Positions 1 through 64,000 of a DNA stretch of 64,000 nucleotides are shown one piece after another. The stretch lies in NCBI GenBank assembly GCA_012842395.1, contig DUSX01000002.1, positions 1-64,000 on the forward strand. Direction: 5' to 3'. This DNA comes from Bacillota bacterium (GTDB lineage Bacteria; Bacillota; SHA-98; UBA4971). The position numbers and the translations under genes were made by a program. The notes under the pieces are model-generated. The model did not search any database. It was not told the DNA's origin and was given only the letters and a program-made list of their open reading frames with translations. Each line of letters begins with the position of its first letter. The stretch's first letter is position 1.

Positions 1-606
1 ACGGGTGACCGAACTGCCACGCCGACAGAACGACCCGGGGGAGGAATGTTGTGGTACGCGAGACTCGTATGCCTCGAAACCCAATGATGACGAGGCCTCA
101 CAGAAATGAGGTGTCAAACGCCAGTCCGAGAAATACCCCGCAACAAATGCGAAGAACCCATCCAGGTCGCACTCGTCGAAGTCGTTCACACTGAGCGAGT
201 CTTTCCACGGCACCTCGCCGGTGAGGCCCTCGAGGGCGCCGTGATGGTCGTGAATGTCTTGCGCCAGCCGAAGGACCAGAAGTCGCTTTGTCGGCAGCTG
301 GTCGCGCGGAACCTCCCACTGTTCCAGGAGCGTCGCGGCCATGTACGTGAAGAGTGCAGAACCCAGTGGAGCGTGGTTCACTCTCGGACCGCGCCCTAGG
401 ATGTGCGCCTGCCATTGCGACCTCGCTTTGCCTGCGTCGTGAGCGAGACCCGCCAGGAAGCCAAGCTTTGAGTCTATATCGCCCTCCGGGCTGCCACACC
501 CCCGCGCGACCTCTAAAAGATGTGCCGACAGGAGGTGGCGTGTTCCCTGCTCGCTGTCGGGTCGGGCAAGACACTCCCGAAAAGCGATTACCTTCTGGTC
601 CGGCAT
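1..606 (-). CDS. cas3: Cas3 (HD nuclease N-terminus), cut by window edge
   Basis: The reverse strand is open from an ATG at 606 to the window edge (202 codons, MPDQKVIAFRECLARPDSEQ...). A GAGGGG ribosome binding site lies 7 nt before the ATG. The protein has an HD-phosphohydrolase pattern: an early His (H29), the HD pair in LAHDAGKA at residues 56-57, then a His in RVNHAPLGS and the cluster DIHDHHG. In type I systems this is the N-terminal HD nuclease of Cas3, which degrades target DNA after Cascade binding; a helicase part would follow beyond position 1. Gene order after cas6-cas8b-cas7-cas5 supports the call. No helicase motif lies inside the window, so a stand-alone Cas3'' HD protein is also possible. 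The 317-bp gap before it is unusual for a cas operon. Confidence 0.8.
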   Translation of the reverse strand, partial: MPDQKVIAFRECLARPDSEQGTRHLLSAHLLEVARGCGSPEGDIDSKLGFLAGLAHDAGKARSQWQAHILGRGPRVNHAPLGSALFTYMAATLLEQWEVPRDQLPTKRLLVLRLAQDIHDHHGALEGLTGEVPWKDSLSVNDFDECDLDGFFAFVAGYFSDWRLTPHFCEASSSLGFEAYESRVPQHSSPGSFCRRGSSVTR

Positions 607-923
607 GGCGTTCCCCTCACTCTATCCTGCCTTAGCTCCTTATATCTCGCTAGAACGTCCTCGCTTTCACCATCTGCGATCCTCTTCTTGTGCCGGGCGC
701 GTGGGAGCGCACCCATGCCGAATAAGGGCAAGGCAGACCTCTGGTTGCCGAGTTTCCTGTTGGCAAGTGTGCGACACAGGTATATCAGCGCTGCGGCAAC
801 GACGTGACAGCGGTGCGGCAACGCTGCGGGACGCCCCGGCTGTCCTCCTCGGGGCCGACATGATAGTCCCTATGGGAAGAACGATGTGACGCACGAGATA
901 GGGAAAGGCTATCTGAGCACAGA
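607..923 (-). other. Unassigned gap between cas5 and cas3
   Basis: No convincing gene is present. The short open frames here lack recognisable motifs or good ribosome binding sites. The decamer TGCGGCAACG occurs twice near 791-825 and forms an imperfect inverted arrangement. The gap may hold an internal promoter for cas3 or the remains of a lost small gene; neither can be shown from the sequence. Confidence 0.4.
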
Positions 924-1631
924 CTACCAAAGGCAGATCACCTCTCCCGTGCTGAGCCTCAGGAACCTATATGGTCTTGCCTGTTCCGCGACAGTCTGCG
1001 CGGGCTTAAGTCTGATGGGCCGCCCTGCCACTTCATAGACGATGTTTATCGTTCCTCGGAACCTCCGGTCGCCCACGTGCTCATACTGCATCCCGCCGAC
1101 ACGCCCGTACTCTGAGCCCTCACAAGGAATGAGCCGGGAGATCGCGTGACTCGGTAGGACGGTACGCGTCTCGAGCACTTCGTCGGACGAGAGGAGCATG
1201 TCTTCAGCATCAACAACCGCACGGAACCTCGGGAATGTGAGGCAGTAGGCGCTCCCTAGATACGTATGGTAACGTGACCTGTTTCCCTTGATCGACGCTG
1301 CGAGACTATCGAGACTATCCCCGGCATAGTACACACGGTAGTAAGGGTTCACGACTAGTTCTATGGCCGTTGGTCTGTTGAAGTTCTGGTCGCCGCCGAA
1401 AAGCCATCCCTTGCCGTGCATCGACATCTCCTGAGATACTGTCTGGACGCGAGAGAGCAACTGCAAGCCGAACCAGTTCTCTCCCTGAAGGCGCTCCAGC
1501 CCGAGTATGGACGCCAGTAGTCCGGACAGCACGGTGCGGGTTATGAACGGGTACGATGCGTGTGTCACCGTGGTGTCCGGCCTGCGGAAGTGGCCAATGC
1601 TGCCCCGGAGATCGAATATGAGAACCTGCAA
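924..1631 (-). CDS. cas5: Type I-B CRISPR-associated protein Cas5
   Basis: Cas5 family RAMP protein, which in type I-B Cascade caps the 5' handle of the crRNA next to Cas7. The N-terminus (VLIFDLRGSIGHFRRPDT) is the usual Cas5 opening, an RRM-like beta strand followed by the FR.P stretch, and the next segment (SYPFITRTVLSGLLASILGL) is also typical. I place the start at a TTG at 1631, preceded by AAGGGGGGTG at about 7 nt. A TTG at 1652 would add seven residues (MKGGDHA) without a better ribosome binding site. About 235 aa is normal for the family. It lies 42 nt after cas7 in the same operon. Confidence 0.85.
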   Translation of the reverse strand: MQVLIFDLRGSIGHFRRPDTTVTHASYPFITRTVLSGLLASILGLERLQGENWFGLQLLSRVQTVSQEMSMHGKGWLFGGDQNFNRPTAIELVVNPYYRVYYAGDSLDSLAASIKGNRSRYHTYLGSAYCLTFPRFRAVVDAEDMLLSSDEVLETRTVLPSHAISRLIPCEGSEYGRVGGMQYEHVGDRRFRGTINIVYEVAGRPIRLKPAQTVAEQARPYRFLRLSTGEVICLW

Positions 1632-1673
1632 CGCGTGGTCACCCCCCTTCAACGACCTACGCGTGGGACTGTC

Positions 1674-2639
1674 CTACCATAACCTCGCCCGCTCTCCCGG
1701 CAGTTCTCCGGTCATGGACAGGCCGGGGTGCACCCAGTACCGGATACGCGCGATTTCTTCGCTAGAGCTCCTTAACACGTCCGCGAGCTCCGACACGTCA
1801 AGCGACACGTCGTCAAGCGAAGTGGGAGGCGTTCCGCCGAGCCATACGTCTCTTTCCGGCTTCAAGGCGATGTGATCCTCCAAGTACCCGATTCTGTAGA
1901 AAGGGTCCTTGTACTCTGTGTGTACCAGTAGGAGCGGCTGTTGGATGCCTCGGCCACGAGCCTGCCTATGCTGAGTGCCTTTCCAAAGGCCCTCGAGGAG
2001 CAATTCAACATCCTGATCCGTCATCCCTGTGTCCTTCGCGATGGTGGCGTTTATGACCCCAGGCATCGCAAACACAGCGAACGGCAGTATGTACGTCGTC
2101 CAGATCGTTCCCTGAGCTTTGCCGCTTTCTTCGCCTGCGTCCGTGGCCTTTGCGTCTTGGCTCGGCATCACGACCGTCCCTTGTACGTATTTCGTTTCAA
2201 CCGGGTGCAACGAATGGGCCCAGCCAAACTGCACTGGTCCAGTTTTGTGGAAGCTTGCTCCCTCCACACTGTACACTGCGCCGAAGACGCGCACATCAAA
2301 CGCTGCTTTCAGCAGTGCATCTCGGACATCGGCCTCGGCGCCAAGCCCGGCTCGCTCGACCAAGGTCTTGGCCAGGCTTTCGCGACCAAGGAGTTTCCCG
2401 TCTTCCTTGCGTTCTTCCCGACAGAACACGAACCACCGCTTATCGGGCCCACCGTCGGGGTGCTTTGCAAGCACGTAGTCCCTCACGTCCCGCTTGATGC
2501 TCACATCAGAGAGGGAGATTCGTCCGTCCTCCTCACCAAAGATCCGCCTCGCATCGCTGTCGTTCAACGGATCCCTGTTTGGAATGCCATCCTTCACGCA
2601 CTTCACAAAGAGGATCTCTCCACTTCTAACACTTGACAT
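1674..2639 (-). CDS. cas7: Type I-B CRISPR-associated protein Cas7 (Csh2-like)
   Basis: Backbone subunit of type I-B Cascade that polymerises along the crRNA spacer. After a short N-terminus (SSVRSGEILFVKCVKDGIPN) come RDPLNDSDARRIF and a strand with IKRDVRDYVL, matching the Csh2/Cst2 pattern of NR-EILF...N-DPL...D--IKR-VRDYL. The start at 2639 is chosen because CAAGGAGGG stands 7 nt upstream; an upstream ATG at 2678 in frame has no such site. 321 aa is typical. It lies between cas8b (61 nt upstream) and cas5. Confidence 0.88.
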   Translation of the reverse strand: MSSVRSGEILFVKCVKDGIPNRDPLNDSDARRIFGEEDGRISLSDVSIKRDVRDYVLAKHPDGGPDKRWFVFCREERKEDGKLLGRESLAKTLVERAGLGAEADVRDALLKAAFDVRVFGAVYSVEGASFHKTGPVQFGWAHSLHPVETKYVQGTVVMPSQDAKATDAGEESGKAQGTIWTTYILPFAVFAMPGVINATIAKDTGMTDQDVELLLEGLWKGTQHRQARGRGIQQPLLLVHTEYKDPFYRIGYLEDHIALKPERDVWLGGTPPTSLDDVSLDVSELADVLRSSSEEIARIRYWVHPGLSMTGELPGERARLW

Positions 2640-2700
2640 GCCGTTCCCTCCTTGACATATCCCCTCTTTGCTTGTCACGCTCTTCTACTCTCACGCATTT

Positions 2701-4866
2701 CTACCGCTCTGCGCTGTCGTCATGATGCTCAGTAGCTACCTGGGAACCAGCAAGGTTATGGCCCGCCCAGAATGCCGCCATGAACGCGTGCCGGTTGCGA
2801 GCGATCTCGTCCTTCGTGCGGGCGAATTCGACCAACACGACGGCAAGACGCCGACGGAAATCCTCTGGTAGATGCATATCCAACCTGCGCGCGACCTCCT
2901 CCATGCGCGCCAAGCCTCGCTCGTACACAACCGTGGGCGTGAGGTCTGTGCCGAAGGTCATCACACGATGCTTGAGGAAGTCTTTGCCCTCGCGACCCAC
3001 TTTCGTCGCGTGCCAATATTGGCGCGAGAAAAGCCCTGTGAGGTGTCCACATGCAAAGCCGAGCTCCTCCGCATCACGAAAGACCATGTCCTCCGGGCGA
3101 CCCCCGGAAAGCATGGCGTGAATTTCCTTCCAGTCTCTCATTTGTTCACCTCCCTTTTCGCTACGGATTTCTCGGTTGTACTCCTGGAGAAACCGCCTGA
3201 ACGTCAGGTAGAAGACTATCTCATCGTTCAAACGCGCGTAGCTATCAGGAAGCTGGTGGCCGAGCTCAGACATACGCGCGGCCGAGTTTGCAAGGAAGCG
3301 CTCAGAGGCTATGTTCCCTCTATGCATGGTAGTGTTGAGAGAGTCCCAAAGAAAGGGCGCACCAAACGCTGTGCCAAGAAGGTACGGGAGAGAAGTGTAG
3401 GTGTGCCGCACGAAAGCCTCTTGTTGCTCATCCATGTTCTTGCCACGCAGCCGACGCGCAATGTCCACTGCGTACTCTCCGAGGCCACTGACGAGCTTCG
3501 TGACCTGCCTCGCAGTTGACGGAAGGACGTCTTCGATCGTCGCCCTCAAATGAACGTCGCCGCGAGATGGGTTCCCCGTGAAATATGTCAGATAGAGCCG
3601 GTACTCTTCTCGGCTGAACTCTTCTGGCAACACCATCTCGAACCCGGTGATGGCCTTTAGATGCACATCGAGCCGGCGAGCATCGTGGTGCCTAGCGAGC
3701 ATCCTAGTGATCCCTTCCACGAATTCGTCGCGTGCGTCTTCGTCGCTCAGGAACTCGTCAAGAATCGGCAAGGCCACTACTGACCCCTGTATTGGGTCTA
3801 TCCGCGCTGCTCTCTTAGCCATGTCCTTGCCAGTGGCACTGGCGACAGGAGAGAAGATCTCCTTGGTGAGCCATGTGTCGAAAGAGGATGACAGCTTCAT
3901 GAACACGTTGGCACCGTACGAGAGGGCCTTGTAGCATTCAGGGCACACTGCAATCCCCTTGACCATGTTGGCGTTGTTGAGACCGCTCTTACCTTCAGCC
4001 CATGAAATCGGGAACGGGCAGTTCCAAGTAGGAAGAAGCCAAGGCCAGGCCTTGCAGTATGCAGAAACCACGCGGCCAGACGCATCGCAGAAGAAGCACT
4101 TGCTATCGCTTCCACACTCTTCTCCACCTTCGGTGGCCTCGTCGATCTTTGCCTCCCAGAACCTCTCGAGGACCTTTTCGAGCCTGGCCACTATGTGTTT
4201 GCCAGCGGCTATCATGCTCGGCCCCACGTAGGACATTGACGGATCCCCGACCACTATGGCGTCGGCGAGCCCGAACGGGCCATCATCTGTCAACTCCGCT
4301 AGCACAACCACGCCGAGCGCCTTCTCCGAAGGGTCGAGCGATGCCGCCCTGATGGCACGGTGCAGCTCGAGGGCTACATTCTCCAACTCGTCCGAGGACA
4401 AGGCGAAACCTATTGTCCTTTCGAGGCGCCCAGCAAGAAAGGCTTTGACGCCTTCGCAAGTAGGGCTTTCGTTGAACGCTTTGATGTCTCCATCATATAT
4501 CGGGTACACGGGGACGCCGTACTTGCCCTGTGGAGTTCTGGGATTCCCGCCCTTTGGCAGAACAAACGGTGCCCCCACGCCTCTCCCAATGTCCTGAACA
4601 AACACGTTTTTCTTCCCTTTTGCCCCGCGGCTTGCCCCATATGAACCCCATTGCTGCATGGCGAGCGCCCGTGCGATGCAGCAATGGCTCACTGGTGAAG
4701 AGGCTATTGGGCTGCCATCCCGCTTGATCTCCACCACGAATACGTGCGCAAAGAAGTTCCTGGCGTTCTCCGAAGCAACATCTGATATCTGCTTTAGCAC
4801 CTCGGCTGGAGAGAGCCCGCCCTTCACAAGCGGCCTTCCGAGTCTAACGAGGCTCTCTATCAGCAT
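2701..4866 (-). CDS. cas8b: Type I-B CRISPR-associated protein Cas8b/Csh1
   Basis: Large subunit of type I-B Cascade, expected to read the PAM and recruit Cas3. The 721-aa protein has two CxxC pairs, one in SKCFFCDASG and one in VCPECYKAL, about 75 residues apart, forming a zinc-finger-like site characteristic of the TM1802/Cas8b/Csh1 family. The rest is poorly conserved and mostly helical, as usual for Cas8. The ATG at 4866 lies 33 nt after the cas6 stop. Identity rests on the double CxxC, length and position in the operon rather than on conserved catalytic residues. Confidence 0.82.
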   Translation of the reverse strand: MLIESLVRLGRPLVKGGLSPAEVLKQISDVASENARNFFAHVFVVEIKRDGSPIASSPVSHCCIARALAMQQWGSYGASRGAKGKKNVFVQDIGRGVGAPFVLPKGGNPRTPQGKYGVPVYPIYDGDIKAFNESPTCEGVKAFLAGRLERTIGFALSSDELENVALELHRAIRAASLDPSEKALGVVVLAELTDDGPFGLADAIVVGDPSMSYVGPSMIAAGKHIVARLEKVLERFWEAKIDEATEGGEECGSDSKCFFCDASGRVVSAYCKAWPWLLPTWNCPFPISWAEGKSGLNNANMVKGIAVCPECYKALSYGANVFMKLSSSFDTWLTKEIFSPVASATGKDMAKRAARIDPIQGSVVALPILDEFLSDEDARDEFVEGITRMLARHHDARRLDVHLKAITGFEMVLPEEFSREEYRLYLTYFTGNPSRGDVHLRATIEDVLPSTARQVTKLVSGLGEYAVDIARRLRGKNMDEQQEAFVRHTYTSLPYLLGTAFGAPFLWDSLNTTMHRGNIASERFLANSAARMSELGHQLPDSYARLNDEIVFYLTFRRFLQEYNREIRSEKGGEQMRDWKEIHAMLSGGRPEDMVFRDAEELGFACGHLTGLFSRQYWHATKVGREGKDFLKHRVMTFGTDLTPTVVYERGLARMEEVARRLDMHLPEDFRRRLAVVLVEFARTKDEIARNRHAFMAAFWAGHNLAGSQVATEHHDDSAER

Positions 4867-4899
4867 CGCTTACACCCCCAGAATTCTTCGTTTCCAAGG

Positions 4900-5649
4900 T
4901 CAGCGGGCGCCTGCAGGGCAAAGCTCGACGCATCCAAATCCTTGCGAGTTCTTGGCTCCAAAACCCGCGTCGAGCCCGAGCTGGAGGAGAGCCTGCGGCC
5001 CCTCCAACTGGAGCGTGCATGAGTATCCCTTGATCACTGTCCCTAGATACTTGACGATATGCATGCGCGGTTGGCGAAATGGCCGCACGCGGACCGTTCC
5101 GTCGGGTGCCGGGCAACCGTGGACGGCCTCGTATTTCTTCCTCAGATTGTCACAGAGCTGTTCTTCGAACTCCGGTTCTCCTGGTTGAAAGTAGCACGTG
5201 TACTTTGCACCGTCGGCTTTCGAGAGCGTGCTGTACACAACGATCGGCGACAGCGTTCGCACGATTGCCCTTTCACCGGTTATGGTGGGAGACTGCACTT
5301 CCACCTTCTCGATGCCGACCTCTTCCTTGCCGAGTAGAATCGAACCGCGCGCAAGGAGACACGTTGCAAGGGACCCGCAGAAATCATCCGATGGAGATGA
5401 GACCACCAGCTTGAGCGAGCCATTGAAGCATATCACCCCTTCTCGGGCATTAATCTCGTAAGGCCCCATGAGCCGCGAGAAGGTAAACATCTTGAAAGAC
5501 CGCGATCCATGGAGAAAGCCTCGGTCATGGAAAAACGCCGCGGTGATCTGGTCGAGGTTGGCGTAGAGAGATGCCTGGAGCAGCCTGTTGTAGTGTGTGG
5601 GTAACCTCAGACTTGAGCCCGCCGGAGAGAAAGTAATACTAAGGCGCAT
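4900..5649 (-). CDS. cas6: CRISPR RNA endoribonuclease Cas6
   Basis: Cas6 cuts the precursor crRNA within the repeat. The 249-aa protein shows a RAMP-like fold pattern and ends with the glycine-rich loop GAKNSQGFGCVEL, the Cas6 C-terminal signature. A His in the N-terminal region (LPTHYNRLLQASLY) is a candidate catalytic residue, in the context commonly seen in the family. It is the first gene of the minus-strand cas operon. A GGAGGAGGTC ribosome binding site precedes the ATG at 5649. Confidence 0.85.
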   Translation of the reverse strand: MRLSITFSPAGSSLRLPTHYNRLLQASLYANLDQITAAFFHDRGFLHGSRSFKMFTFSRLMGPYEINAREGVICFNGSLKLVVSSPSDDFCGSLATCLLARGSILLGKEEVGIEKVEVQSPTITGERAIVRTLSPIVVYSTLSKADGAKYTCYFQPGEPEFEEQLCDNLRKKYEAVHGCPAPDGTVRVRPFRQPRMHIVKYLGTVIKGYSCTLQLEGPQALLQLGLDAGFGAKNSQGFGCVELCPAGAR

Positions 5650-6325
5650 CCAGACGACCTCCTCCTGTCACTACTGAACGGCATTCGTGCGCATTCGCTT
5701 TCGCGCTTCTGGTCTTGCGGTACCTGGCTTTGCGTCCTCGATCGTGCGTATTCGGTTCCATGCTTGTTGGGATCACAACGCAGCGACGACGCGTCGGGCA
5801 TCCGACCTAGCCCGCCACTGGTTCGGCACTTGGGGCCACCCGACGGGACTATCAAGCGGCAAAGAGGGAACTTCTCGTGGAGATCTGGGCTGAGTTGACT
5901 GATGCGGCTGCCGCTCAATTCTCGCGTGGCAACTGGCTGGACGGACCACGCTCTTCGGCTGAGCCGTGTGCGCCGAGCCCGACGAATCAGCCATCCCGAG
6001 CTAGTCTCTGATTTCGCCGCGAAACGACAAGTTCCTTCCAGAGAGCACGACAAGTCTCGAGCGACGACGCCCTGGCGGCTCCGGTCCATTTCCACTTCGA
6101 ACAGCATGTCGGCGCGACGGGACCCGAAACGGCGGGGTACTTGTCGAAGACCTGCCTATCCAATAGCGAAAGGGAGGCCCGACGGCGGAGAGTGTGCTAT
6201 CGGTGCAAGATCCAGCGTTGTCCATGCCAGCGTTGTCCACCCCAGCCACGCCGGATCTGACGATCGTGGCAGCGGTCGGCGGGAGGGCTGGCATACACTC
6301 GAGTTCGGCGAGATAGCGAGGTACA
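5650..6325. other. Non-coding region between cas operon and sfsA
   Basis: This 676-bp stretch separates the divergent cas6 and sfsA genes and should hold both promoters. Several long overlapping open frames exist but none shows a recognisable domain or a good start. There are no regularly spaced repeats, so it is not a CRISPR array. The only repetition seen is the 13-mer CCAGCGTTGTCCA, present twice 16 bp apart near 6213-6241. Confidence 0.5.
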
Positions 6326-7204
6326 ATGGACCAAGGCAGGGGCTCGCGGGAAAAGGGGTGCGCAAACGGTGCCATGTTTGAAACAGTGCCATGCTTGAAA
6401 CGAGATGAGAGCCTGATCGCAGGAACCTTCATGTCCAGACCGAACCGCTTCCTTGCAACCGTGAGGCTCGACACGCACCTCGAAACCGGCGAGGTCGGCG
6501 GTGTCGTTGCTGTTCACGTGGCCGATCCCGGGCGCCTTGAGGAGCTACTGGTGCCCGGTCGCTTGGTCTATCTCGCGAGCGCGCGCACGAAGTCGCTCGG
6601 AGGTTTCGAAGCGCCAGCACCCGACCCTGTCGCGCCCCGGCCGACGGCGGCGGGGCGTCACGGCCCACGCGAACCTCACGGCTCTCGGCGCAAAACTTCG
6701 TACGACCTAGCGCTTGTCGACCATGAAGGGCTTCTCGTGTCAGTCGATTCGAGGGTTCCCAACGACCTCGTGTTTGCCGGCTTACAGGTGGGATTCTTCC
6801 CAGACCTCGCGCTCTACTCAGAAGTCCGGCGCGAATGCGCGTACGGAGAGAGTCGCATGGACTTCCGGCTTTCAGGATCGGCCGCAGGTGACTGCCTGCT
6901 CGAGGTGAAGTCTGTGACCCTCGTGAGGGGCGGGCGGGCCCTGTTTCCGGACGCCCCGACGGCGCGGGGGTTGCGCCATGTGCGCGAGCTTGCCCGGGCC
7001 GTTGCGCAGGGGCTCAGGGCCATTGTGGTGTTCGTCATCCAACGTGACGATGCTGAGTCCCTTTCTCCCAACGACGAGACCGACCCCGCCTTTGGGGCAG
7101 GGCTCCGCGAGGCGGTACGGTCAGGGGTTGAGGTGCGCGCATACACGTGCCGGGTGGCGCTGGATAGGATCTGTCTGCACCGGGAGGTGCCTGTGCTCCT
7201 CTAG
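6326..7204 (+). CDS. sfsA: Sugar fermentation stimulation protein A (SfsA)
   Basis: SfsA-family protein, a nuclease-superfamily fold with a DNA-binding N-terminal OB-like domain; its exact role is unsettled. Family hallmarks are present: RPNRFLATVRLD at the N-terminus, HVADPGRLEELLVPG (the HCPNTG..LL.PG box), VNSRVPNDLV-like VDSRVPNDLV, YGESRMDFRL, LLEVKSVTLV and FPDAPTARGLRHVREL. The acidic/Lys cluster D-F...EVKSVT resembles the PD-(D/E)xK active site. The ATG at 6326 has a GAGG 4-5 nt upstream; an ATG at 6374 (MFETVPC) fits family length better but lacks a well-spaced site. A residue stretch of about 25 (APAPDPVAPRPTAAG...) is an insertion compared with Escherichia coli SfsA. Confidence 0.9.
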   Translation: MDQGRGSREKGCANGAMFETVPCLKRDESLIAGTFMSRPNRFLATVRLDTHLETGEVGGVVAVHVADPGRLEELLVPGRLVYLASARTKSLGGFEAPAPDPVAPRPTAAGRHGPREPHGSRRKTSYDLALVDHEGLLVSVDSRVPNDLVFAGLQVGFFPDLALYSEVRRECAYGESRMDFRLSGSAAGDCLLEVKSVTLVRGGRALFPDAPTARGLRHVRELARAVAQGLRAIVVFVIQRDDAESLSPNDETDPAFGAGLREAVRSGVEVRAYTCRVALDRICLHREVPVLL

Positions 7205-7333
7205 TGAGAAGGGTGCAGGGTCGTAGTGAATGCGGCAGGTAACCAAGCCCGGGCTCGGACGTTCCTTGTACGCGACGCGGAGGCGACAGATAGCAGGCGA
7301 GCCAACTGCCCCTGGGGGCGTCGTGTCAGCCTT

Positions 7334-7502
7334 GGAGTTGCCTACGCATACTCACCGCGGATTTCGAAGAGGGGCGTCGCCAGCCTCCTTGCCACGCCGT
7401 TAGCCTTGGCTTCTTGGACGCGGTTGGGGCCTTTCGCTCAGGATTCGAACGAAGCCCGCCGCAAGCGCGCCATCCAAGCAGAGCTACACCGGCAACCCTG
7501 GG
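7334..7502 (+). repeat. Dispersed structured element, copy A (degenerate)
   Basis: The 3' half (from TTCGAACGAAGCCCGCCGC near 7444 to CACCGGCAACCCTGGG at 7487-7502) aligns over about 60 bp with the elements at 30.2, 51.1 and 59.6 kb. The left arm is poor: only GGAGTTGCC (7334-7342) can pair with the right-arm GGCAAC. The middle is longer than in other copies. It lies about 130 bp after the sfsA stop and well before the fluoride riboswitch. The TTCGAA segment gives a superficial tRNA T-arm look on the reverse strand, but no cloverleaf closes. Confidence 0.55.
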
Positions 7503-7661
7503 TGAAACCGACCTTTACATGCGCGCACAACCACATGGACCCGAGCATGAGTTGCAGGATTCTCGTCCCATCACGGCGAATAGAACAGGTGCTTAGCGCC
7601 GTGTTACCTCGTCGAACTCATCTGAGCACTGCGCAAGCGGGCAGTTCTGAGGACCGCGCAA

Positions 7662-7745
7662 GCGGGTGATGGAGTCCGCCGTAACCGCCCGACAGGGCTG
7701 ATGACTCCTGCCATGAGCAAGCCATAGGGAGGGGTCATCAGCGTA
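7662..7745 (+). promoter_or_regulatory. Fluoride riboswitch (crcB motif)
   Basis: The segment from GGGTGATGG through GCCGTAACCGCCC, GGGCTGATGA and CTCCTGCC (7664-7712) matches the crcB-motif aptamer: GATGG, a short hairpin, the unpaired TAACC, and the CTGATGA box. It sits directly before crcB. Downstream, TGATGACTCC (7699-7708, part of the aptamer) can form ten base pairs (one G-U) with GGGGTCATCA (7731-7740). The latter overlaps the Shine-Dalgarno run AGGGAGGGG at 7726-7734. I infer that ligand binding frees the ribosome binding site, a translational switch. A related 11-mer (GCGCAAGCGGG) is repeated at 7631 and 7656. Confidence 0.92.
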
Positions 7746-8129
7746 ATGGATATAGCGAGAGTGTTGCTGGTTGGGCTCGGCGGTTTTGTCGGGGCTGTCC
7801 TGCGATACAGCCTTGGGGGGTTCGTGCACAGATACCTCGATGCAGCGCGGTTTCCGTACGGTACCTTCACGGTGAACCTGCTAGGTTGCCTGGCCATAGG
7901 GTTTCTGGCCGGCATGGCTGACGCGCGCGGGGCGTTTACACCTGAGCTCCGCGTGTTCGTTTTTGTCGGCTTAATCGGGGCCTTCACCACGTTTTCCACC
8001 TTCACCTATGAGACAATGAGCTTCCTGCGCGACGGGCAGGCTCTAGCTGCCGTTGTCAATGTGGCGTTGCATGTCCTGCTGGGCCTCGCTGCCGTGTGGG
8101 CAGGCGATGCGCTATCCCGATGGATGTGA
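7746..8129 (+). CDS. crcB: Fluoride ion exporter CrcB/FluC
   Basis: Small dual-topology membrane channel that expels fluoride. The 127-aa protein has four hydrophobic segments and the family landmarks GGFVGAVLRYSLGG near the N-terminus, GTFTVNLLGC (the conserved TxxxNxxG) and GAFTTFSTFTYE (the phenylalanine/threonine ion track). Its position behind a fluoride riboswitch confirms the function. The AGGGAGGGG ribosome binding site is about 11 nt before the ATG and is part of the predicted switch. Confidence 0.96.
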   Translation: MDIARVLLVGLGGFVGAVLRYSLGGFVHRYLDAARFPYGTFTVNLLGCLAIGFLAGMADARGAFTPELRVFVFVGLIGAFTTFSTFTYETMSFLRDGQALAAVVNVALHVLLGLAAVWAGDALSRWM

Positions 8130-8139
8130 GGTGATTGCG

Positions 8140-8514
8140 ATGGTGCTTCCAGAAGACGGATTGCTTCTCAGGGTCTTCATCGGCGAGAGCGACAAGCACG
8201 ATGGCATCCCTCTATACGAGTGGATCGTTCGTAAAGCCCGGGAGCACGGGCTAGCCGGCGCGACGGTCCTGAGGGGCATCATGGGTTACGGCGGTCACAG
8301 CCGGATCCACTCCGCCAAGATCCTCAGGCTTTCCGAGGACTTGCCTGTGATTGTCGAGATCGTTGACGTGCGCGAGCGGCTTGAGGCATTCCTGTCCGTC
8401 ATCGACGGCGCGATACCGGAGGGGCTGGCTACGACGGGGAGCGTCCGGGTTAGGTTCTACCGCGGCGGGACAGGGCGAGGGACGACGCAAGGAACTGGGC
8501 GGGGAGTGGGATGA
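8140..8514 (+). CDS. DUF190 family protein
   Basis: Compact about 124-aa protein of the DUF190 family, related in fold to PII-like signalling proteins and often found beside crcB. Visible family features are LLLRVFIGESDKHDGIPLYE, VRKAREHGLAGATVLRGIMGYG and LPVIVEIVDVRERLEAFL. The ATG at 8140 follows the crcB stop by 10 nt and has GAGGTG 7 nt upstream; GTG at 8131 is an alternative. The last about 18 residues (GGTGRGTTQGTGRGVG) are Gly/Thr-rich and probably disordered. A role in sensing or modulating fluoride export is inferred only from linkage. Confidence 0.88.
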   Translation: MVLPEDGLLLRVFIGESDKHDGIPLYEWIVRKAREHGLAGATVLRGIMGYGGHSRIHSAKILRLSEDLPVIVEIVDVRERLEAFLSVIDGAIPEGLATTGSVRVRFYRGGTGRGTTQGTGRGVG

Positions 8515-8515
8515 G

Positions 8516-9376
8516 GTGCAGGGCAGGGCATTGGAGAGGTCAGGGAGGGGAGGGACGCACGCCATATCGCGGCACACGACTTACTACAAACTCCGGGACG
8601 CCATGACAAAGCCGGGCTGTCCCATATGCAGGCTTGTGAGCGACGCGGTTGCTCGCTACCTCGAGACGTTCCTCTATGAGAATGTCAACGATCCCGGCAT
8701 GCGGGCGGACCTACGGCGGTCCAACGGCTTCTGCCCTGAGCACGCCGAGCTGCTTCGAGAGCACGGGGACCCGCTCGGCCACGCCATCATCTACGGGGAC
8801 CTCGTCGACCACGTGCTCGAGTTGCTTGAGAGCCTCCTCCGGGTCTGCGGTAGCGGCAGTGTGCGGTTGCCCGCGACTGGGACGGTCGCCTCAGTGGTGG
8901 ACGACTTGCTTCCCGGGCGCAGATGCCCGGCGTGCCTTGTGGCGCGTGAGGCAGAGCAAAGGTATATCGAGGTGCTAATCGCTGAGCTGGGATCGATGAG
9001 CGACATCGGACCAAGTTCCGACCCCGGGCGGGGCACGGGTGTTGGATCCAGCGTCGGCCTCGGGTCTAGCGCCCGGCTTGGGTCGGCCGCCTTCGAATCG
9101 GGCCCCGACCTCGAGAGGGCGCTTGCGTCATCTGACGGGCTGTGTCTTACCCACCTCGTTCAGGCATTGAAGGCGTCGCGATACGGGGCGGCTGCCACGA
9201 GGCTCCTGCAGGCGTCCATAGCGAAGCTGGAGGAGCTGAAGGCCCAGCTTGCTGAGATAAGGCGGAAGCACGACTACCGCTTCTCCGGCGAGCCGTGGGG
9301 GCCCGAGAAGGACGCTTGGGCGAGGGCCGCAGCGCTTTGGAGCGGGCATCCGGCACAGAAGGGGCATACCCCTTGA
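8516..9376 (+). CDS. DUF6062-like cysteine-rich protein
   Basis: About 286-aa soluble protein with paired metal-ligand-like motifs: KPGCPICRLV near the N-terminus, NGFCPEHAELL, GRRCPACLVAREAEQRY and DGLCLTHLVQAL. The order CPxC, C..H, CPxC, C..H suggests two zinc-binding halves separated by about 110 residues. This looks like the DUF6062 family, whose function is unknown. I start it at GTG 8516, directly after the DUF190 stop, with GGGGAG upstream; TTG 8531 is possible. The region between the two halves has a Gly/Ser-rich run (GRGTGVGSSVGLGSSARLGS) with simple-repeat character. The C-terminus is a charged helix. It probably belongs to the crcB transcript. Confidence 0.7.
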   Translation: MQGRALERSGRGGTHAISRHTTYYKLRDAMTKPGCPICRLVSDAVARYLETFLYENVNDPGMRADLRRSNGFCPEHAELLREHGDPLGHAIIYGDLVDHVLELLESLLRVCGSGSVRLPATGTVASVVDDLLPGRRCPACLVAREAEQRYIEVLIAELGSMSDIGPSSDPGRGTGVGSSVGLGSSARLGSAAFESGPDLERALASSDGLCLTHLVQALKASRYGAAATRLLQASIAKLEELKAQLAEIRRKHDYRFSGEPWGPEKDAWARAAALWSGHPAQKGHTP

Positions 9377-9639
9377 CACGTGATCGGCTATATAGCACTC
9401 CTAGCCCTTGTGGGCGTCAGGGCGACCATAAGCGGCGTGATCTTCGGGGCTACCATTGCATCAACCGATGAGCGTGGAATGTGGAATACAGTGGAATAGA
9501 GATGTGGCGGCAGGCTTCGTCGAGATTTCTCTTGCACCATCTAGATGCATGGCCAGTCTGTGCCCACGCGTGACGCCGCGCGGGCATTTTCCGTCGCAAG
9601 GTGGGCAAGCTACTCCTAGACTGCATTGACCCGGGGTGG

Positions 9640-9849
9640 ATGCTCATGGGTACCAAGGACGAACGAATCGAGGAGATCATGCGCTTCGTTACGAAGCACA
9701 AGGAGTCCCAGGCAACGCGGGCCGTCTTCGGGCGCATACTCGGCCGCTACGACATGGAGGTCGGCAGCGAGTCCCTGCGCCAACTACGCGACGGGCTTGA
9801 CAAAGCCAGCGACGAAGAGGTCGAATCGCTGTACTACATCGTGCGCTGA
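9640..9849 (+). CDS. Small hypothetical helical protein
   Basis: About 69-aa protein (MLMGTKDERIEEIMRFVTKH...) predicted to be wholly alpha-helical and charged, with no cysteines or membrane segment. I do not recognise the family. The start is placed at ATG 9640 or 9646 because GGGGTGG lies just upstream; a GTG at 9601 would add 13 residues. Codon use resembles the neighbours and the end LESLYYIVR-like segment looks structured, so it is probably real. It lies between the fluoride cluster and the sigma-54 region and may have its own promoter in 9377-9600. Confidence 0.5.
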   Translation: MLMGTKDERIEEIMRFVTKHKESQATRAVFGRILGRYDMEVGSESLRQLRDGLDKASDEEVESLYYIVR

Positions 9850-9982
9850 CGCGCTCGTCCGCCATCACCATATGCATATATGCATGCTCTGCCGCGGTGC
9901 CATGGTTCGTTACCACGCGCGGCTGTCCGCATCCTCACATCTTCCAGCCTTGGCATTCAAGTCCACCTGTGGAAAAGGGATA

Positions 9983-10034
9983 GTGCACAATTCGTGTGCA
10001 CCTGCACACCGAACGGTCGCACAAGAAATGTGCG
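9983..10034 (+). promoter_or_regulatory. Putative NtrC-type enhancer sites (UAS)
   Basis: Three inverted repeats built on the same GTGCA/TGTGC core lie together: GTGCAC (9983-9988) with GTGTGCA; the near-perfect palindrome GTGTGCA-CC-TGCACAC (9994-10009); and CGCACA-agaaa-TGTGCG (10018-10034). They are about 130-180 bp upstream of the sigma-54 promoter, the usual place for bacterial enhancer-binding proteins. The obvious candidate to bind them is the GAFTGA response regulator encoded at 17769. This is inference from sequence symmetry and spacing. Confidence 0.6.
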
Positions 10035-10162
10035 GCCTACGAGCGAGCCGCCTGCGTGATGCCTCCGAGCGCGGCGGCGCCGGCTCGACTTCGCTCCTGT
10101 CCTCCTAGAAATGCCAGTTCTGGCGGCGTTCCAGCGACGCCTTTAGCTTTTGGACGGTGTTC

Positions 10163-10178
10163 TGGCACGCGCCTTGCG
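10163..10178 (+). promoter_or_regulatory. Sigma-54 (-24/-12) promoter
   Basis: TGGCAC (10163-10168), five bases, then TTGC (10174-10177) is an exact -24/-12 match to the RpoN consensus. It would start transcription near 10189, about 50 bp before the binding-protein ATG. The match, the upstream palindromes and an RpoN-activator gene in the same cluster support each other. Confidence 0.82.
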
Positions 10179-10237
10179 AGGATCCTTGGCCGGAAAGACC
10201 GTTGCGCAACGGCTGCATGAAAGGAGGTCCATCACAG

Positions 10238-11149
10238 ATGAAACGCTGGCTTTCGGTGGTTATCCTGGCGGTCATGGTTTTCGGGCTGATGGGCGTTCAG
10301 GAAGCCTTCGCTGCTACGAAGCTGATCGGGGTCACGCTGCTCACAAGGGAGCACCAGTTCTACAGGGATCTCGAGGCCGGGCTTCGCAGCGAGGCTGCGA
10401 AGTACGGGTTCGAGCTGCAGGTGGTGGCGGGCGAATTCGACTTCGGCAAGCAGGCGGCGCAGATCGATGACTTCATCTCCAAAAAGGTCGACGCGCTGAT
10501 CATAGCCCCGTGCGACTCGCTCGCGGTGGGAGGCTCCATCGCCGAAGCTAACAAAGCCGGTATACCGGTCTTCACGGTCGACATCATGAACCTCTCTCCC
10601 CAGGGCAAGGTGGTTTGTGCGGTGCAGTCTGACAACGTCGAAGGCGGTCGCCAGGCGGGCAGGCTTATGGTCCAGGCGCTCAAGGACAAAGGCGGCAAGG
10701 TGGTCATAATCAACCACCCTGGCGTCACGTCGGTGTTGGACAGGGTGGAGGGTTTCCGCGAGATAATCGCTCAGCACCCCGAGATCAAGATAATCGCGGA
10801 CGTCCCGGCGTGGGGTCAGCGCGACAGGGCCATGGCCGCGATGGAGGACATCCTTCTCAGAGTGCCCGACGTTGCCGGTGTGTTCGGTATCAATGACGAC
10901 TCCGCGCTGGGCGCGGTCGCCGCCATCGAGGCCGCAGGCAAGCTGGGCAAGATCGTGGTCGTCGGCTACGACGCTACGCCTGAGGCGAAAGACGCGATCA
11001 AGGCCGGGAAGATCTACGGCGACGCGATCCAGTACCCGACGCTCATAGGCCAGAAAGCCATCCAGGCCATTGCGGACTACTTCGCCGGCAAGAAGGTGCC
11101 AGAGAAGATCAACGTCGAGGTCGGCGTGTGGACTAAGGACAGCAAGTAA
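10238..11149 (+). CDS. Sugar ABC transporter substrate-binding protein (RbsB-like)
   Basis: Periplasmic-type binding protein of the Peripla_BP_4 family that delivers a sugar or sugar-like ligand to the RbsA/RbsC-type importer downstream. It has a signal peptide (KRWLSVVILAVMVFGLMG, cleavage after AFA) and no lipobox Cys. Family motifs include FYRDLEAGLRSEAAKYG, ISKKVDALIIAPCDS, ANKAGIPVFTVDI, SDNVEGGRQAG, INHPGVTSVLDRVEGF and GINDDSALGAVAAIEAAG. The ATG at 10238 has AAAGGAGG 11 nt upstream. About 303 aa is normal. It is paralogous along its whole length to the protein at 16808. The sigma-54 promoter before it implies induction by the two-component system of the same cluster. The ligand cannot be told from sequence. 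Confidence 0.92.
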   Translation: MKRWLSVVILAVMVFGLMGVQEAFAATKLIGVTLLTREHQFYRDLEAGLRSEAAKYGFELQVVAGEFDFGKQAAQIDDFISKKVDALIIAPCDSLAVGGSIAEANKAGIPVFTVDIMNLSPQGKVVCAVQSDNVEGGRQAGRLMVQALKDKGGKVVIINHPGVTSVLDRVEGFREIIAQHPEIKIIADVPAWGQRDRAMAAMEDILLRVPDVAGVFGINDDSALGAVAAIEAAGKLGKIVVVGYDATPEAKDAIKAGKIYGDAIQYPTLIGQKAIQAIADYFAGKKVPEKINVEVGVWTKDSK

Positions 11150-11546
11150 ACGCCGGGCGGTGATGCTGCCTGGCTAGCGTCCGGTCTTGCGCTGAAGGTG
11201 AGGTTAGTTAAGGAAACGGGCGCCCAGTGCCAGGTGTCCTCCGGTGTCCAATGCATGGCGTTGGGTGTCAGCGCCAAGGGGCAAATGGCAAGTGCGGGCA
11301 AGCGGGCACTCGGCACTCGGCACTCGGCGTTCGGCAGGCAGCAGAGGCGGCAAGCGGCAAGCGGCAGGCGGCGCGTGGCATGCCGGGCAGGGCGAGGGTT
11401 GGAGACGCGGCCATCACGGATGGCTGCCATAGCCGGTCCCACCTTCGACCCTGACCCGGCCGACCGCTGACCGCTGTGCGCGCGCATGAGTTGTGCACGC
11501 GAGCTGGAGCGTCTAGAGCGTAGGGAACGGGGGAGGAGGGCCTCCA
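11150..11546. other. Low-complexity intergenic spacer
   Basis: 397 bp between the binding-protein and ATPase genes. It contains simple repeats: GGCACTC-type heptamers near 11305-11330 and GGCAAGC/GGCAGGC units near 11345-11375. No credible gene or hairpin terminator is seen. A spacer at this point in a transporter operon is often where expression of the abundant binding protein is separated from that of the membrane parts. Confidence 0.4.
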
Positions 11547-13124
11547 ATGCCGGTCAAAGCAGGGCAGGCAGGGCAGGGGGATGACCAAGCGGCTCCGGTG
11601 GGCGGTGGAGCGGACCAAGCACCGTATCTTCTCGAGATGCGCAATATCACAAAGGACTTCCCTGGGGTCAGGGCGCTGGACAACGTCAGCTTCACACTGG
11701 CCCCGGGAGAAGTGCATGCGCTCGCGGGCGAGAATGGCGCAGGCAAGTCCACGCTCATAAAGATACTCGCAGGCGCCGAGCGCATGACCTCGGGGGAGAT
11801 ATTCATCGGTGGCACGAAGGTGGACATAACGGGGCCCCTCCATGCGAAGAAGCTCGGCATAAGCGTGATCTATCAGGAGTTCGACCTCATACCCTTCCTG
11901 TCTGTCGCCGAGAACATCCTCCTCGGGCGGGAGCCGCGCAAAGGCGCATTCATCGACTGGCGTGCGCTTTACGCGCAAGCCGGCGGGGCCCTCCAGAGAC
12001 TCGGCATAGACCTTGATCTGCGCGCCATGGTAAACGACCTCAGCGTCGCGCAGAAGCAGATGACGGAGATAGCGAAGGCGGTATCCACTGACGCCCGTAT
12101 CATTGTGATGGACGAACCCTCCGCTACGCTCACCCTGCGGGAGCAGGCGCACCTCTTCGACCTCGTGCGGACGCTCAAAAAGCAGGGGGTGGCCATCATC
12201 TACATCTCCCACCGGCTCGAGGAGCTCTTCGAGATAGCCGACCGCGTGACGGTCCTCCGCGACGGCAAGCGGGTCATGACAGCCCCCGTCAGAGAAGTCA
12301 CGAGGGAGCAACTCGTGAAGCACATGGTCGGGCGCGAGTTGACGGGCGACTATCCGAGGAGGACTCGCCAGCCGGGCAAAGAGATCCTCCGGGTGAAGGG
12401 GCTTTCGAGGCGGGGGATCATTCATGATGTGAGTTTTTCACTTCGCGAGGGCGAAGTCCTCGGCATCACGGGGCTCGTCGGGTCCGGCCGGACTGAGATC
12501 GCCCGCGCAGTCTTCGGTGCGGACCCGGCAGATGCGGGAGAGATATACCTTGCCGGGGAGCGTCTCCATATCAGGGAGCCGCGTGCGGCCATTCGCGCCG
12601 GGATCAGCCTTGCGACAGAAGACCGCAAGGAACAGGGATTGGTCCTCATCATGAGCGTCCGCGAGAACGTGACGCTTGCGAACTTGCGCGCGCTTGCGAG
12701 GCGCGGTTTCGTGGACAGGAAGCGGGAGAACGTGGAAGCATCGCGGCTTGTCCAGTCACTTGCCATCAAGACTGCGGGTCTGGAACAGAAAGTGCAGAAC
12801 CTGAGTGGCGGCAACCAGCAAAAGGTCGTCCTGGCGAAGTGGCTCTTTACCAATTCGAAGGTAGTGATATTCGACGAGCCGACCCGGGGGATAGACGTCG
12901 GGGCGAAGCAGGAGATATACCGGCTGATGAACGACCTTGCCGAACAAGGCGTCGGGATAATCATGATCTCGTCGGAGCTTCCGGAGGTCCTCGGGATGAG
13001 CGACCGCATCCTCGTGATCCACGAGGGCAGAGTGCAGGCCGAGCTGACCCGGGAGGAGGCTACTCAGGAGAAGATCATGAGTTACGCCACGGGCGGGTCT
13101 GTGGCTCCGCCGCGGGCCGGCTGA
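11547..13124 (+). CDS. Sugar ABC transporter ATP-binding protein (RbsA-like, tandem ABC)
   Basis: 525-aa CUT2-family ATPase with two fused nucleotide-binding domains. Domain 1 has Walker A GENGAGKSTL (about residues 70-79), a divergent signature LSVAQKQM and Walker B IIVMDEPSATLT. Domain 2 has a degenerate Walker A (GLVGSGRTEIARAVFG), the signature LSGGNQQKVVLAKWL and VVIFDEPTRGIDVGAK. This asymmetry, with only one fully active site, is normal for RbsA/XylG. The ATG at 11547 has GGAGGAGGG 6 nt upstream. The first about 25 residues (KAGQAGQGDDQAAPVGGG) are a low-complexity extension before the first beta strand. It works with the permease at 13212. Confidence 0.94.
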   Translation: MPVKAGQAGQGDDQAAPVGGGADQAPYLLEMRNITKDFPGVRALDNVSFTLAPGEVHALAGENGAGKSTLIKILAGAERMTSGEIFIGGTKVDITGPLHAKKLGISVIYQEFDLIPFLSVAENILLGREPRKGAFIDWRALYAQAGGALQRLGIDLDLRAMVNDLSVAQKQMTEIAKAVSTDARIIVMDEPSATLTLREQAHLFDLVRTLKKQGVAIIYISHRLEELFEIADRVTVLRDGKRVMTAPVREVTREQLVKHMVGRELTGDYPRRTRQPGKEILRVKGLSRRGIIHDVSFSLREGEVLGITGLVGSGRTEIARAVFGADPADAGEIYLAGERLHIREPRAAIRAGISLATEDRKEQGLVLIMSVRENVTLANLRALARRGFVDRKRENVEASRLVQSLAIKTAGLEQKVQNLSGGNQQKVVLAKWLFTNSKVVIFDEPTRGIDVGAKQEIYRLMNDLAEQGVGIIMISSELPEVLGMSDRILVIHEGRVQAELTREEATQEKIMSYATGGSVAPPRAG

Positions 13125-13211
13125 GGGCGTGGCAACGGGCGGGGGCGGCACCGGCGGGCGTCGCGTCGCGTCGCGTCGGCCGGCGCACTGGGTCTAAGGA
13201 GGGGACTACGC

Positions 13212-14420
13212 GTGTCGAACTTGCGCAAGAACCTGGCTCAGGTGGTGCTGTTGGGGGTGGTTGCCCCGGGTGGTGCCGGCGCCGGTTGCGACGGGCGCGG
13301 CGGCGGCGCGACCGCAAGCGCGACCACAAGCACGGGAACGAACATGGCTACAGGCGCGGGCACGAGCACGGCCGCGGCGGTGACCACGACCACTGCTGGC
13401 CCGGCGAGCCCGGGCGCAACCGTCCTCCGACGCGGGACGGGCTTCGGCGCGAGGATGGGCCGCATGTTTGAGGATTACGGCATGGCGCTGGTCTTTGCCG
13501 GGATATGCATACTCTTCACCATCTGGACAAAGGGGCTTTTCATAAGGCCCGACAACATCGTGAACGTGCTGCGGCAGATCTCGATCAACGCTTGTATCGC
13601 GACTGGCATGACGTTCGTGATAATCACCGGCGGCGTGGACCTTTCGGTTGGGTCGGTCCTCGCGGTGGTCGGGATCGTCACGGCAAAGCTCCTCACGAGA
13701 CTGCCCGGGGTGGTCGGGGTGCCGCTCGCGATCATCGCATCGTGCGTCGTCGGGCTCATGATCGGTGGAGCGATGGGCGCCGTGAACGGCTTCACCATAA
13801 CGCGATTTCGGGTCCCGCCGTTCGTGTCCACCCTCGCGATGATGACAGCAGCCAGGGGAATTGCGTTCCTGCTCTCCGACGGCCGCCCCGTCTGGAACCT
13901 TCCGCTTCAGTTCAATTTCATCGGACGCGGGTACGTCCTAGACAAGCTTTTCGGACCGTGGATTCCGATGCCGGTGGTCATCATGGTCGTGGTGATGGCC
14001 ATAGCCCACGTCATCCTCACACGCACCCAGATCGGCCGCTACGTGTACGCAGTTGGAGGCAACGAGGAGGCCGCAAGGCTGTCCGGGATAAACGTCGCGC
14101 GCGTCAAGATGTTCACGTACAGCCTGAGCGGCGTGACCGCGGCCCTCGGCGGCATCATCCTCATATCCCGCTTGGCCTCGGGGCAGCCGGGCGCAGGGGA
14201 GTCGTACGAGCTCTACGCGATCGCGGCCACGGTGCTGGGTGGCACGTCCATGTCGGGCGGCAAGGGGACCATGGTGGGCACAGCGATAGGCGCTCTCATA
14301 ATGGGGGTTCTCAATAACGGCTTGAACCTGGCAGGGGTGGAGTCGTACAGCCAGAACGTCGTCCTTGGCGCGGTCATCCTGGGTGCCGTCCTGATTGATA
14401 GGCTGAGAAAGGGCGCCTGA
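13212..14420 (+). CDS. Sugar ABC transporter permease (RbsC-like)
   Basis: 402-aa inner-membrane permease of the CUT2 family. From about residue 90 it follows RbsC: MALVFAGICILFTIWT, NIVNVLRQISINACIATGMTFVIITGGVDLSVGS, then several hydrophobic segments, GRYVYAVGGNEEAARLSGINV (the loop that contacts the ATPase) and YELYAIAATVLGGTSMSGGKGT. The first about 80 residues are unusual: a Gly, then Ala/Thr-rich run (ATASATTSTGTNMATGAGTS...) of simple-repeat character. GGAGGGG 8 nt before the GTG at 13212 supports that start; an internal ATG at 13455 (MGRMFEDYGMAL) would give the standard length. Confidence 0.92.
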   Translation: MSNLRKNLAQVVLLGVVAPGGAGAGCDGRGGGATASATTSTGTNMATGAGTSTAAAVTTTTAGPASPGATVLRRGTGFGARMGRMFEDYGMALVFAGICILFTIWTKGLFIRPDNIVNVLRQISINACIATGMTFVIITGGVDLSVGSVLAVVGIVTAKLLTRLPGVVGVPLAIIASCVVGLMIGGAMGAVNGFTITRFRVPPFVSTLAMMTAARGIAFLLSDGRPVWNLPLQFNFIGRGYVLDKLFGPWIPMPVVIMVVVMAIAHVILTRTQIGRYVYAVGGNEEAARLSGINVARVKMFTYSLSGVTAALGGIILISRLASGQPGAGESYELYAIAATVLGGTSMSGGKGTMVGTAIGALIMGVLNNGLNLAGVESYSQNVVLGAVILGAVLIDRLRKGA

Positions 14421-14549
14421 GAGGCAGGGACGGGGGCCGCGCGACGGAAATCCGGGGTGCAGGAATGTTCGGCGTGGTGTCGAAGTCGAAAAACGATAAA
14501 GTTGAACCAGTCTGCCGTTATCCAAGGAAGGCAGGGGGCCTCGGTCGGC

Positions 14550-16634
14550 GTGGTTAAGCCACTCCGCACAAGAGCGTTGCCTGGCGCAACGAGCCTGCAG
14601 GCGAGGATCATCTTGTACCTCGTTCCGCTCCTTGCTGTGCTTGTTTCCACTCTTACAATGCTCGGCATGGGCATGATCAGGCGAGGCATCATCGGGCAGA
14701 TGCAGCGCGATGGCGTGGCCCTCGCGCGTTCGTATGCCTTGAGCGCCGAGAACGCCATCATACTGGGATCGGGGCTCGGTCGCGTCACGGGCGAGGCATC
14801 GCGATCGAGCGGGGTTCGCTACCTCAAGATCGTGGACGGGAAAGGCGTGGTCATCGCCCACACTCACGTGTCGGACATCGGGAAGCGCGACGTGGACCCC
14901 TGGGTCGAGGAGGCCCTCTCAGGCCCCATCACCGCCGTGCAGGTGGGGAGCCAGCCCATATCCGGGATGAGCCCTGCCGAAGGCGACTCCGGTGGCGACC
15001 AGGTTTTCAGGGTGGTAGTCCCATTGGTCGTGCTTGATTCCGTGGTCGGCGCGCTCGACCTCGGCCTCGACACCGCAGGCGTGTTCGAGACCTTGAGGCA
15101 ATCCGCGCGCCAGTCGTTGGTCGTTGCTGCGGTGGGCCTCGTGTTCGGAGCCTTCTACGCCTGGTCGTTCGCGCGTGCCTTCACGCGTCCCATAGGGAGG
15201 CTGGCTCATGCCGCGGACATGATCGCCCGCGGCGACCTCGACCAGGAGGTGGCGCTCGAGTCCAGGGACGAGATCGGGAGGCTCGCCGTCTCGTTCAACC
15301 GCATGGCGCGCAGTCTCAAGGAGTACATGGGAAACCTGCGTCGCGCGAACATTGAGATCGAGGCCCGCGCGGAGACCATCCAGAAGCTCATGAGCTACAC
15401 TGAGGACATCCTCGCAAACATCCCGGCGGGCGTGATTACGGTGGACCTCGATGGGAAAGTGACCGTGGCGAACGCTGCGGCTCGGAGGCTTCTGGACGGT
15501 GCCAGGGAGAGCGCCAAGAGCGCTGCTTGTGCGGCCGGCTCCATATCCTGTGGGGGTGCGGCGGCTGGGTCCGATGCAGACGCATCGTGCGGGTGCGAGG
15601 CAGGCAGCGCGCGGGACGAGAATGCGGGAGGCCCCCAGGCGCAGGCGCCCTCGGGTCGCCCGTGCGAGGTCACCGATATCATCGGGATGAATTACCGCGA
15701 GGCCTTGGCGGCCGCCCCCGCCATCGTGGCGCTCATAGACGACGCGCTCGCACAGGGGCGCACGAAGCGCGGCTGCGAGACCACGATGCCCGTCAGGGGC
15801 GCCTCCGTGGCCCTTGTGGCGAGCAGCAGCGTGCTCTTGGACCGGAACGAGATGCCTATCGGCGTGGCGGTTACCTTCGAGGACGTGACGGAGTTGCGCG
15901 ACCTCCAGCGGCAGGTCCACGAGGCGGCCAAGCTGGCGGCGGTCGGCGAGCTTTCGGCTGGCCTCGCGCACGAGGTGCGTAACCCGTTGGGAGCCATAAA
16001 GGCATGTTCGCAGTTCTTGGAAGACCGCGTGCCCGAGGACGAGTCCTTGAGGCGTTTCACAAGGATACTCGTGCGGGAAGTGGACAGGCTCGACCAACTC
16101 GTGGAGAGACTGCTGGGTTTCGCGCGGCCGAAGGAGAGCGACATGCAGTATGTCGACATCCACGAGGTGCTGGACCGCATGGTGTCGCTCGTGAGCCTGA
16201 AGGCGAAACAAGCCCGGGTGGAGATCGTGCGGCGCTACCAGCCCGACCTGCCGAGGGTGTTCGCGGACCCCGAGAAGCTCCAGCAAGCATTCCTCAACAT
16301 CATGTTGAACGCCATCGACGCCATGCCCCATGGCGGGATCCTCGCGGTGGCCACGGCGGCCTGCGGAGGGCATGAAGGGACCGCAGGCAGCAAGGTGAGG
16401 ATAGATTTCCGTGACACGGGTGTCGGGATACCAGCGGACCAACTCGACAAAGTCTTTACTCCATTCTTCACGACCAGGGAGGGAGGAACCGGGCTTGGCC
16501 TTGCCATCGCCCGGCGTGTCGTGTCCGAGCACGGCGGCGAGATAACTGTCGAAAGCCGGCCTGGCGTGGGAAGCGCGTTCTCGGTCTTCCTTCCCATCAC
16601 CAGGGACACGCTGCCTGCGGGTCACCTGACATGA
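14550..16634 (+). CDS. NtrB-like sensor histidine kinase
   Basis: Membrane sensor kinase. In order: TM1 (IILYLVPLLAVLVSTLTMLG), an extracytoplasmic domain of about 145 residues, TM2 (SLVVAAVGLVFGAFYAWSF), HAMP (FTRPIGRLAHAADMIARGDL), a PAS domain starting near DILANIPAGVITVDLDGKV, the HisKA box AGLAHEVRNPLGAIKA with phospho-His about residue 474, and HATPase with N box LNIMLNAIDAM, G1 DTGVGIP and G2 GGTGLGLAIARRVVSEHGG. The PAS domain carries a Cys/Ala/Gly-rich insertion (ACAAGSISCGGAAAG... through CGCEAGS). I choose GTG 14550; the frame is open from GTG 14457, adding a non-conserved N-terminus. It is the likely partner of the response regulator at 17769, with the binding protein at 16808 between them. 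Confidence 0.9.
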   Translation: MVKPLRTRALPGATSLQARIILYLVPLLAVLVSTLTMLGMGMIRRGIIGQMQRDGVALARSYALSAENAIILGSGLGRVTGEASRSSGVRYLKIVDGKGVVIAHTHVSDIGKRDVDPWVEEALSGPITAVQVGSQPISGMSPAEGDSGGDQVFRVVVPLVVLDSVVGALDLGLDTAGVFETLRQSARQSLVVAAVGLVFGAFYAWSFARAFTRPIGRLAHAADMIARGDLDQEVALESRDEIGRLAVSFNRMARSLKEYMGNLRRANIEIEARAETIQKLMSYTEDILANIPAGVITVDLDGKVTVANAAARRLLDGARESAKSAACAAGSISCGGAAAGSDADASCGCEAGSARDENAGGPQAQAPSGRPCEVTDIIGMNYREALAAAPAIVALIDDALAQGRTKRGCETTMPVRGASVALVASSSVLLDRNEMPIGVAVTFEDVTELRDLQRQVHEAAKLAAVGELSAGLAHEVRNPLGAIKACSQFLEDRVPEDESLRRFTRILVREVDRLDQLVERLLGFARPKESDMQYVDIHEVLDRMVSLVSLKAKQARVEIVRRYQPDLPRVFADPEKLQQAFLNIMLNAIDAMPHGGILAVATAACGGHEGTAGSKVRIDFRDTGVGIPADQLDKVFTPFFTTREGGTGLGLAIARRVVSEHGGEITVESRPGVGSAFSVFLPITRDTLPAGHLT

Positions 16635-16663
16635 ACCATGTCGTGATGTGAACCATGTCGTGA
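16632..16663 (+). repeat. Direct repeat of TGAACCATGTCGTGA, period 17
   Basis: Two exact 15-bp copies (16632-16646 and 16649-16663) start at the stop codon of the kinase gene and lie 145 bp before the second binding-protein gene. The 17-bp period is less than two helical turns. It may be a local duplication or a regulator binding site; no matching copies were noticed elsewhere in the window. Confidence 0.6.
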
Positions 16664-16807
16664 CCGGCGCGGCGCCCGTCCCAGAGGCGTGAGAGTGTAA
16701 GCTGAGGAGACCACGAAAGAGGCCTGTCGGGCGGGCCTTGTCCGGATGGACGGAGGCCCGGCCAGCGAGCGGTTCGAGCGCATCGGTGCGGGGGAGGGAA
16801 TACTGTC

Positions 16808-17749
16808 ATGCGGAGATGGCACGGGTGGGCTCGCGTTCTGGTTCTCCTGACCGATCTTGCGGTCATGGCCATTCTCGTCGCAGGCACGGGTGCGTTAGCG
16901 GCAGGGCCCGTCCCTGCGAAGCGCCGGATAGCGGCGTCCCTTCTCACAAGCAAGCACGGGTTTTACCAGGAACTCGAGGAGGGCCTGGTCAGCGAAGGAC
17001 GTAAATACGGGTTCGAACTGGACATCACCTATGCTGAGTTCGACGCGGTCAAGCAGGCCCGCCAGATCGAGGATCTCATCGCCAAGAAGCCGGACGCCTT
17101 GATCATCTCGCCGTGCGACTCCACCTCCATCGGCGAGAGCGTCGTGAAGGCGAACAAGGCCTCGATCCCCGTCTTCACGGTGGACATCGCGAATCGATCG
17201 GGCTACGGCAGCGTGGTCTCGCATATCGCGTCCGACAACTTCGAGGGGGGACGGCTTGCGGGGCAGCTCATGGCTAAGGCGCTCGGCGGATCAGGCAAGG
17301 TCATCATCATAAACCACCCAAGCATTACATCTGTGATGGACAGGGTGAGCGGGTTCCGCGAGTATCTCGAGCAGTATCCGGGGATACAGATCGTCGCGGA
17401 CATCCCGGCGTGGGGCCAGAGAAGCCGTGCTACCGCCGTCATGGAAGACGTCTTGATGATGATGCCGTACATTGACGGGGTTTTCGCGATAAACGATGAC
17501 TCCGCACTCGGGGCGCTTCAGGCTATCGAAGCCGCGCGCGTGAAGCGGCGCATCATCGTGGTGGGTTACGACGGCACGGCGGAGGCGGTCAAAGCCATCC
17601 GGGCATCGAAGATATACGGTGACGTGGTTCAATACCCGAGGCAGATAGGCGTGCTGGCGATCCAAGCCATACGCGACCATTTCAACGGGGTGCCGGTGAA
17701 GCCCTACATCGCCGTGGATGTGGGGACCATTACCGCTGATAACCTGTGA
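16808..17749 (+). CDS. Second RbsB-like substrate-binding protein, possible sensor partner
   Basis: 313-aa exported protein, clearly paralogous to the binding protein at 10238: shared blocks include FYQELEEGLVSEGRKYGFEL, DALIISPCDS, ANKASIPVFTVDI, INHPSITSVMDRVSGFREYL, ADIPAWGQR and INDDSALGALQAIEAA. A signal peptide precedes (hydrophobic run VLVLLTDLAVMAILVAG), again with no lipobox Cys. GAGGGA stands 9 nt before the ATG. Because it lies between the sensor kinase and response-regulator genes rather than with the ATPase and permease, I infer that it reports ligand to the kinase's extracytoplasmic domain, as in XylFII-LytS-type sensing in clostridia. It could instead be an alternative feed to the same importer. 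Confidence 0.88.
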   Translation: MRRWHGWARVLVLLTDLAVMAILVAGTGALAAGPVPAKRRIAASLLTSKHGFYQELEEGLVSEGRKYGFELDITYAEFDAVKQARQIEDLIAKKPDALIISPCDSTSIGESVVKANKASIPVFTVDIANRSGYGSVVSHIASDNFEGGRLAGQLMAKALGGSGKVIIINHPSITSVMDRVSGFREYLEQYPGIQIVADIPAWGQRSRATAVMEDVLMMMPYIDGVFAINDDSALGALQAIEAARVKRRIIVVGYDGTAEAVKAIRASKIYGDVVQYPRQIGVLAIQAIRDHFNGVPVKPYIAVDVGTITADNL

Positions 17750-17768
17750 GGTTCGCGGGGCTCGTGGC

Positions 17769-19412
17769 ATGGAGGCGAAGGGCTTGACAGGCGAGGGAGG
17801 CAAGGGAACCACGACCTCCATCCTCGTCGTGGACGACGACGAGGGCATCCGTGACACGCTTGAGGCTGTGCTCTCGGAAGAGGGCTACCAGGTGGCTGCG
17901 GCGAGCACGGGCAAGGCCGCGTTGGAGCTTGCTCGCGGTCGCGAGTTTCACTTGGTGCTTCTCGACTTGAGAATGCCTGACATGAGCGGTCTCGAGATCC
18001 TCCCGCGCCTGCGTAGCGAGCTCCCGCGCGCCCCGATCATCATCATGACCGCTTACGGGACGATCAAGACGGCGGTTGAGGCGGTGAAGCAGGGAGCGTA
18101 CGACTTCGTCTCGAAGCCCTTCGACCTCGACGAGATGCGCATTACGATAGAAAAGGCCCTCGCCCACGAGCGGCTGAAGATGGAGAACGAGCGCCTGCGG
18201 ACCATGCTCGAGGACGAGCTCGTATTTCAGGAGATCGTCGGGAGAAGCGCCAAGATGCGAGCGGTGTTCGAGCTCATCAGAAAGGTCGCGAATCACGACG
18301 TGACCGTTCTCATCGTGGGAGAGAGCGGCACCGGGAAGGAGCTGGTGGCAAGGGCGATCCATTACAACAGCTCGCGCCGGGCGGGCCCCTTTCTGAAGCT
18401 CAATTGCGCTGCGCTGCCGGACGCGCTGCTTGAAAGCGAGCTGTTTGGCTACGAGAAAGGCGCGTTCACCGGCGCGCAGATGAGGAAACCAGGGCGTTTC
18501 GAGTTGGCAGACGGTGGCACGCTCTTCCTGGACGAGATCGGGAACATGAGCCCGTCCATGCAGGTCAAGCTGTTGCGGGTCCTCCAAGAGAAGGAGTTCG
18601 AACGGGTTGGGGGCAAAAGCACCGTCAAGGTGGATGTTCGCATACTCGCTGCGACGAACTCCAACCTCAGGTCCGAGGTGGCGAAGGGAACTTTTCGGGA
18701 GGATCTGTACTACCGGCTCAACGTGGTGCAGATCTGCGTGCCGCCGCTTCGGGAGCGCAAGGAGGACATCCCCCTCTTGGCGCAGCATTTCATCAAGGAA
18801 TTCAACGTGTCCCTCGGCAAGGAGTTTGCGGGTGTGTCGCCGCAGGCCATGAACCTTCTCACAAGGTACGACTGGCCCGGGAACGTGCGGGAGCTCAAGA
18901 ACGCGATCGAGGCTGCCATGCTTTTGGGCGAGGGACCGTTCATCATGCCTGAGCACCTGCCGGAGGAGGTGACCGGCACCCAGACCAACGCCGCAGAAAG
19001 AGGGCAGGTCACGCCGGCAACAGCGCCGCCCATGGCGGGCTCCCCGGATTGCGCAGTCCCCATCCCTGTCTCCTCCCGAGCCTTCGACGATCCTAGCAGT
19101 TCTGCGTGTGGAGCGGTTCCCGCTTCCGTTTCCGCTTCCGCTTGCGCTTCCGTCCCGCAATCCACAGCCATACCGAGGCCGACGCCCACGCCGACTCCGA
19201 CTTCGACTCCGACTCCGACTCCGGGTTCCGGCGTCTCTCCCGTTGACCCTGCCGCGAATGCATCTCTCGATGCTGTAGAGCGGGAGCACATCCTCCGCGT
19301 GCTGAGGCAGTGCTCGTGGAATCAGTCCAAGGCCGCCTGGGTGCTCGGTGTGCACCGCAACACGCTGCGCAAGAAGATAAAGCAGTACGGCCTGGAGAGA
19401 ACGAGGGTCTGA
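17769..19412 (+). CDS. NtrC-family sigma-54-dependent response regulator
   Basis: Transcription activator of RpoN promoters. A receiver domain (residues about 16-130) has the acidic pocket VVDDDEG, the phospho-acceptor D66 in LLDLRMPD and the conserved Thr/Lys of MTAYG and VSKPFD. The AAA+ domain has Walker A GESGTGKELVARA, GAFTGA at about 231-236 (sigma-54 contact), Walker B GGTLFLDEIGNMS and the R-finger region FREDLYYRLNV. The C-terminal Fis-type helix-turn-helix is HILRVLRQCSWNQSKAAWVLG plus HRNTLRKKI. Between AAA+ and the HTH lies a low-complexity linker of about 80 residues containing a PTPTPTSTPTPTPG tract encoded by a CCGACT hexamer repeat. The ATG at 17769 is chosen; an upstream frame from 17718 overlaps the previous gene. 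Probable target: the sigma-54 promoter at 10163. Confidence 0.93.
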   Translation: MEAKGLTGEGGKGTTTSILVVDDDEGIRDTLEAVLSEEGYQVAAASTGKAALELARGREFHLVLLDLRMPDMSGLEILPRLRSELPRAPIIIMTAYGTIKTAVEAVKQGAYDFVSKPFDLDEMRITIEKALAHERLKMENERLRTMLEDELVFQEIVGRSAKMRAVFELIRKVANHDVTVLIVGESGTGKELVARAIHYNSSRRAGPFLKLNCAALPDALLESELFGYEKGAFTGAQMRKPGRFELADGGTLFLDEIGNMSPSMQVKLLRVLQEKEFERVGGKSTVKVDVRILAATNSNLRSEVAKGTFREDLYYRLNVVQICVPPLRERKEDIPLLAQHFIKEFNVSLGKEFAGVSPQAMNLLTRYDWPGNVRELKNAIEAAMLLGEGPFIMPEHLPEEVTGTQTNAAERGQVTPATAPPMAGSPDCAVPIPVSSRAFDDPSSSACGAVPASVSASACASVPQSTAIPRPTPTPTPTSTPTPTPGSGVSPVDPAANASLDAVEREHILRVLRQCSWNQSKAAWVLGVHRNTLRKKIKQYGLERTRV

Positions 19413-19437
19413 CGCGTGCTTCGGCGGGGAGGGAGAG

Positions 19438-19480
19438 GGGCGCCGTCCCGAGCGCAGCACCGGCAACCCGTAAGTGCTGG
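19438..19480 (+). repeat. Dispersed structured element, copy B (3' remnant)
   Basis: GGGCGCCGTCCC followed by GCAGCACCGGCAACCC matches the 3' box of the elements at 30.2 and 51.1 kb. The left arm is absent; the response-regulator gene ends 25 bp upstream, so at most the 3' third survives. A local six-pair stem, CAGCAC with GTGCTG (19457-19479), can still form. The 185 bp that follow up to the next gene show nothing else recognisable. Confidence 0.45.
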
Positions 19481-19665
19481 AAACAAAGCGAAGGCTAACC
19501 CACACTCACTCGGGCGGAGGGAAGTGGGCCGTCTGGGCTGTATTGCAGAAGGAAACCTTGCTGACATGACGAATAAACAAGGGACGCCGCGGCGGAGCCC
19601 AGAAAGGGGCGTTCAAGGGCAACGTGTGCCGCCGTGGTCAGTTCTTAGGGGGAGGGTAAACGGGT

Positions 19666-20712
19666 ATGGCAGTGTCCAGAAGGCTAGGGAAGGCATGGAG
19701 CGTTGCGTTGCTGTGCGTGCTTGTACTCGCGCTTGGGGTGTCGGTGGGCGCCGCCGCTCCGAAGGCGAGGGTCGCAGTGGTGTTCGCCACCGGAGGTCTC
19801 GGAGACAAATCCTTCAACGATTCGGGCTTTGCAGGGCTCAAGCGGGCCGAGAAGGAGCTGGGGATAGAGTCCCAGTACGCCGAGCCGCAGCAGATAGCGG
19901 AATACGAGACTTTGCTCATGCAGTTTGCGCAGACAAAGAGGTATGATCTCATCGTGTCCATCGGTTTTGACCAGGCCGACGCGCTGAAGGTGGTGGCGGG
20001 CAGATTCCCCAACCAGAAGTTCGCCATTATCGACACGGCGGTCGATGCCCCGAACGTTGCTTCATACGTATACAAGGAGCAGGAACGCGGTTTCGTGCTC
20101 GGCGTAATCGCAGGCCTCATGACCACGAAGACGGGCGACCCGCGGATCAACCCTGAGAAAGTCATAGGTGTGGTGGGCGGAATGGACATCCCGCTCATCA
20201 ACGCGAACATCGCGGGATACATGGCGGGCGCGAAGTACGTGGATCCTGAGATCAATGTGCTGTATTCATACGTAGGCGCTTGGGCCGACCCCGCCAAAGG
20301 AAAGGAACTCGCCCTCGTGCAGTTCAACCAGGGGGCGGACATCGTTTGGCAGGCTGCGGGCAGGTCTGGTCTGGGCGTCATCAAGGCGGCCGAGGAGACG
20401 AACAGGTATGCCTTGGGCGCTGATTCCGATCAGTGCTATCTCGCGCCCAAGAACGTGCTGACGAACGGCATGAAGTTCGTGGACAATACCATCTACACCG
20501 CGATCGAGCAGGTCATCTCCGGCAAGTTCAAAGGCGGGACTCACGTGCTCGGCCTTGCCGAGAAGGGCCTTGGCTACACCACGAGCCTGGTACCGCCGGA
20601 CGTGGCAGCAAAGGCCGACGCGCTTGCCCAGAAGGTCATCTCGGGCGAGCTCAAGGTCCCCGAGACGATACAGGACGTGGACGCGTGGTTGAAAGCCCAG
20701 AAGAAGAAGTAG
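19666..20712 (+). CDS. BMP-family ABC transporter substrate-binding protein
   Basis: Binding protein of the Bmp/Med (PnrA-like) family, which typically binds purine nucleosides. The signal peptide (AWSVALLCVLVLALGVSVGA) lacks a lipobox Cys. Family motifs: VFATGGLGDKSFNDSGFAGL (the Bmp opening), LIVSIGFDQADAL, NQKFAIIDTAVD, ERGFVLGVIAGLM, VIGVVGGMDIPLI, YMAGAKYVDP, ADIVWQAAGRSGLGVIKAA and ALGADSDQ. A GGGGGAGGG ribosome binding site precedes the ATG. 348 aa is normal. It is followed by its ATPase and two permeases, the standard four-gene order. Nucleoside specificity is known for the family and inferred here. Confidence 0.92.
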   Translation: MAVSRRLGKAWSVALLCVLVLALGVSVGAAAPKARVAVVFATGGLGDKSFNDSGFAGLKRAEKELGIESQYAEPQQIAEYETLLMQFAQTKRYDLIVSIGFDQADALKVVAGRFPNQKFAIIDTAVDAPNVASYVYKEQERGFVLGVIAGLMTTKTGDPRINPEKVIGVVGGMDIPLINANIAGYMAGAKYVDPEINVLYSYVGAWADPAKGKELALVQFNQGADIVWQAAGRSGLGVIKAAEETNRYALGADSDQCYLAPKNVLTNGMKFVDNTIYTAIEQVISGKFKGGTHVLGLAEKGLGYTTSLVPPDVAAKADALAQKVISGELKVPETIQDVDAWLKAQKKK

Positions 20713-20844
20713 GGCAGAGCGCTCAGAGCTTGGGGCCGGCCTCGGAGAAGGCGGCTTGGTAGCAGATGAAAGATCCTGGTGCAGGGCAGGGAGGCGAGGG
20801 CTTCCCTGCCCTGCCACGGAAATCGGAGAGAGGTTCGTAAGGAC

Positions 20845-22392
20845 ATGTGGGCTGTGCGCATGGAGAAAATTACCAAACGCTTCGGCCCGGTGGTGGCCAA
20901 CGACGCGGTGGATTTCGAGGTCGCGCCGGCCGAGATCCATTGCCTGCTCGGGGAAAACGGTGCGGGCAAGACTACGCTCATGAGGATCCTTTTCGGACTC
21001 TACCGCAGCGATGCCGGTGAGATCTACGTGGACGGGAAACTCGTGTCGTTTTCAGGCCCGCGGGACGCCATCGCGCACGGGATCGGCATGGTTCATCAGC
21101 ATTTCATGCTGGCGGGGAAGCTCACCGTGACCGAGAACATCGTGGCGGGCACCGAACCCCGCAGGGGTGTGCTGCTGGATTATGCAAAGGCCAGAGAGAT
21201 GGTGCAGGAGGTCTCCGAGCGATACGGGCTCAAAGTCGACCCGGACGCCCGCGTGGAGAACATCTCCGTGGGTCAGCAGCAGAGAGTCGAGATCTTGAAG
21301 GCCTTGCTCCGCGGGGCGAAGGTGCTCATACTTGACGAGCCGACCGCCGTGCTCACGCCACAGGAGGCCGGGGATCTGTTTGACATCATGCGCAAGCTCA
21401 GGGAGAGCGGGACGACCATCATTTTCATAACCCACAAGCTCAAGGAGACGCAGGCGGTATCCGACCGGGTGACGGTGCTGCGCGATGGCAAGCGCGTGGC
21501 CACCTTGAACACGGCGGACACGAGCCCGTCCGACCTCGCTGAGCTAATGGTCGGGAGACAGATCATCCCTCCGGTTCGAAAGAACCGTGTCCCCGGCAAC
21601 AGGGTGGTGCTGGAACTGCAAAACGTCTCGGTGCGGGGCGGCGCCAGCTCAGGTGCGCGCTCGGGCTCCATAGGGGGCAAGGCCCGTTTGAACAACGTCA
21701 GCCTCCAGGTGAGGAGCGGCGAGATCCTGGGCATAGCAGGTGTCGAGGGCAACGGCCAGCTCGAGTTGGAGGAGGTCGTAGTCGGGCTGCGAAAACCGAC
21801 CTCCGGACGGATCCTGCTCAACGGACGGGACGTCACGCGACTGGGGCCGAGGACCATTCGGGAAATGGGCGTGGCCTGCATCCCGTCCGACCGCCTGAGG
21901 CGCGGGATAGTGGACACGTTCACCGTGGCTCAGAACCTCATCTTTGGGGAGCAGAAGTCGGCGCCGTTCGCGATAAGGGGCATCCTGCAACCCCGTAAGA
22001 TAGCGGAGCACGCTGCCGAGATCGTCGACAAGTACGATGTGAGGGCCGCTTCAATTGATCAACCCGTGGGATCGCTTTCCGGCGGAAACCAGCAGAAGCT
22101 CGTGGTGGGGCGGGAGCTCTCGCGGGGCCCGGACCTCATCGTGGCAGCCCAGCCCACGCGGGGGCTGGACGTCGGGGCTACCGACTACATACACCGGCAG
22201 CTCCTAGCCATGAGGGACGCTGGCAAGGCGGTGCTGCTCATAAGCGCGGAGCTGGATGAGGTGAGGGCCCTGTCGGACCGCATCGCAGTCATGTACGAGG
22301 GGCAGATCGTCGCATTGAGGCCCGCCGAGGAGTTTAGCGAGAGGGATCTAGGCCTCCTAATGGCGGGGCAAGGGGTCGGTGTGGCGTCATGA
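20845..22392 (+). CDS. Nucleoside-type ABC transporter ATP-binding protein (NupO/YufO-like)
   Basis: Tandem ABC ATPase of about 515 aa. Domain 1: Walker A GENGAGKTTLMRILFG, signature ISVGQQQRVEILKALLRG, Walker B VLILDEPTAVLTPQE. Domain 2: degenerate Walker A GVEGNGQLELEEVVVG, signature LSGGNQQKLVVGREL, and AAQPTRGLDVGATDYIH in place of the usual DEPT Walker B, which is characteristic of the Bmp-associated ATPases. The start is ATG 20845 (MWAVRMEKITKRFG), with AAGGA close by; GTG 20854 or ATG 20860 are alternatives. Its stop overlaps the permease start in ATGA. Confidence 0.92.
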   Translation: MWAVRMEKITKRFGPVVANDAVDFEVAPAEIHCLLGENGAGKTTLMRILFGLYRSDAGEIYVDGKLVSFSGPRDAIAHGIGMVHQHFMLAGKLTVTENIVAGTEPRRGVLLDYAKAREMVQEVSERYGLKVDPDARVENISVGQQQRVEILKALLRGAKVLILDEPTAVLTPQEAGDLFDIMRKLRESGTTIIFITHKLKETQAVSDRVTVLRDGKRVATLNTADTSPSDLAELMVGRQIIPPVRKNRVPGNRVVLELQNVSVRGGASSGARSGSIGGKARLNNVSLQVRSGEILGIAGVEGNGQLELEEVVVGLRKPTSGRILLNGRDVTRLGPRTIREMGVACIPSDRLRRGIVDTFTVAQNLIFGEQKSAPFAIRGILQPRKIAEHAAEIVDKYDVRAASIDQPVGSLSGGNQQKLVVGRELSRGPDLIVAAQPTRGLDVGATDYIHRQLLAMRDAGKAVLLISAELDEVRALSDRIAVMYEGQIVALRPAEEFSERDLGLLMAGQGVGVAS

Positions 22393-23507
22393 AGCATCGA
22401 GAGCGAGAGACGGGGCGCGGATTCGCACGTGGGCGGGTGGCCGGGTTCGTCACGAGGCCGGGGGTCGCGGACATGGCGTACTCGGCGGTGGCGGTGTTGC
22501 TCGCGCTCCTCATAGGTGCGGTGCTGATCGCGGCCTCGGGGTACAGCGTCGTCGAAGCCTACACCAATCTTTTCTATGGAGCCTTCGGGAACGTCTACAA
22601 TCTGGCTAACACTCTGATGATGGCCACGCCGCTGCTCTTCACGGGGCTATCCGTTGCCGTCGCTTTCCAGTGCGGGTTGTTCAATGTAGGAGGCGAAGGG
22701 CAACTGTACGTGGGCGGGCTCGCATCCGCTGCGGTAGTGCTCTCCCTGGGACCGGGCGTCCCCGGGCTGGTGCGGGTGTTTTTGGCGCTTGTGGCGGGCG
22801 CGCTCGCAGGCGCGTTGCTCGCTGCCGGGCCCGGCTACATGAAGGCGAAGCTCGGAGCGCACGAGGTCATCACCACGATAATGCTTAATTACGTGGGGAC
22901 TTTTCTGACTACGTTCCTTGTGAAGACCTACCTCAAGGAACCCGGGCCGGTGGACCAAACGCCGGTGCTGCCGGTAGGGGCGAGGCTGCCCGAGCTCATC
23001 CCCGGCACGCGGGTGTCGTGGGGCATCGTCTTGGGTTTGGTCGTGGTGATCGTGATCGACTACATTCTCAGGCGCACGTCGGTTGGGTACGAGATCCAGG
23101 CTGTGGGGAGGAACGCCACGGCGGCCGAATACGCTGGGGTGAACGTGCCGGGAAGGATCGTGCTCGCCATGGTCATCAGCGGAGCAGTGGCGGGACTTGC
23201 AGGGTCGTCGGTGGTGATGGGCACGCTCTACAGGTTCATCACGAACTTCTCGCCAGGTTACGGGTTCACCGGGATAGCGGTGGCGGTCCTTGCCCGGAAC
23301 AAGCCGTGGGGCGTGGTGCCGGCGGCGCTCCTGTTTGGGATGTTGCAATCGGGCGGCATGTCCATGCAGCTCTTTGCGCGTATTCCTGCGGATCTGATGA
23401 CCCTTGTGCAAGGCATCGTCATCTTGTTCGTCGCGGCACCGGCCCTCGCGAGCGTCTTCCTTGCGCGAGGGGCGCGTGGGGGCGGCAAGGGAAGGGCACG
23501 GGCTTGA
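22389..23507 (+). CDS. Nucleoside-type ABC transporter permease (NupP/YufP-like)
   Basis: 372-aa membrane permease of the BPD_transp_2 family. It overlaps the ATPase stop by 4 nt, indicating translational coupling. Hydrophobic segments begin at MAYSAVAVLLALLIGAVLIA, followed by PLLFTGLSVAVAFQCGLFNVGGEGQ, a hallmark of this permease group, and GYEIQAVGRNATAAEYAGVN, the cytoplasmic ATPase-contact loop. Both N-terminal (about 30 residues) and C-terminal (ARGARGGGKGRARA) ends are basic. It forms a heterodimer with the next permease. Confidence 0.92.
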   Translation: MKHRERETGRGFARGRVAGFVTRPGVADMAYSAVAVLLALLIGAVLIAASGYSVVEAYTNLFYGAFGNVYNLANTLMMATPLLFTGLSVAVAFQCGLFNVGGEGQLYVGGLASAAVVLSLGPGVPGLVRVFLALVAGALAGALLAAGPGYMKAKLGAHEVITTIMLNYVGTFLTTFLVKTYLKEPGPVDQTPVLPVGARLPELIPGTRVSWGIVLGLVVVIVIDYILRRTSVGYEIQAVGRNATAAEYAGVNVPGRIVLAMVISGAVAGLAGSSVVMGTLYRFITNFSPGYGFTGIAVAVLARNKPWGVVPAALLFGMLQSGGMSMQLFARIPADLMTLVQGIVILFVAAPALASVFLARGARGGGKGRARA

Positions 23508-23655
23508 GAGCAAAGCCAGCGCGGCGCGGGGCGCGGGGCGCGGGGCACGCGGTTCGTGGTGCGCGGTGCGCGGGCCTCGGGAGCCTTGCAGCTGCGATGA
23601 CCGCAGGGTTTAGAAGGGCTTAGAGCAGGGTCAGGTCGCTGGGGAGGACGCATGC

Positions 23656-24600
23656 ATGACGGGGGTTCTTGACGTAATCTTCGACATCAACAACCTCACC
23701 GCCACCATCAGAATGGCGACCCCCATTGCTCTCGCGGCGATGGGCGGCGCTTTCTCCGAGCGGTCCGGGATCATCAACATCGGGCTCGAGGGCATGATCC
23801 TGACCGGCGCCTTCTGTGGCGTGCTTGGGTCGTACGTCACGGGAAGCCCATGGGTGGGCGTGGCGTTTGCGGTCGTGGGCGGTGGCCTGATGGGTGCTAT
23901 TCTCGCTTTGTTTGCCATACGTCTCAAGGCGGATCACGTGGTGAGCGGCGTTGGCCTCAACATCTTGGCGCTGGGTCTCACAACATGGCTGATGCAGGTC
24001 TTGTGGAAGAACAAGGGCACGTCGGTGTCGGTGAACGGCCTGCCTGTGGTGTCTATCCCAGGTCTGCGCGACGTGCCGATCATCGGGACCATCCTCGGGA
24101 CTCACTCGCCTCTCGTGTACATGATGTTGATCCTCGTGTTCTTGGGATGGGTGGTCATGTTCAAGACTCCGCTCGGCCTGCGCATCAGGATGGCCGGCGA
24201 GCATCCGGAGGCCGCCGACACGGTTGGGATAGACGTCCACGCCGTGCAGTACTTCTCCGTCATCCTGAGCGGCTGCCTTGCGGGGCTCGGCGGAGCGTAC
24301 CTGTCCCTTGCCCAGCTTAACTGGTTCAGTATGAACATGTCCGCGGGCAGGGGCTACATGGCCCTTGCTGCCAACATATTCGGCCAGTGGAATCCCCTCG
24401 GAGGGCTGGGTGCGAGCTTCCTGTTCGCGTTCACCGACGCGCTTCAGATGAGGATCCAGACGTCGCCGGTCAAGCTGCCGAGCGACATCATCCAAATGCT
24501 TCCCTACATCCTCACGATCCTCGTGTTGGCGGGAGCCGTCATTCGGTCGCGCCCGCCCGCTGCGCTAGGCAAGCACTACGAGTCTGGCCGGGCCAGCTGA
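23656..24600 (+). CDS. Nucleoside-type ABC transporter permease (NupQ/YufQ-like)
   Basis: 314-aa membrane permease, second half of the Bmp importer. Features: ATPIALAAMGGAFSERSGIINIGLEGMI, the conserved SERSGVVNIGLEG motif of this group, several hydrophobic segments, LRIRMAGEHPEAADTVGID (ATPase-contact loop) and GRGYMALAANIFGQWNPLGG. The 148-bp spacer before it is a GC repeat run (GCGCGGG units near 23521-23545). The start at ATG 23656 follows GGGGAGG at about 9 nt. Confidence 0.92.
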   Translation: MTGVLDVIFDINNLTATIRMATPIALAAMGGAFSERSGIINIGLEGMILTGAFCGVLGSYVTGSPWVGVAFAVVGGGLMGAILALFAIRLKADHVVSGVGLNILALGLTTWLMQVLWKNKGTSVSVNGLPVVSIPGLRDVPIIGTILGTHSPLVYMMLILVFLGWVVMFKTPLGLRIRMAGEHPEAADTVGIDVHAVQYFSVILSGCLAGLGGAYLSLAQLNWFSMNMSAGRGYMALAANIFGQWNPLGGLGASFLFAFTDALQMRIQTSPVKLPSDIIQMLPYILTILVLAGAVIRSRPPAALGKHYESGRAS

Positions 24601-24661
24601 GTGAGGGTGCGGGTGCGCGAGCGCGTTGAACTTTCCTACATTCTGAGCCAGGAGGACGGTG

Positions 24662-25168
24662 TCAACGGCGCTGCGCCCTTGTCACGGCGAACACGATCGG
24701 TGTGAGCACAACCGCAGCGAAGACGGCCTCGGGCACTCCCTGGAGGAGCGCGATGGCGAGAGCCCCGTCTTTGCCCGCGAGCGGGATGTACCCGAACGCC
24801 ACCGCCAGCCCTAGCGTGCCCACGGTGTTTGTGGCGCTGCCGGCGGCAGCGGCGATGGGGATGCCCCACGTCTTCTTGCCGCAGGCCCGGTATACCAGAA
24901 AAGAGACTACGCCGATGAGTAGCCTGGCTGGGATGACGACACGCGGGTCACCCAGGAACCTGAGGGTGAAGAGGCCGAATATCAGCCCTACCAGCGATCC
25001 CACCAGAGGTCCTTCGAGAATCCCGGCAAGCTCAACAGGAAGGTGCATCAGAGTGGCTGCTCCAGCGGGAGTGGGCACCGGGATGAAGCCGATGCCTGTC
25101 ATGCCGAGGACGAGAGTAAGGGCTACAAGGAGTCCGGATACAACGACCTGCCTGGTACTTAGTTTCAT
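24662..25168 (-). CDS. ECF transporter S component
   Basis: 168-aa protein with about six membrane segments: VVVSGLLVALTLVLGMTGIGF, then the S-component-like stretch VPTPAGAATLMHLPVELAGILEGPLVGSLVG and further helices ending in AIALLQGVPEAVFAAVVLTPIVFAV. This layout and the TLMH.PV..AGI..GP..G motif match the vitamin-capture S components (PanT-type branch) that share an EcfAAT energising module. No EcfA/EcfT gene is in view, so it would use a module encoded elsewhere. GGAGGTG lies 9 nt before the ATG. The substrate is not assignable, and no known vitamin riboswitch was recognised upstream. Confidence 0.8.
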   Translation of the reverse strand: MKLSTRQVVVSGLLVALTLVLGMTGIGFIPVPTPAGAATLMHLPVELAGILEGPLVGSLVGLIFGLFTLRFLGDPRVVIPARLLIGVVSFLVYRACGKKTWGIPIAAAAGSATNTVGTLGLAVAFGYIPLAGKDGALAIALLQGVPEAVFAAVVLTPIVFAVTRAQRR

Positions 25169-25678
25169 TTTTCGACACCTCCGTTCCAGCCCCTTTGCGG
25201 GTGCCGGACGATCTCATGCACTATGCACTGGGCGCCCTTGCGCCCTGGGCGCTCGGCCGAAGATGCCATCGCGGAGCGGACGCGAGTTCCAGGTCCGACG
25301 GGATCCTGGTCTCAGGCCCTTCGCCCTGCCACGTGCCCTTCGTTCCCTTCGCCTTGCCGCGGAGAGCGCTCGCGGCCGCCGGGCCCGTGCAGGCTTTGCC
25401 CCGCTGCCTTGCTTCGGACCGGGATTGTTTGGGTTAATCTTGACCAAGTCGATGGCGCGTTCCCCGTTCTAGCTCGTGTCTCACCTCCCTTCAGCCCCTT
25501 TTCGCCTTCCAGTTCGGCCTTCAGCTTTCTTCAGCTTTCGGTTCCGCCGCCCAGTTTCGATTCTGCGGGCCCACCGACGCCTTATCGTCCGCGCCATTCG
25601 CCATTATTACCGTATGCTTCGCCCGCCCGGCCTAGGCCCTTTGGCCGAGCCCCGCTTGGCCGAGCGGCCGCCCCGGCG
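25169..25678. other. Non-coding region upstream of the ECF S component
   Basis: 510 bp between the P1 peptidase stop and the S-component start, both minus strand. It contains C/T-rich simple stretches (TTCAGCTTTC units near 25520-25545) and a GGGCGC/GCGCCC-rich segment near 25226-25250 that can fold. No gene is supported. The promoter for the S component is presumably here. Confidence 0.4.
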
Positions 25679-26782
25679 TCAGCGTCGCGGCTGCTGTCGG
25701 CGCGACGGCACGTCGCGTGCCGCCGGGATGCCCGCCACCGAGACGGCGGCCGTAACAGCCCGAAGCACGGCCTTTGCGACCGCGTCGGCCGCCGCAGCAC
25801 CAAGAAACGTTATATCCGCCGCCTTGTCGCCAGTGAAAGGCGCGTCGCCTGTGGAGAGCGCGAATACCACGTCGCCATCATACATGGTATGGACGGGCCG
25901 GATCACGCGAGCGAGCCCGTCGTGCGCCATCTGAGCCATCTTGTTCGCGCCCTCCTTGTCGAGGCTGGCGTTCGTGGCCACCACGGCGAGCGTGGTGTTG
26001 GTGCCAAACGGCGGTGCTGACTGTCCTGCAGATCCACCGAATCCCGGTCGCGCCGCAAAGCCGCTTGCGTCGCCATCACCGCCGCCGCAGGCCTCGTCGT
26101 CCGCCGGGCCAGTCGCCCGCGACGCGGCCCGCAGGAACCTCTTGGCGCCTCTGTCGTATGCGCCCGCCACAACCTCTCCGGAATCGGCGTCTACGACGTC
26201 GCCGAGGGCGTTCACCACGGCAATGGCCCCGACGACGAGAGGGCCGTCCTCGTCGCGGTCGCGCGTTGGGCGTTCAAGCCTCACTGCCCACGTGCCAACG
26301 CCGCCTTTCATGGCGTGTTGGGCGCCCCACGCCTTCCCGACAGTGGCGCCGAGCCCGGCGCCCGCGTTACCCTCGGCCGGGAGGGCGGGGGATGCCGCGG
26401 CGCACGCCTCGTACCCCATGTTCTTGTCAGGCCGCACCCTTGGGTCGCCGATATCGAGGTCGAAGATGACCGCAGCTCCCACTATGGGAACGACGCCAGC
26501 TCCTGTGGCGAAGCCCACGCCGCGTTCCTCGAGGAATTGCATGACGCCGCACGCTGCGTCGAGCCCGTATGCGCTTCCGCCGGCGAGCACCACAGCGTGA
26601 ACCCGCTCAACCAGGTTACACGGTCGCATCAGGTCGGTCTCGCGCGTCCCAGGGGCTGAACCGCGGACGTCCACGCCAGCGACAGCGCCGCCCATCGTCA
26701 GCACCACTGTGCACCCGGTCAGGGCTAGATCGTCCTGTGCGTGCCCCACAAGGACTCCTGGTACGTCAGTAATGCCGGGCAC
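25679..26782 (-). CDS. P1 family peptidase (DmpA/NylC-like, S58)
   Basis: Autoprocessing N-terminal nucleophile hydrolase related to the L-aminopeptidase DmpA and nylon-oligomer hydrolase NylC. Visible blocks: GITDVPGVLVGHAQDD, TGCTVVLTMGGAVAGVDVRG, HAVVLAGGSAYGLDAACGVMQFLEE, GATVGKAWG, and GTNTTLAVVATNASLDK, where an N-T or T-T bond is the expected self-cleavage site exposing a Thr nucleophile. The last blocks are HTMYDGDVVFALSTGD and FLGAAAADAVAKAVL. I start at GTG 26782 because GGAGGAGG lies 8 nt upstream; a GTG at 26800 is in frame. About 367 aa. An acidic linker (GPADDEACGGGDGDASG) sits before the cleavage site. The physiological substrate is unknown. Confidence 0.88.
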   Translation of the reverse strand: MPGITDVPGVLVGHAQDDLALTGCTVVLTMGGAVAGVDVRGSAPGTRETDLMRPCNLVERVHAVVLAGGSAYGLDAACGVMQFLEERGVGFATGAGVVPIVGAAVIFDLDIGDPRVRPDKNMGYEACAAASPALPAEGNAGAGLGATVGKAWGAQHAMKGGVGTWAVRLERPTRDRDEDGPLVVGAIAVVNALGDVVDADSGEVVAGAYDRGAKRFLRAASRATGPADDEACGGGDGDASGFAARPGFGGSAGQSAPPFGTNTTLAVVATNASLDKEGANKMAQMAHDGLARVIRPVHTMYDGDVVFALSTGDAPFTGDKAADITFLGAAAADAVAKAVLRAVTAAVSVAGIPAARDVPSRRQQPRR

Positions 26783-26994
26783 TGCCCCATCCTCCTCCAC
26801 GTCGTCTCACCGTTTCTTTGCTGTTGCCCCGTCCACCTCGGAGCAGCTTTGAGACAGTTGCTCTTCAAGGCAGCCGCTCTTCAAGCTATACGCCAGCGGC
26901 CTCTAGTTTCCTGCAACTTCGTTGACCCTTGATCTTTTTCACAGATCTTCGACCGGCAAAGAAGGAGTTGAGGCGGGAGCGTCGTAGTATAGCA

Positions 26995-27015
26995 TTAGTT
27001 AGGTAGACTAACTAA
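26995..27015 (+). promoter_or_regulatory. Palindromic operator, probable ROK site
   Basis: TTAGTTAG (26995-27002), GTAGA spacer, CTAACTAA (27008-27015) is a perfect 8-bp inverted repeat in an otherwise GC-rich region, between the divergent P1 peptidase and ROK genes. It lies just downstream of TATAGC (26988-26993), a candidate -10. Autoregulation by the ROK protein is the simplest reading. No copy was seen before the sugar importer at 28696. Confidence 0.6.
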
Positions 27016-27162
27016 CCATATCGAGGAGCATCGACAAAGCTCGGCACGTGGGGATCGCACTCGGTTCGCACCGAGCGGAGAGCCCAGCGCTCCGGCGCAG
27101 GGCTCGGTCACCGGTGAAGGGTGAGCGGTCATCGATGAAGGGCGAAGGGAGATAGCGCGTTG

Positions 27163-28401
27163 ATGGAACGAGGCCATAACCCGCAGGCTGCGAGGGACCA
27201 TAACAGGGCACTTATACTCCGCCTCATCCGCGACGCTGGACCCACTTCCAGGGCGGAGCTTGCGCGGCTGAGCCGCCTCAGCAAGCCGGTGGTTACCGAC
27301 ATCGTGGACGGCCTGATTCGGTTCAAGCTCGTTAAGGAAACGACCAAGGGTGAAACTGTCCTCGGCCGCAAGCCTATCCTCCTCGACATCAACCGCGAGG
27401 CCCTCTGGGTCATGGGCATTGACCTTTCGCGGAACCACGTTGACCTCTTGATCACGGATCTCTTGGGCGAACCCCAGCGCAAAATGTCGAGGCGCGTGTC
27501 GTTCGAGGACGAGGACGCCGGTTATCCTGAGCGAGTCGTCAAGTACGTCACCGACATTATCCGGGATTCTGGGGTCGACCCGGCCCGCATCGCTGGGATC
27601 GGCATCGGCTATCCTCTCCCGCTCAGCCACGCGCAACGAATGATTGTGTCCGAAGGCCAGGTGGTTGGCTGGAAAACGGTGAGACTCAAGGAGCTTATCC
27701 AAAAGGAGTTCGACGTCCCTGTATATCTCGACAACGACGCCAACGTCGCCGCGCTCTATGAGAAGTGGTACGGTCAGGCTTCTGAGTTCAAAGACTTCCT
27801 TTTTGTGCTCGTCGGAAACGGTGTCGGCTGCGGCATAGTGATCGGCGGGAACATCTATCGCGGCACGCACGGGATCGCCGGTGAGATCGGGCACATGAGC
27901 ATAGACCCCAACGGCCCCAGGTGTCTTTGCGGAAGCCGAGGGTGCTTGGAGACCCTGGTGTCGGTCCCGCGCCTTCTGTCACTGGTCCTCGAAGAGGACG
28001 TAAAGGCCGGCCGGGAGGGCGGCGTGCCCACCTTGGAACAGGTATGCGAGCGGGCAGCACGCGGCGACGCGGCCGTCGTGGACAAGATCCGCGAGATGTC
28101 TGAGTACCTCGCCATAGCCATAACGAATCTGGTGAACACGTTCAACCCCGAAGCGGTTGTGGTCGGCGGAGCCATGGCGAGGCTGGGCGAGTCCTTGAGA
28201 ACGCCACTCCTGGGCGCTCTTGCGTCGCGAGCTCATCCGCTCTTTGCCGATAAGACAAAGGTCGTTCTATCGAATTACTCCGAAGAAGCCGTGGCAAGGG
28301 GAGCGGCCATGCTTGTTATCGAGAGCTTTTTCCAGAATCCCCAGAGATACGTGCCGGAGCTAGCTAACGGGGTACGCTCCCGCGCGTCGTCAGAGAGCTG
28401 A
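27163..28401 (+). CDS. ROK family transcriptional regulator (NagC/XylR type)
   Basis: About 412-aa sugar-responsive repressor. The N-terminal winged helix (NRALILRLIRDAGPTSRAELARLSRLSKPVVTDIVDGLI) is followed by an ROK kinase-like fold: ATP-like loop WVMGIDLSRNHVDLLITDL, the sugar-site motif VYLDNDANVAALYEKWYG, then GIAGEIGHMSID and the zinc site PRCLCGSRGCLETL. GGGAG lies 11 nt before ATG 27163; TTG 27160 is an alternative. It stands directly upstream of the CUT1 importer and glycosidases, which it probably controls in response to a hexose or hexosamine released from glycans. Confidence 0.93.
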   Translation: MERGHNPQAARDHNRALILRLIRDAGPTSRAELARLSRLSKPVVTDIVDGLIRFKLVKETTKGETVLGRKPILLDINREALWVMGIDLSRNHVDLLITDLLGEPQRKMSRRVSFEDEDAGYPERVVKYVTDIIRDSGVDPARIAGIGIGYPLPLSHAQRMIVSEGQVVGWKTVRLKELIQKEFDVPVYLDNDANVAALYEKWYGQASEFKDFLFVLVGNGVGCGIVIGGNIYRGTHGIAGEIGHMSIDPNGPRCLCGSRGCLETLVSVPRLLSLVLEEDVKAGREGGVPTLEQVCERAARGDAAVVDKIREMSEYLAIAITNLVNTFNPEAVVVGGAMARLGESLRTPLLGALASRAHPLFADKTKVVLSNYSEEAVARGAAMLVIESFFQNPQRYVPELANGVRSRASSES

Positions 28402-28695
28402 CGGATGCGGGTGCAGCACTTCGGCGGTGCGGCACGAGGCACGCTATAGGGCACAGGGGCCCATCTCGTGAGGATCGTGCGAGGTGAAAGGAGGGGAGAA
28501 GGCGGGATCAACCGGCTCGTGTGGCGGTTCCGCTCGTGTTGGAAGGCATGATCGGGCATGGAAGGGCAACGCAGGCAGGGGAATCGTACGGTGTTAATGC
28601 GTGAAGGTGTGTAAGGTAAGGACTCGACCGGCTCCGTGTCCCACGTAGGGTATCGCATGATTCGGTGGACCTTTCAAGCGGAAGGAGGAAATCCA
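28402..28695 (+). promoter_or_regulatory. Upstream region of the CUT1 sugar importer
   Basis: About 294 bp before the binding-protein gene. It should contain its promoter, but no clear -35/-10 pair, -24/-12 element or copy of the TTAGTTAG palindrome was found. GGAAGGAGGAAAT near its 3' end is the ribosome binding site. Confidence 0.3.
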
Positions 28696-30057
28696 ATGAA
28701 AACCTCGTGGATTCGTGGAGTTTCGCTGTCAGTCGTTTTACTGCTCCTCCTGGGCCTCTCGGTTGCCGAGGCTGCACCGATCACCCTGCAGATCATGGCC
28801 AACGCCGTGAAGGGGGGCAAGAACACCCAGGACGCTGAATGGATCGAGAAGATGATTCCCGAGTTCGAAAAGGACATGAAGGCCGAAGGCCAGGACGTGC
28901 GCGTGGAATTCGTGGCTTCGGGAATCAACGACGAAGATTACAAAGCCAGGCTGGCTCTAGACATCAAAGGTGGAGGCGGCCCTGACGTTATCGCGTTCGA
29001 CCACTTCTGGGTGCCGGAGTTCGCCGAGGCCAATTTCCTTCTGCCCCTGGACTCGTATCTTAAGACGTGGCCGGATTGGAACCAGTACTACGATACCATG
29101 AAGGCCATGGGTTCATACAAAGGCAAGACCTACCTCGTCATGGCCGGGACCGACGTCCGAATGATCTACTATAACAAGGAGCTCTTCAAGAAGGCGGGCA
29201 TCCCCGTCCCGTGGCAGCCGAAGAACTGGAACGAGCTTCTCCAAGCCTGCAGGACCATCAAGCAAAAACTCCCCGGCGTGACGCCCATCCAGCTCAATGC
29301 AGGAGTCGAGATGGGTGAAGCCACAAGCATGCAGGGCTTTTACATGGCGCTCTATGCCGCCGGCGGATGGATCTACAACTGGGATACCGGCAAGTGGATC
29401 GTCAAGAGCCCTGCTCTCCTGGATGCCCTCAACCTATACAAGACCATATATGTGGACGAGAAGCTCGGCGACGCCATGTTGCAAGTCTCCCCCAAGGCGC
29501 GTGAGAAATCGTTCGAGCTCTTCGCCGCCGAGAAGATCGCCATGTATGTCGAGGGCACGTGGATGTGGTCATCGGTGATCGCGCCGAACGGCGCGTGGGC
29601 GATCCCAGATCGCGACACCAGGATCGGCTGGGCAGCCTTCCCCGGCAGCGGAAAGCCCGGCGCCCCGCCCATCGCTTCCGTTTCGGGCGGCACAGGTTGG
29701 GTGGTGAACCCGAACACGAAGCACCCGGATCTCGCATTCAAGCTCCTTGCCAAGCTGAACTCGGCTCAGGCGCGGATTGACTACTGGAAGATGAAACCGG
29801 GCATTCCCGCGAGAAAAGACCTTGCCGACATGCCCGATGTGAAAGCGAATACCTTCATCTCCGAGACCACAAAGAAGCTGGTTCCGTACACCACCTATCG
29901 CCCGGGTCAGCCCGCCTATCCCGAAGTGTCGTATCAGGTGCAGCTCATGACCGAGCGGATCGTGACAGGTCAGATGACCCCAGAGCAGGCCCTCGATGCT
30001 TACGCAAAGGCGGTGACTGACCTCGTAGGCCAGGCGAACGTCGAGATCCAGAAGTAG
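28696..30057 (+). CDS. Sugar ABC transporter substrate-binding protein (CUT1, extracellular family 1)
   Basis: 453-aa exported solute-binding protein of the SBP_bac_1 family. Signal peptide GVSLSVVLLLLLGLSVAEA, cleavage near AEA, no lipobox Cys. Family features: GGGGPDVIAFDHFWVPEFAEANFLLPLDSYL, YLVMAGTDVRMIYYNKELFKKAG, LFAAEKIAMYVEGTW and GGTGWVVNPNTKHPDLAFKLL. An ideal GGAAGGAGG stands 8 nt before ATG 28696, ruling out an upstream frame opening at 28636. With the two permeases and the MsmX-type ATPase it imports an oligosaccharide. The neighbours suggest mannose- or GlcNAc-containing glycan fragments, by inference. Confidence 0.92.
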   Translation: MKTSWIRGVSLSVVLLLLLGLSVAEAAPITLQIMANAVKGGKNTQDAEWIEKMIPEFEKDMKAEGQDVRVEFVASGINDEDYKARLALDIKGGGGPDVIAFDHFWVPEFAEANFLLPLDSYLKTWPDWNQYYDTMKAMGSYKGKTYLVMAGTDVRMIYYNKELFKKAGIPVPWQPKNWNELLQACRTIKQKLPGVTPIQLNAGVEMGEATSMQGFYMALYAAGGWIYNWDTGKWIVKSPALLDALNLYKTIYVDEKLGDAMLQVSPKAREKSFELFAAEKIAMYVEGTWMWSSVIAPNGAWAIPDRDTRIGWAAFPGSGKPGAPPIASVSGGTGWVVNPNTKHPDLAFKLLAKLNSAQARIDYWKMKPGIPARKDLADMPDVKANTFISETTKKLVPYTTYRPGQPAYPEVSYQVQLMTERIVTGQMTPEQALDAYAKAVTDLVGQANVEIQK

Positions 30058-30155
30058 TGCTGACATAGCACGCAAGGTTATGGTATCACCAAGTCTTCGT
30101 CTCGTTGCGTGAAGACGCTAAGTGGGGGTGCGAGAGTGCCCCCGACTCTTGGGAG

Positions 30156-30271
30156 GGGTTGCCGGTCGTTGCACGAGGGGTGTCAAAACCCGGCCACTGG
30201 CCCGACGGGCCGGATTTTGACGGAACGCGCGCCGCTCGGGGCGCCGTCCCCGGGTGCAACACCGGCAACCC
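30156..30271 (+). repeat. Dispersed structured element, copy C
   Basis: 116 bp with outer arms GGGTTGCCGGT (30156-30166) and ACCGGCAACCC (30261-30271), inner pairs TTGC/GCAA and GGGG/CCCC, and a central 14-bp hairpin: GTCAAAACCCGGCC (30182-30195) with GGCCGGATTTTGAC (30208-30221), one mismatch. The 3' side holds the conserved box GCGCGCCGC...GCGCCGTCCCC. It lies about 100 bp after the binding-protein stop and 110 bp before the first permease, where REP-type elements stabilise upstream mRNA in other operons. A separate hairpin GGGGG...CCCCC precedes it at 30123-30143. Confidence 0.75.
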
Positions 30272-30382
30272 TGGGCCGGAGCCCCATGTCCCCATGTCGA
30301 GGGGCGGCGTGAATGCTCTTCGCGTCCCGAGGTCAGCGTCGTTCTCTCGCGCCAGTGTGCGCCACTGAAAGGGGAGCCCTAG

Positions 30383-31267
30383 ATGCAGTATGACAACCCC
30401 ATCATCTCGCGGCGGACCGCGACGGTGTTCATGTTGCCGGCCCTGGTGTTTGTCGGAGTGTTCCTGGCATTTCCGGCCGTTTGGGCGATATATATCGGCC
30501 TTACTAACTTGACGCTCACGGGGCGGGCCGCCATAGAGCCCAAGGTCGTGTGGCTCGCGAACTTCGCGGCCATATTGAGAGACCCCTTCTTCCGCAACTC
30601 ACTCTGGATCACGGTGCAGTTCGTGTTCGGGTCGGCCATCATCGGTCAGATGGGGCTCGGGCTCGCCCTAGCCCTTCTGCTGAACAACAGGAAGGGGATC
30701 CTTAAGGACGTCGTCTCTAGCGTGGTGATACTTGCGTGGATCATCCCAGAGGTGGTCGTGGCTTACCTCTGGGTCGCCTTCCTTGATACCGACTTCGGGC
30801 TGCTCAACTCGGTGGTTGGCGCCCTCGGGCTCAAGCCGGTGAATTGGTTCTTTGAGCATCCCGTGCTCTCGATAGTCATCTTCAACGTTTGGCGAGGGAC
30901 GGCGTTCTCCATGCTGCTTTTCAGCGCGGCGCTCCAGACCATCCCGCCGTCGTACATCGAGACGGCGGACGTCATAGGCGCCTCGGGCTGGAGAAAGTTC
31001 CGTGACATCATTCTGCCGCTCATCCGTCCGCACATCGTTACGGGGGCAGTCCTGGTGACTATCTGGACCTTCAACGTTTTCACGCCGTTCCTGCTAACCG
31101 GGGGCGGGCCGGCATTCAAGACTGAGCTGCTCTCCATATACACGTATCGCAACGCATTCAAATACTTCAAGCTTGGCTACGGAAGCGCCATCTCTACCTT
31201 GATACTTCTCATCAACCTGGCCCTGGCCACGGTGTACATGAGGCTGGCGCGAGCAAGGAGGGGATAG
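30383..31267 (+). CDS. Sugar ABC transporter permease (MalF-like)
   Basis: 294-aa inner-membrane protein with six predicted segments, starting with ATVFMLPALVFVGVFLAFPAVWAIYIG. The EAA loop that docks on the ATPase reads ETADVIGASGWRKFRDIILPLIRP. GGGGAG lies 6 nt before the ATG. The stop is 2 nt from the next permease start. It belongs to the CUT1 family and pairs with the MalG-like protein downstream. Confidence 0.93.
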   Translation: MQYDNPIISRRTATVFMLPALVFVGVFLAFPAVWAIYIGLTNLTLTGRAAIEPKVVWLANFAAILRDPFFRNSLWITVQFVFGSAIIGQMGLGLALALLLNNRKGILKDVVSSVVILAWIIPEVVVAYLWVAFLDTDFGLLNSVVGALGLKPVNWFFEHPVLSIVIFNVWRGTAFSMLLFSAALQTIPPSYIETADVIGASGWRKFRDIILPLIRPHIVTGAVLVTIWTFNVFTPFLLTGGGPAFKTELLSIYTYRNAFKYFKLGYGSAISTLILLINLALATVYMRLARARRG

Positions 31268-31269
31268 CT

Positions 31270-32073
31270 GTGAGGAGAGCACTTTCCGCGTTAGCTCTGA
31301 TGGTCTTGGCGGCGGCCTTCGCTCTGCCGATCTTGTGGCTGGTCACGGCACCCTTCAACGCCAAGCCGACCCTGGGGCTCTCGCTTTCCAAGCCCACGCT
31401 GCAGAATTTCTATGGGGTCTTCAAAAACCCCATGGCCGTGACGGGGCTCAAGAACAGCCTCGTGCTCTCCACCGCGACGATGCTCATCGCCACAGTCGCG
31501 GCGACGATGGCGGCGTACGCGTTTTCCCGGGCATCATTCCGGGGGCGCGAGACGATACTCTACGTTCTCATCCTCCTTTCGAGCGTGGTATCGGGCGTGT
31601 CGGCGATGGTGCCACTTTACGTGCTTATGCAGTCGCTCGGCCTTCTGGACTCCCATGTCGGACTCATACTCGTTTACGTTGGGGGCCTTCTGCCCACGAA
31701 CATGTTCATCATGAAAGACTTCGTGGACTCGATCCCGCGCTCCTACGAGGAAGCCGCCCTGGTGGATGGAAGCACTCCGGCCCAGGTCCTCATGAACATA
31801 GCCTTTCCGCTGTGCCGACCGGGCATGGCGGTCATTGCTGTGCTCATCTTCGTGAACACGTGGAGCAACTTCCTGGTACCGTTCATTCTGCTGCGGTCGC
31901 CGTCGAAAGCGCCTGCGTCGGTGGCTATATACTCGTTCTTCAACGAGGTGGGCATACCCATCCTCGGGCTCATCGCGGCGTACTCGTTTATCTACACCAT
32001 CCCCGTGGTGACTCTCTACATCATCGTCAACAGAAAGTTCGGGTTCAGGTTTTACGGGGGCATAAAGAGCTAG
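31270..32073 (+). CDS. Sugar ABC transporter permease (MalG-like)
   Basis: 267-aa permease beginning ALSALALMVLAAAFALPILW with further hydrophobic segments and the EAA motif EEAALVDGSTPAQVLMNIAFPLCRPG. The GTG at 31270 is preceded by AGGAGGGG at 6 nt, inside the end of the upstream gene. The C-terminus ends in RKFGFRFYGGIKS, typical of CUT1 MalG-type subunits. Confidence 0.93.
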   Translation: MRRALSALALMVLAAAFALPILWLVTAPFNAKPTLGLSLSKPTLQNFYGVFKNPMAVTGLKNSLVLSTATMLIATVAATMAAYAFSRASFRGRETILYVLILLSSVVSGVSAMVPLYVLMQSLGLLDSHVGLILVYVGGLLPTNMFIMKDFVDSIPRSYEEAALVDGSTPAQVLMNIAFPLCRPGMAVIAVLIFVNTWSNFLVPFILLRSPSKAPASVAIYSFFNEVGIPILGLIAAYSFIYTIPVVTLYIIVNRKFGFRFYGGIKS

Positions 32074-32084
32074 GGGGAGTCTCT

Positions 32085-33221
32085 ATGGCCGGGGTTCGTC
32101 TCGTCAACGTATCCAAGAGCTTTGACAGGGTCAATGCCGTAAGCGATGTCAGCCTCACGATCGAGGACGGCGAGTTCTTCACGCTTCTCGGGCCTTCGGG
32201 GTGTGGGAAGACCACGACCCTCCGGATGATAGCCGGCCTGGAACGGCCTACATCGGGTAAGATCTTCATCGGGGACCGGGACGTGACGGACCTGCCTCCG
32301 AAAGCGCGTAACGTGGCCATGGTTTTCCAGAACTACGCGCTCTACCCACACATGACCGTGGCGGAGAACATCGGCTATCCGCTACGGATCCGAAACAAGC
32401 CCCCGAAAGAGGTCGAGAAGCGCACGCTGGATGTTGCACGCAGCCTGGCCATCGCCGACCTCCTGCGGCGGCGGCCGGCGGAGATAAGCGGGGGCCAGCA
32501 GCAGAGGGCCGCGCTCGCCAGGGCGATAGTGCACGAGCCGAACGTATTCCTGTTCGACGAGCCCCTCTCAAACCTTGACGCGAAGCTCCGGACCGACGCG
32601 AGGACTTTCCTCAAGCATCTTCAGCAAACCCTCGGGATCACGACAGTGTACGTGACCCATGACCAGTCGGAAGCCATGGCGATGTCCGACCGGATAGCCG
32701 TCATGAACAAGGGAAAGGTCGTGCAGATCGGGCCGCCCCTCGAGGTCTACAGGCATCCGGCCAACACTTTCGTAGCCGAGTTTCTCGGGAACCCGCCCAT
32801 GAATCTCGTGTCCGGCAAGTACGAGGTGGTCGACGGAAAACCCGCTGTGCTCGTGGACGGGTCGCGGGTGCCCCTCCCGCAGGGTCAGCCGGGTCTTGAT
32901 CGCGTTGTGCCAGGAACCGATGTCATCCTCGGCATTCGTCCGGAGGACCTGACCCTAGAGCTCGGCGAGGAGGGAGACAAAGCGGGGGAGGGCCATCGGA
33001 ACGCTCCGGAAGGGACCGGCCTCGAGGGGATACTGGGGGAGGTCTTCGTGGTGGAGCCCCTCGGGTACGAGACCCTCATCAGCGTGAAGACGCGCGCGGG
33101 CACGGTTAAGGTCAAGACGTTCGAGGACCTTGATCTCACACCGGGGCGTCCGGTGCGTCTTGTGCCGAGCCCGAGGCGGCTCCGGCTGTTCGACGCTCAA
33201 GGAGAAAGGATCTTCTGCTAG
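32085..33221 (+). CDS. Sugar ABC transporter ATPase (MsmX/UgpC type)
   Basis: 378-aa ABC ATPase with Walker A GPSGCGKTTT, Q-loop VFQNYALYPHMTV, signature ISGGQQQRAALARA, Walker B VFLFDEPLSNLDAKL and the H-loop VTHDQSEAM, followed by a C-terminal TOBE/regulatory region (ILGIRPEDLTLEL). The ATG at 32085 follows GGGGGAG at 7 nt, 11 nt after the permease stop. ATPases of this class can serve several CUT1 importers. An acidic, charged insert (EEGDKAGEGHRNAPEGTGLEG) interrupts the TOBE part. Confidence 0.94.
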   Translation: MAGVRLVNVSKSFDRVNAVSDVSLTIEDGEFFTLLGPSGCGKTTTLRMIAGLERPTSGKIFIGDRDVTDLPPKARNVAMVFQNYALYPHMTVAENIGYPLRIRNKPPKEVEKRTLDVARSLAIADLLRRRPAEISGGQQQRAALARAIVHEPNVFLFDEPLSNLDAKLRTDARTFLKHLQQTLGITTVYVTHDQSEAMAMSDRIAVMNKGKVVQIGPPLEVYRHPANTFVAEFLGNPPMNLVSGKYEVVDGKPAVLVDGSRVPLPQGQPGLDRVVPGTDVILGIRPEDLTLELGEEGDKAGEGHRNAPEGTGLEGILGEVFVVEPLGYETLISVKTRAGTVKVKTFEDLDLTPGRPVRLVPSPRRLRLFDAQGERIFC

Positions 33222-33368
33222 TCGCCATGCGAACGTCCTGGCGACCTGCGTCTTTCCGCCCTATGGTCAGGGCCCGGTGCCGAGCGCTCTCTATTTGGCG
33301 ATGAGATTTCGATGATGAGATGTGTCCCACGTGGACCGCGGCACTTGTCAGGATGGTGACTTCGCAAG

Positions 33369-35006
33369 ATGGATGGCAGTACCGGATACTCCCGGCTCTT
33401 CTCGGGCACTTTGACGCGCACGGATTCACACACCTTCAAGCGGTTCGAGTTCTTCGTGCCGCCCGGCGCATCGGAGGTAATGCTGAGGCTCACCTACGCT
33501 CCACGGCGTGAGGAGCTACAAGTGCCACTGACGGCCCAGGAATTCCGTGGCCGCTGGTCGAGAGAGATCGCTCGTTACAGAGGGAAGGTCGAAATGGCAG
33601 GCGACCATGAGCTCGCCGCCTTCTTCGAACGATTCGTGGACGAGGCGTCTCGGCGCGTCCAGCCGCTCCAGAACCTCCTGAACGTTGCAGTTTTCGACTC
33701 GCGGGGCTCCTTCCGGGGCCGTTGGGACTCGCCCCAGCACTTCGGACAGTGGGTGACCGTGGGTGAGGCGCACGCCGCGCGGGGCTTTGTCGCAGGCGCC
33801 ATTCCTCCGGGGAAGTGGATCGCTGTCTTGGAGTGCCATGCGGTGGTGACCGACATCTGTTCGTACGAGCTCGAGGTGCGATGCGCGACCTTCGCAGGGC
33901 TCTACTGGCGTGGCGAGCTCCACGCGCATACGAATCATAGCGACGGGATGCTTTCCCCGCGGGAGCTCGTGGACGCCGCGCACGAGGCGGGGCTTGATTT
34001 CATTGCGGTCACCGACCACAATACGGTGAGCGCGCTGTACGAACTCGGGGCGGTCTCTGCCGCAGACGCCCCGGACGCGGCCGGGGCGGGGGATTCATGC
34101 GGGCCGCTCGTGATCCCGGGCATGGAGCTCACGACTTTCTACGGCCATGCAGTCGCGCTTGACGTGTCGGAGTTCATACCATGGCACGATGCGTCCAAGG
34201 GCGATGGCCTGAACAAGCAAGCGCGGGAGGTGCGCCGGATTGGCGGGCTCTTTTCCATCGCACATCCTTTCAGCGTAGGGTACCCCGTTTGCGCAGGCTG
34301 CGAATGGGAGTACGACAACACGGACCCCGCTCTCGTGGACCTCATGGAAGTATGGTCAGGTCCGTGGACTGCCCGCATAATGTGGAACGTCCTCGCCATG
34401 CGCTGGTGGGACGAGCTTTTGTGTAAGGGCTACAGGATAACGGGCGTGGCCGCGCGGGACGTGCACAGGCGTGAGGACCTGTTCGGTAGGGAGACCGCGG
34501 ACACGTACGTCTGGGCGTGCTCGCTTTCGAGGGGCGAACTGATGGACTCCCTCAGAACGGGACGCGTGTACGTGAGTTCCGGCCCACGCTTGGACTTCTC
34601 GCTTGCAGTGGGCGATTGTGACAGGCCTTACATGCCGGGGGACCGCGTACAGGTGACAAGGGGCGGAAGAGTCGGCCTGGCTGTGCGTGTCCTCTGGCCG
34701 GCGGATGCGGCGGATGACGACGACAGACACCCTCATGCCCGTGCCCGTACCAACGCCCATGCCGATGCCGGCCGCCTGGTGGCACGCGTCGTCCGGGGCG
34801 TCCGGGGCCAAGGAGCAAACGTGGCGTTTGAGTCGCCACTTCTGCGCGATGGCGACGGGCGCGTGGAGTTTGAGGACGCTCCTGTGACTGACGTATGGTA
34901 CCGCTGCGAGATCGTTGCCGACAGCAGGTCGGGGCTTCCGGGGCCGCGTTTCGTCGCTCTAACGAACCCCATATACGCCGAGGTGATTTCGAGTGAAACC
35001 TGTTGA
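33369..35006 (+). CDS. CehA/McbA family metallohydrolase (PHP domain)
   Basis: 545-aa protein. The N-terminal about 175 residues form a beta-rich domain beginning with HTFKRFEFFVPPGASEVMLRL. Then a PHP phosphoesterase-type domain has metal ligands in GELHAHTNHSDG (about 183-193), TDHNTVSAL (about 215), IPGMELTTFYGHAVALD and a C-terminal H in TGVAARDVHRRED. CehA/McbA relatives hydrolyse carbamates or phosphoesters; the role here is unknown. The start ATG has only a weak ribosome binding site. Its end overlaps the alpha-mannosidase start by 14 nt, so the two are translationally coupled and likely act in the same glycan pathway. Confidence 0.85.
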   Translation: MDGSTGYSRLFSGTLTRTDSHTFKRFEFFVPPGASEVMLRLTYAPRREELQVPLTAQEFRGRWSREIARYRGKVEMAGDHELAAFFERFVDEASRRVQPLQNLLNVAVFDSRGSFRGRWDSPQHFGQWVTVGEAHAARGFVAGAIPPGKWIAVLECHAVVTDICSYELEVRCATFAGLYWRGELHAHTNHSDGMLSPRELVDAAHEAGLDFIAVTDHNTVSALYELGAVSAADAPDAAGAGDSCGPLVIPGMELTTFYGHAVALDVSEFIPWHDASKGDGLNKQAREVRRIGGLFSIAHPFSVGYPVCAGCEWEYDNTDPALVDLMEVWSGPWTARIMWNVLAMRWWDELLCKGYRITGVAARDVHRREDLFGRETADTYVWACSLSRGELMDSLRTGRVYVSSGPRLDFSLAVGDCDRPYMPGDRVQVTRGGRVGLAVRVLWPADAADDDDRHPHARARTNAHADAGRLVARVVRGVRGQGANVAFESPLLRDGDGRVEFEDAPVTDVWYRCEIVADSRSGLPGPRFVALTNPIYAEVISSETC

Positions 35007-38000
35007 AGCCGTCGTCGTATCCCATACTCACTGGGACCGGGAATGGTACCTGCCGTTCCAGCAGTTCAGGGCGAGGCTCGTTGCCCTCGTCGATTACCTA
35101 CTCGACCTGCTCGAGAGAGACGAGTCGTTCAGGTGCTTCACCCTCGACGGCCAGGCGGTTGTGCTCGAAGATTACCTCGAAGTGCGTCCCGAGAATGAGG
35201 ACAGGCTGCGGCGCCTCATCCAGGGGAGGAGGCTCCTGGTAGGGCCATGGTACGTGCTTCCTGATGAATTCCTCTCAAGTGAGGAGGCCATGGTCAGAAA
35301 CCTCCTGCTTGGTGCGAGGGTGGCGCGGCGCTTCGGTGCGGTGATGAGGGTGGGGTACGTTCCGGACCCCTTCGGCCACATCCGCCAGCTTCCGCAGATA
35401 CTCCAGGGCTTCGGGATCGCATCCGCGATCTTCTCCCGCGGGATGGGCGACGAAGGCGAAAGCCTCGGCGCGGAGTTCATGTGGCGTTCCCCCGACGGGA
35501 GCGAGGTGCTTGCCCTATGGCTTCCGGCCCATTACGGGAGCTTTACGCCCGTTGGAAGCTTCAATCCCTGGGCGTCCGACGCGAGGTTCGCCGCAGGTGA
35601 CAGAGAAAGTATGCCACTCGACGAAGCAGTGCGATTCACGCGTGACCTGGCGCGATTCCTGGCCGCGCGGTCGAGGACGGGAGTTGTGCTCCTCGACACG
35701 GGTTCAGACCACTTGGCCCCGCGGGCGGATCTACCCAAGATCATTTCCGGGCTGCAGGCCGCGCTGAACGAGGCCGCGCTCGGGGAGGCCGCGCTGGGCG
35801 AGGCCGCGCGCGCGCGATGCTCCGGACAGGAGCGGAGCGATGGTGTTCGCGACGAGGTCAGGGCCGATGAGGCTGGTGCGGTGCCGCGAGATGGCAAGGT
35901 CCTGGCAATCCGTCTCGCGCAGGGAAGCTTTGAGGATTATGTGGAAATGGTGCGCGCACGGGTCGCGCCTGGCGGGGATGGGGACGCCGGGTGCGAGAGC
36001 AGCACGGCCATCGGCTGGCCCGAGTGCGGGTGCAGGCGACCGGTGTTGCCGGTGTACGAGGGAGAGTTTAGGGGCAGCCGTTATCAGAACATGCTCTACA
36101 GCGTGCTTTCGTCCAGGATGCCGCTGAAACAGCTCAATCAGGAGGTCGACGCGTGGCTCACGTGTTATGCGGAGCCGCTGGCGTCTGCCGCATGGCTTCT
36201 GGCTGGAACGGGATACCCGTCGGCCATGCTCGGCCTCGCTTGGAAGTTGTACCTCCAGAACCAGGCTCACGACAGCATCTGCGGGTGCTCCACGGACGAG
36301 GTCGCGGCGGAGATGACGGCTCGATACACACAGGCCCGCGAGATTGCGGTGGCGGTATGCACCGAGAGCCTGGCGAGCATCTCCCGGCGCGCGAAGACGG
36401 TTCGCGCCTCCGGGGGCGCGGGGGCCTACGGAAGCAGCACCCAGCCGGTGTTGGTGTATAACCCCAATCCGTGGCCAGTTAGCGGTATCGTGACGGTACA
36501 TGTTCCGTGCGACGAGATGGCGGGCGACACGGCGTCCGTGTGCGGCAGAGCCGACTGTTCCGCGACGCAGGGCTCAGCTGACGATACGGCGGATACGGCG
36601 GGTTGCTCACCCTTGCCCGGTGCTACGGCTTCCACCTCCACAGGCGGGTGCCAATACTTCGTCTCGGCAGGGGAAGGGGACGACGCCGTGCGCGTCCAAG
36701 TGCTGCGGTGTGGCGGAGCTGAGCCAGGCTTCGACCCATCGGCCTTGTTCCACGATGCGGTGCGGAGAGGCAAGCCCGCGATGCACTTGGCGTTTCCCGT
36801 ACGGGACGTGCCGGCCGTCGGGTATCGAGTGTACCACCTCTCACGTGGACCACGCGGACACGTTCAGGGCGGATGGGGCTGCAGCGCGCCCTCCGCTCAT
36901 GGTGTGGCAGACGCGGATGCAGCTGCCACATTCGTTGCGGTGGGCGAGCGGTCCCTTGAGAACGAGTTCCTGAAGGTGCAAGTCTCCTTGTGCGGGGCGC
37001 TTGACATCCTGGACAAACGTACCGGGCTCACGTACCACGGCCTGAACGTGTTCGAAGATTCGGGGGATGCCGGTGACGAATACGACTATTCCCCGGTTCC
37101 GGACGAGCCGCTAACAACAAGGAACGTCACTGCCAGCGTGGGAGTAGAAGAGCCTGGACCCTACCTCGGGAGGCTTCGGGTCGAGATACCGTGGGAGATC
37201 CCCGCGTCCCTCGACCCGGGCCGGAAGCGGCGCGCCAGTACGTGTGTGCCGCTCTCGATTGTAACCCACGTGACGCTGGCGGCGGGGGCACCTTACGTAG
37301 AGATACGTACGGAAGTGAGCAACGCAGCCCGGGATCACCGCCTGCGGGCGCTCTTCCCCGCAGGGGTGAGGGCGGATCGCGTCGTGGCGCGGGGGCAATT
37401 CGACGCGGTGGAACGGGCGCAGAGGCCGCGTCACACCGGAGACGATTGGTTCCAACCCGAGGCGGCGGTTGGCCCGCATCAAGGGTTCGTCGACGTGGGC
37501 GACGGGACGCGCGGCTTGGCCGTGGCGACGCGTGGGCTTCCGGAGTACGAATGCGTAGAGGAGCGCGATGGGACGTCGACCATCGCTGTAACGTTACTGC
37601 GCTGCGTTGAGTGGCTCTCCAGGGATGACCTTGCGACACGGAAAGGCCATGCTGGCCCGCCTGTCTTTACCCCTGGAGCGCAGTGTCTGGGGAGGCACGT
37701 GTTCGAGTACGCCATCGTGCCGCACTCGGGTGACTGGTCGAACGCAGCGACAGGCTCGATCATGTCGATCGTGCGCCGATTCATGTGCCCGTGCGTAGCC
37801 TACTTGGCCACGCCGCACGAAGGCGACCTCCCGAGCGAGCTTGGCCTTCTCAGACTTTGCGACGGCAAAGGCGGAGACGATGATGAGGCTGTGTTCGCGC
37901 TCGCGGTCAGCGCCGTCAAGAAGGCAGAGGACGGAAATGCCCTTGTCGTGAGGGTTCACAATCCGGGCGAACGAGACATCGGCGCACGCTTGAAGGCTGG

Positions 38001-38163
38001 GATCCGTCTCGAGGGAGCGTGTCTTGCGAGGCTCGACGAGACCCCGGTTGCACCTGTGCGACTCGAACCTGGCAGCGGCTGCGAGCTGGTGGTGGATGTC
38101 AAGCCCAAACAAATCGTTACTCTCGTTCTCGTTCCCGGCAGCGCCCTCAGCCCACTCGCCTGA
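34993..38163 (+). CDS. Alpha-mannosidase, glycoside hydrolase family 38
   Basis: 1056-aa GH38 enzyme, expected to remove alpha-mannosyl units by a retaining mechanism with zinc. Metal ligands HTHWD are at residues 11-15, and the nucleophile is D125 in YVPDPFGHIRQ. Other family blocks: WYVLPDEFLSSEEAMVRNLL, FSRGMGDEG, LWLPAHYG, YEGEFRGSRYQN, and QAHDSICGCSTDEV. The C-terminal half is beta-rich. The GTG at 34993 has GAGGTG 7 nt upstream. Low-complexity insertions occur near residues 255-300 (ALGEAALGEAAR repeats) and 500-560 (Cys/Thr/Ser-rich). It could be a mannosylglycerate hydrolase rather than an N-glycan mannosidase. It ends 17 bp inside the convergent GH84 gene. Confidence 0.92.
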   Translation: MKPVEAVVVSHTHWDREWYLPFQQFRARLVALVDYLLDLLERDESFRCFTLDGQAVVLEDYLEVRPENEDRLRRLIQGRRLLVGPWYVLPDEFLSSEEAMVRNLLLGARVARRFGAVMRVGYVPDPFGHIRQLPQILQGFGIASAIFSRGMGDEGESLGAEFMWRSPDGSEVLALWLPAHYGSFTPVGSFNPWASDARFAAGDRESMPLDEAVRFTRDLARFLAARSRTGVVLLDTGSDHLAPRADLPKIISGLQAALNEAALGEAALGEAARARCSGQERSDGVRDEVRADEAGAVPRDGKVLAIRLAQGSFEDYVEMVRARVAPGGDGDAGCESSTAIGWPECGCRRPVLPVYEGEFRGSRYQNMLYSVLSSRMPLKQLNQEVDAWLTCYAEPLASAAWLLAGTGYPSAMLGLAWKLYLQNQAHDSICGCSTDEVAAEMTARYTQAREIAVAVCTESLASISRRAKTVRASGGAGAYGSSTQPVLVYNPNPWPVSGIVTVHVPCDEMAGDTASVCGRADCSATQGSADDTADTAGCSPLPGATASTSTGGCQYFVSAGEGDDAVRVQVLRCGGAEPGFDPSALFHDAVRRGKPAMHLAFPVRDVPAVGYRVYHLSRGPRGHVQGGWGCSAPSAHGVADADAAATFVAVGERSLENEFLKVQVSLCGALDILDKRTGLTYHGLNVFEDSGDAGDEYDYSPVPDEPLTTRNVTASVGVEEPGPYLGRLRVEIPWEIPASLDPGRKRRASTCVPLSIVTHVTLAAGAPYVEIRTEVSNAARDHRLRALFPAGVRADRVVARGQFDAVERAQRPRHTGDDWFQPEAAVGPHQGFVDVGDGTRGLAVATRGLPEYECVEERDGTSTIAVTLLRCVEWLSRDDLATRKGHAGPPVFTPGAQCLGRHVFEYAIVPHSGDWSNAATGSIMSIVRRFMCPCVAYLATPHEGDLPSELGLLRLCDGKGGDDDEAVFALAVSAVKKAEDGNALVVRVHNPGERDIGARLKAGIRLEGACLARLDETPVAPVRLEPGSGCELVVDVKPKQIVTLVLVPGSALSPLA

Positions 38164-39529
38164 GGACATCCAGGGCCAGACTCAGCACGCTGTTGCCGCA
38201 GGTGCGCGTTTTAAAGCGGACGCTGCGTGCGAGCATCCGAACAAGACGCGACCTAGTTCGCAGTATCGGCAGAGCGCGCAGGAACCGGGAGAGGCGCGAT
38301 CTTGCCGCTGATGCGGCGACGACATAGGCTTGAGCAGCCTGAATGAGCTTCGCCGTATAGAGGCCTATCTCGGCCCACGCCGAAAACTCCTCGAGCCAGG
38401 GCTTCACTTCCTCGACGAACTTGCGGTTGGGGTTTCCGCTCAACATGGCTGCGGACGCCTTCATTTCAAGCATGTATGAGGACAGTATCCCGGCCGCCTC
38501 TCCTAGCTCCCCGCCTTCCGCTCGCTTGCGCGCCTTTTCGAGGACCGATGCGATCCCGGGCGGATCTTCCGGGTGAAGCGGGCTTATAGCACAAGCGTCA
38601 GTGAAGAGAACGCAAGCGCCCAGGGCGTCTTTACCTAGGACGTGCACGACCGCGTCTTCCCACGCAGACCTGGGGTCGTATTGGACAGGGCTTGTGAGAT
38701 ATCGCGCGGCCGCGGCGAGCGCGATCTTGGAGGCTTCGGCCTGGTTCATGGGGTTCAGGAAGATTCCCTTGGCCGCCTCAGGGAGGTACGGGCTCCGGCC
38801 TGTGTAGGGCCCGATGTGGAGCTCCGACTTCATGGGCCCGTCGTTCACCGGATAATTGTCCCAGTATGTGATCGGCCGATTCAGGGACCCGGCTACGGCC
38901 TTGGTGTGCTCGAGCGTAAGCTCCTTGGAACACACCGCCGGCCCCGTCCACATGACGTCGATGGCGGGGTCCAAGCCCGCCCCGAGCTCGCGGACATACT
39001 CCGTGGCCGGGTCACCGCAGTACTGCGTTGGACACACTATAAGCGAGGTTTGGTCCGAGAGTTCCTTGAGGCGGGCGAACACGGCGTTCGTGAACGAGAT
39101 CTGCGCGGCTGCCAGTGAATTCCCGAAAGCCTTGCGATCTTCTTCATGGCGCAACTCAGCAGGGATATCGTCGTAGAGGAGGGCGAAGGCGTGTACCCCC
39201 GCGTCGTGCATGGCTTTCAGTTTCGCGAGGAGGGCGTCCTGGTCGCGCCTGTCCGAGTAACGCAGGGACAGCCCGGGGCTCACCGCGAAGACGAAAGTGA
39301 TGCCGTGCCTCCTTGCGTGCGACGCGAGCTCAGAGAGGCGGGCAAGGAGATCCGCCGGGTACGGCGCTCGCCATCGCTGCCTGTGGTATAGGTCGTCCTT
39401 CGGCGCGTAGAGGTAGGCGTTCATCCCGACATCCGACATGAAAGCGAGCATGTCCATCCGCTCGCTGTGGGTCCACGGCTTGCCGTAGAACCCCTCCACA
39501 ACCCCCCGCCAGACAAAGCCTTCGGCCAT
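38147..39529 (-). CDS. GH84 beta-N-acetylglucosaminidase (protein O-GlcNAcase-like)
   Basis: 460-aa GH84 enzyme, substrate-assisted hexosaminidase. The opening FVWRGVVEGFYGKPWTH is the family signature. Catalytic Asp pair D120-D121 lies in FALLYDDIP, and later blocks VMWTGPAVCSKELT and YWDNYPVNDG contain the sugar-contacting residues. There is no signal peptide, so it is probably cytoplasmic and acts on imported glycan fragments. GGGGGTG precedes ATG 39529; a longer frame from 39646 adds a non-conserved N-terminus. A C-terminal helical region of about 130 residues follows the catalytic barrel. It is convergent with GH38 and overlaps it by 17 bp. Confidence 0.9.
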   Translation of the reverse strand: MAEGFVWRGVVEGFYGKPWTHSERMDMLAFMSDVGMNAYLYAPKDDLYHRQRWRAPYPADLLARLSELASHARRHGITFVFAVSPGLSLRYSDRRDQDALLAKLKAMHDAGVHAFALLYDDIPAELRHEEDRKAFGNSLAAAQISFTNAVFARLKELSDQTSLIVCPTQYCGDPATEYVRELGAGLDPAIDVMWTGPAVCSKELTLEHTKAVAGSLNRPITYWDNYPVNDGPMKSELHIGPYTGRSPYLPEAAKGIFLNPMNQAEASKIALAAAARYLTSPVQYDPRSAWEDAVVHVLGKDALGACVLFTDACAISPLHPEDPPGIASVLEKARKRAEGGELGEAAGILSSYMLEMKASAAMLSGNPNRKFVEEVKPWLEEFSAWAEIGLYTAKLIQAAQAYVVAASAARSRLSRFLRALPILRTRSRLVRMLARSVRFKTRTCGNSVLSLALDVLRRVG

Positions 39530-40229
39530 GATAACACCCCCGCCGTCCGGGCACTTTACTACACGCTGGGTGGCCACACAGCCAATCGGCCGACCGGATA
39601 CTGCTTCAACCAACCTGCGCTCCTTGCGGGGTCTTTGATTCTGCATGGCACCATACAGAAGATTCAGCGAGGACCAGCGAATTCCTGCTCTGACCGTCCT
39701 GCCGGCTTGCGTCCTACCTGCCTGCCGGCCTGCCAGGCACCGGCCAGGCGCCGGCAGCTGGCCAGCGTGCCAGCGTGCCAGCGCGCCGGAGAGGCTAAGC
39801 GGCTGGTGGCCTGTCCGGCGTCTTCCCTTGTCACACGGTTCGCCGGGGCGACGCGGCGAGGGCTTGTGACGTGACGTGCCGAACGAATATGGGGCAAACG
39901 GTGATGCACATCATGCATCGTTTTGCATGCGTGACGGATGGAAGGGATCTAGGCTCGTCCGCGATTCGAGCAGCCGGGCAACCCCGGCTCGAAAGTGCGC
40001 CGCATATGGCGGCCTGATCGAAGGCACGGGGGCAAACACAGCGGAAAGGCAGGTGGACAAACACCTAGGCAAGCACCCAGACTAGCACATGCACAAGCAC
40101 GTGGACAAGGACGCAGGAGGGGAGGGACGTGCTTGCTGCAGCTCAGGCCGCCACCGCGAAGTATCCTGGGCACCCGCACGACCGCGGAGCCCCTTCCCCT
40201 TGTCGTCACTCAGCCTACAAGATGAGCTT
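39530..40229. other. Non-coding region between GH84 and phospholipase genes
   Basis: About 700 bp upstream of GH84 and downstream of the phospholipase gene, both minus strand. It contains CTGCCGGCCTGCCAGG-type simple repeats near 39718-39790 and a hairpin CGAGCAGCCGGGCAACCCCGGCTCG (39965-39989) with no T-run. An ATGCATCGTTTTGCATG palindrome lies at 39913-39929, and an AAGCAC/GACAAG-rich stretch near 40050-40112. No gene is supported. The hairpin may terminate the phospholipase transcript. Confidence 0.4.
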
Positions 40230-42188
40230 TCAGCTTTGGGCCGACGTGCCGAGGTTCACCGGCCAATACAGGTACTCAGCCCCAGTGCCCGAAGCGTCTC
40301 TCACGTCGACGAAAATGTCGTACCTCCCGGGTCGGAATGCCGGCCCGAGCTTAAGCCGTATAAGGAGAGGCGACGCTGTGCTGTCGGACTCGAACCCCAC
40401 CGCAAGCTCGGCAAATTCCGGGTGCTCCGAGAGCGGGTAACCGTTGACGTTCACGCGCACCGAGTTTATGTCCAGGCACTTAAGATCTGCAAGCTCCCGG
40501 CGCCCGCGCGGGATGGCAGGCCATGCCTTGAACACGATCTCCCGATTGCGGAACACCATGTCAAGGAGCTCGGCCTGCGTCGGCATCTCGCGGCCTCCCG
40601 GGAGCTCGCTCCCGTTGCGGTTCACGACGGTGATGACCGGCTTCATCGCGGCCGCGAAGTCCTTGCGCGCCGCCTCGATAGACCGCCGCTTCAGGAGCAC
40701 TGCGTTGGCGAATGCCAGGATGGCTTCCTGCACGGGCGCCCGGCCGTCCTTGGACGTGGCGCCGAGGCTGTCGAAGGTGTTTGTGATGAACGCGTCCACC
40801 GAGGGCTTCGCGACCTTGTTCCAGAGCACGTCCGCTACCAGATCCGACTTAAGAATGGGTCCTATCACGGGAGCGTGATCCAGCGTGCGCAGTGGATTTT
40901 CAATGATGTCCATGGCGCGTGCCACGGTTTTCGTCGTGATGGTGCCGTCCGGTGCGGACAAGGACGACGCTAGAGAGTACGCCACTTTGAATATCACGGT
41001 TCCTGGGTATTTGACCCCCGCGCTCTCCAGCGGTCCGATGGGGCTGTCAGAAGGCCGGGCCCGTCTCCCAAGGCGGGCAAGGTAAGCGATCTCGTCGAAG
41101 CTCTTGCAGAAGAGCCCGTCCAGCACCCGCTCCACGGACAGGTCGACGTAGTCCGAACGCACGACTTTCGCGGCCTCACGCCTGATGAGGGGCTGGCGCA
41201 GCCGCACGAGCTGCTGCATGACGTACATGCCGAGGAGTATGAGATTCATGTTTCGCCAGAGCACCGGGATGTGGTCTTCGGGGAGCCGAACGAACCCGTC
41301 GAAGTCCTCGGAGGCGAGGGTGATGATGTTCGTGTTTCCGTTCTTGAGCGTTGAAAGCCGGGGAAGGGAGAGGTTCTCGAACCTGTGGCCGTCCGGGCCG
41401 AAGATGAGGAGACTATCCACTAGAAACTCGGTGAGCCCGTGGTCGGCGAGGTTATAGCGCCTGAGAAAGGGGAGCGGGTAATCGTGGCCGAGGACCCGGT
41501 GTGAATCAGAATAGCCCGAGAACGTGGTGAGTTCATCAGCTATGGCATCGGGCGGATCGCATACATCGCCTTGACCGTCGATGCAGGCATAATGGGCGTA
41601 CCAGTCGGCAAGCTGGTGCGACAACCACCCACACGCCACTGCGAGGTCACGCAGCCGGTCTGCGCTGTTATGCCATGCTGTCTCAGGAAGGCGTCGCCAT
41701 GTCTCGATGAGGGTGTATCCGAAGCTCGGGAGACCTTGGGCGTGGTCGGGGATGGAGTTGTGGGTGTAGTCATACGCGGTGAAGTTGTTGAGCGTGTGGT
41801 AGCTCGAGATGGCGTCCGCGCTGTTGGCCGCTAGTATGTACGCGTTTTCGACCTCGGGTGACGAGGTCAAGAGCGCGAGGAGCTCCTTGTTGACGGGCCG
41901 CGCGCCTGTCCCGAGGCTGATCGGGGCATCCTTGTCGCTGGCGTTCTTGGCTGAGCCCGCGGTGCTGGCCGCGCCCATCACACCGGTCCCGGTCGTTGTG
42001 CCATCGAGACCATCGCGACTACCGGGGACGTCGCGCTGCGGGCTTCCCTCCGGTCCCGCCGCGGCGAGTTCCTTCGCCTTCTGGAGAGCCATTCGATTGA
42101 TGTGCACGTGCGTGAAAGGTCCCCACATGAAAGCGGGGAATACCGGGCCGAGGAGGGCCCCGAGGGCCACACGCCGAAACCAAGACAC
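40230..42188 (-). CDS. Zinc-dependent phospholipase C family protein
   Basis: 652-aa exported or membrane-anchored protein. An N-terminal hydrophobic segment (FRRVALGALLGPVFPAFMWG) runs into WGPFTHVHINRMAL, with Trp and His as in the mature start of Clostridium-type phospholipase C. Further ligand-like His/Asp clusters are NSADAISSYHTLNN, DYTHNSIPDHAQG, GWLSHQLADWYAHYAC and DSHRVLGHDYPLP, consistent with a trinuclear zinc site. The remaining about 400 residues are unassigned, ending in a beta-type region. GGGAGGG lies 7 nt before the GTG at 42188. A Gly/Ala/Thr-rich loop (AAGPEGSPQRD...) interrupts the N-terminus. A lipase function is inferred from the motif pattern. Confidence 0.75.
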   Translation of the reverse strand: MSWFRRVALGALLGPVFPAFMWGPFTHVHINRMALQKAKELAAAGPEGSPQRDVPGSRDGLDGTTTGTGVMGAASTAGSAKNASDKDAPISLGTGARPVNKELLALLTSSPEVENAYILAANSADAISSYHTLNNFTAYDYTHNSIPDHAQGLPSFGYTLIETWRRLPETAWHNSADRLRDLAVACGWLSHQLADWYAHYACIDGQGDVCDPPDAIADELTTFSGYSDSHRVLGHDYPLPFLRRYNLADHGLTEFLVDSLLIFGPDGHRFENLSLPRLSTLKNGNTNIITLASEDFDGFVRLPEDHIPVLWRNMNLILLGMYVMQQLVRLRQPLIRREAAKVVRSDYVDLSVERVLDGLFCKSFDEIAYLARLGRRARPSDSPIGPLESAGVKYPGTVIFKVAYSLASSLSAPDGTITTKTVARAMDIIENPLRTLDHAPVIGPILKSDLVADVLWNKVAKPSVDAFITNTFDSLGATSKDGRAPVQEAILAFANAVLLKRRSIEAARKDFAAAMKPVITVVNRNGSELPGGREMPTQAELLDMVFRNREIVFKAWPAIPRGRRELADLKCLDINSVRVNVNGYPLSEHPEFAELAVGFESDSTASPLLIRLKLGPAFRPGRYDIFVDVRDASGTGAEYLYWPVNLGTSAQS

Positions 42189-42394
42189 TGTAATTCCCTC
42201 CCAGCTCGTTGTGGTGGTGCGCGAGAGCGTTGGACTCTCCCCAAGATGCCATCTCAGCCCGATTGAAGCCTACAAAGCCGTCGCTTGGCTCGTCCGAATC
42301 GTCAGCTACTGGGACTGGGGAAGTTCAACGTCCCGGTACACAATTACTGTATGCGGTGCCGCGCGAGGTGGCGCCTTGGCGCCCGCCCCGGTCT

Positions 42395-42478
42395 CCGGCC
42401 CCTGCCCCTGCCCTTGCCCCTGCTCCTACCCCCGCCCCTGCCCCTGGCCGTGACCCTGATGCTGACCCTGGCCTTGGC
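42395..42478. repeat. Imperfect CCCCTG hexanucleotide tract
   Basis: About 84 bp consist of CCCCTG and close variants (CCCTTG, CCCCTG, CTCCTA, CCCGCC, ACCCTG). It lies between the phospholipase start and the end of the radical SAM gene, so it is probably part of the radical SAM transcript's 3' end or the phospholipase leader. It resembles hexamer tracts inside coding regions at 19190 and 46575. Confidence 0.65.
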
Positions 42479-42480
42479 TC

Positions 42481-43635
42481 CTAGCCCGACTCGCCTAGCC
42501 CCTCGAGGCCGCTGAGGTCGAAGCGTGGGGTGAACGACGAGTCCTGGGACGAAGGGTCCTGCATGAACCCGTTCTGGAGCCCGATGTCGTCGAAGTAGTC
42601 CAGGACCTCCTCGTACTCGCGCGAAGTGAGTCTGCGGTTGATCTCAGGGTGCTTCGCCGCCAGGTGCATGGGGACGTACTGGGACATCACACTCACGTAG
42701 GTGTCGCTCGGGAGGTTGGCCCTGATCCAGTCGAGCACCCTCTTGCTGTCCGGGACGAGGCCCGGCAGGACTAGATGCCTTATCAGCACCCCCCGCGTCA
42801 TAATGCCATCGGCAGAAAACCTTGCGGGGCCCACCTGTCTGTGCATCTCAAGAATCGCGCGCGTGGCGCGGGTGAAGTAGTCGCGAGCGGACGAGTAACG
42901 GCTCGCGGCCTCACTGCTGCAATACTTGATGTCTGGGAGGTACACGTCCACGAGGCCCTCGAGAAGCATGAGGGATTCGGGCAGCTCATAAGCGTTCGTG
43001 TTGTACACCACTGGAATCGTGAGCCCCTGATCGCGGGCGAGGTGGACCGCCCAAGCCACCTGCGGCAGGAAATGTGCCGGGCTCACGAGATTGATGTTGT
43101 GGGCCCCTTTGCGGGCGAGCCTCAGGAAGACCTGCGCGAGCTCTGGCACGGTGATGTCCTTGCCGAATCCGCCATGGCTTATGACGTGGTTTTGGCAGAA
43201 AACGCAGCGCAAGTTGCAGTGGGAGAAGAACACGGTGCCGGAGCCCCTGGTCCCGCTCACGCACGGCTCCTCCCAATAGTGAAGAGACGCCAGCGCGACC
43301 CTGGGCAGGGCGCCTGCTCCACAGAACCCGACCTCTCCGGCGAGCCGGTTCCTGCCACATCCTCGCGGGCAGAGGCGGCAGTTCCCGAGCGTTTCCAGCA
43401 GTGACGCCGGCATGCCGCCGAAGGCGTCCTCGGACAAGCCTCCTGCCCCGAGGGCGGCGTCGTTACCCGCGGGTCTGCACGCCGGGCCGTGGAGCGGACC
43501 GGAGGCCGGACCAGGGGGCGGACCTGCAAGCGGACATGGAGGCGAGCAGGTGGGCGGACCTGCGGTCGGGCACCGAGGCGGGCAAGGAGGCGGGCAGGGG
43601 GACGCCGCCGAAAACCCGCTTGGCGAGCTACTCAC
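42481..43635 (-). CDS. Radical SAM protein, pyruvate-formate-lyase-activase-like (COG1313 type)
   Basis: The conserved body starts at LLETLGNCRLCPRGCGRNRLAGEVGFCG, a CxxC...C zinc-like opening. The radical SAM cluster motif follows in SHCNLRCVFCQNHVISHGG (CxxxCxxC), then NINLVSPAHFLPQ and VVYNTNAYE. Family members activate glycyl-radical or related enzymes; the target is unknown. The frame is open upstream to 43719, but GTG 43635 overlaps the yjbQ stop and is the best coupled start. That leaves a strange N-terminus of about 70 residues that is Pro/Cys-rich (PCPPPCPPRCP, PPTCSPPCPLAGPPPG). ATG 43413 (MPASLLETL) would remove it. Confidence 0.85.
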   Translation of the reverse strand: MSSSPSGFSAASPCPPPCPPRCPTAGPPTCSPPCPLAGPPPGPASGPLHGPACRPAGNDAALGAGGLSEDAFGGMPASLLETLGNCRLCPRGCGRNRLAGEVGFCGAGALPRVALASLHYWEEPCVSGTRGSGTVFFSHCNLRCVFCQNHVISHGGFGKDITVPELAQVFLRLARKGAHNINLVSPAHFLPQVAWAVHLARDQGLTIPVVYNTNAYELPESLMLLEGLVDVYLPDIKYCSSEAASRYSSARDYFTRATRAILEMHRQVGPARFSADGIMTRGVLIRHLVLPGLVPDSKRVLDWIRANLPSDTYVSVMSQYVPMHLAAKHPEINRRLTSREYEEVLDYFDDIGLQNGFMQDPSSQDSSFTPRFDLSGLEGLGESG

Positions 43636-44026
43636 ACGGCAACACCTGGACATAGACCTTTCTCGCCCGCGGGCCGTCGAACTCACAGAAGAACACGCCC
43701 TGCCAAGTGCCCAGCGCAAGGTCGCCGCCTTCCACCGGGATGGTGACCGAGGAGCCGACGAGCGTGGCCCTGATGTGGGAAGCGGCGTTACCCTCTGTGT
43801 GGTGATAGGCCGCGCGCCTCGGGACCATGTTCGTCAAGGCTTCAAGGATATCGCGGGCGACGTCTGGGTCCGCACTCTCGTTGATCGTCACTCCTGCCGT
43901 GGTGTGCGGCACGTACACCACACACGCGCCGCGCCGGACCCCGGATTCACGGACGAGCCTCCTGACGTCGGCGGTTATGTCAACCAGCTCATCTTGAGCT
44001 CTTGTCCTGATTCCCACGACGTTCAC
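43628..44026 (-). CDS. yjbQ: YjbQ (UPF0047) family protein
   Basis: About 132-aa compact enzyme family; some members have weak thiamine-phosphate synthase activity, but the physiological role is unclear. Conserved blocks: VVYVPHTTAGVTINESADPDV, YHHTEGNAASHIRATLVGSS, and LALGTWQGVFFCEFDGPRARKV, with His and Glu residues in the usual metal-site positions. GTG 44026 is the frame start; GTG 44017, six bases after AAAGGTG, is also plausible. It is translated just before the radical SAM gene with overlap. Confidence 0.93.
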   Translation of the reverse strand: MNVVGIRTRAQDELVDITADVRRLVRESGVRRGACVVYVPHTTAGVTINESADPDVARDILEALTNMVPRRAAYHHTEGNAASHIRATLVGSSVTIPVEGGDLALGTWQGVFFCEFDGPRARKVYVQVLPCE

Positions 44027-44152
44027 CTTTGATTCGTGACTCCTTTCCCGCGTGTCTACCGCGTGTCGGGGCCTGGCGAGGTTGCGGCGCAGCCCACCGG
44101 AGTTCCTTCCGGTCTCGGTTCAGCTGATAGCACTGTGCGCGCCCGCGCCCCC

Positions 44153-44596
44153 TCAACGGAGGGGCCAACTGAACGCCACCGCCGCGCCGAGCCCAACCCC
44201 AGCCAGCACCTCGAGCGGGGTATGGCCGAGAAGCTCGCGGAGGCGTTCCTCCCGGACGCGGTGCTTCCTATAGAGGTCGTCCACTATTCTGTTGATCACG
44301 CGCGCCTGCCGTCCGGCCGCGCGCCTGATGCCTGCTGCATCGTACAGCACGATGAGAGAGAGGACCGATGCCACGGCGAACACAGGCGAACTCCAACCCG
44401 AGATACGGCCCACCATCACGGACATGCTGGAGACAAGGCTGGAGTGCGAGCTCGGCATGCCGCCGGGGTTCACCAGCCTGGTGAAATCGGGCCTCCGGTG
44501 GACCGCGTAGTCCACGAGGAACTTCAAGATCTGCGACATTGCCCACGCCAGAAGCGGCGCGAGAAGAGCAGGGTTGCGCAAAACCAACGCCTTCAC
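44153..44596 (-). CDS. Divergent PAP2 family protein (YuiD-like, DUF212)
   Basis: 147-aa membrane protein with hydrophobic segments at both ends and the DUF212 signature: LKFLVDYAVHRRPDFTRLVNPGGMPSSHSSLVSSM, YDAAGIRRAAGRQARVIN and ELLGHTPLEVLAGVGLG. GMPSSH and GHTP correspond to acid-phosphatase motifs, so a lipid phosphatase activity is probable. The frame starts at GTG 44596; TTG 44587, with GAGG upstream, is possible. It lies between ybaK and yjbQ in a loose minus-strand series. Confidence 0.9.
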   Translation of the reverse strand: MKALVLRNPALLAPLLAWAMSQILKFLVDYAVHRRPDFTRLVNPGGMPSSHSSLVSSMSVMVGRISGWSSPVFAVASVLSLIVLYDAAGIRRAAGRQARVINRIVDDLYRKHRVREERLRELLGHTPLEVLAGVGLGAAVAFSWPLR

Positions 44597-44779
44597 CTCG
44601 GATTCACACGACTGGGGTCAGACCGCTCGCCCCGGACGCTGTGAGAAGCCGGCGAGCCACTCCTTGAGCCGCACGTGCCAGCGTGGTGCGACGATGCGAC
44701 GGACTTCCCGGCAGCAAAGACCTGCCGGCGGCCGGACGCGGTCCGCGCATCGTTCGCGGATCCCCGCCCACCAGGCTTG

Positions 44780-45265
44780 CTATGGCCGCCTCTCGGCGAC
44801 GTCCGCGACGACGGCGCCGGTGATGCGGACGAGGTCGGCGGGAGCGATGGCAAACAAGCTTCTGGGTGTCCCTGCCGCGGCCCATATCTCGTTGTACCGC
44901 AGCAGGTCGCGATCGAGGAAGACCTGCAACGGCGACTTGAGACCCACAGGAGGGACGCCGCCTATGGAGAAACCCGTGACCTCGCGCACCGTTTCCGCGT
45001 CAGCCTTCACCACAGGAGCGCCAGTGAGAGCGGCGAGCTTTTGCACGTCCACGCGGTTCGCACCGGACGCGATGACCATGACCGGGCGCCCTCCGGCCAT
45101 GAACACCAAACTCTTCGCTATCTGACCCACGGTGGCGCCGACAGCCTCGGCCGCCTGCGCCGAGGTGGCCGTGCTTTCCGAAAGCTCGCGGACGACCGAC
45201 GCGCACCCGAGAGCCCTGAGGGCTTCCTGGACTCTCATCGACGACGGATGAAGCTGTCGTGCCAT
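44780..45265 (-). CDS. YbaK/EbsC family aminoacyl-tRNA deacylase
   Basis: 161-aa editing-domain protein that hydrolyses mischarged tRNA such as Cys-tRNAPro or Ala-tRNAPro. Recognisable blocks: RVQEALRALGCASVVRELSES, VGQIAKSLVFMAGGRPVMVIASG (with the conserved Lys), and REVTGFSIGGVPPVG, the family's substrate-pocket loop. AAGGGGTGA stands just before ATG 45265; a longer open frame from 45433 lacks support. Confidence 0.92.
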   Translation of the reverse strand: MARQLHPSSMRVQEALRALGCASVVRELSESTATSAQAAEAVGATVGQIAKSLVFMAGGRPVMVIASGANRVDVQKLAALTGAPVVKADAETVREVTGFSIGGVPPVGLKSPLQVFLDRDLLRYNEIWAAAGTPRSLFAIAPADLVRITGAVVADVAERRP

Positions 45266-45736
45266 GCGCTCACCCCTTGGCTTCCTTGGTTTTCTCTTGG
45301 GCCCGCGGCCGGTAGCAGGTGGGGTAGCAGGCGGCATCAGGTGGCCGCGGGACCTGGACGCCGCGCCCGCAGGCAACCTGAAGGGCCCAGACCATCCGAG
45401 CGGACGCCCAGGGCCGCTCACGCGGTTATCCACTCCATTCCATCTTAGTTTGCGGGCGCGCGAGTGTCAACCTCGGCTCTGGATCCCCGCCGCTTCTGGA
45501 CTTGACGAGCCTTGCCTTGCAGTCGCCGCGCGGCGCCGCATCTGCGCCGTGGAGCTAACCCCTTTCGGATCCCGCGGTGATTGCATGCGGCCGTGGTGGT
45601 ATAATTGTCGCGGGCGGTCCGCGAAGGATGTTCGGTGGGGCGCGCATACTCTCGCACCCTCGCTTCACGTGCCTTTTGGCGCGCCCGCGTGCTCTTGCGG
45701 GACCCGTCACACGCAAACCGTGGAAGAAAGGCAGTG
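45266..45736. other. Divergent promoter region of ybaK and SCP2-domain genes
   Basis: 470 bp without a supported gene between two divergent transcription units. A good extended -10 element lies at 45597-45605 on the plus strand (listed separately). The rest is GC-rich with no strong hairpin. Short plus-strand open frames run through it into the SCP2 gene but have no conserved start. Confidence 0.4.
45597..45605 (+). promoter_or_regulatory. Extended -10 promoter (TGGTATAAT)
   Basis: TGGTATAAT is a perfect extended -10 (TGnTATAAT), the best housekeeping-type -10 seen in the window. No convincing -35 hexamer lies 16-18 bp upstream, as often found for extended -10 promoters. It would start transcription near 45612, about 125 bp before the SCP2-domain gene and rlmD. 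Confidence 0.5.
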
Positions 45737-46141
45737 GTGTTGGTGGCTCGTTACGAGTCCGGAGACAAACTCCGCAAGGTGGCCCGGCGCATGGTTGACC
45801 TCATGAGGTCGGATGCTCGGGTCCTCAGCGCGACCCAGGGGCTCAGGCTCACGGTAGGATTCACCATCACGGACCTCGACGAGACTTTCCTTCTCACGTT
45901 CCGGGACGGGGAGATAGGCGGCGAGGTCGGCGCGGACATAACGTCCGCTCAGATCAGGCTTGCCATGGACGCCGAGACCCTCGACGGGGTTTTCGCGGGT
46001 GAAGTGGACCCGATGGGGGCAGCGATGTCCGGCCAGATCATGTTCTCCGGGGATCTGGGACTCGCGATGAGCCTGCTCGGAGTCGTGGACGACCTGCGCG
46101 AGATCTACAAAGCCGCCAGGGACCAGGCGGAGGCGGAGTGA
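45737..46141 (+). CDS. SCP2 sterol-binding domain protein
   Basis: About 134-aa single-domain protein. The SCP2-like pattern is seen in LTVGFTITDLDETFLLTFRDGEIGGEVG, IRLAMDAETLDGVFAGEVDPMGAAMSGQIMFSGDLGLAM, a hydrophobic ligand-tunnel fold. Start candidates lie at GTG 45737, TTG 45740 and GTG 45743 after AAAGG; upstream open frame is not supported. The stop overlaps the rlmD start (GAGTGA). Bacterial homologues probably bind lipids; the partner is unknown. Confidence 0.82.
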   Translation: MLVARYESGDKLRKVARRMVDLMRSDARVLSATQGLRLTVGFTITDLDETFLLTFRDGEIGGEVGADITSAQIRLAMDAETLDGVFAGEVDPMGAAMSGQIMFSGDLGLAMSLLGVVDDLREIYKAARDQAEAE

Positions 46142-47883
46142 CCGGACGGGGAGCGCGCATGGAGCAAGGTAAGGCTTTCACCCTCCACGTCACTGACCTG
46201 AACCATTCGGGCGAGGGGGTTGGCAGGAAGGATGGGCGCGTGGTGTTCGTGCCGTACGCCGCTCCAGGCGACGTGGCTGTGGTCAGGATCACGGAGGAGC
46301 GGCGGGGCTTTTCCAGGGCGGAGCTCCTCTCGCTCGAAAGGGAGTCGCCGGATAGGGTGCCACCGCCGTGTCCGGTCTACTTGCGATGCGGAGGGTGCCA
46401 GCTCCAACACATTTCGTACGAGGCACAGCTCGCCTACAAGAGGCGCCGTGTGGAGCAGGCTTTGAGGCGTATCGGCAAGTTCGACGACGTTCCCGTCGGG
46501 GATTGTCTCCCGGCGCCCGCGGTGTTTCATTACCGCAACAAGGCGAGATTCTCGTACTGCACCTGCCGGGACGGCCCAGGCCTAGGCCTAGGCCTAGGCC
46601 TAGGCCCAGGCGACGGCAGCGGCGGTGCGGCTGGGGATGGGCACGCCCAAGGCGCCAAGTGCGGTGGCGAAAGGAGCGGATTTGCGTCCGGGTTCTATGG
46701 CCGTCGCACCCACGATGTGGTCGACTTCAGCGAGTGCCTGATCCAGCATCGGACCAACAACGAGGTTTTCCAGGCGCTGAACGCTCTCCTGGTCCGCTAC
46801 GGCATACCGATATGGAATGGCGCTTCGGGGGGACCGGCGGCCGCGGGCGCCGGCGGGGTGTGTGGCGCAACCCGTGGTCTGCGCTGGGAACCTGGGCAGG
46901 CGCGGGCTCGCGTATCCCGAAAGGGCGCGCTCAAGCATCTCGTAGTGAGGTGCAACCGCGACGGCGAGCAGGCTCTTGCCGTGCTTATCCCGGCAGGCGG
47001 GCGTCTCGACGAGGCGGAGCGAATAGCGGATGAGCTCATGGCCGCCGTTCCCAAGCTGGTCGGCGTGATTGAAGCGGTCGAGGAGCCCGGGTCCACCGGC
47101 AGAGGCGGCGCGACGCTCGAGCCCGGGCAGCCTGGTCAAGTTTCGGGAGGGCTGAGCCAGCCGCGGTGCGCGGGCGCGAGGCTCGTGAAGGGCGAGAGTT
47201 TCTTCCGCGAGCGCATCCTCGGCCTTGAGTTCGTAGTGTCGGCCGACTCGTTCCTTCAGGTCAATCCCGAGGGGATGGAGGTGCTTTACCGCGAGGTGCT
47301 CCGGGCCGCGGGCTTATCTGGGGGCGAGGTAGCGCTTGACGCTTACTGCGGCGTCGGTTCCATTTCCCTGGTCCTCGCTCGGGAGTGCGGGCAGGTATTC
47401 GGCATCGAGGAGGTCGGCTCTGCCGTCGCGGACGCGAGAAGGAACGCCCGACTGAATCACCTCGAGAACTGTACCTTCATCGCGGGAAGAGTGGAGGACG
47501 TTCTTTCCGCGCGTTTCGGCTTCGGCATTGACGCCGGTGTTGTTGCTGAAGTTCCTGCAAGTCTGCCTTATAGAGAAGCGGGGGGCCGTGAAGATGCTCC
47601 GGGACGGGGAACGCGAGAGATTCGAGAAGCCAGTGTTCTGCCGCGTCACGTGGACGTGGCGGTGCTTGACCCCCCACGCGCCGGCTGCGACGCCAGAGCG
47701 CTTCAGGCGCTCGCGCTCCTCGAGCCTAGCCGGATCGTGTATGTTTCCTGCGACCCGGAAACCCTTGCGCGCGACTTGAGGATTCTGGCGGGAATCGGTT
47801 ATCGGCCGACGCTGGTGCAGCCTGTGGACATGTTCCCGCAGACTTCGCATGTGGAATCCGTGGTGCGACTCAAGCAGTCTTGA
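46138..47883 (+). CDS. rlmD: 23S rRNA (uracil-5-)-methyltransferase RlmD/RumA
   Basis: TrmA/RumA-family enzyme. N-terminal TRAM domain (FTLHVTDLNHSGEGVGRKDGRVVFVPYA), then cysteines of a [4Fe-4S] site in CPVYLRCGGCQLQH, the SAM fold (VALDAYCGVGSISLVLAREC), the motif VLDPPRAGCD, and the catalytic Cys in VYVSCDPETLARDL, ending VESVVRLKQ. It is 581 aa, longer than usual because of three low-complexity insertions. One, GPGLGLGLGLGPGDG, is encoded by a CCTAGG hexamer repeat at 46575-46610; another lies near residues 320-345 and another near 470-500. GTG 46138 overlaps the SCP2 stop; ATG 46159 (MEQGKAF) is the alternative. Confidence 0.93.
   Translation: MTGRGARMEQGKAFTLHVTDLNHSGEGVGRKDGRVVFVPYAAPGDVAVVRITEERRGFSRAELLSLERESPDRVPPPCPVYLRCGGCQLQHISYEAQLAYKRRRVEQALRRIGKFDDVPVGDCLPAPAVFHYRNKARFSYCTCRDGPGLGLGLGLGPGDGSGGAAGDGHAQGAKCGGERSGFASGFYGRRTHDVVDFSECLIQHRTNNEVFQALNALLVRYGIPIWNGASGGPAAAGAGGVCGATRGLRWEPGQARARVSRKGALKHLVVRCNRDGEQALAVLIPAGGRLDEAERIADELMAAVPKLVGVIEAVEEPGSTGRGGATLEPGQPGQVSGGLSQPRCAGARLVKGESFFRERILGLEFVVSADSFLQVNPEGMEVLYREVLRAAGLSGGEVALDAYCGVGSISLVLARECGQVFGIEEVGSAVADARRNARLNHLENCTFIAGRVEDVLSARFGFGIDAGVVAEVPASLPYREAGGREDAPGRGTREIREASVLPRHVDVAVLDPPRAGCDARALQALALLEPSRIVYVSCDPETLARDLRILAGIGYRPTLVQPVDMFPQTSHVESVVRLKQS
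46575..46610 (+). repeat. CCTAGG hexamer repeat inside rlmD
   Basis: Six hexamers in a row: CCCAGG, four CCTAGG, CCCAGG. CCTAGG is its own reverse complement, so the tract is symmetrical. It encodes alternating Gly-Leu residues in an insertion of the methyltransferase between a conserved Cys and the SAM fold. Length changes by whole repeats would keep the reading frame. Confidence 0.9.
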
Positions 47884-48039
47884 GCCCGGTCAGATGGACA
47901 ATAGCCGTTCCACGCTGCGCGGTCGAGTGGCGGTCTACTTTGGCAGTCTACTTGCCTTTCCGCTGCGTGCCTCCAATATGCATGTATGCATGTTGCCATC
48001 GTCCCAGACAGAGTAAACGGCAGGCTTTCCGCCTTTGGC

Positions 48040-48243
48040 GCAACACCAGCCGTACTCTATCGATGGTGCGTTGAGACAACGTTTCGTCAACTCGTTTGGT
48101 GGTACCTCCGGCGTGCAAAAGGGGAGAGTACTGCGCGGACTCAGGGCACCAAATGGCCTATAGGTGGCCAACCTCGAAACACAACGAGCGTAGTGCTGTT
48201 TCTCCGTATCTTCCTATACCGCCGTATACTGCGCCATCTTTCG
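48040..48243 (+). pseudogene. Degenerate DDE transposase remnant
   Basis: Within a 930-bp gene-poor stretch, a plus-strand frame reads LYRWCVETTFRQLVWWYLRR, then STARTQGTKW and NTTSVVLFLRIFLYRRILRHL. YR.R..IET.FR followed by a hydrophobic tail resembles the C-terminal end (the catalytic Glu region) of IS4/ISH3-type transposases. The N-terminal DDE parts are missing and no terminal inverted repeats were found. Base composition here is lower in GC than the surroundings, fitting decayed mobile DNA. The call is tentative. Confidence 0.35.
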
Positions 48244-48602
48244 CCGTGCACGGTCCCACTCCGGGCTAGGGCAGCTACAGACATCTCTCGACCAAGTCAT
48301 GAAGGCAGCAACACCGTGATCGCACATTCCACGCTCCGACCGGGGGCAGTTCACTGCCACGGATGACGGCCACGGAAAGCTGCCAAGAGAAGACGCAGGC
48401 CGGGGTAGTTGGCGGGCACAGCGAGGCAAGTGCCTTGTGAGGGTATAGGCTGGTGAGTGGAAAAAAGCGATAACCGATGACGGTTTCAGGCAGGAGTCTA
48501 CTCCATTACGTAGAATATTCCATCAAACGGTATAAGAGGAAAACAGGTACGCTATCGGGCGGCTTGTCTCGGTTTCGGCTCGGAGATGAGGAGAAGGCTG
48601 AA

Positions 48603-48645
48603 CCAGAAGTCGGTTGCTTCTGGCTCTTCGCTTCTCTTTATTTTG
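48603..48645 (+). terminator. Leader hairpin with T-rich tail before glpP
   Basis: CCAGAAG (48603-48609), a 7-nt loop, CTTCTGG (48617-48623), then CTCTTCGCTTCTCTTTATTTTG: an intrinsic-terminator-like structure about 170 bp before glpP. GlpP proteins bind leader RNA and prevent termination when glycerol-3-phosphate is present, so this is the natural candidate for an autoregulated attenuator. A TATAAG hexamer near 48531 could be the -10 of the leader promoter. Confidence 0.55.
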
Positions 48646-48815
48646 TGCCCGTCTAGCCACGTATGCGGTCGCTTACCGTTTTGGCTCGACTTGGCTATTG
48701 TGAGGTGGATAGGTGCGCCTGGTGTTCGATTCAGTTACCGTTCACTACGTCATAGGCAGATTGGGGCGCAGGGTAGGTGAGGTTGCTTGGCCTGCGCACC
48801 GAGGAGGCGAAGACC

Positions 48816-49424
48816 ATGAGAGAAGAGGGCAGCCGACAGACTCTCATGGGGACGGCACCCTTGCAGCACCTGGCGGAGCATCCCGTAATTCCGGCAATCA
48901 GGCAGGCGGCGGAGATAGATGAAGCCGCAAGCTGCGGCGCACGGTTAGTGTTTTTCTTGACCGGATCCATCTATGACGTGCGTGACGTCGTGCAGAGGGC
49001 TGCAGCGCACGGTCAGCAGGTCTTTTGTCACGTGGACTTGGTACAAGGCATCGGGAAAGACCCCGTCGGGATGAAGTGGCTTGCCAGGGAGATTGGCGTG
49101 AGAGGGATTCTGACGACAAGGAGTTCGCTCATCAGGGCCGCCAAAGATGAGGGGCTCATTGCAGTGCAGCGTCTTTTCGTCCTCGACTCGGAATCGCTTA
49201 GGACAGGTTTATCAGTCGTTGCGTCGTCCCAGCCGGATGCCGTAGAGATCCTACCTGCACTCGTCCTTCCGAACATCATTCATAGGTTGCCCGTGGACGA
49301 GATCTCACCGTTCATCGCGGGCGGCCTGGTGGAAAGCGTGTCGGAAGTGGAGGCAGTGCTCGCTACTGGGGCTCTTGGAGTCTCGACTAGCAAGAGGGAG
49401 TTGTGGCGCTATGCTCGCGCGTAG
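48816..49424 (+). CDS. glpP: Glycerol-3-phosphate-responsive antiterminator GlpP
   Basis: About 202-aa (beta-alpha)8-like RNA-binding regulator. Conserved blocks: HPVIPAIRQAAEIDEAASCGARLVFFLTGSI, VFCHVDLVQGIGKDPVGMKWLA, GILTTRSSLIRAAKDEGLIAVQRLFVLDSES, DAVEILPALVLPNII and PFIAGGLVESVSEVEAVLATGALGVSTSKRELW. GGAGG lies 8-10 nt before ATG 48816; a longer frame begins at 48777. It heads the glycerol-phosphate gene series and probably controls it through the leader hairpin at 48603. The SLC13-type transporter gene overlaps its end by 14 nt. Confidence 0.94.
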   Translation: MREEGSRQTLMGTAPLQHLAEHPVIPAIRQAAEIDEAASCGARLVFFLTGSIYDVRDVVQRAAAHGQQVFCHVDLVQGIGKDPVGMKWLAREIGVRGILTTRSSLIRAAKDEGLIAVQRLFVLDSESLRTGLSVVASSQPDAVEILPALVLPNIIHRLPVDEISPFIAGGLVESVSEVEAVLATGALGVSTSKRELWRYARA

Positions 49425-50877
49425 GTCCGCCGCGCTATCTTCACTGCCGAAAGTCCTAGGTCTGATTGTCAGCGTTGTGTGCTGTCTTGCAGTGTCGGTA
49501 GGCGTGGGCCCGGCCTCGCTTGGGCCGGACGGCTCTCGAGCTCTGGCTGTCGCGGCGACTGTCGTCTCCTTATGGGCGGCGGGCACTCTGTACCCTGCAG
49601 TGACGGCCCTGGGGGGGTTGTTCTTGCTTCTGGCGATGCTACCGCGTCTCGGCCCTTTGGCTCTTCTTGCAGGCTTCTCTGAGCCGGTGTTGTGGTTCCT
49701 TGTCGGCGTTCTCGCGCTCGGCTCGGCGGTTGCATCAAGCGGCCTAGCGCACCGTATGGCGAGGTTCATGGTAGCCCTCTGCAAAGGGAACAGCTTTCGT
49801 CTCATGCTACAGTCGGTCGCGTTTCTTCCGTTGATGACGCTCATTGTCCCTTCTGCTTTGACTAGGAATGCGATTCTGATAGCCCCCTACAAGAGTGTAT
49901 TGGAACATCCTGCATTCCGAGGGTCGAAGAACCTCGCAAAGGCTGTGTCCCTCATTCTCGGAATGCTGAATCCCATGGCTTCGTCGATGATCCTCACGGG
50001 TGGGATTGCACCTGCCCTGGCAGCGAGTCTGCTCGGAGGCGGATTCACGTGGTTCCGCTGGCTTGTCTTGATGGCTGTCCCGTATGCTATGGTGATCCTA
50101 TCGGGTTTTGTCCTCATTCTGTTTCTTTGCCAGTTCCACAAAGGTAGTGAAAGCGCCCTTGTGAATAAGCCGGTGTGGTTGGGACACGCCCCGGATGTCA
50201 AGATAGGCGAACTCCTTCCCTCCGACGAGCGGCCAGGAATGGTATCAGTTCAAGAGTGGAAGGTCATGGTTGCTCTCGGCCTAGCGTGCGTTCTCTGGCT
50301 TACTGACTACATACACCATTGGAATCCAGCAGCCCCAGCACTGCTGGGTGCGGTTCTCGTGCTGAGTCCCTGGTGCGGCACCATGTCATGGCAGGAGTTC
50401 GCCTCAAACGTGTCTTGGTCGCTGTTCGTGGTGACTGGTGCCGCTCTCTGCATAGCGCACGTCCTTGAGTCGACAGGGGCATGCGCCTGGCTGGGCGACG
50501 TGTTAACTATGGGTATCCTTCGCTGTCGCGTACCTTCTTACATGATGGTCTCGTCAACGGTGCTAGTGTCGGTTCTTGTTCATGCGGCAATCCCCAGCAT
50601 CCCGGCATGTTTGGCATTGCTTTTACCTATAATAACGGGGTTTGCGCGACAGGCTGGTTTAAACCCACTTGTATACGGCCTGGTTGCTTTGATATCAGTG
50701 GATTCTGTGGCGCTATACCCTGAGCAGACTGCAACCGCACTCATGGTGTACGAGCAGCACGGGAATTTGACTCGCTCTGATGTCTTGAAGTTCGGCCTTG
50801 GGATGCTTTTCGCTACGTTGCTTGTAGTAAACTTCATTGCTGTCCCGTGGTGGGCGATCTTCGGACTCGTACCTTGA
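49411..50877 (+). CDS. SLC13/DASS-family anion transporter
   Basis: About 488-aa membrane protein with 11-12 hydrophobic segments. The two-fold SLC13/CitMHS-like pattern shows SALTRNAILIAPYKSVLE in the first half (cf. the SNT-type anion motif region) and IPACLALLLPIITGFARQAGLNP in the second. ATG 49411 lies inside the end of glpP, so the two are coupled. Substrates of the family are di- or tricarboxylates, sulfate or similar anions. Given the glycerol-phosphate neighbours, glycerate or an organophosphate would be a reasonable guess but cannot be shown. Confidence 0.8.
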   Translation: MLARRSAALSSLPKVLGLIVSVVCCLAVSVGVGPASLGPDGSRALAVAATVVSLWAAGTLYPAVTALGGLFLLLAMLPRLGPLALLAGFSEPVLWFLVGVLALGSAVASSGLAHRMARFMVALCKGNSFRLMLQSVAFLPLMTLIVPSALTRNAILIAPYKSVLEHPAFRGSKNLAKAVSLILGMLNPMASSMILTGGIAPALAASLLGGGFTWFRWLVLMAVPYAMVILSGFVLILFLCQFHKGSESALVNKPVWLGHAPDVKIGELLPSDERPGMVSVQEWKVMVALGLACVLWLTDYIHHWNPAAPALLGAVLVLSPWCGTMSWQEFASNVSWSLFVVTGAALCIAHVLESTGACAWLGDVLTMGILRCRVPSYMMVSSTVLVSVLVHAAIPSIPACLALLLPIITGFARQAGLNPLVYGLVALISVDSVALYPEQTATALMVYEQHGNLTRSDVLKFGLGMLFATLLVVNFIAVPWWAIFGLVP

Positions 50878-51098
50878 GTGGGGCCAGTGCTCCCTCGGGT
50901 CGAGGTGACCTATGTACTGGGGGTGGTTCTGGGAAGACGTGTACCAACGTGCGTGTACTTGGAGCGGATGATTGTGAGTTACTCGTGAACAATGGGGGCT
51001 CACCGGACTACGCAGGGAGGTGGTTGAGGTGAGAGGGTGTGGTGTTCTAAGTGTGTCGCCACAAGTCCGCGCTACTCTTCAGCGGGGCGGTCCCGCCC

Positions 51099-51212
51099 AG
51101 GGTTGCCGGTGTTGCCCTCCGGGGACGGCGCGGTTGCGGCGCGCCTCGTTCGAATTCGGCGCTTAAGACAGCCGAATTCTCCACGCCCCGTCGTGCAAGC
51201 ACCGGCAACCCT
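51099..51212 (-). repeat. Dispersed structured element, copy D (reverse orientation)
   Basis: 114 bp with perfect 13-bp outer arms: AGGGTTGCCGGTG (51099-51111) and CACCGGCAACCCT (51200-51212). The inner hairpin is GAATTCGGC (51152-51160) and GCCGAATTC (51171-51179), loop of ten. Read on the minus strand, it aligns with the 30.2-kb copy from end to end: same outer arms, TTGC/GCAA and CGGGG/CCCCG inner pairs, same 3' box (GGCGCGCCGCAACCGCGCCGTCCCC), but a different hairpin sequence that still pairs. It lies 220 bp after the transporter stop and 30 bp before a short ORF. Confidence 0.8.
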
Positions 51213-51241
51213 AACGCCGTCAAGAAAGGAGACGACGACTT

Positions 51242-51367
51242 ATGGCGCCATGCCTAGTGCTTCGCGAATCGTTGGAGAAGGCCGCGCGAAGCGTCGGTGC
51301 GCGAGGCGTCAGGCTATTCGCCGCCAACAGGCTGGGCGGAGCCAGAATGGGTGGATTCTATGCTTAG
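51242..51367 (+). CDS. Possible 41-aa leader peptide
   Basis: ATG at 51242 after GAAAGGAG (spacing about 10), giving MAPCLVLRESLEKAARSVGA..., basic and ending GARMGGFYA. Its TAG overlaps the phosphatase ATG at 51360 by 8 nt, so translation of the phosphatase may depend on it. No homologue is recognised. It could be a coupled leader or chance. Confidence 0.35.
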   Translation: MAPCLVLRESLEKAARSVGARGVRLFAANRLGGARMGGFYA

Positions 51368-52295
51368 CCTGAACTCAAGACCAATGTATTCGAAAGCAGT
51401 TTCCAACTCAGACCCTGGCACGGGGCGCTCTTGCCCTTCCGTCGAGGACTTCGAGGGGTACATTCTCGACCTGGATGGCACCGTGTATCGCGGTGACAAA
51501 CTGATTCCCGGCGCGCGAGAGGCGATAATGGGCCTCCGGGCGATGGGCAAGCGCGTAGTCTTTCTCTCCAACAAGCCCATTCAGAGCAGGCAAGAGTACG
51601 CCGCCAAGCTCACAAAACTCGGCATACCTACGCCAGCGGATGATGTCATAAATTCATCGCTGGTGATGGCACGCTATCTGGCGGACTGTGCACCAGGCTG
51701 TCGAGCGTACGTCATCGGGGAAATGGCGCTTGTTCACGAGCTTCGGGCGGCTGGCGTGGAGGTTGTGGAAGACCCGACAACACTGGGCGCCCATGTGGAC
51801 TATGTCGTCATCGCGTTCGACCGGACGTTCACCTATGCGAAACTGAACCACGCTCTACAGGCCGTGAGGTATGGGGCTCGGCTGGTGGCTACGAATGCTG
51901 ACAGAACCTGCCCGGTGGAAGGGGGGGAGATTCCTGACGCCGCAGGGATGATTGGGGCAATCGAAGGTACGACCGGACTCAAGGTTGAGTTGGTTGTAGG
52001 TAAACCGAACCCCATGATGCTTCAGACTGCACTCGGCCGCCTCGGCCTTGGGCGAGACCAGTGTCTCGTAGTGGGTGATCGCCTGGAGACCGATATATTG
52101 ATGGGGAAAAAGGCGCAAATGGCCACGGCTCTAGTGCTGACTGGAGTAACTCGTCGGGAGGACCTGTCCAGGTCAGCGATTCAACCTGATTATGTACTGG
52201 ACTCCATAGCAGCCTTGCCATGCCGGCGGCGCGAGTGGAAGGAAGGGTTTTGCTCCAGAGGCTGGGAGTCAGGCGGAGCGGACGGGAGACTTTGA
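51360..52295 (+). CDS. HAD-superfamily IIA phosphatase (NagD/glycerol-phosphate phosphatase-like)
   Basis: About 311-aa HAD phosphatase. Motif I GYILDLDGTVYRGDKLIPGA contains the nucleophile DxD; motif II is VVFLSNKP; the C2 cap is of the NagD type (YVIGEMALVHELRAAGVEVV, YVVIAFDRTFTYAKLNHA, ATNADRTCPVEGGEIPDAAG); motif III is GKPNPMM and motif IV VVGDRLETDILMGKKA. I start at ATG 51360 (MLSLNSRP), overlapping the short ORF; the frame is open from 51297. In this operon a glycerol-phosphate or phosphoglycolate phosphatase role is likely by inference. The last about 25 residues are Gly/Ser/Arg-rich and past the fold. Confidence 0.88.
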   Translation: MLSLNSRPMYSKAVSNSDPGTGRSCPSVEDFEGYILDLDGTVYRGDKLIPGAREAIMGLRAMGKRVVFLSNKPIQSRQEYAAKLTKLGIPTPADDVINSSLVMARYLADCAPGCRAYVIGEMALVHELRAAGVEVVEDPTTLGAHVDYVVIAFDRTFTYAKLNHALQAVRYGARLVATNADRTCPVEGGEIPDAAGMIGAIEGTTGLKVELVVGKPNPMMLQTALGRLGLGRDQCLVVGDRLETDILMGKKAQMATALVLTGVTRREDLSRSAIQPDYVLDSIAALPCRRREWKEGFCSRGWESGGADGRL

Positions 52296-52477
52296 GAGAG
52301 TCCTATCTGCCAAGCTCGTTGCTCGACAGCGCGCTAAGTTGCCCTTGCTTGCTGCATGCGCAACGGGGCTTGTTGCAGGCTGGACTTTTCTTTATGGCAC
52401 GGGGGACGGAAGACGGAAAGACGCGCATCACGGGGGGATGTGGGTTGCACGGTACACGGTCTACGCAGTCGACGATA

Positions 52478-54001
52478 ATGAAAGCTGACGTAGCAATCAT
52501 CGGAGCTGGCGTGATCGGCGCCGCAATTGCGAGGGAGATGGCTCGATACGATCTGGCCGTGGTCCTCCTCGAGCGCGAGGTGGAGCCAGCCTTCGGCACG
52601 AGCAAGGCCAACAGCGGTGTTGTGCACGCGGGGTTCCACTCGGCTCCCGGGACGCTGGAAGCCTCGTTGTGCGTTGAGGGGAATGCCATGTTCGATGAGA
52701 TCGCCGCGGAGCTGTCCGTGCCGTTCAGGCGCAACGGGTGCCTCATGGTCGCCATGTCTCCGGAGGAGGTCGACGTGTTGCGCGAACACCTCGACCGGGG
52801 GCGCCGCAACGGCGTGCCGGGCCTTCGCCTCCTTGATGCGGGTGAAGCCCGCGCGCTGGAGCCCGGGCTCGCCCCGGAGGTGGTGGGTGCGCTCCATGCT
52901 CCGACCAGTGGGATCGTGTGCCCGTACCAGCTCACCTTCGCCCTGGTTGAGAACGCCGTGGCCAACGGCGTCCGTTTCATGGCAGGCTCGCCGGTGACCT
53001 CGCTTCACGTGAGAGAAGGCCGGATCGCTGCTGTCGAGACGGCCGAAGCGATCATCGAGACCACATGGGTGGTGAATGCCGCGGGGCTATTTGCAGACCA
53101 AATCGCGGCCATGGCAGGGGACGAGTCCTTCGAGATACGCCCGAGGAAAGGCGAGGAGTACTTGCTGGACAAACGCGTCGGGAGCCTCGTGCGGTCGACG
53201 GTGTTTCCGGTGCCGACCCCGGTGTCCAAGGGGATCCTAGTGATCCCCACGGCGGACGGGAACATCATGGTCGGCCCCACCGCTGAAGATGTCAGCGACC
53301 GCCTAGACCTCGCTACGACGAGAGCGGGGTTTGAAGCAGTGTTCGCCGCCGCTCGTCGCATGGTGCCGGCCGTCTCCCCTCGCGACGTCATAGCGTCCTT
53401 CGCGGGCCTGCGCGCGGCGTCTTCCGAACGCGATTTCATCATAAGGCCGTCCGGGGTGACTAGGGGCATGGTGCACGTGGCTGGGATAGAGTCACCCGGT
53501 CTCACCGCAGCGCCCGCCATCGCGCGCATGGTGGTCGGGATCCTGCGCGATGAGGGGCTCGAGGCGCGTGCCCGCCGCGGGTTCAACCCCATCCGTCCCG
53601 CGCCTGTGCGGTTCTCGCAGCTTTCCCGCGCCGAGCAGGCCCGGCTTGTGGAATCAGACCCTTCGTTCGGTCGCATCGTGTGCAGGTGTGAGACGGTGAC
53701 CGAGGCCGAGGTGCTGGACGCCATCCGCAGGGGCGCGAGGACGGTGGACGGGGTCAAGCTTCGAACGCGCGCAGGAATGGGAAGGTGCCAGGGCGGGTTC
53801 TGCATGCCAAGGGTGATGAAGATACTCAGCCGGGAGCTTGGGGTTCCCCTCGAGGCGATCACGAAGCGAGGCCCAAGCTCGCCCATCGCGCCGTATCCGG
53901 CGAAAGCCCTGCTGCGCGAAGCCCAGGAGGAAGCCGGCGATGGCCCGGGGCCGGCCGTGGCCCATGTGTCGCATCATATGTCACCAGCAACAGGGAGGTA
54001 G
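52478..54001 (+). CDS. FAD-dependent glycerol-3-phosphate dehydrogenase (GlpA-like)
   Basis: About 507 aa. N-terminal FAD-binding motif VAIIGAGVIGAAIAREMARYDL and LLEREVEPAFGTSKANSGVVHAGFH, which is the DAO-family glycerol-3-phosphate dehydrogenase pattern. The C-terminus has a BFD-type [2Fe-2S] domain: RIVCRCETVTEAEVLDAI and RCQGGFCMPRVM (four cysteines, C-x-C...C-x4-C). This resembles anaerobic GlpA. It oxidises glycerol-3-phosphate to dihydroxyacetone phosphate, passing electrons through the partners downstream. The ribosome binding site before ATG 52478 is weak, and the frame is open to 52220. It is 5 nt from the next gene. Confidence 0.9.
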   Translation: MKADVAIIGAGVIGAAIAREMARYDLAVVLLEREVEPAFGTSKANSGVVHAGFHSAPGTLEASLCVEGNAMFDEIAAELSVPFRRNGCLMVAMSPEEVDVLREHLDRGRRNGVPGLRLLDAGEARALEPGLAPEVVGALHAPTSGIVCPYQLTFALVENAVANGVRFMAGSPVTSLHVREGRIAAVETAEAIIETTWVVNAAGLFADQIAAMAGDESFEIRPRKGEEYLLDKRVGSLVRSTVFPVPTPVSKGILVIPTADGNIMVGPTAEDVSDRLDLATTRAGFEAVFAAARRMVPAVSPRDVIASFAGLRAASSERDFIIRPSGVTRGMVHVAGIESPGLTAAPAIARMVVGILRDEGLEARARRGFNPIRPAPVRFSQLSRAEQARLVESDPSFGRIVCRCETVTEAEVLDAIRRGARTVDGVKLRTRAGMGRCQGGFCMPRVMKILSRELGVPLEAITKRGPSSPIAPYPAKALLREAQEEAGDGPGPAVAHVSHHMSPATGR

Positions 54002-54006
54002 GTTCT

Positions 54007-55374
54007 TTGGAGGCGTTTCCAGGACCGAAGGGAAAGGATCTGCGCGCGGACGTGGCGGTGATCGGCGGTGGCCCCGCCGGGCTTGCCGCTGCCGTCGCCG
54101 CGAAGCGGGCTGGGGCGGAGCGGGTCGTGGTCATCGAACGCGACGTCCGCCTGGGCGGAATCCTTCCTCAGTGCATACACACGGGGTTCGGGCTGAAATG
54201 GTTCGGCGAGGAGCTGACAGGCCCCGAATACGCCGCTCGGTTCGTCGACGAGGCGGCCTCGGCGGGCGTCGAGTTCATGCTCGAGACCATGGTTCTCGAA
54301 GTCACGCAAGACCGTCGCGTGGCGGCCGTGTCGCCCCATCATGGCTTCGTCGTGCTCCAGTGCGGTGCCATAATCCTTGCCATGGGATGCCGGGAGCGCC
54401 CGCGCGGGGCGCTCGTGCTCCCCGGCACGAGGCCGGTGGGGATATTCACCGCAGGCACCGCCCAGAGGCTCGTGAACATCGAGGGCGTTCTGCCGGGGCG
54501 GCAGGCGGTCATTCTGGGATCGGGCGATGTCGGCCTCATCATGGCCCGGCGACTCACCCTTGAAGGGGTGAAAGTCCAGGCCGTCGTGGAGATCATGACG
54601 TATCCGGGCGGGCTTGCCCGGAACATACAGCAGTGCCTCCGCGACTTCGATATCCCGCTGTACCTGGGCCATACCATCTCCCGTATCCACGGCCGCGACA
54701 GGCTGGAAGGGGTGAGCGTCGCTCCTGTGGACGACGCGAAGGTGCCCATCGCGAGCGCGGAGTGGTTCATCCCCTGCGATACACTGCTCCTCTCGGTGGG
54801 CCTCATCCCTGAGAACGAGCTTTCAGCGGCGTGCGGCATCGAGCTCGATCCTGCCACGGGAGGGCCCGTCGTCACCGACGAGATGGAGACGAGCGTGCCT
54901 GGCATCTTCGCCTGCGGCAACGTCGTCCACGTGCACGACCTCGTGGACCACGTGACCGAGGACGGCATGGTGGCAGGCGCTGCTGCCGCGGCTAGAGCCA
55001 GGGTGGCAGCCCGGACCCCGGTCCTAGGCGAGGCGGGCAAAGACGCGGGACTTGAGTCACTCCAAGCGATCCGCACCACGGGGGAGATCCGACCCGGCCG
55101 AAACGTCCGGTACGTGGTCCCGCAACGATTCGTCCGGCACGGCGATGCTGTACCTGCAGCGGCGGCCGCCGCCGCGAGGACCCTCACCATATCCCTGCGT
55201 CCAAGCGAGCCCGCGGAGAACGTGGTGCTCGAGGTGTCGATCGCCGGAAGGGTGTTGCGGCGTCAGAGAAAGCAGAAGGTTCGTCCTGGCGAGATGATGC
55301 AGGTGAACGTGGACAGGCTTGCGATCCCGTCCGAGAAGGGTGACGCACTGACCGTGTCCATAGTCGAAAGATAG
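54007..55374 (+). CDS. FAD/NAD(P)-dependent oxidoreductase (GlpB-like partner)
   Basis: 455-aa flavoprotein with FAD motif VAVIGGGPAGLAAAVAAKRAG and a second dinucleotide motif AVILGSGDVGLIMARRLTLEG. LGGILPQCIHTGFG is a conserved loop of the oxidoreductases that follow type-II glycerol-3-phosphate dehydrogenases in clostridia, and VPGIFACGNVVHVHDLVDHVTEDG closes the FAD fold. The start is TTG 54007, with GGGAGGTAGG 5-7 nt upstream; ATG frames upstream overlap the previous gene. It likely forms a complex with the GlpA-like protein and the DUF1667 protein. Confidence 0.9.
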   Translation: MEAFPGPKGKDLRADVAVIGGGPAGLAAAVAAKRAGAERVVVIERDVRLGGILPQCIHTGFGLKWFGEELTGPEYAARFVDEAASAGVEFMLETMVLEVTQDRRVAAVSPHHGFVVLQCGAIILAMGCRERPRGALVLPGTRPVGIFTAGTAQRLVNIEGVLPGRQAVILGSGDVGLIMARRLTLEGVKVQAVVEIMTYPGGLARNIQQCLRDFDIPLYLGHTISRIHGRDRLEGVSVAPVDDAKVPIASAEWFIPCDTLLLSVGLIPENELSAACGIELDPATGGPVVTDEMETSVPGIFACGNVVHVHDLVDHVTEDGMVAGAAAAARARVAARTPVLGEAGKDAGLESLQAIRTTGEIRPGRNVRYVVPQRFVRHGDAVPAAAAAAARTLTISLRPSEPAENVVLEVSIAGRVLRRQRKQKVRPGEMMQVNVDRLAIPSEKGDALTVSIVER

Positions 55375-55397
55375 TCGAAAGGGAGGCGTGATTCTGC

Positions 55398-55814
55398 GTG
55401 CGCGAGGATTCGAACGAGTTCACGGTGACGTGCGTCGTCTGTCCTGTTGGGTGCGAAGTCACTGTCCTGGACGCGGTGGAGGTAAGGGGCAACAAGTGCG
55501 ACCGGGGACGAGAGTACGCGCTGCTCGAGCGGTACGACCCGAGGCGGGTCTTGACATTCACTGTACGCACAACGTGTCCCGATCACCCGCTCCTTCCCGT
55601 GAAGACCGACCGGCCGATTCCCAAGCGCCTCCTTCTGAAAGCTGCGAGGCTGCTGGCTGAGGAGTGCGTCAGCCCGCCGGTGAAGGCCGGCGACGTGGTG
55701 GTACGCGACGTCTTCGGCACCGGTGCGGATGTCGTGGCCACGAGCGACCTCGGTGGCTCCTGCGGCGACATTGACCAAATGGTAAGCGAACCGTACAATG
55801 CCGGTGAGACCTGA
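55398..55814 (+). CDS. DUF1667 family protein
   Basis: 138-aa protein with cysteines in VTCVVCPVGCEVTV and RGNKCDRGREYAL, suggesting an iron-sulfur or zinc site, followed by RVLTFTVRTT and VKTDRPIPKRLLL. DUF1667 genes almost always follow this pair of flavoproteins, so it probably serves as the small electron-transfer or structural subunit. GTG 55398 has GGGAGGCG 9 nt upstream. The last about 20 residues (GGSCGDIDQMVSEPYNAGET) extend past the usual end and run into foreign sequence, the breakpoint of the truncated permease. Confidence 0.9.
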   Translation: MREDSNEFTVTCVVCPVGCEVTVLDAVEVRGNKCDRGREYALLERYDPRRVLTFTVRTTCPDHPLLPVKTDRPIPKRLLLKAARLLAEECVSPPVKAGDVVVRDVFGTGADVVATSDLGGSCGDIDQMVSEPYNAGET

Positions 55815-56368
55815 AACTCGGAAGCATCTTCTCATTCCTCCTGAGCTCAAGCCTCTTGGCGAGGGAAGAGAACGAGAAAACTATAGAATTCCTCCTCACC
55901 AGGCCCGTGAGCAGGCAGCGAGTGCTGACGGAGAAGCTCGGGGCGTACGCCGCTTACGTCTTGCTCTTCAGCGCTGTGGTGTGGTTCGCCTCGTACGGGG
56001 CGATCCTCGCGTTTTACGAGGGCGACTTCAGCGCGGGGAGCTTTTGGAACCTGGCGCTCATGACCACGCTAGTCCTCCTGACATTCGCCAACCTTGGGTT
56101 TCTCGGGTCGGTGTTCGTCTCGAGGACCCGCACCGTGTTTTCAGGCGCGCTCGGACTCGTCCTGGTCGCGTACGCTCTGCAGATAGCGGCCGACACCAGC
56201 AACAAGCTGGGGTTCCTGCGGTACGTAACCCCGATGAAGTGGGCCAGCGCTGCGGACGTTCTCACCCAGGGAATCGACGGCGTGTACGTGGCGCTCGTGC
56301 TTGCAGTCAACGCGGCCGCGCTTGTGGCGACCTACATTGTCTACAGAAGAAAAGACATCCTTGCCTAG
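55808..56368 (+). pseudogene. Truncated ABC-2 type permease (5' end missing)
   Basis: A frame open from 55808 reads DLKLGSIFSFLLSSSLLARE, then EENEKTIEFLLTRPVSRQRV and four hydrophobic segments, ending IVYRRKDILA. LLAREENEKTIEFLLTRPVSR is the conserved mid-protein segment of ABC-2 permeases, normally preceded by about 100 residues with a first membrane helix. Here that part is missing and the frame begins inside the DUF1667 stop. A TTG at 55856 could still give a 170-aa product. No partner ATPase is present. I read it as a deletion relic. Confidence 0.75.
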
Positions 56369-56462
56369 AGACGATGCCGAGCGCCGCGAACGAAAGATGC
56401 GACAGCCGTCTTGGCTGCATCCGCTGGGCTCTCCGCGGACTGGAAACGACTGTAGGGGGCTA

Positions 56463-56491
56463 TTGACATTCCTTTCCCCCCAAGGTAAGCT
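56463..56491 (+). promoter_or_regulatory. Possible promoter before the TIGR00300 gene
   Basis: TTGACA (56463-56468) is a perfect -35, 17 bp before TAAGCT (56486-56491), a weak -10. Start codon of the next gene is 30 bp further. The preceding truncated permease makes a new transcription unit likely here. Confidence 0.35.
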
Positions 56492-56520
56492 GGTTGCAAA
56501 TCACATTGGGGGCATCGGCA

Positions 56521-57741
56521 ATGGTCAGGGCGACGATTGAACTCTCAGGTCACATTATCGATTCCCGGATTCTCCCCAGAGTGATGGACGCCATCATGGA
56601 CATGGGTGGAGACTTCCATATCGAGGAGATCAGGGTCGGTCGAACGAAGCAGGACACGAGCTACGCCAGGATCGAGATCAAGGCATTGACGCCGGACGAG
56701 CTCGAGGCCATAGTGGAGGAAGTGCGGGGCCTCGGCGCGACCGTCGTGGATCAGGACGAAGTGGCGTTGGAGGCGGCGACGCAGGACGGCGTCTTCCCAG
56801 AGGGTTTCTACTCCACTACAAACCTGGACACCTTCGTGCGGGTGGCAGGGTCCTGGATCCCTGTAAGCGACATCGAGATGGATTGCGGCATTGTGGTCGA
56901 TCTCTCTGGCACGCCCCCGACCGCCCGCTGCGTGCCGCTGCACCGCGTCAAGAAGGGAGACCTTTTGGTCGTCGGGTCAAGGGGCGTCAAGGTGGTCCCG
57001 CTGGAGAGGGCGAGGCATCGAGAGATATTCAGCTTCATGGGGAGCCCCGTATCGAGCGAAAGGCCCAAGGCGCTCGTTGTTGAGGAGATCGCCAGGACCA
57101 TGAGGGATATCAGGGCCCGCGGCAAGAAGATACTTGCGGTCGCTGGCCCTGCGGTCATCCACACCGGCGCGGGCAAGCATCTCTCAGCCCTCATCCAGGC
57201 AGGTTACGTGAACGTGCTTTTCGCAGGGAACGCTGTGGCGACCCACGACGTAGAGTCGGCGCTGTACGGCACGTCCCTAGGCTTGTACCTCGAGAACGGC
57301 GCGGCGGCCGCGGAGGGCCACGCGCATCACCTCCGGGCCATCAACACCATCCGCAGGCTGGGCGGCCTGCGCGCCGCCGTGGAGGCGGGGGTGCTCAAGA
57401 AGGGCGTCATGCACGCCTGCATCACGCACGGCGTGGACTACGTGCTGGCGGGGTCCATCCGCGATGACGGACCGCTGCCTGACGTCATCACCGACACGGT
57501 CAAGGCGCAGGACGAGATGCGCTCGAAAATAAAGGACGTTGAACTCGCGTTGATGTTGGCCACCATGCTTCATTCGATCGCCACCGGGAACCTGCTCCCC
57601 AGCCGCGTGAAGACTGTGTGCGTGGACATCAACCCCGCCACCGTGACCAAGCTCGCGGACAGGGGAAGCCTGCAGGCCGTGGGCATCGTGAGCGACGTGG
57701 AGTGGTTCCTGAAAGAACTCGTCGCACGGCTCTCCGCTTGA
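56521..57741 (+). CDS. TIGR00300 family protein (archaeal-type ornithine cyclodeaminase-like)
   Basis: 406-aa protein of the LOR/SDH-domain family. The N-terminal about 100 residues form an ACT-like/LOR region (ATIELSGHIIDSRILPRVMDAIMDMGGDF), followed by the conserved TTNLDTFVRVAGSWIPVSDIEMDCGIV and a Rossmann part (LAVAGPAVIHTGAGKHLSALIQAGYVNVLFAGNAVATHDVE, YVLAGSIRDDGPLPDV). An archaeal member converts ornithine to proline, and related domains occur in cyanobacterial arginine-degrading enzymes, so arginine/ornithine catabolism is likely. ATG 56521 follows GGGGG; a GTG-less extension to 56494 is possible. Confidence 0.88.
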   Translation: MVRATIELSGHIIDSRILPRVMDAIMDMGGDFHIEEIRVGRTKQDTSYARIEIKALTPDELEAIVEEVRGLGATVVDQDEVALEAATQDGVFPEGFYSTTNLDTFVRVAGSWIPVSDIEMDCGIVVDLSGTPPTARCVPLHRVKKGDLLVVGSRGVKVVPLERARHREIFSFMGSPVSSERPKALVVEEIARTMRDIRARGKKILAVAGPAVIHTGAGKHLSALIQAGYVNVLFAGNAVATHDVESALYGTSLGLYLENGAAAAEGHAHHLRAINTIRRLGGLRAAVEAGVLKKGVMHACITHGVDYVLAGSIRDDGPLPDVITDTVKAQDEMRSKIKDVELALMLATMLHSIATGNLLPSRVKTVCVDINPATVTKLADRGSLQAVGIVSDVEWFLKELVARLSA

Positions 57742-57926
57742 AGCCCGAAGCCAAGACCGCTTGTGTTTCGTGAGCCGGGAGGAACTCAAGCGCCATTATC
57801 GAAACATACGGCTGTAATCGCGCGAATATGGTGAGAAAGGGCGCACCGCTGGCAGCCCGCCGGCCTCCTGCGTGATACGGGGCGGGGGCCGATAGGGCTC
57901 GGCGGACGGCAGGGGGTGGAGACGCG

Positions 57927-58871
57927 GTGAGGAAGAGGAGAGTCCTAGTCTTCGGCGTGATCGGTCTGGCGCTCCTCTCCGTGGTCGTGCTCATCCAGAT
58001 GGGGCCGTCCTCTCCTTCGAACCAACCACTGGCGACGCGCGGTCGCTTGGGGGCGTCAGGCAACAAGATCGCCGTGGCATACCTGGATGGTGCGATCGCC
58101 GAGGGGCGATCGTCAGTGGCGACGACGGGGGGCATAACCCCGAGGTTGGTCGCCAGGTACCTCAAGAAGCTGGAGGCTGATTCCTCGGTCAGAGCGGTCG
58201 TCTTCAGGATAGATAGCCCAGGAGGGTCGGTTGCCGCTTCCCAGGCCATAGCCGGAATGATCGAGGAGTTCTCAAAGCCGGTCGTGGTCTCCATGGGGGA
58301 CATCGTTGCCTCGGGAGGCTATTACATAGCAGCACCTGCGGACCGCATCTTCGCGATGCCGGGCACGATGACTGGCTCAATAGGGGTCATCACAAGCATC
58401 ATGGACCTACACGGGCTGTACGACAAGCTCGGCATCAAGGATCAGGTCATAAAATCCGGCCAGCACAAAGACATGTACCAGCGCACCCTCACCCAAGAAG
58501 AACGTGAGCTCGTTCAGAAACTATCCGACGCAGCCTATGAGCAGTTTGTGGCGTACGTCGCGACTCATCGGGGCCTGCCCGTCGAGAGGGTGCGCGAGCT
58601 CGCCACGGGCGAGTTGTTCTTGGGAAGCCAAGCAGTGGAGCTCGGGCTCGTCGACTCTCTCGGCGACCTCGACGACGCTGTGGCGGCTGCTGCGGAGCTT
58701 GCGGGCGTGGAGTCTCCGGTCGTGTACGAGGTGCCGGCACCCGTGTTCCTGGTCGACTTGTGGGGCCTCCTGGGAGAGGTGCAGGCATTTGCGAAGACCG
58801 TCGTGCTCAGCCCTGAGGAACGCCTCCTGTGGCGGCTGCGCGAACAGCCGATGTTGGAGATGCGTTATTGA
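57927..58871 (+). CDS. sppA: Signal peptide peptidase SppA (S49)
   Basis: 314-aa membrane-anchored serine protease with an N-terminal anchor (VLVFGVIGLALLSVVVLIQ) and a single S49 domain. Conserved features: AVVFRIDSPGGSV, nucleophile S129 in GDIVASGGYYIAAPADRI, MTGSIGVI, and K181 in IKSGQHKDMYQRTLT, 52 residues on as in Bacillus subtilis SppA. It degrades signal-peptide remnants in the membrane. GTG 57927 has GGTGGAG 6 nt upstream. Next gene is a Yip1 protein 46 nt away. Confidence 0.95.
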   Translation: MRKRRVLVFGVIGLALLSVVVLIQMGPSSPSNQPLATRGRLGASGNKIAVAYLDGAIAEGRSSVATTGGITPRLVARYLKKLEADSSVRAVVFRIDSPGGSVAASQAIAGMIEEFSKPVVVSMGDIVASGGYYIAAPADRIFAMPGTMTGSIGVITSIMDLHGLYDKLGIKDQVIKSGQHKDMYQRTLTQEERELVQKLSDAAYEQFVAYVATHRGLPVERVRELATGELFLGSQAVELGLVDSLGDLDDAVAAAAELAGVESPVVYEVPAPVFLVDLWGLLGEVQAFAKTVVLSPEERLLWRLREQPMLEMRY

Positions 58872-58916
58872 GGGGATGCCGCGAGGAACGGGTGGGGCGC
58901 GAAGGGGAGGATGGAT

Positions 58917-59525
58917 GTGTCCGGCCGAGTTCTCGATTGGCTGTACGGGGTGATGGCGAGCCCCGTTGAGGCGCTCCGGGCCGTGGCCGAGGAGAAGCCT
59001 GTGTGGTGGGCGTTCGCGGTCGTCGTCGGAGCCGTGACGCTTCTGTCTTTCGGCATGCTCTCCCAAGCGAACCTGGACGCTTTGCCGGGGGTGACGTTCG
59101 AGGACCTGCTGGGGTCGGTTCTCATCGTTGCCATCGTTGCGTCGACCGTGGGCTACTTCATCGGAGTGGGCATCCTTCACCTTGCAGCGTTGCTTTTCGG
59201 TGGCGAGGGGAGTTTCGCCGGGCTTGTCTCGGCGATGGGGTTTGCCCAGTTCCCAGCGTTGCTTCTCCTTCCTCTCATGGTGCTCGCGCGAGTGGGTGGT
59301 CCCGTGGTGGCAGGCTTGTCCACCGTTGCATCGATCGGGGTCGTGGTCTGGGTGGCCGCTCTGAGCGTGATCTCACTGCGCGAGGCACACGGGATGTCCA
59401 CGAGGGCAGCCATCGGCACGTGTGTCTTCAGCATAGTGATTCCAGTGGCGGCCCTGGTTGGCCTCGCGCTTTTGGTCGTCGTGATCGCAGGGATCATAGG
59501 CGCCGGGTCGTCCATCGCCCTTTGA
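58917..59525 (+). CDS. Yip1 domain membrane protein
   Basis: About 202-aa integral membrane protein with five hydrophobic segments (WWAFAVVVGAVTLLSFGML, LLGSVLIVAIVASTVGYFIGVG, FPALLLLPLMVLARVGG, VASIGVVVWVAALSVISL and a C-terminal run). The N-terminal GRVLDWLYGVMASPVEALRAVAEEKPVWWAF is typical of the bacterial Yip1 family. GTG 58917 is preferred because GGGGAGG is 6 nt upstream; ATG 58911 directly abuts the ribosome binding site. Function unknown; probably co-transcribed with sppA. Confidence 0.85.
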   Translation: MSGRVLDWLYGVMASPVEALRAVAEEKPVWWAFAVVVGAVTLLSFGMLSQANLDALPGVTFEDLLGSVLIVAIVASTVGYFIGVGILHLAALLFGGEGSFAGLVSAMGFAQFPALLLLPLMVLARVGGPVVAGLSTVASIGVVVWVAALSVISLREAHGMSTRAAIGTCVFSIVIPVAALVGLALLVVVIAGIIGAGSSIAL

Positions 59526-59574
59526 GCCATCGGAGGTTGAAGCGACAACGCGGGAAGCTCAGGTTGGGCGGGCC

Positions 59575-59686
59575 GGGCCGCCGGTGCGCGCACTACAGGT
59601 GCCGGGGTTTGGCGGGCTCACGTGCGGAATTCGCGAACGAGGCGCGCCGCAGGCGGCCGTCCCAAGAGGGCAAGGCCGGCAGCCCT
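59575..59686 (+). repeat. Dispersed structured element, copy E
   Basis: Left arm GGGCCGCCGG (59575-59584) and right arm CCGGCAGCCC (59676-59685) pair with one mismatch. The 3' half GGAATTCGCGAACGAGGCGCGCCGC...GGCCGTCCC..GAGGGCAA aligns closely with the 51.1-kb copy. The inner hairpin is less regular than in copies C and D. It fills the 205-bp gap between the convergent Yip1 and lemA genes, where it could act as a shared 3' structure. Confidence 0.65.
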
Positions 59687-59730
59687 TGGCGCGCATCCTC
59701 AGTGATCCTGCGTGATCCCTTGGTGATCCC

Positions 59731-60366
59731 TCAGTCTTTCGGCATGAGAGCATCCATGTCGAGCTTCGCTTTCTCGGCCTTGTAGTAGTCGTAGGAGGCC
59801 GGGAAGTTGAGCGCCCCGCCCACGAAGCTTTGCGGCCATTGCGACCTATACGTGTTATAGTCCCTTATAGCCACCTGCCAGTCATCGAGCGCTGTGCGGA
59901 TCTCGTTCACTGCCTCCTCAAGCCCTCTCATGGTTTGCTGAACTATGGCTGGCGAGAAGAGCTGCGGATACGCTTCACGCAGGGCATTCACGTTGACCGA
60001 GAGCGCAAGGCCCTCGGCAGCCTCACGAAACCGCGTCGCGGCCTCAATGGTCTTCTGTGGGTCTCCTTCGGCCGCCGCAGCCGCAAATTCCTGCCCGGCG
60101 CTGTCCAATGCCTGGGCGCGGGCCTTTATAACGTCGGTCAGCGTATCCTTCTCATGTTCCAGGAAGTCTTTCTCCATGGCCCATATGCCTTTGATCTTCT
60201 CGCTTAGAGTCTCGAGCGCGGCGCCGTATCGTCCTTCCTGGGCGAGCACGCTTTGTTGGAGATTGACCATGTTGCGCTGAATCCCCATGACCCACGAGAA
60301 TCCAGCAGCTGCCACCAAGAGCACGATGACCAGGCCCGCGATTCCGAAGAGGCATCCCCTTCTCAT
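59731..60366 (-). CDS. lemA: LemA family protein
   Basis: 211-aa protein with one N-terminal membrane anchor (CLFGIAGLVIVLLVAAAGF), LemA-like helical body (VMGIQRNMVNLQQSVLAQEGRYGAALE, a four-helix bundle) and ending in FPASYDYYKAEKAKLDM. LemA proteins commonly accompany TPM-domain membrane proteins; the exact function is unknown. Its ATG overlaps the stop of the TPM gene by 4 nt, so it is the last gene of a coupled three-gene operon. Confidence 0.92.
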   Translation of the reverse strand: MRRGCLFGIAGLVIVLLVAAAGFSWVMGIQRNMVNLQQSVLAQEGRYGAALETLSEKIKGIWAMEKDFLEHEKDTLTDVIKARAQALDSAGQEFAAAAAEGDPQKTIEAATRFREAAEGLALSVNVNALREAYPQLFSPAIVQQTMRGLEEAVNEIRTALDDWQVAIRDYNTYRSQWPQSFVGGALNFPASYDYYKAEKAKLDMDALMPKD

Positions 60367-62438
60367 TGCTCTCCCTCCCCATAAACCTTGCGCAGAATGT
60401 CGTCGATATTCCTCGCGATAGACACAACAGCTCCGTCGAGGTCTCCAGCGTTGGCGTAAGATGCGGCCTCCTCTATGAGCGGTCCCAGGTCAGACGACGT
60501 GAGACGCGGCAACCCTCGGCCGACGCTGTACCAGACCCGCCCTTCCTCGGGACGGGCATCGGGGATGATCAGGAACACCAGGCCGTTGTTACGTTGGGAG
60601 CCCTCTCGTTCCCCCAGCATCAGCCAGCGACCGTAGTGCGTGGACCAGTCGGCGGGGTGCTTCACGCCAGGCTGCACGACTATGACCGTCTCCGCCAGCC
60701 CGGCCGCACGCAAGGCTTCGAGGGTCTGGTCCGCGGCTCTGGCCGCCCGCTCCCCCACGAGCCCCTGCGGGTCGACGACCCAGTAACGACCAAGGCGTGG
60801 AAACGCCGGGTCGCCGGTAGGCACCTCAACGTTCTCGTCGTATGGGCCTCTCTCGTGCTGCGGCGCGGAAGACGCGCCGCCTCGGACGCAGCCTGCAGCG
60901 TTTGAGGCCACGAAGAGCGAAAGCCCGGCCGCGACGACCACCATCAGCAGCAGAGAGAGCGTGTGGGCGCCCCTCGGGTGTTTGCCCGGATCCTCAGCTC
61001 CGGGCTGACCGGGCTGACTACGGTCTCTCGGGCGAGCTTCCGGGCGAGCTCCAGATGGCCCAGATGCCTCGCATGCTCCGGGCGCTCCAGATGCCCCAGG
61101 CGACTTAGCCGTTTCGGGCGCTCCGGATGCCCCGGGTGTCGCGGACGCATCGGTGGAGACTGCGGTGGCGACTGCATCCCCTGGCGAAGGGGATGCTGCG
61201 ATGGAGGCTGAGGCGCCCGCATGGGCCGGACGTGCGCCTCCGCCGTCGAACTTGCGGGCACAACCGGCTCCGCCGCCGCCCGCGCACGCGCAGGCGCAGG
61301 CGCACGATACGCACGCGCAAGCGCATGAGACGCAAGCACAGCCGATGGCTCTGCCGCCGAAGCCGCCTCCTCCGCCTGACTTGCGAGACCCGCCTGACTT
61401 GTCGCCGGAGTCGCCCGCGTGCGGGGAACGGCCAGGCCTTGAGCCCCACGAAGGATGCCCGACCGGGGGGATGGGGAAATAGGTGCCGTAGTAGACACCG
61501 CGTCTGCCTGTGTACCCGCCCCGTGTGGCGGCCGCAAGAGCGACGATGATGGTGACCAGGATCACGACTGCAATGACTACCATCAGCGCGAACACGGCGA
61601 CCACCGCGGGGGCCGCGCGCCTCGCGGCTGATTGCTGGCCCACCGCCCCGGTCCCCCGAAGCCCATCGCCTCCCGCGCCGGCTCCCGACTTGGTCGGGGC
61701 TTTCAGGTCGGGAAAGAGGCCTGACGAGAACGCGAAACTTACCCTGAAACGCTCCCCCCGGTCGAGGCTGGTTCGCCAGACGAGCTCTTCACCGGTCCTC
61801 TGTGAGGGCTCCGGCGACGCGTACAAAACGTCCTCGGGACCGCCCGGGTTCTTCACGCGGATCTCTAGCTGCTCGACCCTTGCCCGGTCGTACCACCCGG
61901 GGACGAACTCGAATCCGACAGCGTCCGCTCCGCTGGGGTGCCCCATGCTCTCCTGACGGACCCGGAAGCTGAGGTCGAAGACATCGCCCGTGCCGTAGTC
62001 TGCGTCGAGATCGACCCGCACGCCGCTCCAAGAGCCGTAGTCAGCGCGGCTAACCTCTGCGGCCGCGCCTCCGCGGGAGAGAATGACGTAGTCGTGGTCC
62101 GGGAGACCCACGGTGACCCAAGGAATGTGGCCGCCCGTCACCTCCCACTCCTGGTGGTAATCGGCTATCCAGCTGCCATCCGGCTCAGGGGCGATGCTCA
62201 CGACGTAACTGCGTATGCGGTACGTGCCGGTATCCTGGGCAGCGCATGCCACGCTCGCGCCAGGACCGGTGACCCGCCACCCGGCGGCGAGGAGACACGC
62301 GAGGCACATCGCCAGAGCCCATACGAGTCTGCGCAAGTCTCGGGTGGGGCGCGACCCGGTTACTTGCCTTGACACTGCCGCGCCTGGTGTCTCCGATAAC
62401 GCTGTCGGGGGGTGAAGCCTTCTGGGCACGTTCGTCAT
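60363..62438 (-). CDS. Membrane protein with DUF2207-like domain, Cys-Ala tract and TPM domain
   Basis: 691-aa protein. Signal-like segment about 36-60, then a beta-rich DUF2207-like domain (about 70-240: YRIRSYVVSIAPEPDGSWIA), TM1 about 277-302, a Gly-rich loop, a tract at 367-393 with ten cysteines (pattern CAC-VS-CACAC-VS-CACACAC, then GGGGAGC), an Ala/Pro/Ser-rich linker, TM2 about 493-514, and a TPM domain from about 540 (RYWVVDPQGLVGERAARAAD, NNGLVFLIIPDARPEEGRVWYSVGRGL). If the first domain is outside, the Cys tract between TM1 and TM2 faces the cytoplasm and the TPM domain is outside. GGGAGG precedes ATG 62438. Starts and stops overlap by 4 nt with the radical SAM gene upstream and lemA downstream. 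Confidence 0.82.
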   Translation of the reverse strand: MTNVPRRLHPPTALSETPGAAVSRQVTGSRPTRDLRRLVWALAMCLACLLAAGWRVTGPGASVACAAQDTGTYRIRSYVVSIAPEPDGSWIADYHQEWEVTGGHIPWVTVGLPDHDYVILSRGGAAAEVSRADYGSWSGVRVDLDADYGTGDVFDLSFRVRQESMGHPSGADAVGFEFVPGWYDRARVEQLEIRVKNPGGPEDVLYASPEPSQRTGEELVWRTSLDRGERFRVSFAFSSGLFPDLKAPTKSGAGAGGDGLRGTGAVGQQSAARRAAPAVVAVFALMVVIAVVILVTIIVALAAATRGGYTGRRGVYYGTYFPIPPVGHPSWGSRPGRSPHAGDSGDKSGGSRKSGGGGGFGGRAIGCACVSCACACVSCACACACAGGGGAGCARKFDGGGARPAHAGASASIAASPSPGDAVATAVSTDASATPGASGAPETAKSPGASGAPGACEASGPSGARPEARPRDRSQPGQPGAEDPGKHPRGAHTLSLLLMVVVAAGLSLFVASNAAGCVRGGASSAPQHERGPYDENVEVPTGDPAFPRLGRYWVVDPQGLVGERAARAADQTLEALRAAGLAETVIVVQPGVKHPADWSTHYGRWLMLGEREGSQRNNGLVFLIIPDARPEEGRVWYSVGRGLPRLTSSDLGPLIEEAASYANAGDLDGAVVSIARNIDDILRKVYGEGEQ

Positions 62439-63952
62439 CGTGCTTTCCTCCCTGTCAGGCTCGTGCTGGGCTGCTCCTCCAGGCCGCCTTCGCTGCGGCT
62501 ACGCGGGGCGCCGCAAGCGACGTCGCTCTCCGCACCGGCTTTCCCGCGCTCCCCGTGCCCGCCCCGCGCGTTCAACATCTCGAGGGGACACGCGCCCCCG
62601 CACAAGACGAAGTGACGGCATCGAGCACACTCCGGCGGAGCGAAGCCGTGGGCCCTGACCTTGCGTGCGAGCGGATGGTTGAATATGCGTTCCCACGGGG
62701 TCGTAAGGATGTTTCCGAGACCTTCGCCGTGCAGCCAGGACTGGCAGGGCACGACCACCCCGTCCGGCCGCACCGCCATGTTCGTGTGGCACGCCGAACA
62801 CGATTTGGCCCCGAACCCCATTGCCACCGGGTCGAGGTCCTTGTAACACGTGGGCGAAAACCAGCTGAACTCCAGGTCCAGTTCGCGCGCCACGGCCGCG
62901 GCCTCGGCAAGCACGCCCTTGAGGGCCTGGGGTTCTATGGCGTCGGGATGTCTCGCACCACGTCCTGTCTGGATGAGAGTGTTGCAGCCCACATACCTTA
63001 CCCCGATGCCCGCCAAGAAACGCAGGAGCTTGGGGAACCCGTCGGCGTTCGCCTTTGTGAGCGTGGTATTGGTGGAGACATACATGCCCGCGCCGAGAGC
63101 CGCCTTGAGGCCCGCGCACGTCTCCTCCCAAGCGCCCGCCGAGCCCACGATGGCATCGTGCACCGTCGGGTCGGCCGACTCGATGCTCACCTGAACGTAA
63201 TCGAGGCTCGCGGCCTTCAACTTGCCCACGAGGTCCGCAAGTGCTCTGCCATTGGTGATGAGCCCCGTCACGAACTTCTCGGCGTGGCGTACAAGCTCCA
63301 CCAAGTCGCGCCGCATGGTGGGCTCGCCACCCGTGAAATTCACCATAGGTATCCCAGCGCGCCACAAGCGGTCGAGCACCTGTTTCCATGACTCGGTGTC
63401 GAGCTCTCGCACGTTGGGCATATCCGAGGCATAGCACCAGGCGCACGCGTTCTGACAACCTGAGCGCCCCATGGAGGCGATCATGAGGTCCATGCGGGCG
63501 GGAGCTCGCCACTCGACCCGAGACATGACGCGCCCGGGAACGCCACGCTCGGCCGGGCACGCGCCGCGCGAAAGCTCCGCGATGAGCCCATACATGTAGT
63601 CGATGTCCGCTTCTATCTCGGCTGTCGGCACGCGCGGGTAAAGCTCATGCACGCGGCGGGCGGTCTCGCGCTTCACCTCTGACCAGGTCTCCTCCGAGAC
63701 CTCACTGCCCGGCCGCGTGAGCTCGTGAACCACTTCTATGAGCGCCTGCACCACGTCGGCGGCGCTTTCGTCCAGGAGCAGGAGCTGGCTGCCGTTTATC
63801 CATAGGAGGTTCCTGGGGCGCCTCGCGATAGCAGCGAGCACCGTTCCTCCAGACCGCCTGAGGTGGAGGCGGATCACGCCTGGTCCCTCAGGGTCTATGG
63901 TCGCGTGGAACATCCCTGGGTCCCTCGAGAACCGTCGACGTCGCGCTCTCAA
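62435..63952 (-). CDS. Radical SAM/SPASM protein with N-terminal PqqD-like domain
   Basis: About 505-aa enzyme. N-terminal about 95 residues resemble a PqqD-like peptide-recognition (RRE) domain (RRPRNLLWINGSQLLLLDESAADVV). The radical SAM core has GCQNACAWCYAS (CxxxCxxC; C166, C170, C173 if counted from the TTG), the GGEP motif NFTGGEPTMRRD and later strands. The C-terminal SPASM part has cysteines in SCSACHTNM, VVPCQSW, PPECARCRHFVLCGGACP, typical of two auxiliary clusters. SPASM enzymes modify peptides or proteins. I start at TTG 63952 after AAGGAGGAGC; the frame also stays open to GTG 64000 at the window edge. Its stop overlaps the Cys-tract membrane protein start (ATGA), so that protein is the prime candidate substrate, by inference. 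Confidence 0.85.
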   Translation of the reverse strand: MRARRRRFSRDPGMFHATIDPEGPGVIRLHLRRSGGTVLAAIARRPRNLLWINGSQLLLLDESAADVVQALIEVVHELTRPGSEVSEETWSEVKRETARRVHELYPRVPTAEIEADIDYMYGLIAELSRGACPAERGVPGRVMSRVEWRAPARMDLMIASMGRSGCQNACAWCYASDMPNVRELDTESWKQVLDRLWRAGIPMVNFTGGEPTMRRDLVELVRHAEKFVTGLITNGRALADLVGKLKAASLDYVQVSIESADPTVHDAIVGSAGAWEETCAGLKAALGAGMYVSTNTTLTKANADGFPKLLRFLAGIGVRYVGCNTLIQTGRGARHPDAIEPQALKGVLAEAAAVARELDLEFSWFSPTCYKDLDPVAMGFGAKSCSACHTNMAVRPDGVVVPCQSWLHGEGLGNILTTPWERIFNHPLARKVRAHGFAPPECARCRHFVLCGGACPLEMLNARGGHGERGKAGAESDVACGAPRSRSEGGLEEQPSTSLTGRKAR

Positions 63953-64000
63953 CTTGCCTCGCTCCTCCTTCTGCCCGTCTCCGCGGGCGGGGCGTGCCAC

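Follow-up and report, generated by a model that had tools for sequence, protein, structure and literature searches.

Radical SAM enzymes of the RRE/SPASM type are best known for making small secreted peptides, and the locus described here raises the question of what such an enzyme would act on when its neighbour is a large membrane protein with a dense run of cysteines. In the window, by which we mean the whole 64,000-nucleotide stretch of Bacillota DNA that was analysed, the genes for a radical SAM enzyme, a membrane protein and a LemA-family protein all lie on the - strand and are joined by ATGA stop-to-start overlaps, as the initial annotation had described. Its count of ten cysteines within 27 residues of the membrane protein (residues 367-393) could also be confirmed. 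By searching the window genes against Pfam, we found Radical_SAM (3.6e-24), SPASM (1.8e-8), TPM (8.9e-9; PF04536, 35.9 bits vs a cut-off of 22.1) and LemA (1.1e-16). The features of the locus are as follows.

62435..64000, - strand: radical SAM/SPASM enzyme gene; the N-terminus runs past the window edge, with the longest ORF start at contig position ~64066
63566..63916, - strand: RRE/PqqD-like domain at the N-terminus of the enzyme (residues ~29-145), modelled by AlphaFold as four strands followed by three helices
63014..63460, - strand: radical SAM core (PF04055)
63434-63457, - strand: CX3CX2C motif of the enzyme (residues 182-189), invariant in families A1 and A2
62588..62800, - strand: SPASM domain (PF13186 and family alignment)
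60363..62438, - strand: Cys-tract membrane protein fused to a TPM domain (691 aa; AlphaFold model)
62271..62342, - strand: signal/N-terminal hydrophobic segment of the membrane protein (residues ~33-56)
61719..62231, - strand: extracytoplasmic beta-sandwich of the membrane protein (residues 70-240; most blocks with pLDDT 84-97)
61527..61610, - strand: TM1 of the membrane protein (residues 277-304), leading into the cytoplasmic linker
61260..61340, - strand: Cys-Ala tract, the probable substrate segment (residues 367-393, CACVSCACACVSCACACACAGGGGAGC)
60909..60956, - strand: TM2 of the membrane protein (residues 495-510), where the fused TPM part begins
60399..60779, - strand: TPM domain of the membrane protein (residues 554-680; PF04536)
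59731..60366, - strand: LemA-family protein, third gene of the operon (PF04011), a lineage-specific partner

Two convergent neighbours on the + strand encode an SppA-like signal peptide peptidase (window 57927-58871) and a small multi-TM protein (58911-59525).

The enzyme carries the cluster motif, the TIM-barrel core and the auxiliary-cluster cysteines of the SPASM/twitch branch of the radical SAM superfamily. By aligning 18 diverse family members, we found that C182, C186 and C189 as well as C401, C419 and C471 are invariant. RRE domains are found in both SkfB and CteB, as is an open Aux I site, which in CteB is filled by a cysteine of the substrate (PMC6231123). By analogy with CteB, C401, C419 and C471 form a candidate Aux I site in which one coordination position would be free, although a fourth ligand could be provided by the less conserved C385 or C404, as in fully ligated SPASM enzymes. 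The ligands of a CX2CX5CX3C motif (C458, C461 and C467, plus C471) are present in the window clade and in archaea, whereas in the clostridial clade C458, C461 and C467 (Aux II) have mostly disappeared. That clade accordingly has a twitch-like appearance, similar to SkfB, and the chemistry may hence differ between clades. The N-terminus had been called PqqD-like. In the window protein this domain stays under the Pfam cut-off, but the AlphaFold model of the enzyme (mean pLDDT 80.6) has the RRE topology of strands followed by three helices, and an archaeal orthologue (L099) matches PF05402 with 27.8 bits vs a cut-off of 23.4. Fold searches with the model retrieved SkfB (over its full length), SuiB, CteB, PqqE and anSME, and sequence profiles retrieved SkfB (3e-40), PqqE and SuiB, so that SkfB, a sactisynthase, is the best match by both sequence and fold. 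No NCBIfam radical SAM maturase family scored over its cut-off, the best being NirJ2 with 101 bits vs 500, and the same holds for the other clades.

If the tract is the substrate of this enzyme, the two should travel together, and the initial annotation had predicted as much. This was borne out, mostly as adjacent genes, across phyla and in both prokaryotic domains. The opposite outcome, a tract occurring broadly without a radical SAM neighbour, is not what we observed: the strict tract, which has a single site in this genome, is found in 9 of the 398 genomes of the window's phylum, and all 9 fall among the 18 enzyme-positive ones. The enzyme profile (A1) separates these 18 genomes, at 383 bits or more, from all others, at 202 bits or less. 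A tract or a second tail type described below (CHSA) lies beside the enzyme in 15 of the 18, and the remaining three loci are truncated by contig ends (G009 and G011, and G007 inside the tract).

A scan of GTDB species for CACACACAxxG returned at least 118 stretches, of which 80 loci were listed. The bacteria among these listed matches belong to Lachnospiraceae, other Clostridia, Eggerthellaceae, Acholeplasmatales, Chloroflexi, Pirellulales, Armatimonadota, Aminicenantes and Krumholzibacteria, and the archaea to Heimdall- and Sigynarchaeota, Methanomassiliicoccales, Thermoplasmatota and Methanocella. Among the matches listed, the enzyme is encoded within 8 kb of 48 of the 61 Gly-flanked tract genes, and 11 of the other 13 have an enzyme match elsewhere in the genome (370-536 bits), whereas chance tracts without Gly context are accompanied by the enzyme in 0 of 17 cases (Fisher 2e-9, a value that overstates independence since the genomes sampled are related). 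In two small MAGs (L159 and L166) the tract is present and the enzyme was not found. In 148 genomes of the Asgard phylum, tail and enzyme occur together in 48, the tail only in 4, the enzyme only in 7 and neither in 89 (Fisher p=1.9e-26, inflated for the same reason), and the pattern recurs in independent phyla. The four tail-only Asgard genomes gave no enzyme match, and at seven Asgard loci the enzyme lacks a Cys tail in the surrounding ~5 kb (L300-L306; genomes G865, G793, G812, G806, G785, G818 and G800), two of these genomes (G785 and G806) having CA tails on other contigs. Starting from the enzyme, a tail was found beside 35 of 35 primary enzyme loci in two clostridial families and Chloroflexota (5 of 148 Gemmiger-family genomes, 16 of 200 genomes from one Lachnospiraceae family and, among 201 Chloroflexota genomes, 14 primary loci). 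Thus, of the proposal that the locus represents a new protein-modification system, the enzyme-tail pairing holds, but the system is widespread and not peculiar to this genome.

A congener retains only a fragment of ~120 residues of the radical SAM enzyme (L054, G002:C15:22000-40000, at 8354-8971). The remnant is syntenic, lying between SppA and an AddB-like gene, so that the SppA-like gene is a neighbour in G002 as well, and no match to the tail/TPM protein or to LemA was found there. This locus looks as if the cassette had been lost as a unit, or the MAG misassembled.

The tails themselves, which read CACACACAGGGR or CHSACHSA, fall into two types. CA-type tails are made of (CA)n with VS or HSS interruptions and end in GGGR or GGGRAGCSxKDFY. 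CHSA-type tails are made of (CHSA)n, with a cysteine every four residues, and end in CVSGG(F/A)R or similar. Across the 148 Asgard genomes, CA and CHSA tails never occur in the same genome. In the enzyme tree (quick method, midpoint root), all CHSA-linked enzymes cluster together (SH-aLRT 99), separately from the CA-linked ones, and bacteria and archaea are interspersed. In each of three gene sets, a single tail pattern accounts for every member. The first set comprises 12 window-class genes, which come from Krumholzibacteria, Chitinivibrionia, Aminicenantes and the lineage of the window; the other two are Asgard sets of 15 CA and 7 CHSA genes. Synonymous differences are nevertheless found in 38-60% of codon comparisons across the three sets; the zero amino-acid differences in this count arise by construction, and its weight lies in all members having been found with one pattern. 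A reversed control pattern gave 0 matches in the 398 phylum genomes and in the Asgard controls. The match list of a DNA-letter search with CACACAGGG was uninformative.

We then asked which part of the membrane protein belongs to the pair. In a sister genus (G010), the tract protein and the TPM protein are two ORFs of 367 and 223 aa, one with a signal, a beta-rich domain, a TM helix and the tract near its C-terminus, the other with a TM helix and TPM; in G016, a single in-frame stop separates the two. Because the tract protein and TPM are separate ORFs in sister genera, the window gene is, on this sequence comparison, a fusion of an ectodomain/TM1 tract protein with a TPM protein. In four more distantly related genomes (G022, G027, G106 and G139) the partner is a membrane protein of ~500 aa which ends in ...SSCACACACACASSGGCT or ...SCACACACACAGGGGCT and whose gene overlaps or abuts the radical SAM start, and in three others (G024, G109 and G289) the tail protein terminates in ...CHSACHSACHSACVSGGAR. 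The usual position of the tract is the C-terminus, on the predicted cytoplasmic side of the membrane protein and after the last TM helix, the internal tract of the window-type fusion being the exception. A Pfam search indicated that tail proteins of other clades do not include the TPM domain, and LemA is kept beside the enzyme/tail pair only in the window's family and in G016. Hence, of the view that the substrate is the TPM membrane protein, the large membrane protein was retained, but TPM and LemA are companions confined to the window's own lineage. As neither accompanies the pair in other lineages, a TPM-specific system was rejected.

The candidate substrates are transmembrane proteins of 300-730 residues. 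The cytoplasmic location that topology prediction had given to the tract agrees with the charge distribution: 34 of 42 proteins have more K+R on the tail-bearing flank of the last TM helix, and the tail is therefore predicted to be cytoplasmic. The AlphaFold model of the window protein comprises a signal helix, a beta-sandwich, TM1, a disordered stretch including the tract (305-494), TM2 and TPM. When the tail protein was compared with PDB folds, it showed only a partial beta-sandwich likeness to ribophorin I and M1-aminopeptidase N-terminal domains, and no function was indicated by it. Most tail proteins match no Pfam family, and beyond general domains Pfam and NCBIfam yielded no name above cut-off.

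Several cassettes have additional components. Near one enzyme, some genomes encode two tail proteins (L107, at 3840-4871 and 5530-6495; L109; L134/L141). In one lineage, a weakly toastrack-like protein (DUF4097, below cut-off) adjoins the pair (L051:5164-6060, L093:5302-6228 and L094:3850-4653), together with a second exported protein, possibly in an envelope-stress context. The LemA/TPM and toastrack-like neighbours hint at envelope homeostasis, which we regard as a lead only. In several cassettes of Chloroflexi, Planctomycetes and Armatimonadota, a second radical SAM/SPASM homologue that lacks CX3CX2C adjoins the catalytic one (L133:3680-5047, L160:1800-3509, L175:1663-2922, L286, L288, L289 and L293-L298) and is a probable pseudo-enzyme partner.

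Since many bacteria and archaea carry this same pair, the enzyme very probably modifies the tail. Taking together the domain architecture, the invariant catalytic and auxiliary cysteines, the adjacency and co-occurrence in two domains, the protein-level invariance of the tail and its predicted cytoplasmic topology, the reading we favour, with a confidence somewhat better than even, is that the enzyme is a substrate-specific protein maturase (RRE, radical SAM and SPASM/twitch) that acts on the cytoplasmic Cys-periodic tail of its neighbour, guided by the RRE and likely forming thioether crosslinks. We have high confidence that the tail is its substrate; that the product is a thioether has an even chance or slightly more. 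In such a mechanism, the RRE-like domain would dock on the flexible segment between the TM helix and the tail, and the [4Fe-4S] cluster of CX3CX2C would cleave SAM. The resulting 5'-deoxyadenosyl radical would take a hydrogen from a tail residue, with Ala the likeliest donor, or Ser/His where the tail is of the CHSA type, and a tail cysteine, probably held at the open Aux I site, would attack the radical-bearing carbon. Each cycle would yield one intramolecular thioether (-2 Da) and would be repeated along the tract. Whether the pair forms a cross-domain system, shared by Bacteria and by Asgard, Thermoplasmatota and Methanocella archaea, in which an RRE-guided radical SAM enzyme, joined in some phyla by a dead radical SAM partner, builds a multiply crosslinked cytoplasmic Cys tail on a resident membrane protein, is in our estimate evenly balanced.

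Other explanations of the pair have to be weighed against thioether formation. The enzyme might alter the tail by another radical chemistry, such as epimerisation, conversion of Cys to formylglycine or thioaldehyde, C-C or ether crosslinks or desaturation, with the cysteines free or metal-binding afterwards. SPASM enzymes catalyse many reactions, the near solved relatives PqqE, SuiB and anSME make no thioethers, and tail periods of two and four residues need not share one crosslink geometry. We nevertheless consider this unlikely, given that all tails are defined by cysteines at fixed periods, like thioether-forming substrates, and that the sactisynthase SkfB is the top match in sequence and fold. 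Formylglycine formation of the anSME type was rejected, because the classical recognition motif C/S-X-A/P-X-R is absent from the tails, the +2 residue in CACA being Cys.

Less probable still is a role of the tail as a metal-, Fe-S- or redox-sensing segment which acts on the enzyme or recruits it, as an anchor, a cluster donor or an electron donor, while the real substrate lies elsewhere. Cys-rich segments do bind metals, and a Cys run could simply bind a metal or an Fe-S cluster; many lachnospiraceal tail proteins (among them L098, L108, L118, L126 and L232) also have a zinc-ribbon-like CPGCGAPRPEGK..CDYCG between the TM helix and the tail, and some Asgard enzymes are not beside a tail gene. 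However, the architecture of the enzyme is that of substrate-modifying maturases, and in the cassettes read no other gene is consistently common to the clades, nor was any small ORF conspicuous as a precursor; the module consists of two genes and therefore offers no other conserved candidate substrate. As to chance or a low-complexity artefact, in which a run of GC-rich codons happens to lie near an enzyme that has nothing to do with it, CACACACA runs do arise in GC-rich genomes, in tract ORFs without the Gly-flanked context. Yet such runs come without the enzyme (0/17) while Gly-flanked runs have it, the tail is invariant in Asgard genomes despite synonymous change, and the reversed-pattern controls are zero. 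Chance codon runs were thus rejected by the co-occurrence tests, and we give them a negligible probability.

In the open-licence literature, no paper describes the enzyme-tail pair, gives the sequence of the tail or links a radical SAM enzyme to DUF2207 or a TPM domain; subscription papers were outside this scope, so that an earlier mention is possible. For radical SAM with LemA, the open-licence matches listed included only unrelated papers. A survey of the field (PMC9062424) treats peptide precursors. The pair suggests that the chemistry of RiPP makers was adopted for the tail of a membrane protein and kept from gut Lachnospiraceae to Asgard archaea; if true, RiPP chemistry would be used on a cellular membrane protein and not on a secreted peptide. 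Protein chemists would gain a substrate-enzyme pair that is easy to recognise and comes in many natural variants, and the pair provides a functional lead for two unannotated families.

Compared with known systems, the tail proteins resemble DUF2207/TPM (YgcG-like) proteins in having a signal, a beta-rich ectodomain, a TM helix and a Gly-rich cytoplasmic tail, and one clostridial member matches DUF2207 weakly (0.005, below cut-off); we know of no Cys tract in ordinary DUF2207/TPM members. Like the pair described here, anSME is a SPASM enzyme, matches in fold and acts on a cysteine of a large protein, but its C/S-X-A/P-X-R motif is not in the tails and, to our knowledge, it has no RRE. In the target of the ACGX-system radical SAM/SPASM enzyme (TIGR04340), Cys recurs every four residues, as it does in CHSA tails, but the match to this family is weak (65.7 bits for an archaeal member vs a cut-off of 400). 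The closest parallel is to the sactisynthases SkfB, CteB and AlbA, with which the enzyme shares an N-terminal RRE-like domain, a radical SAM core, a SPASM/twitch C-terminus, three invariant auxiliary cysteines and a Cys-rich candidate substrate. In contrast to these systems, which are known to act on small secreted peptides whose leader is cleaved off, no conserved protease or export gene accompanies the pair, scores are far under the NCBIfam cut-offs for these families, and neither a small precursor with a leader nor a protease or exporter, by which sactipeptides and ranthipeptides are defined, is conserved in the cassettes read. By analogy, the pair may be likened to a sactisynthase system that lacks the small precursor, as a variant of RRE/SPASM maturation in which the candidate substrate is a transmembrane protein.
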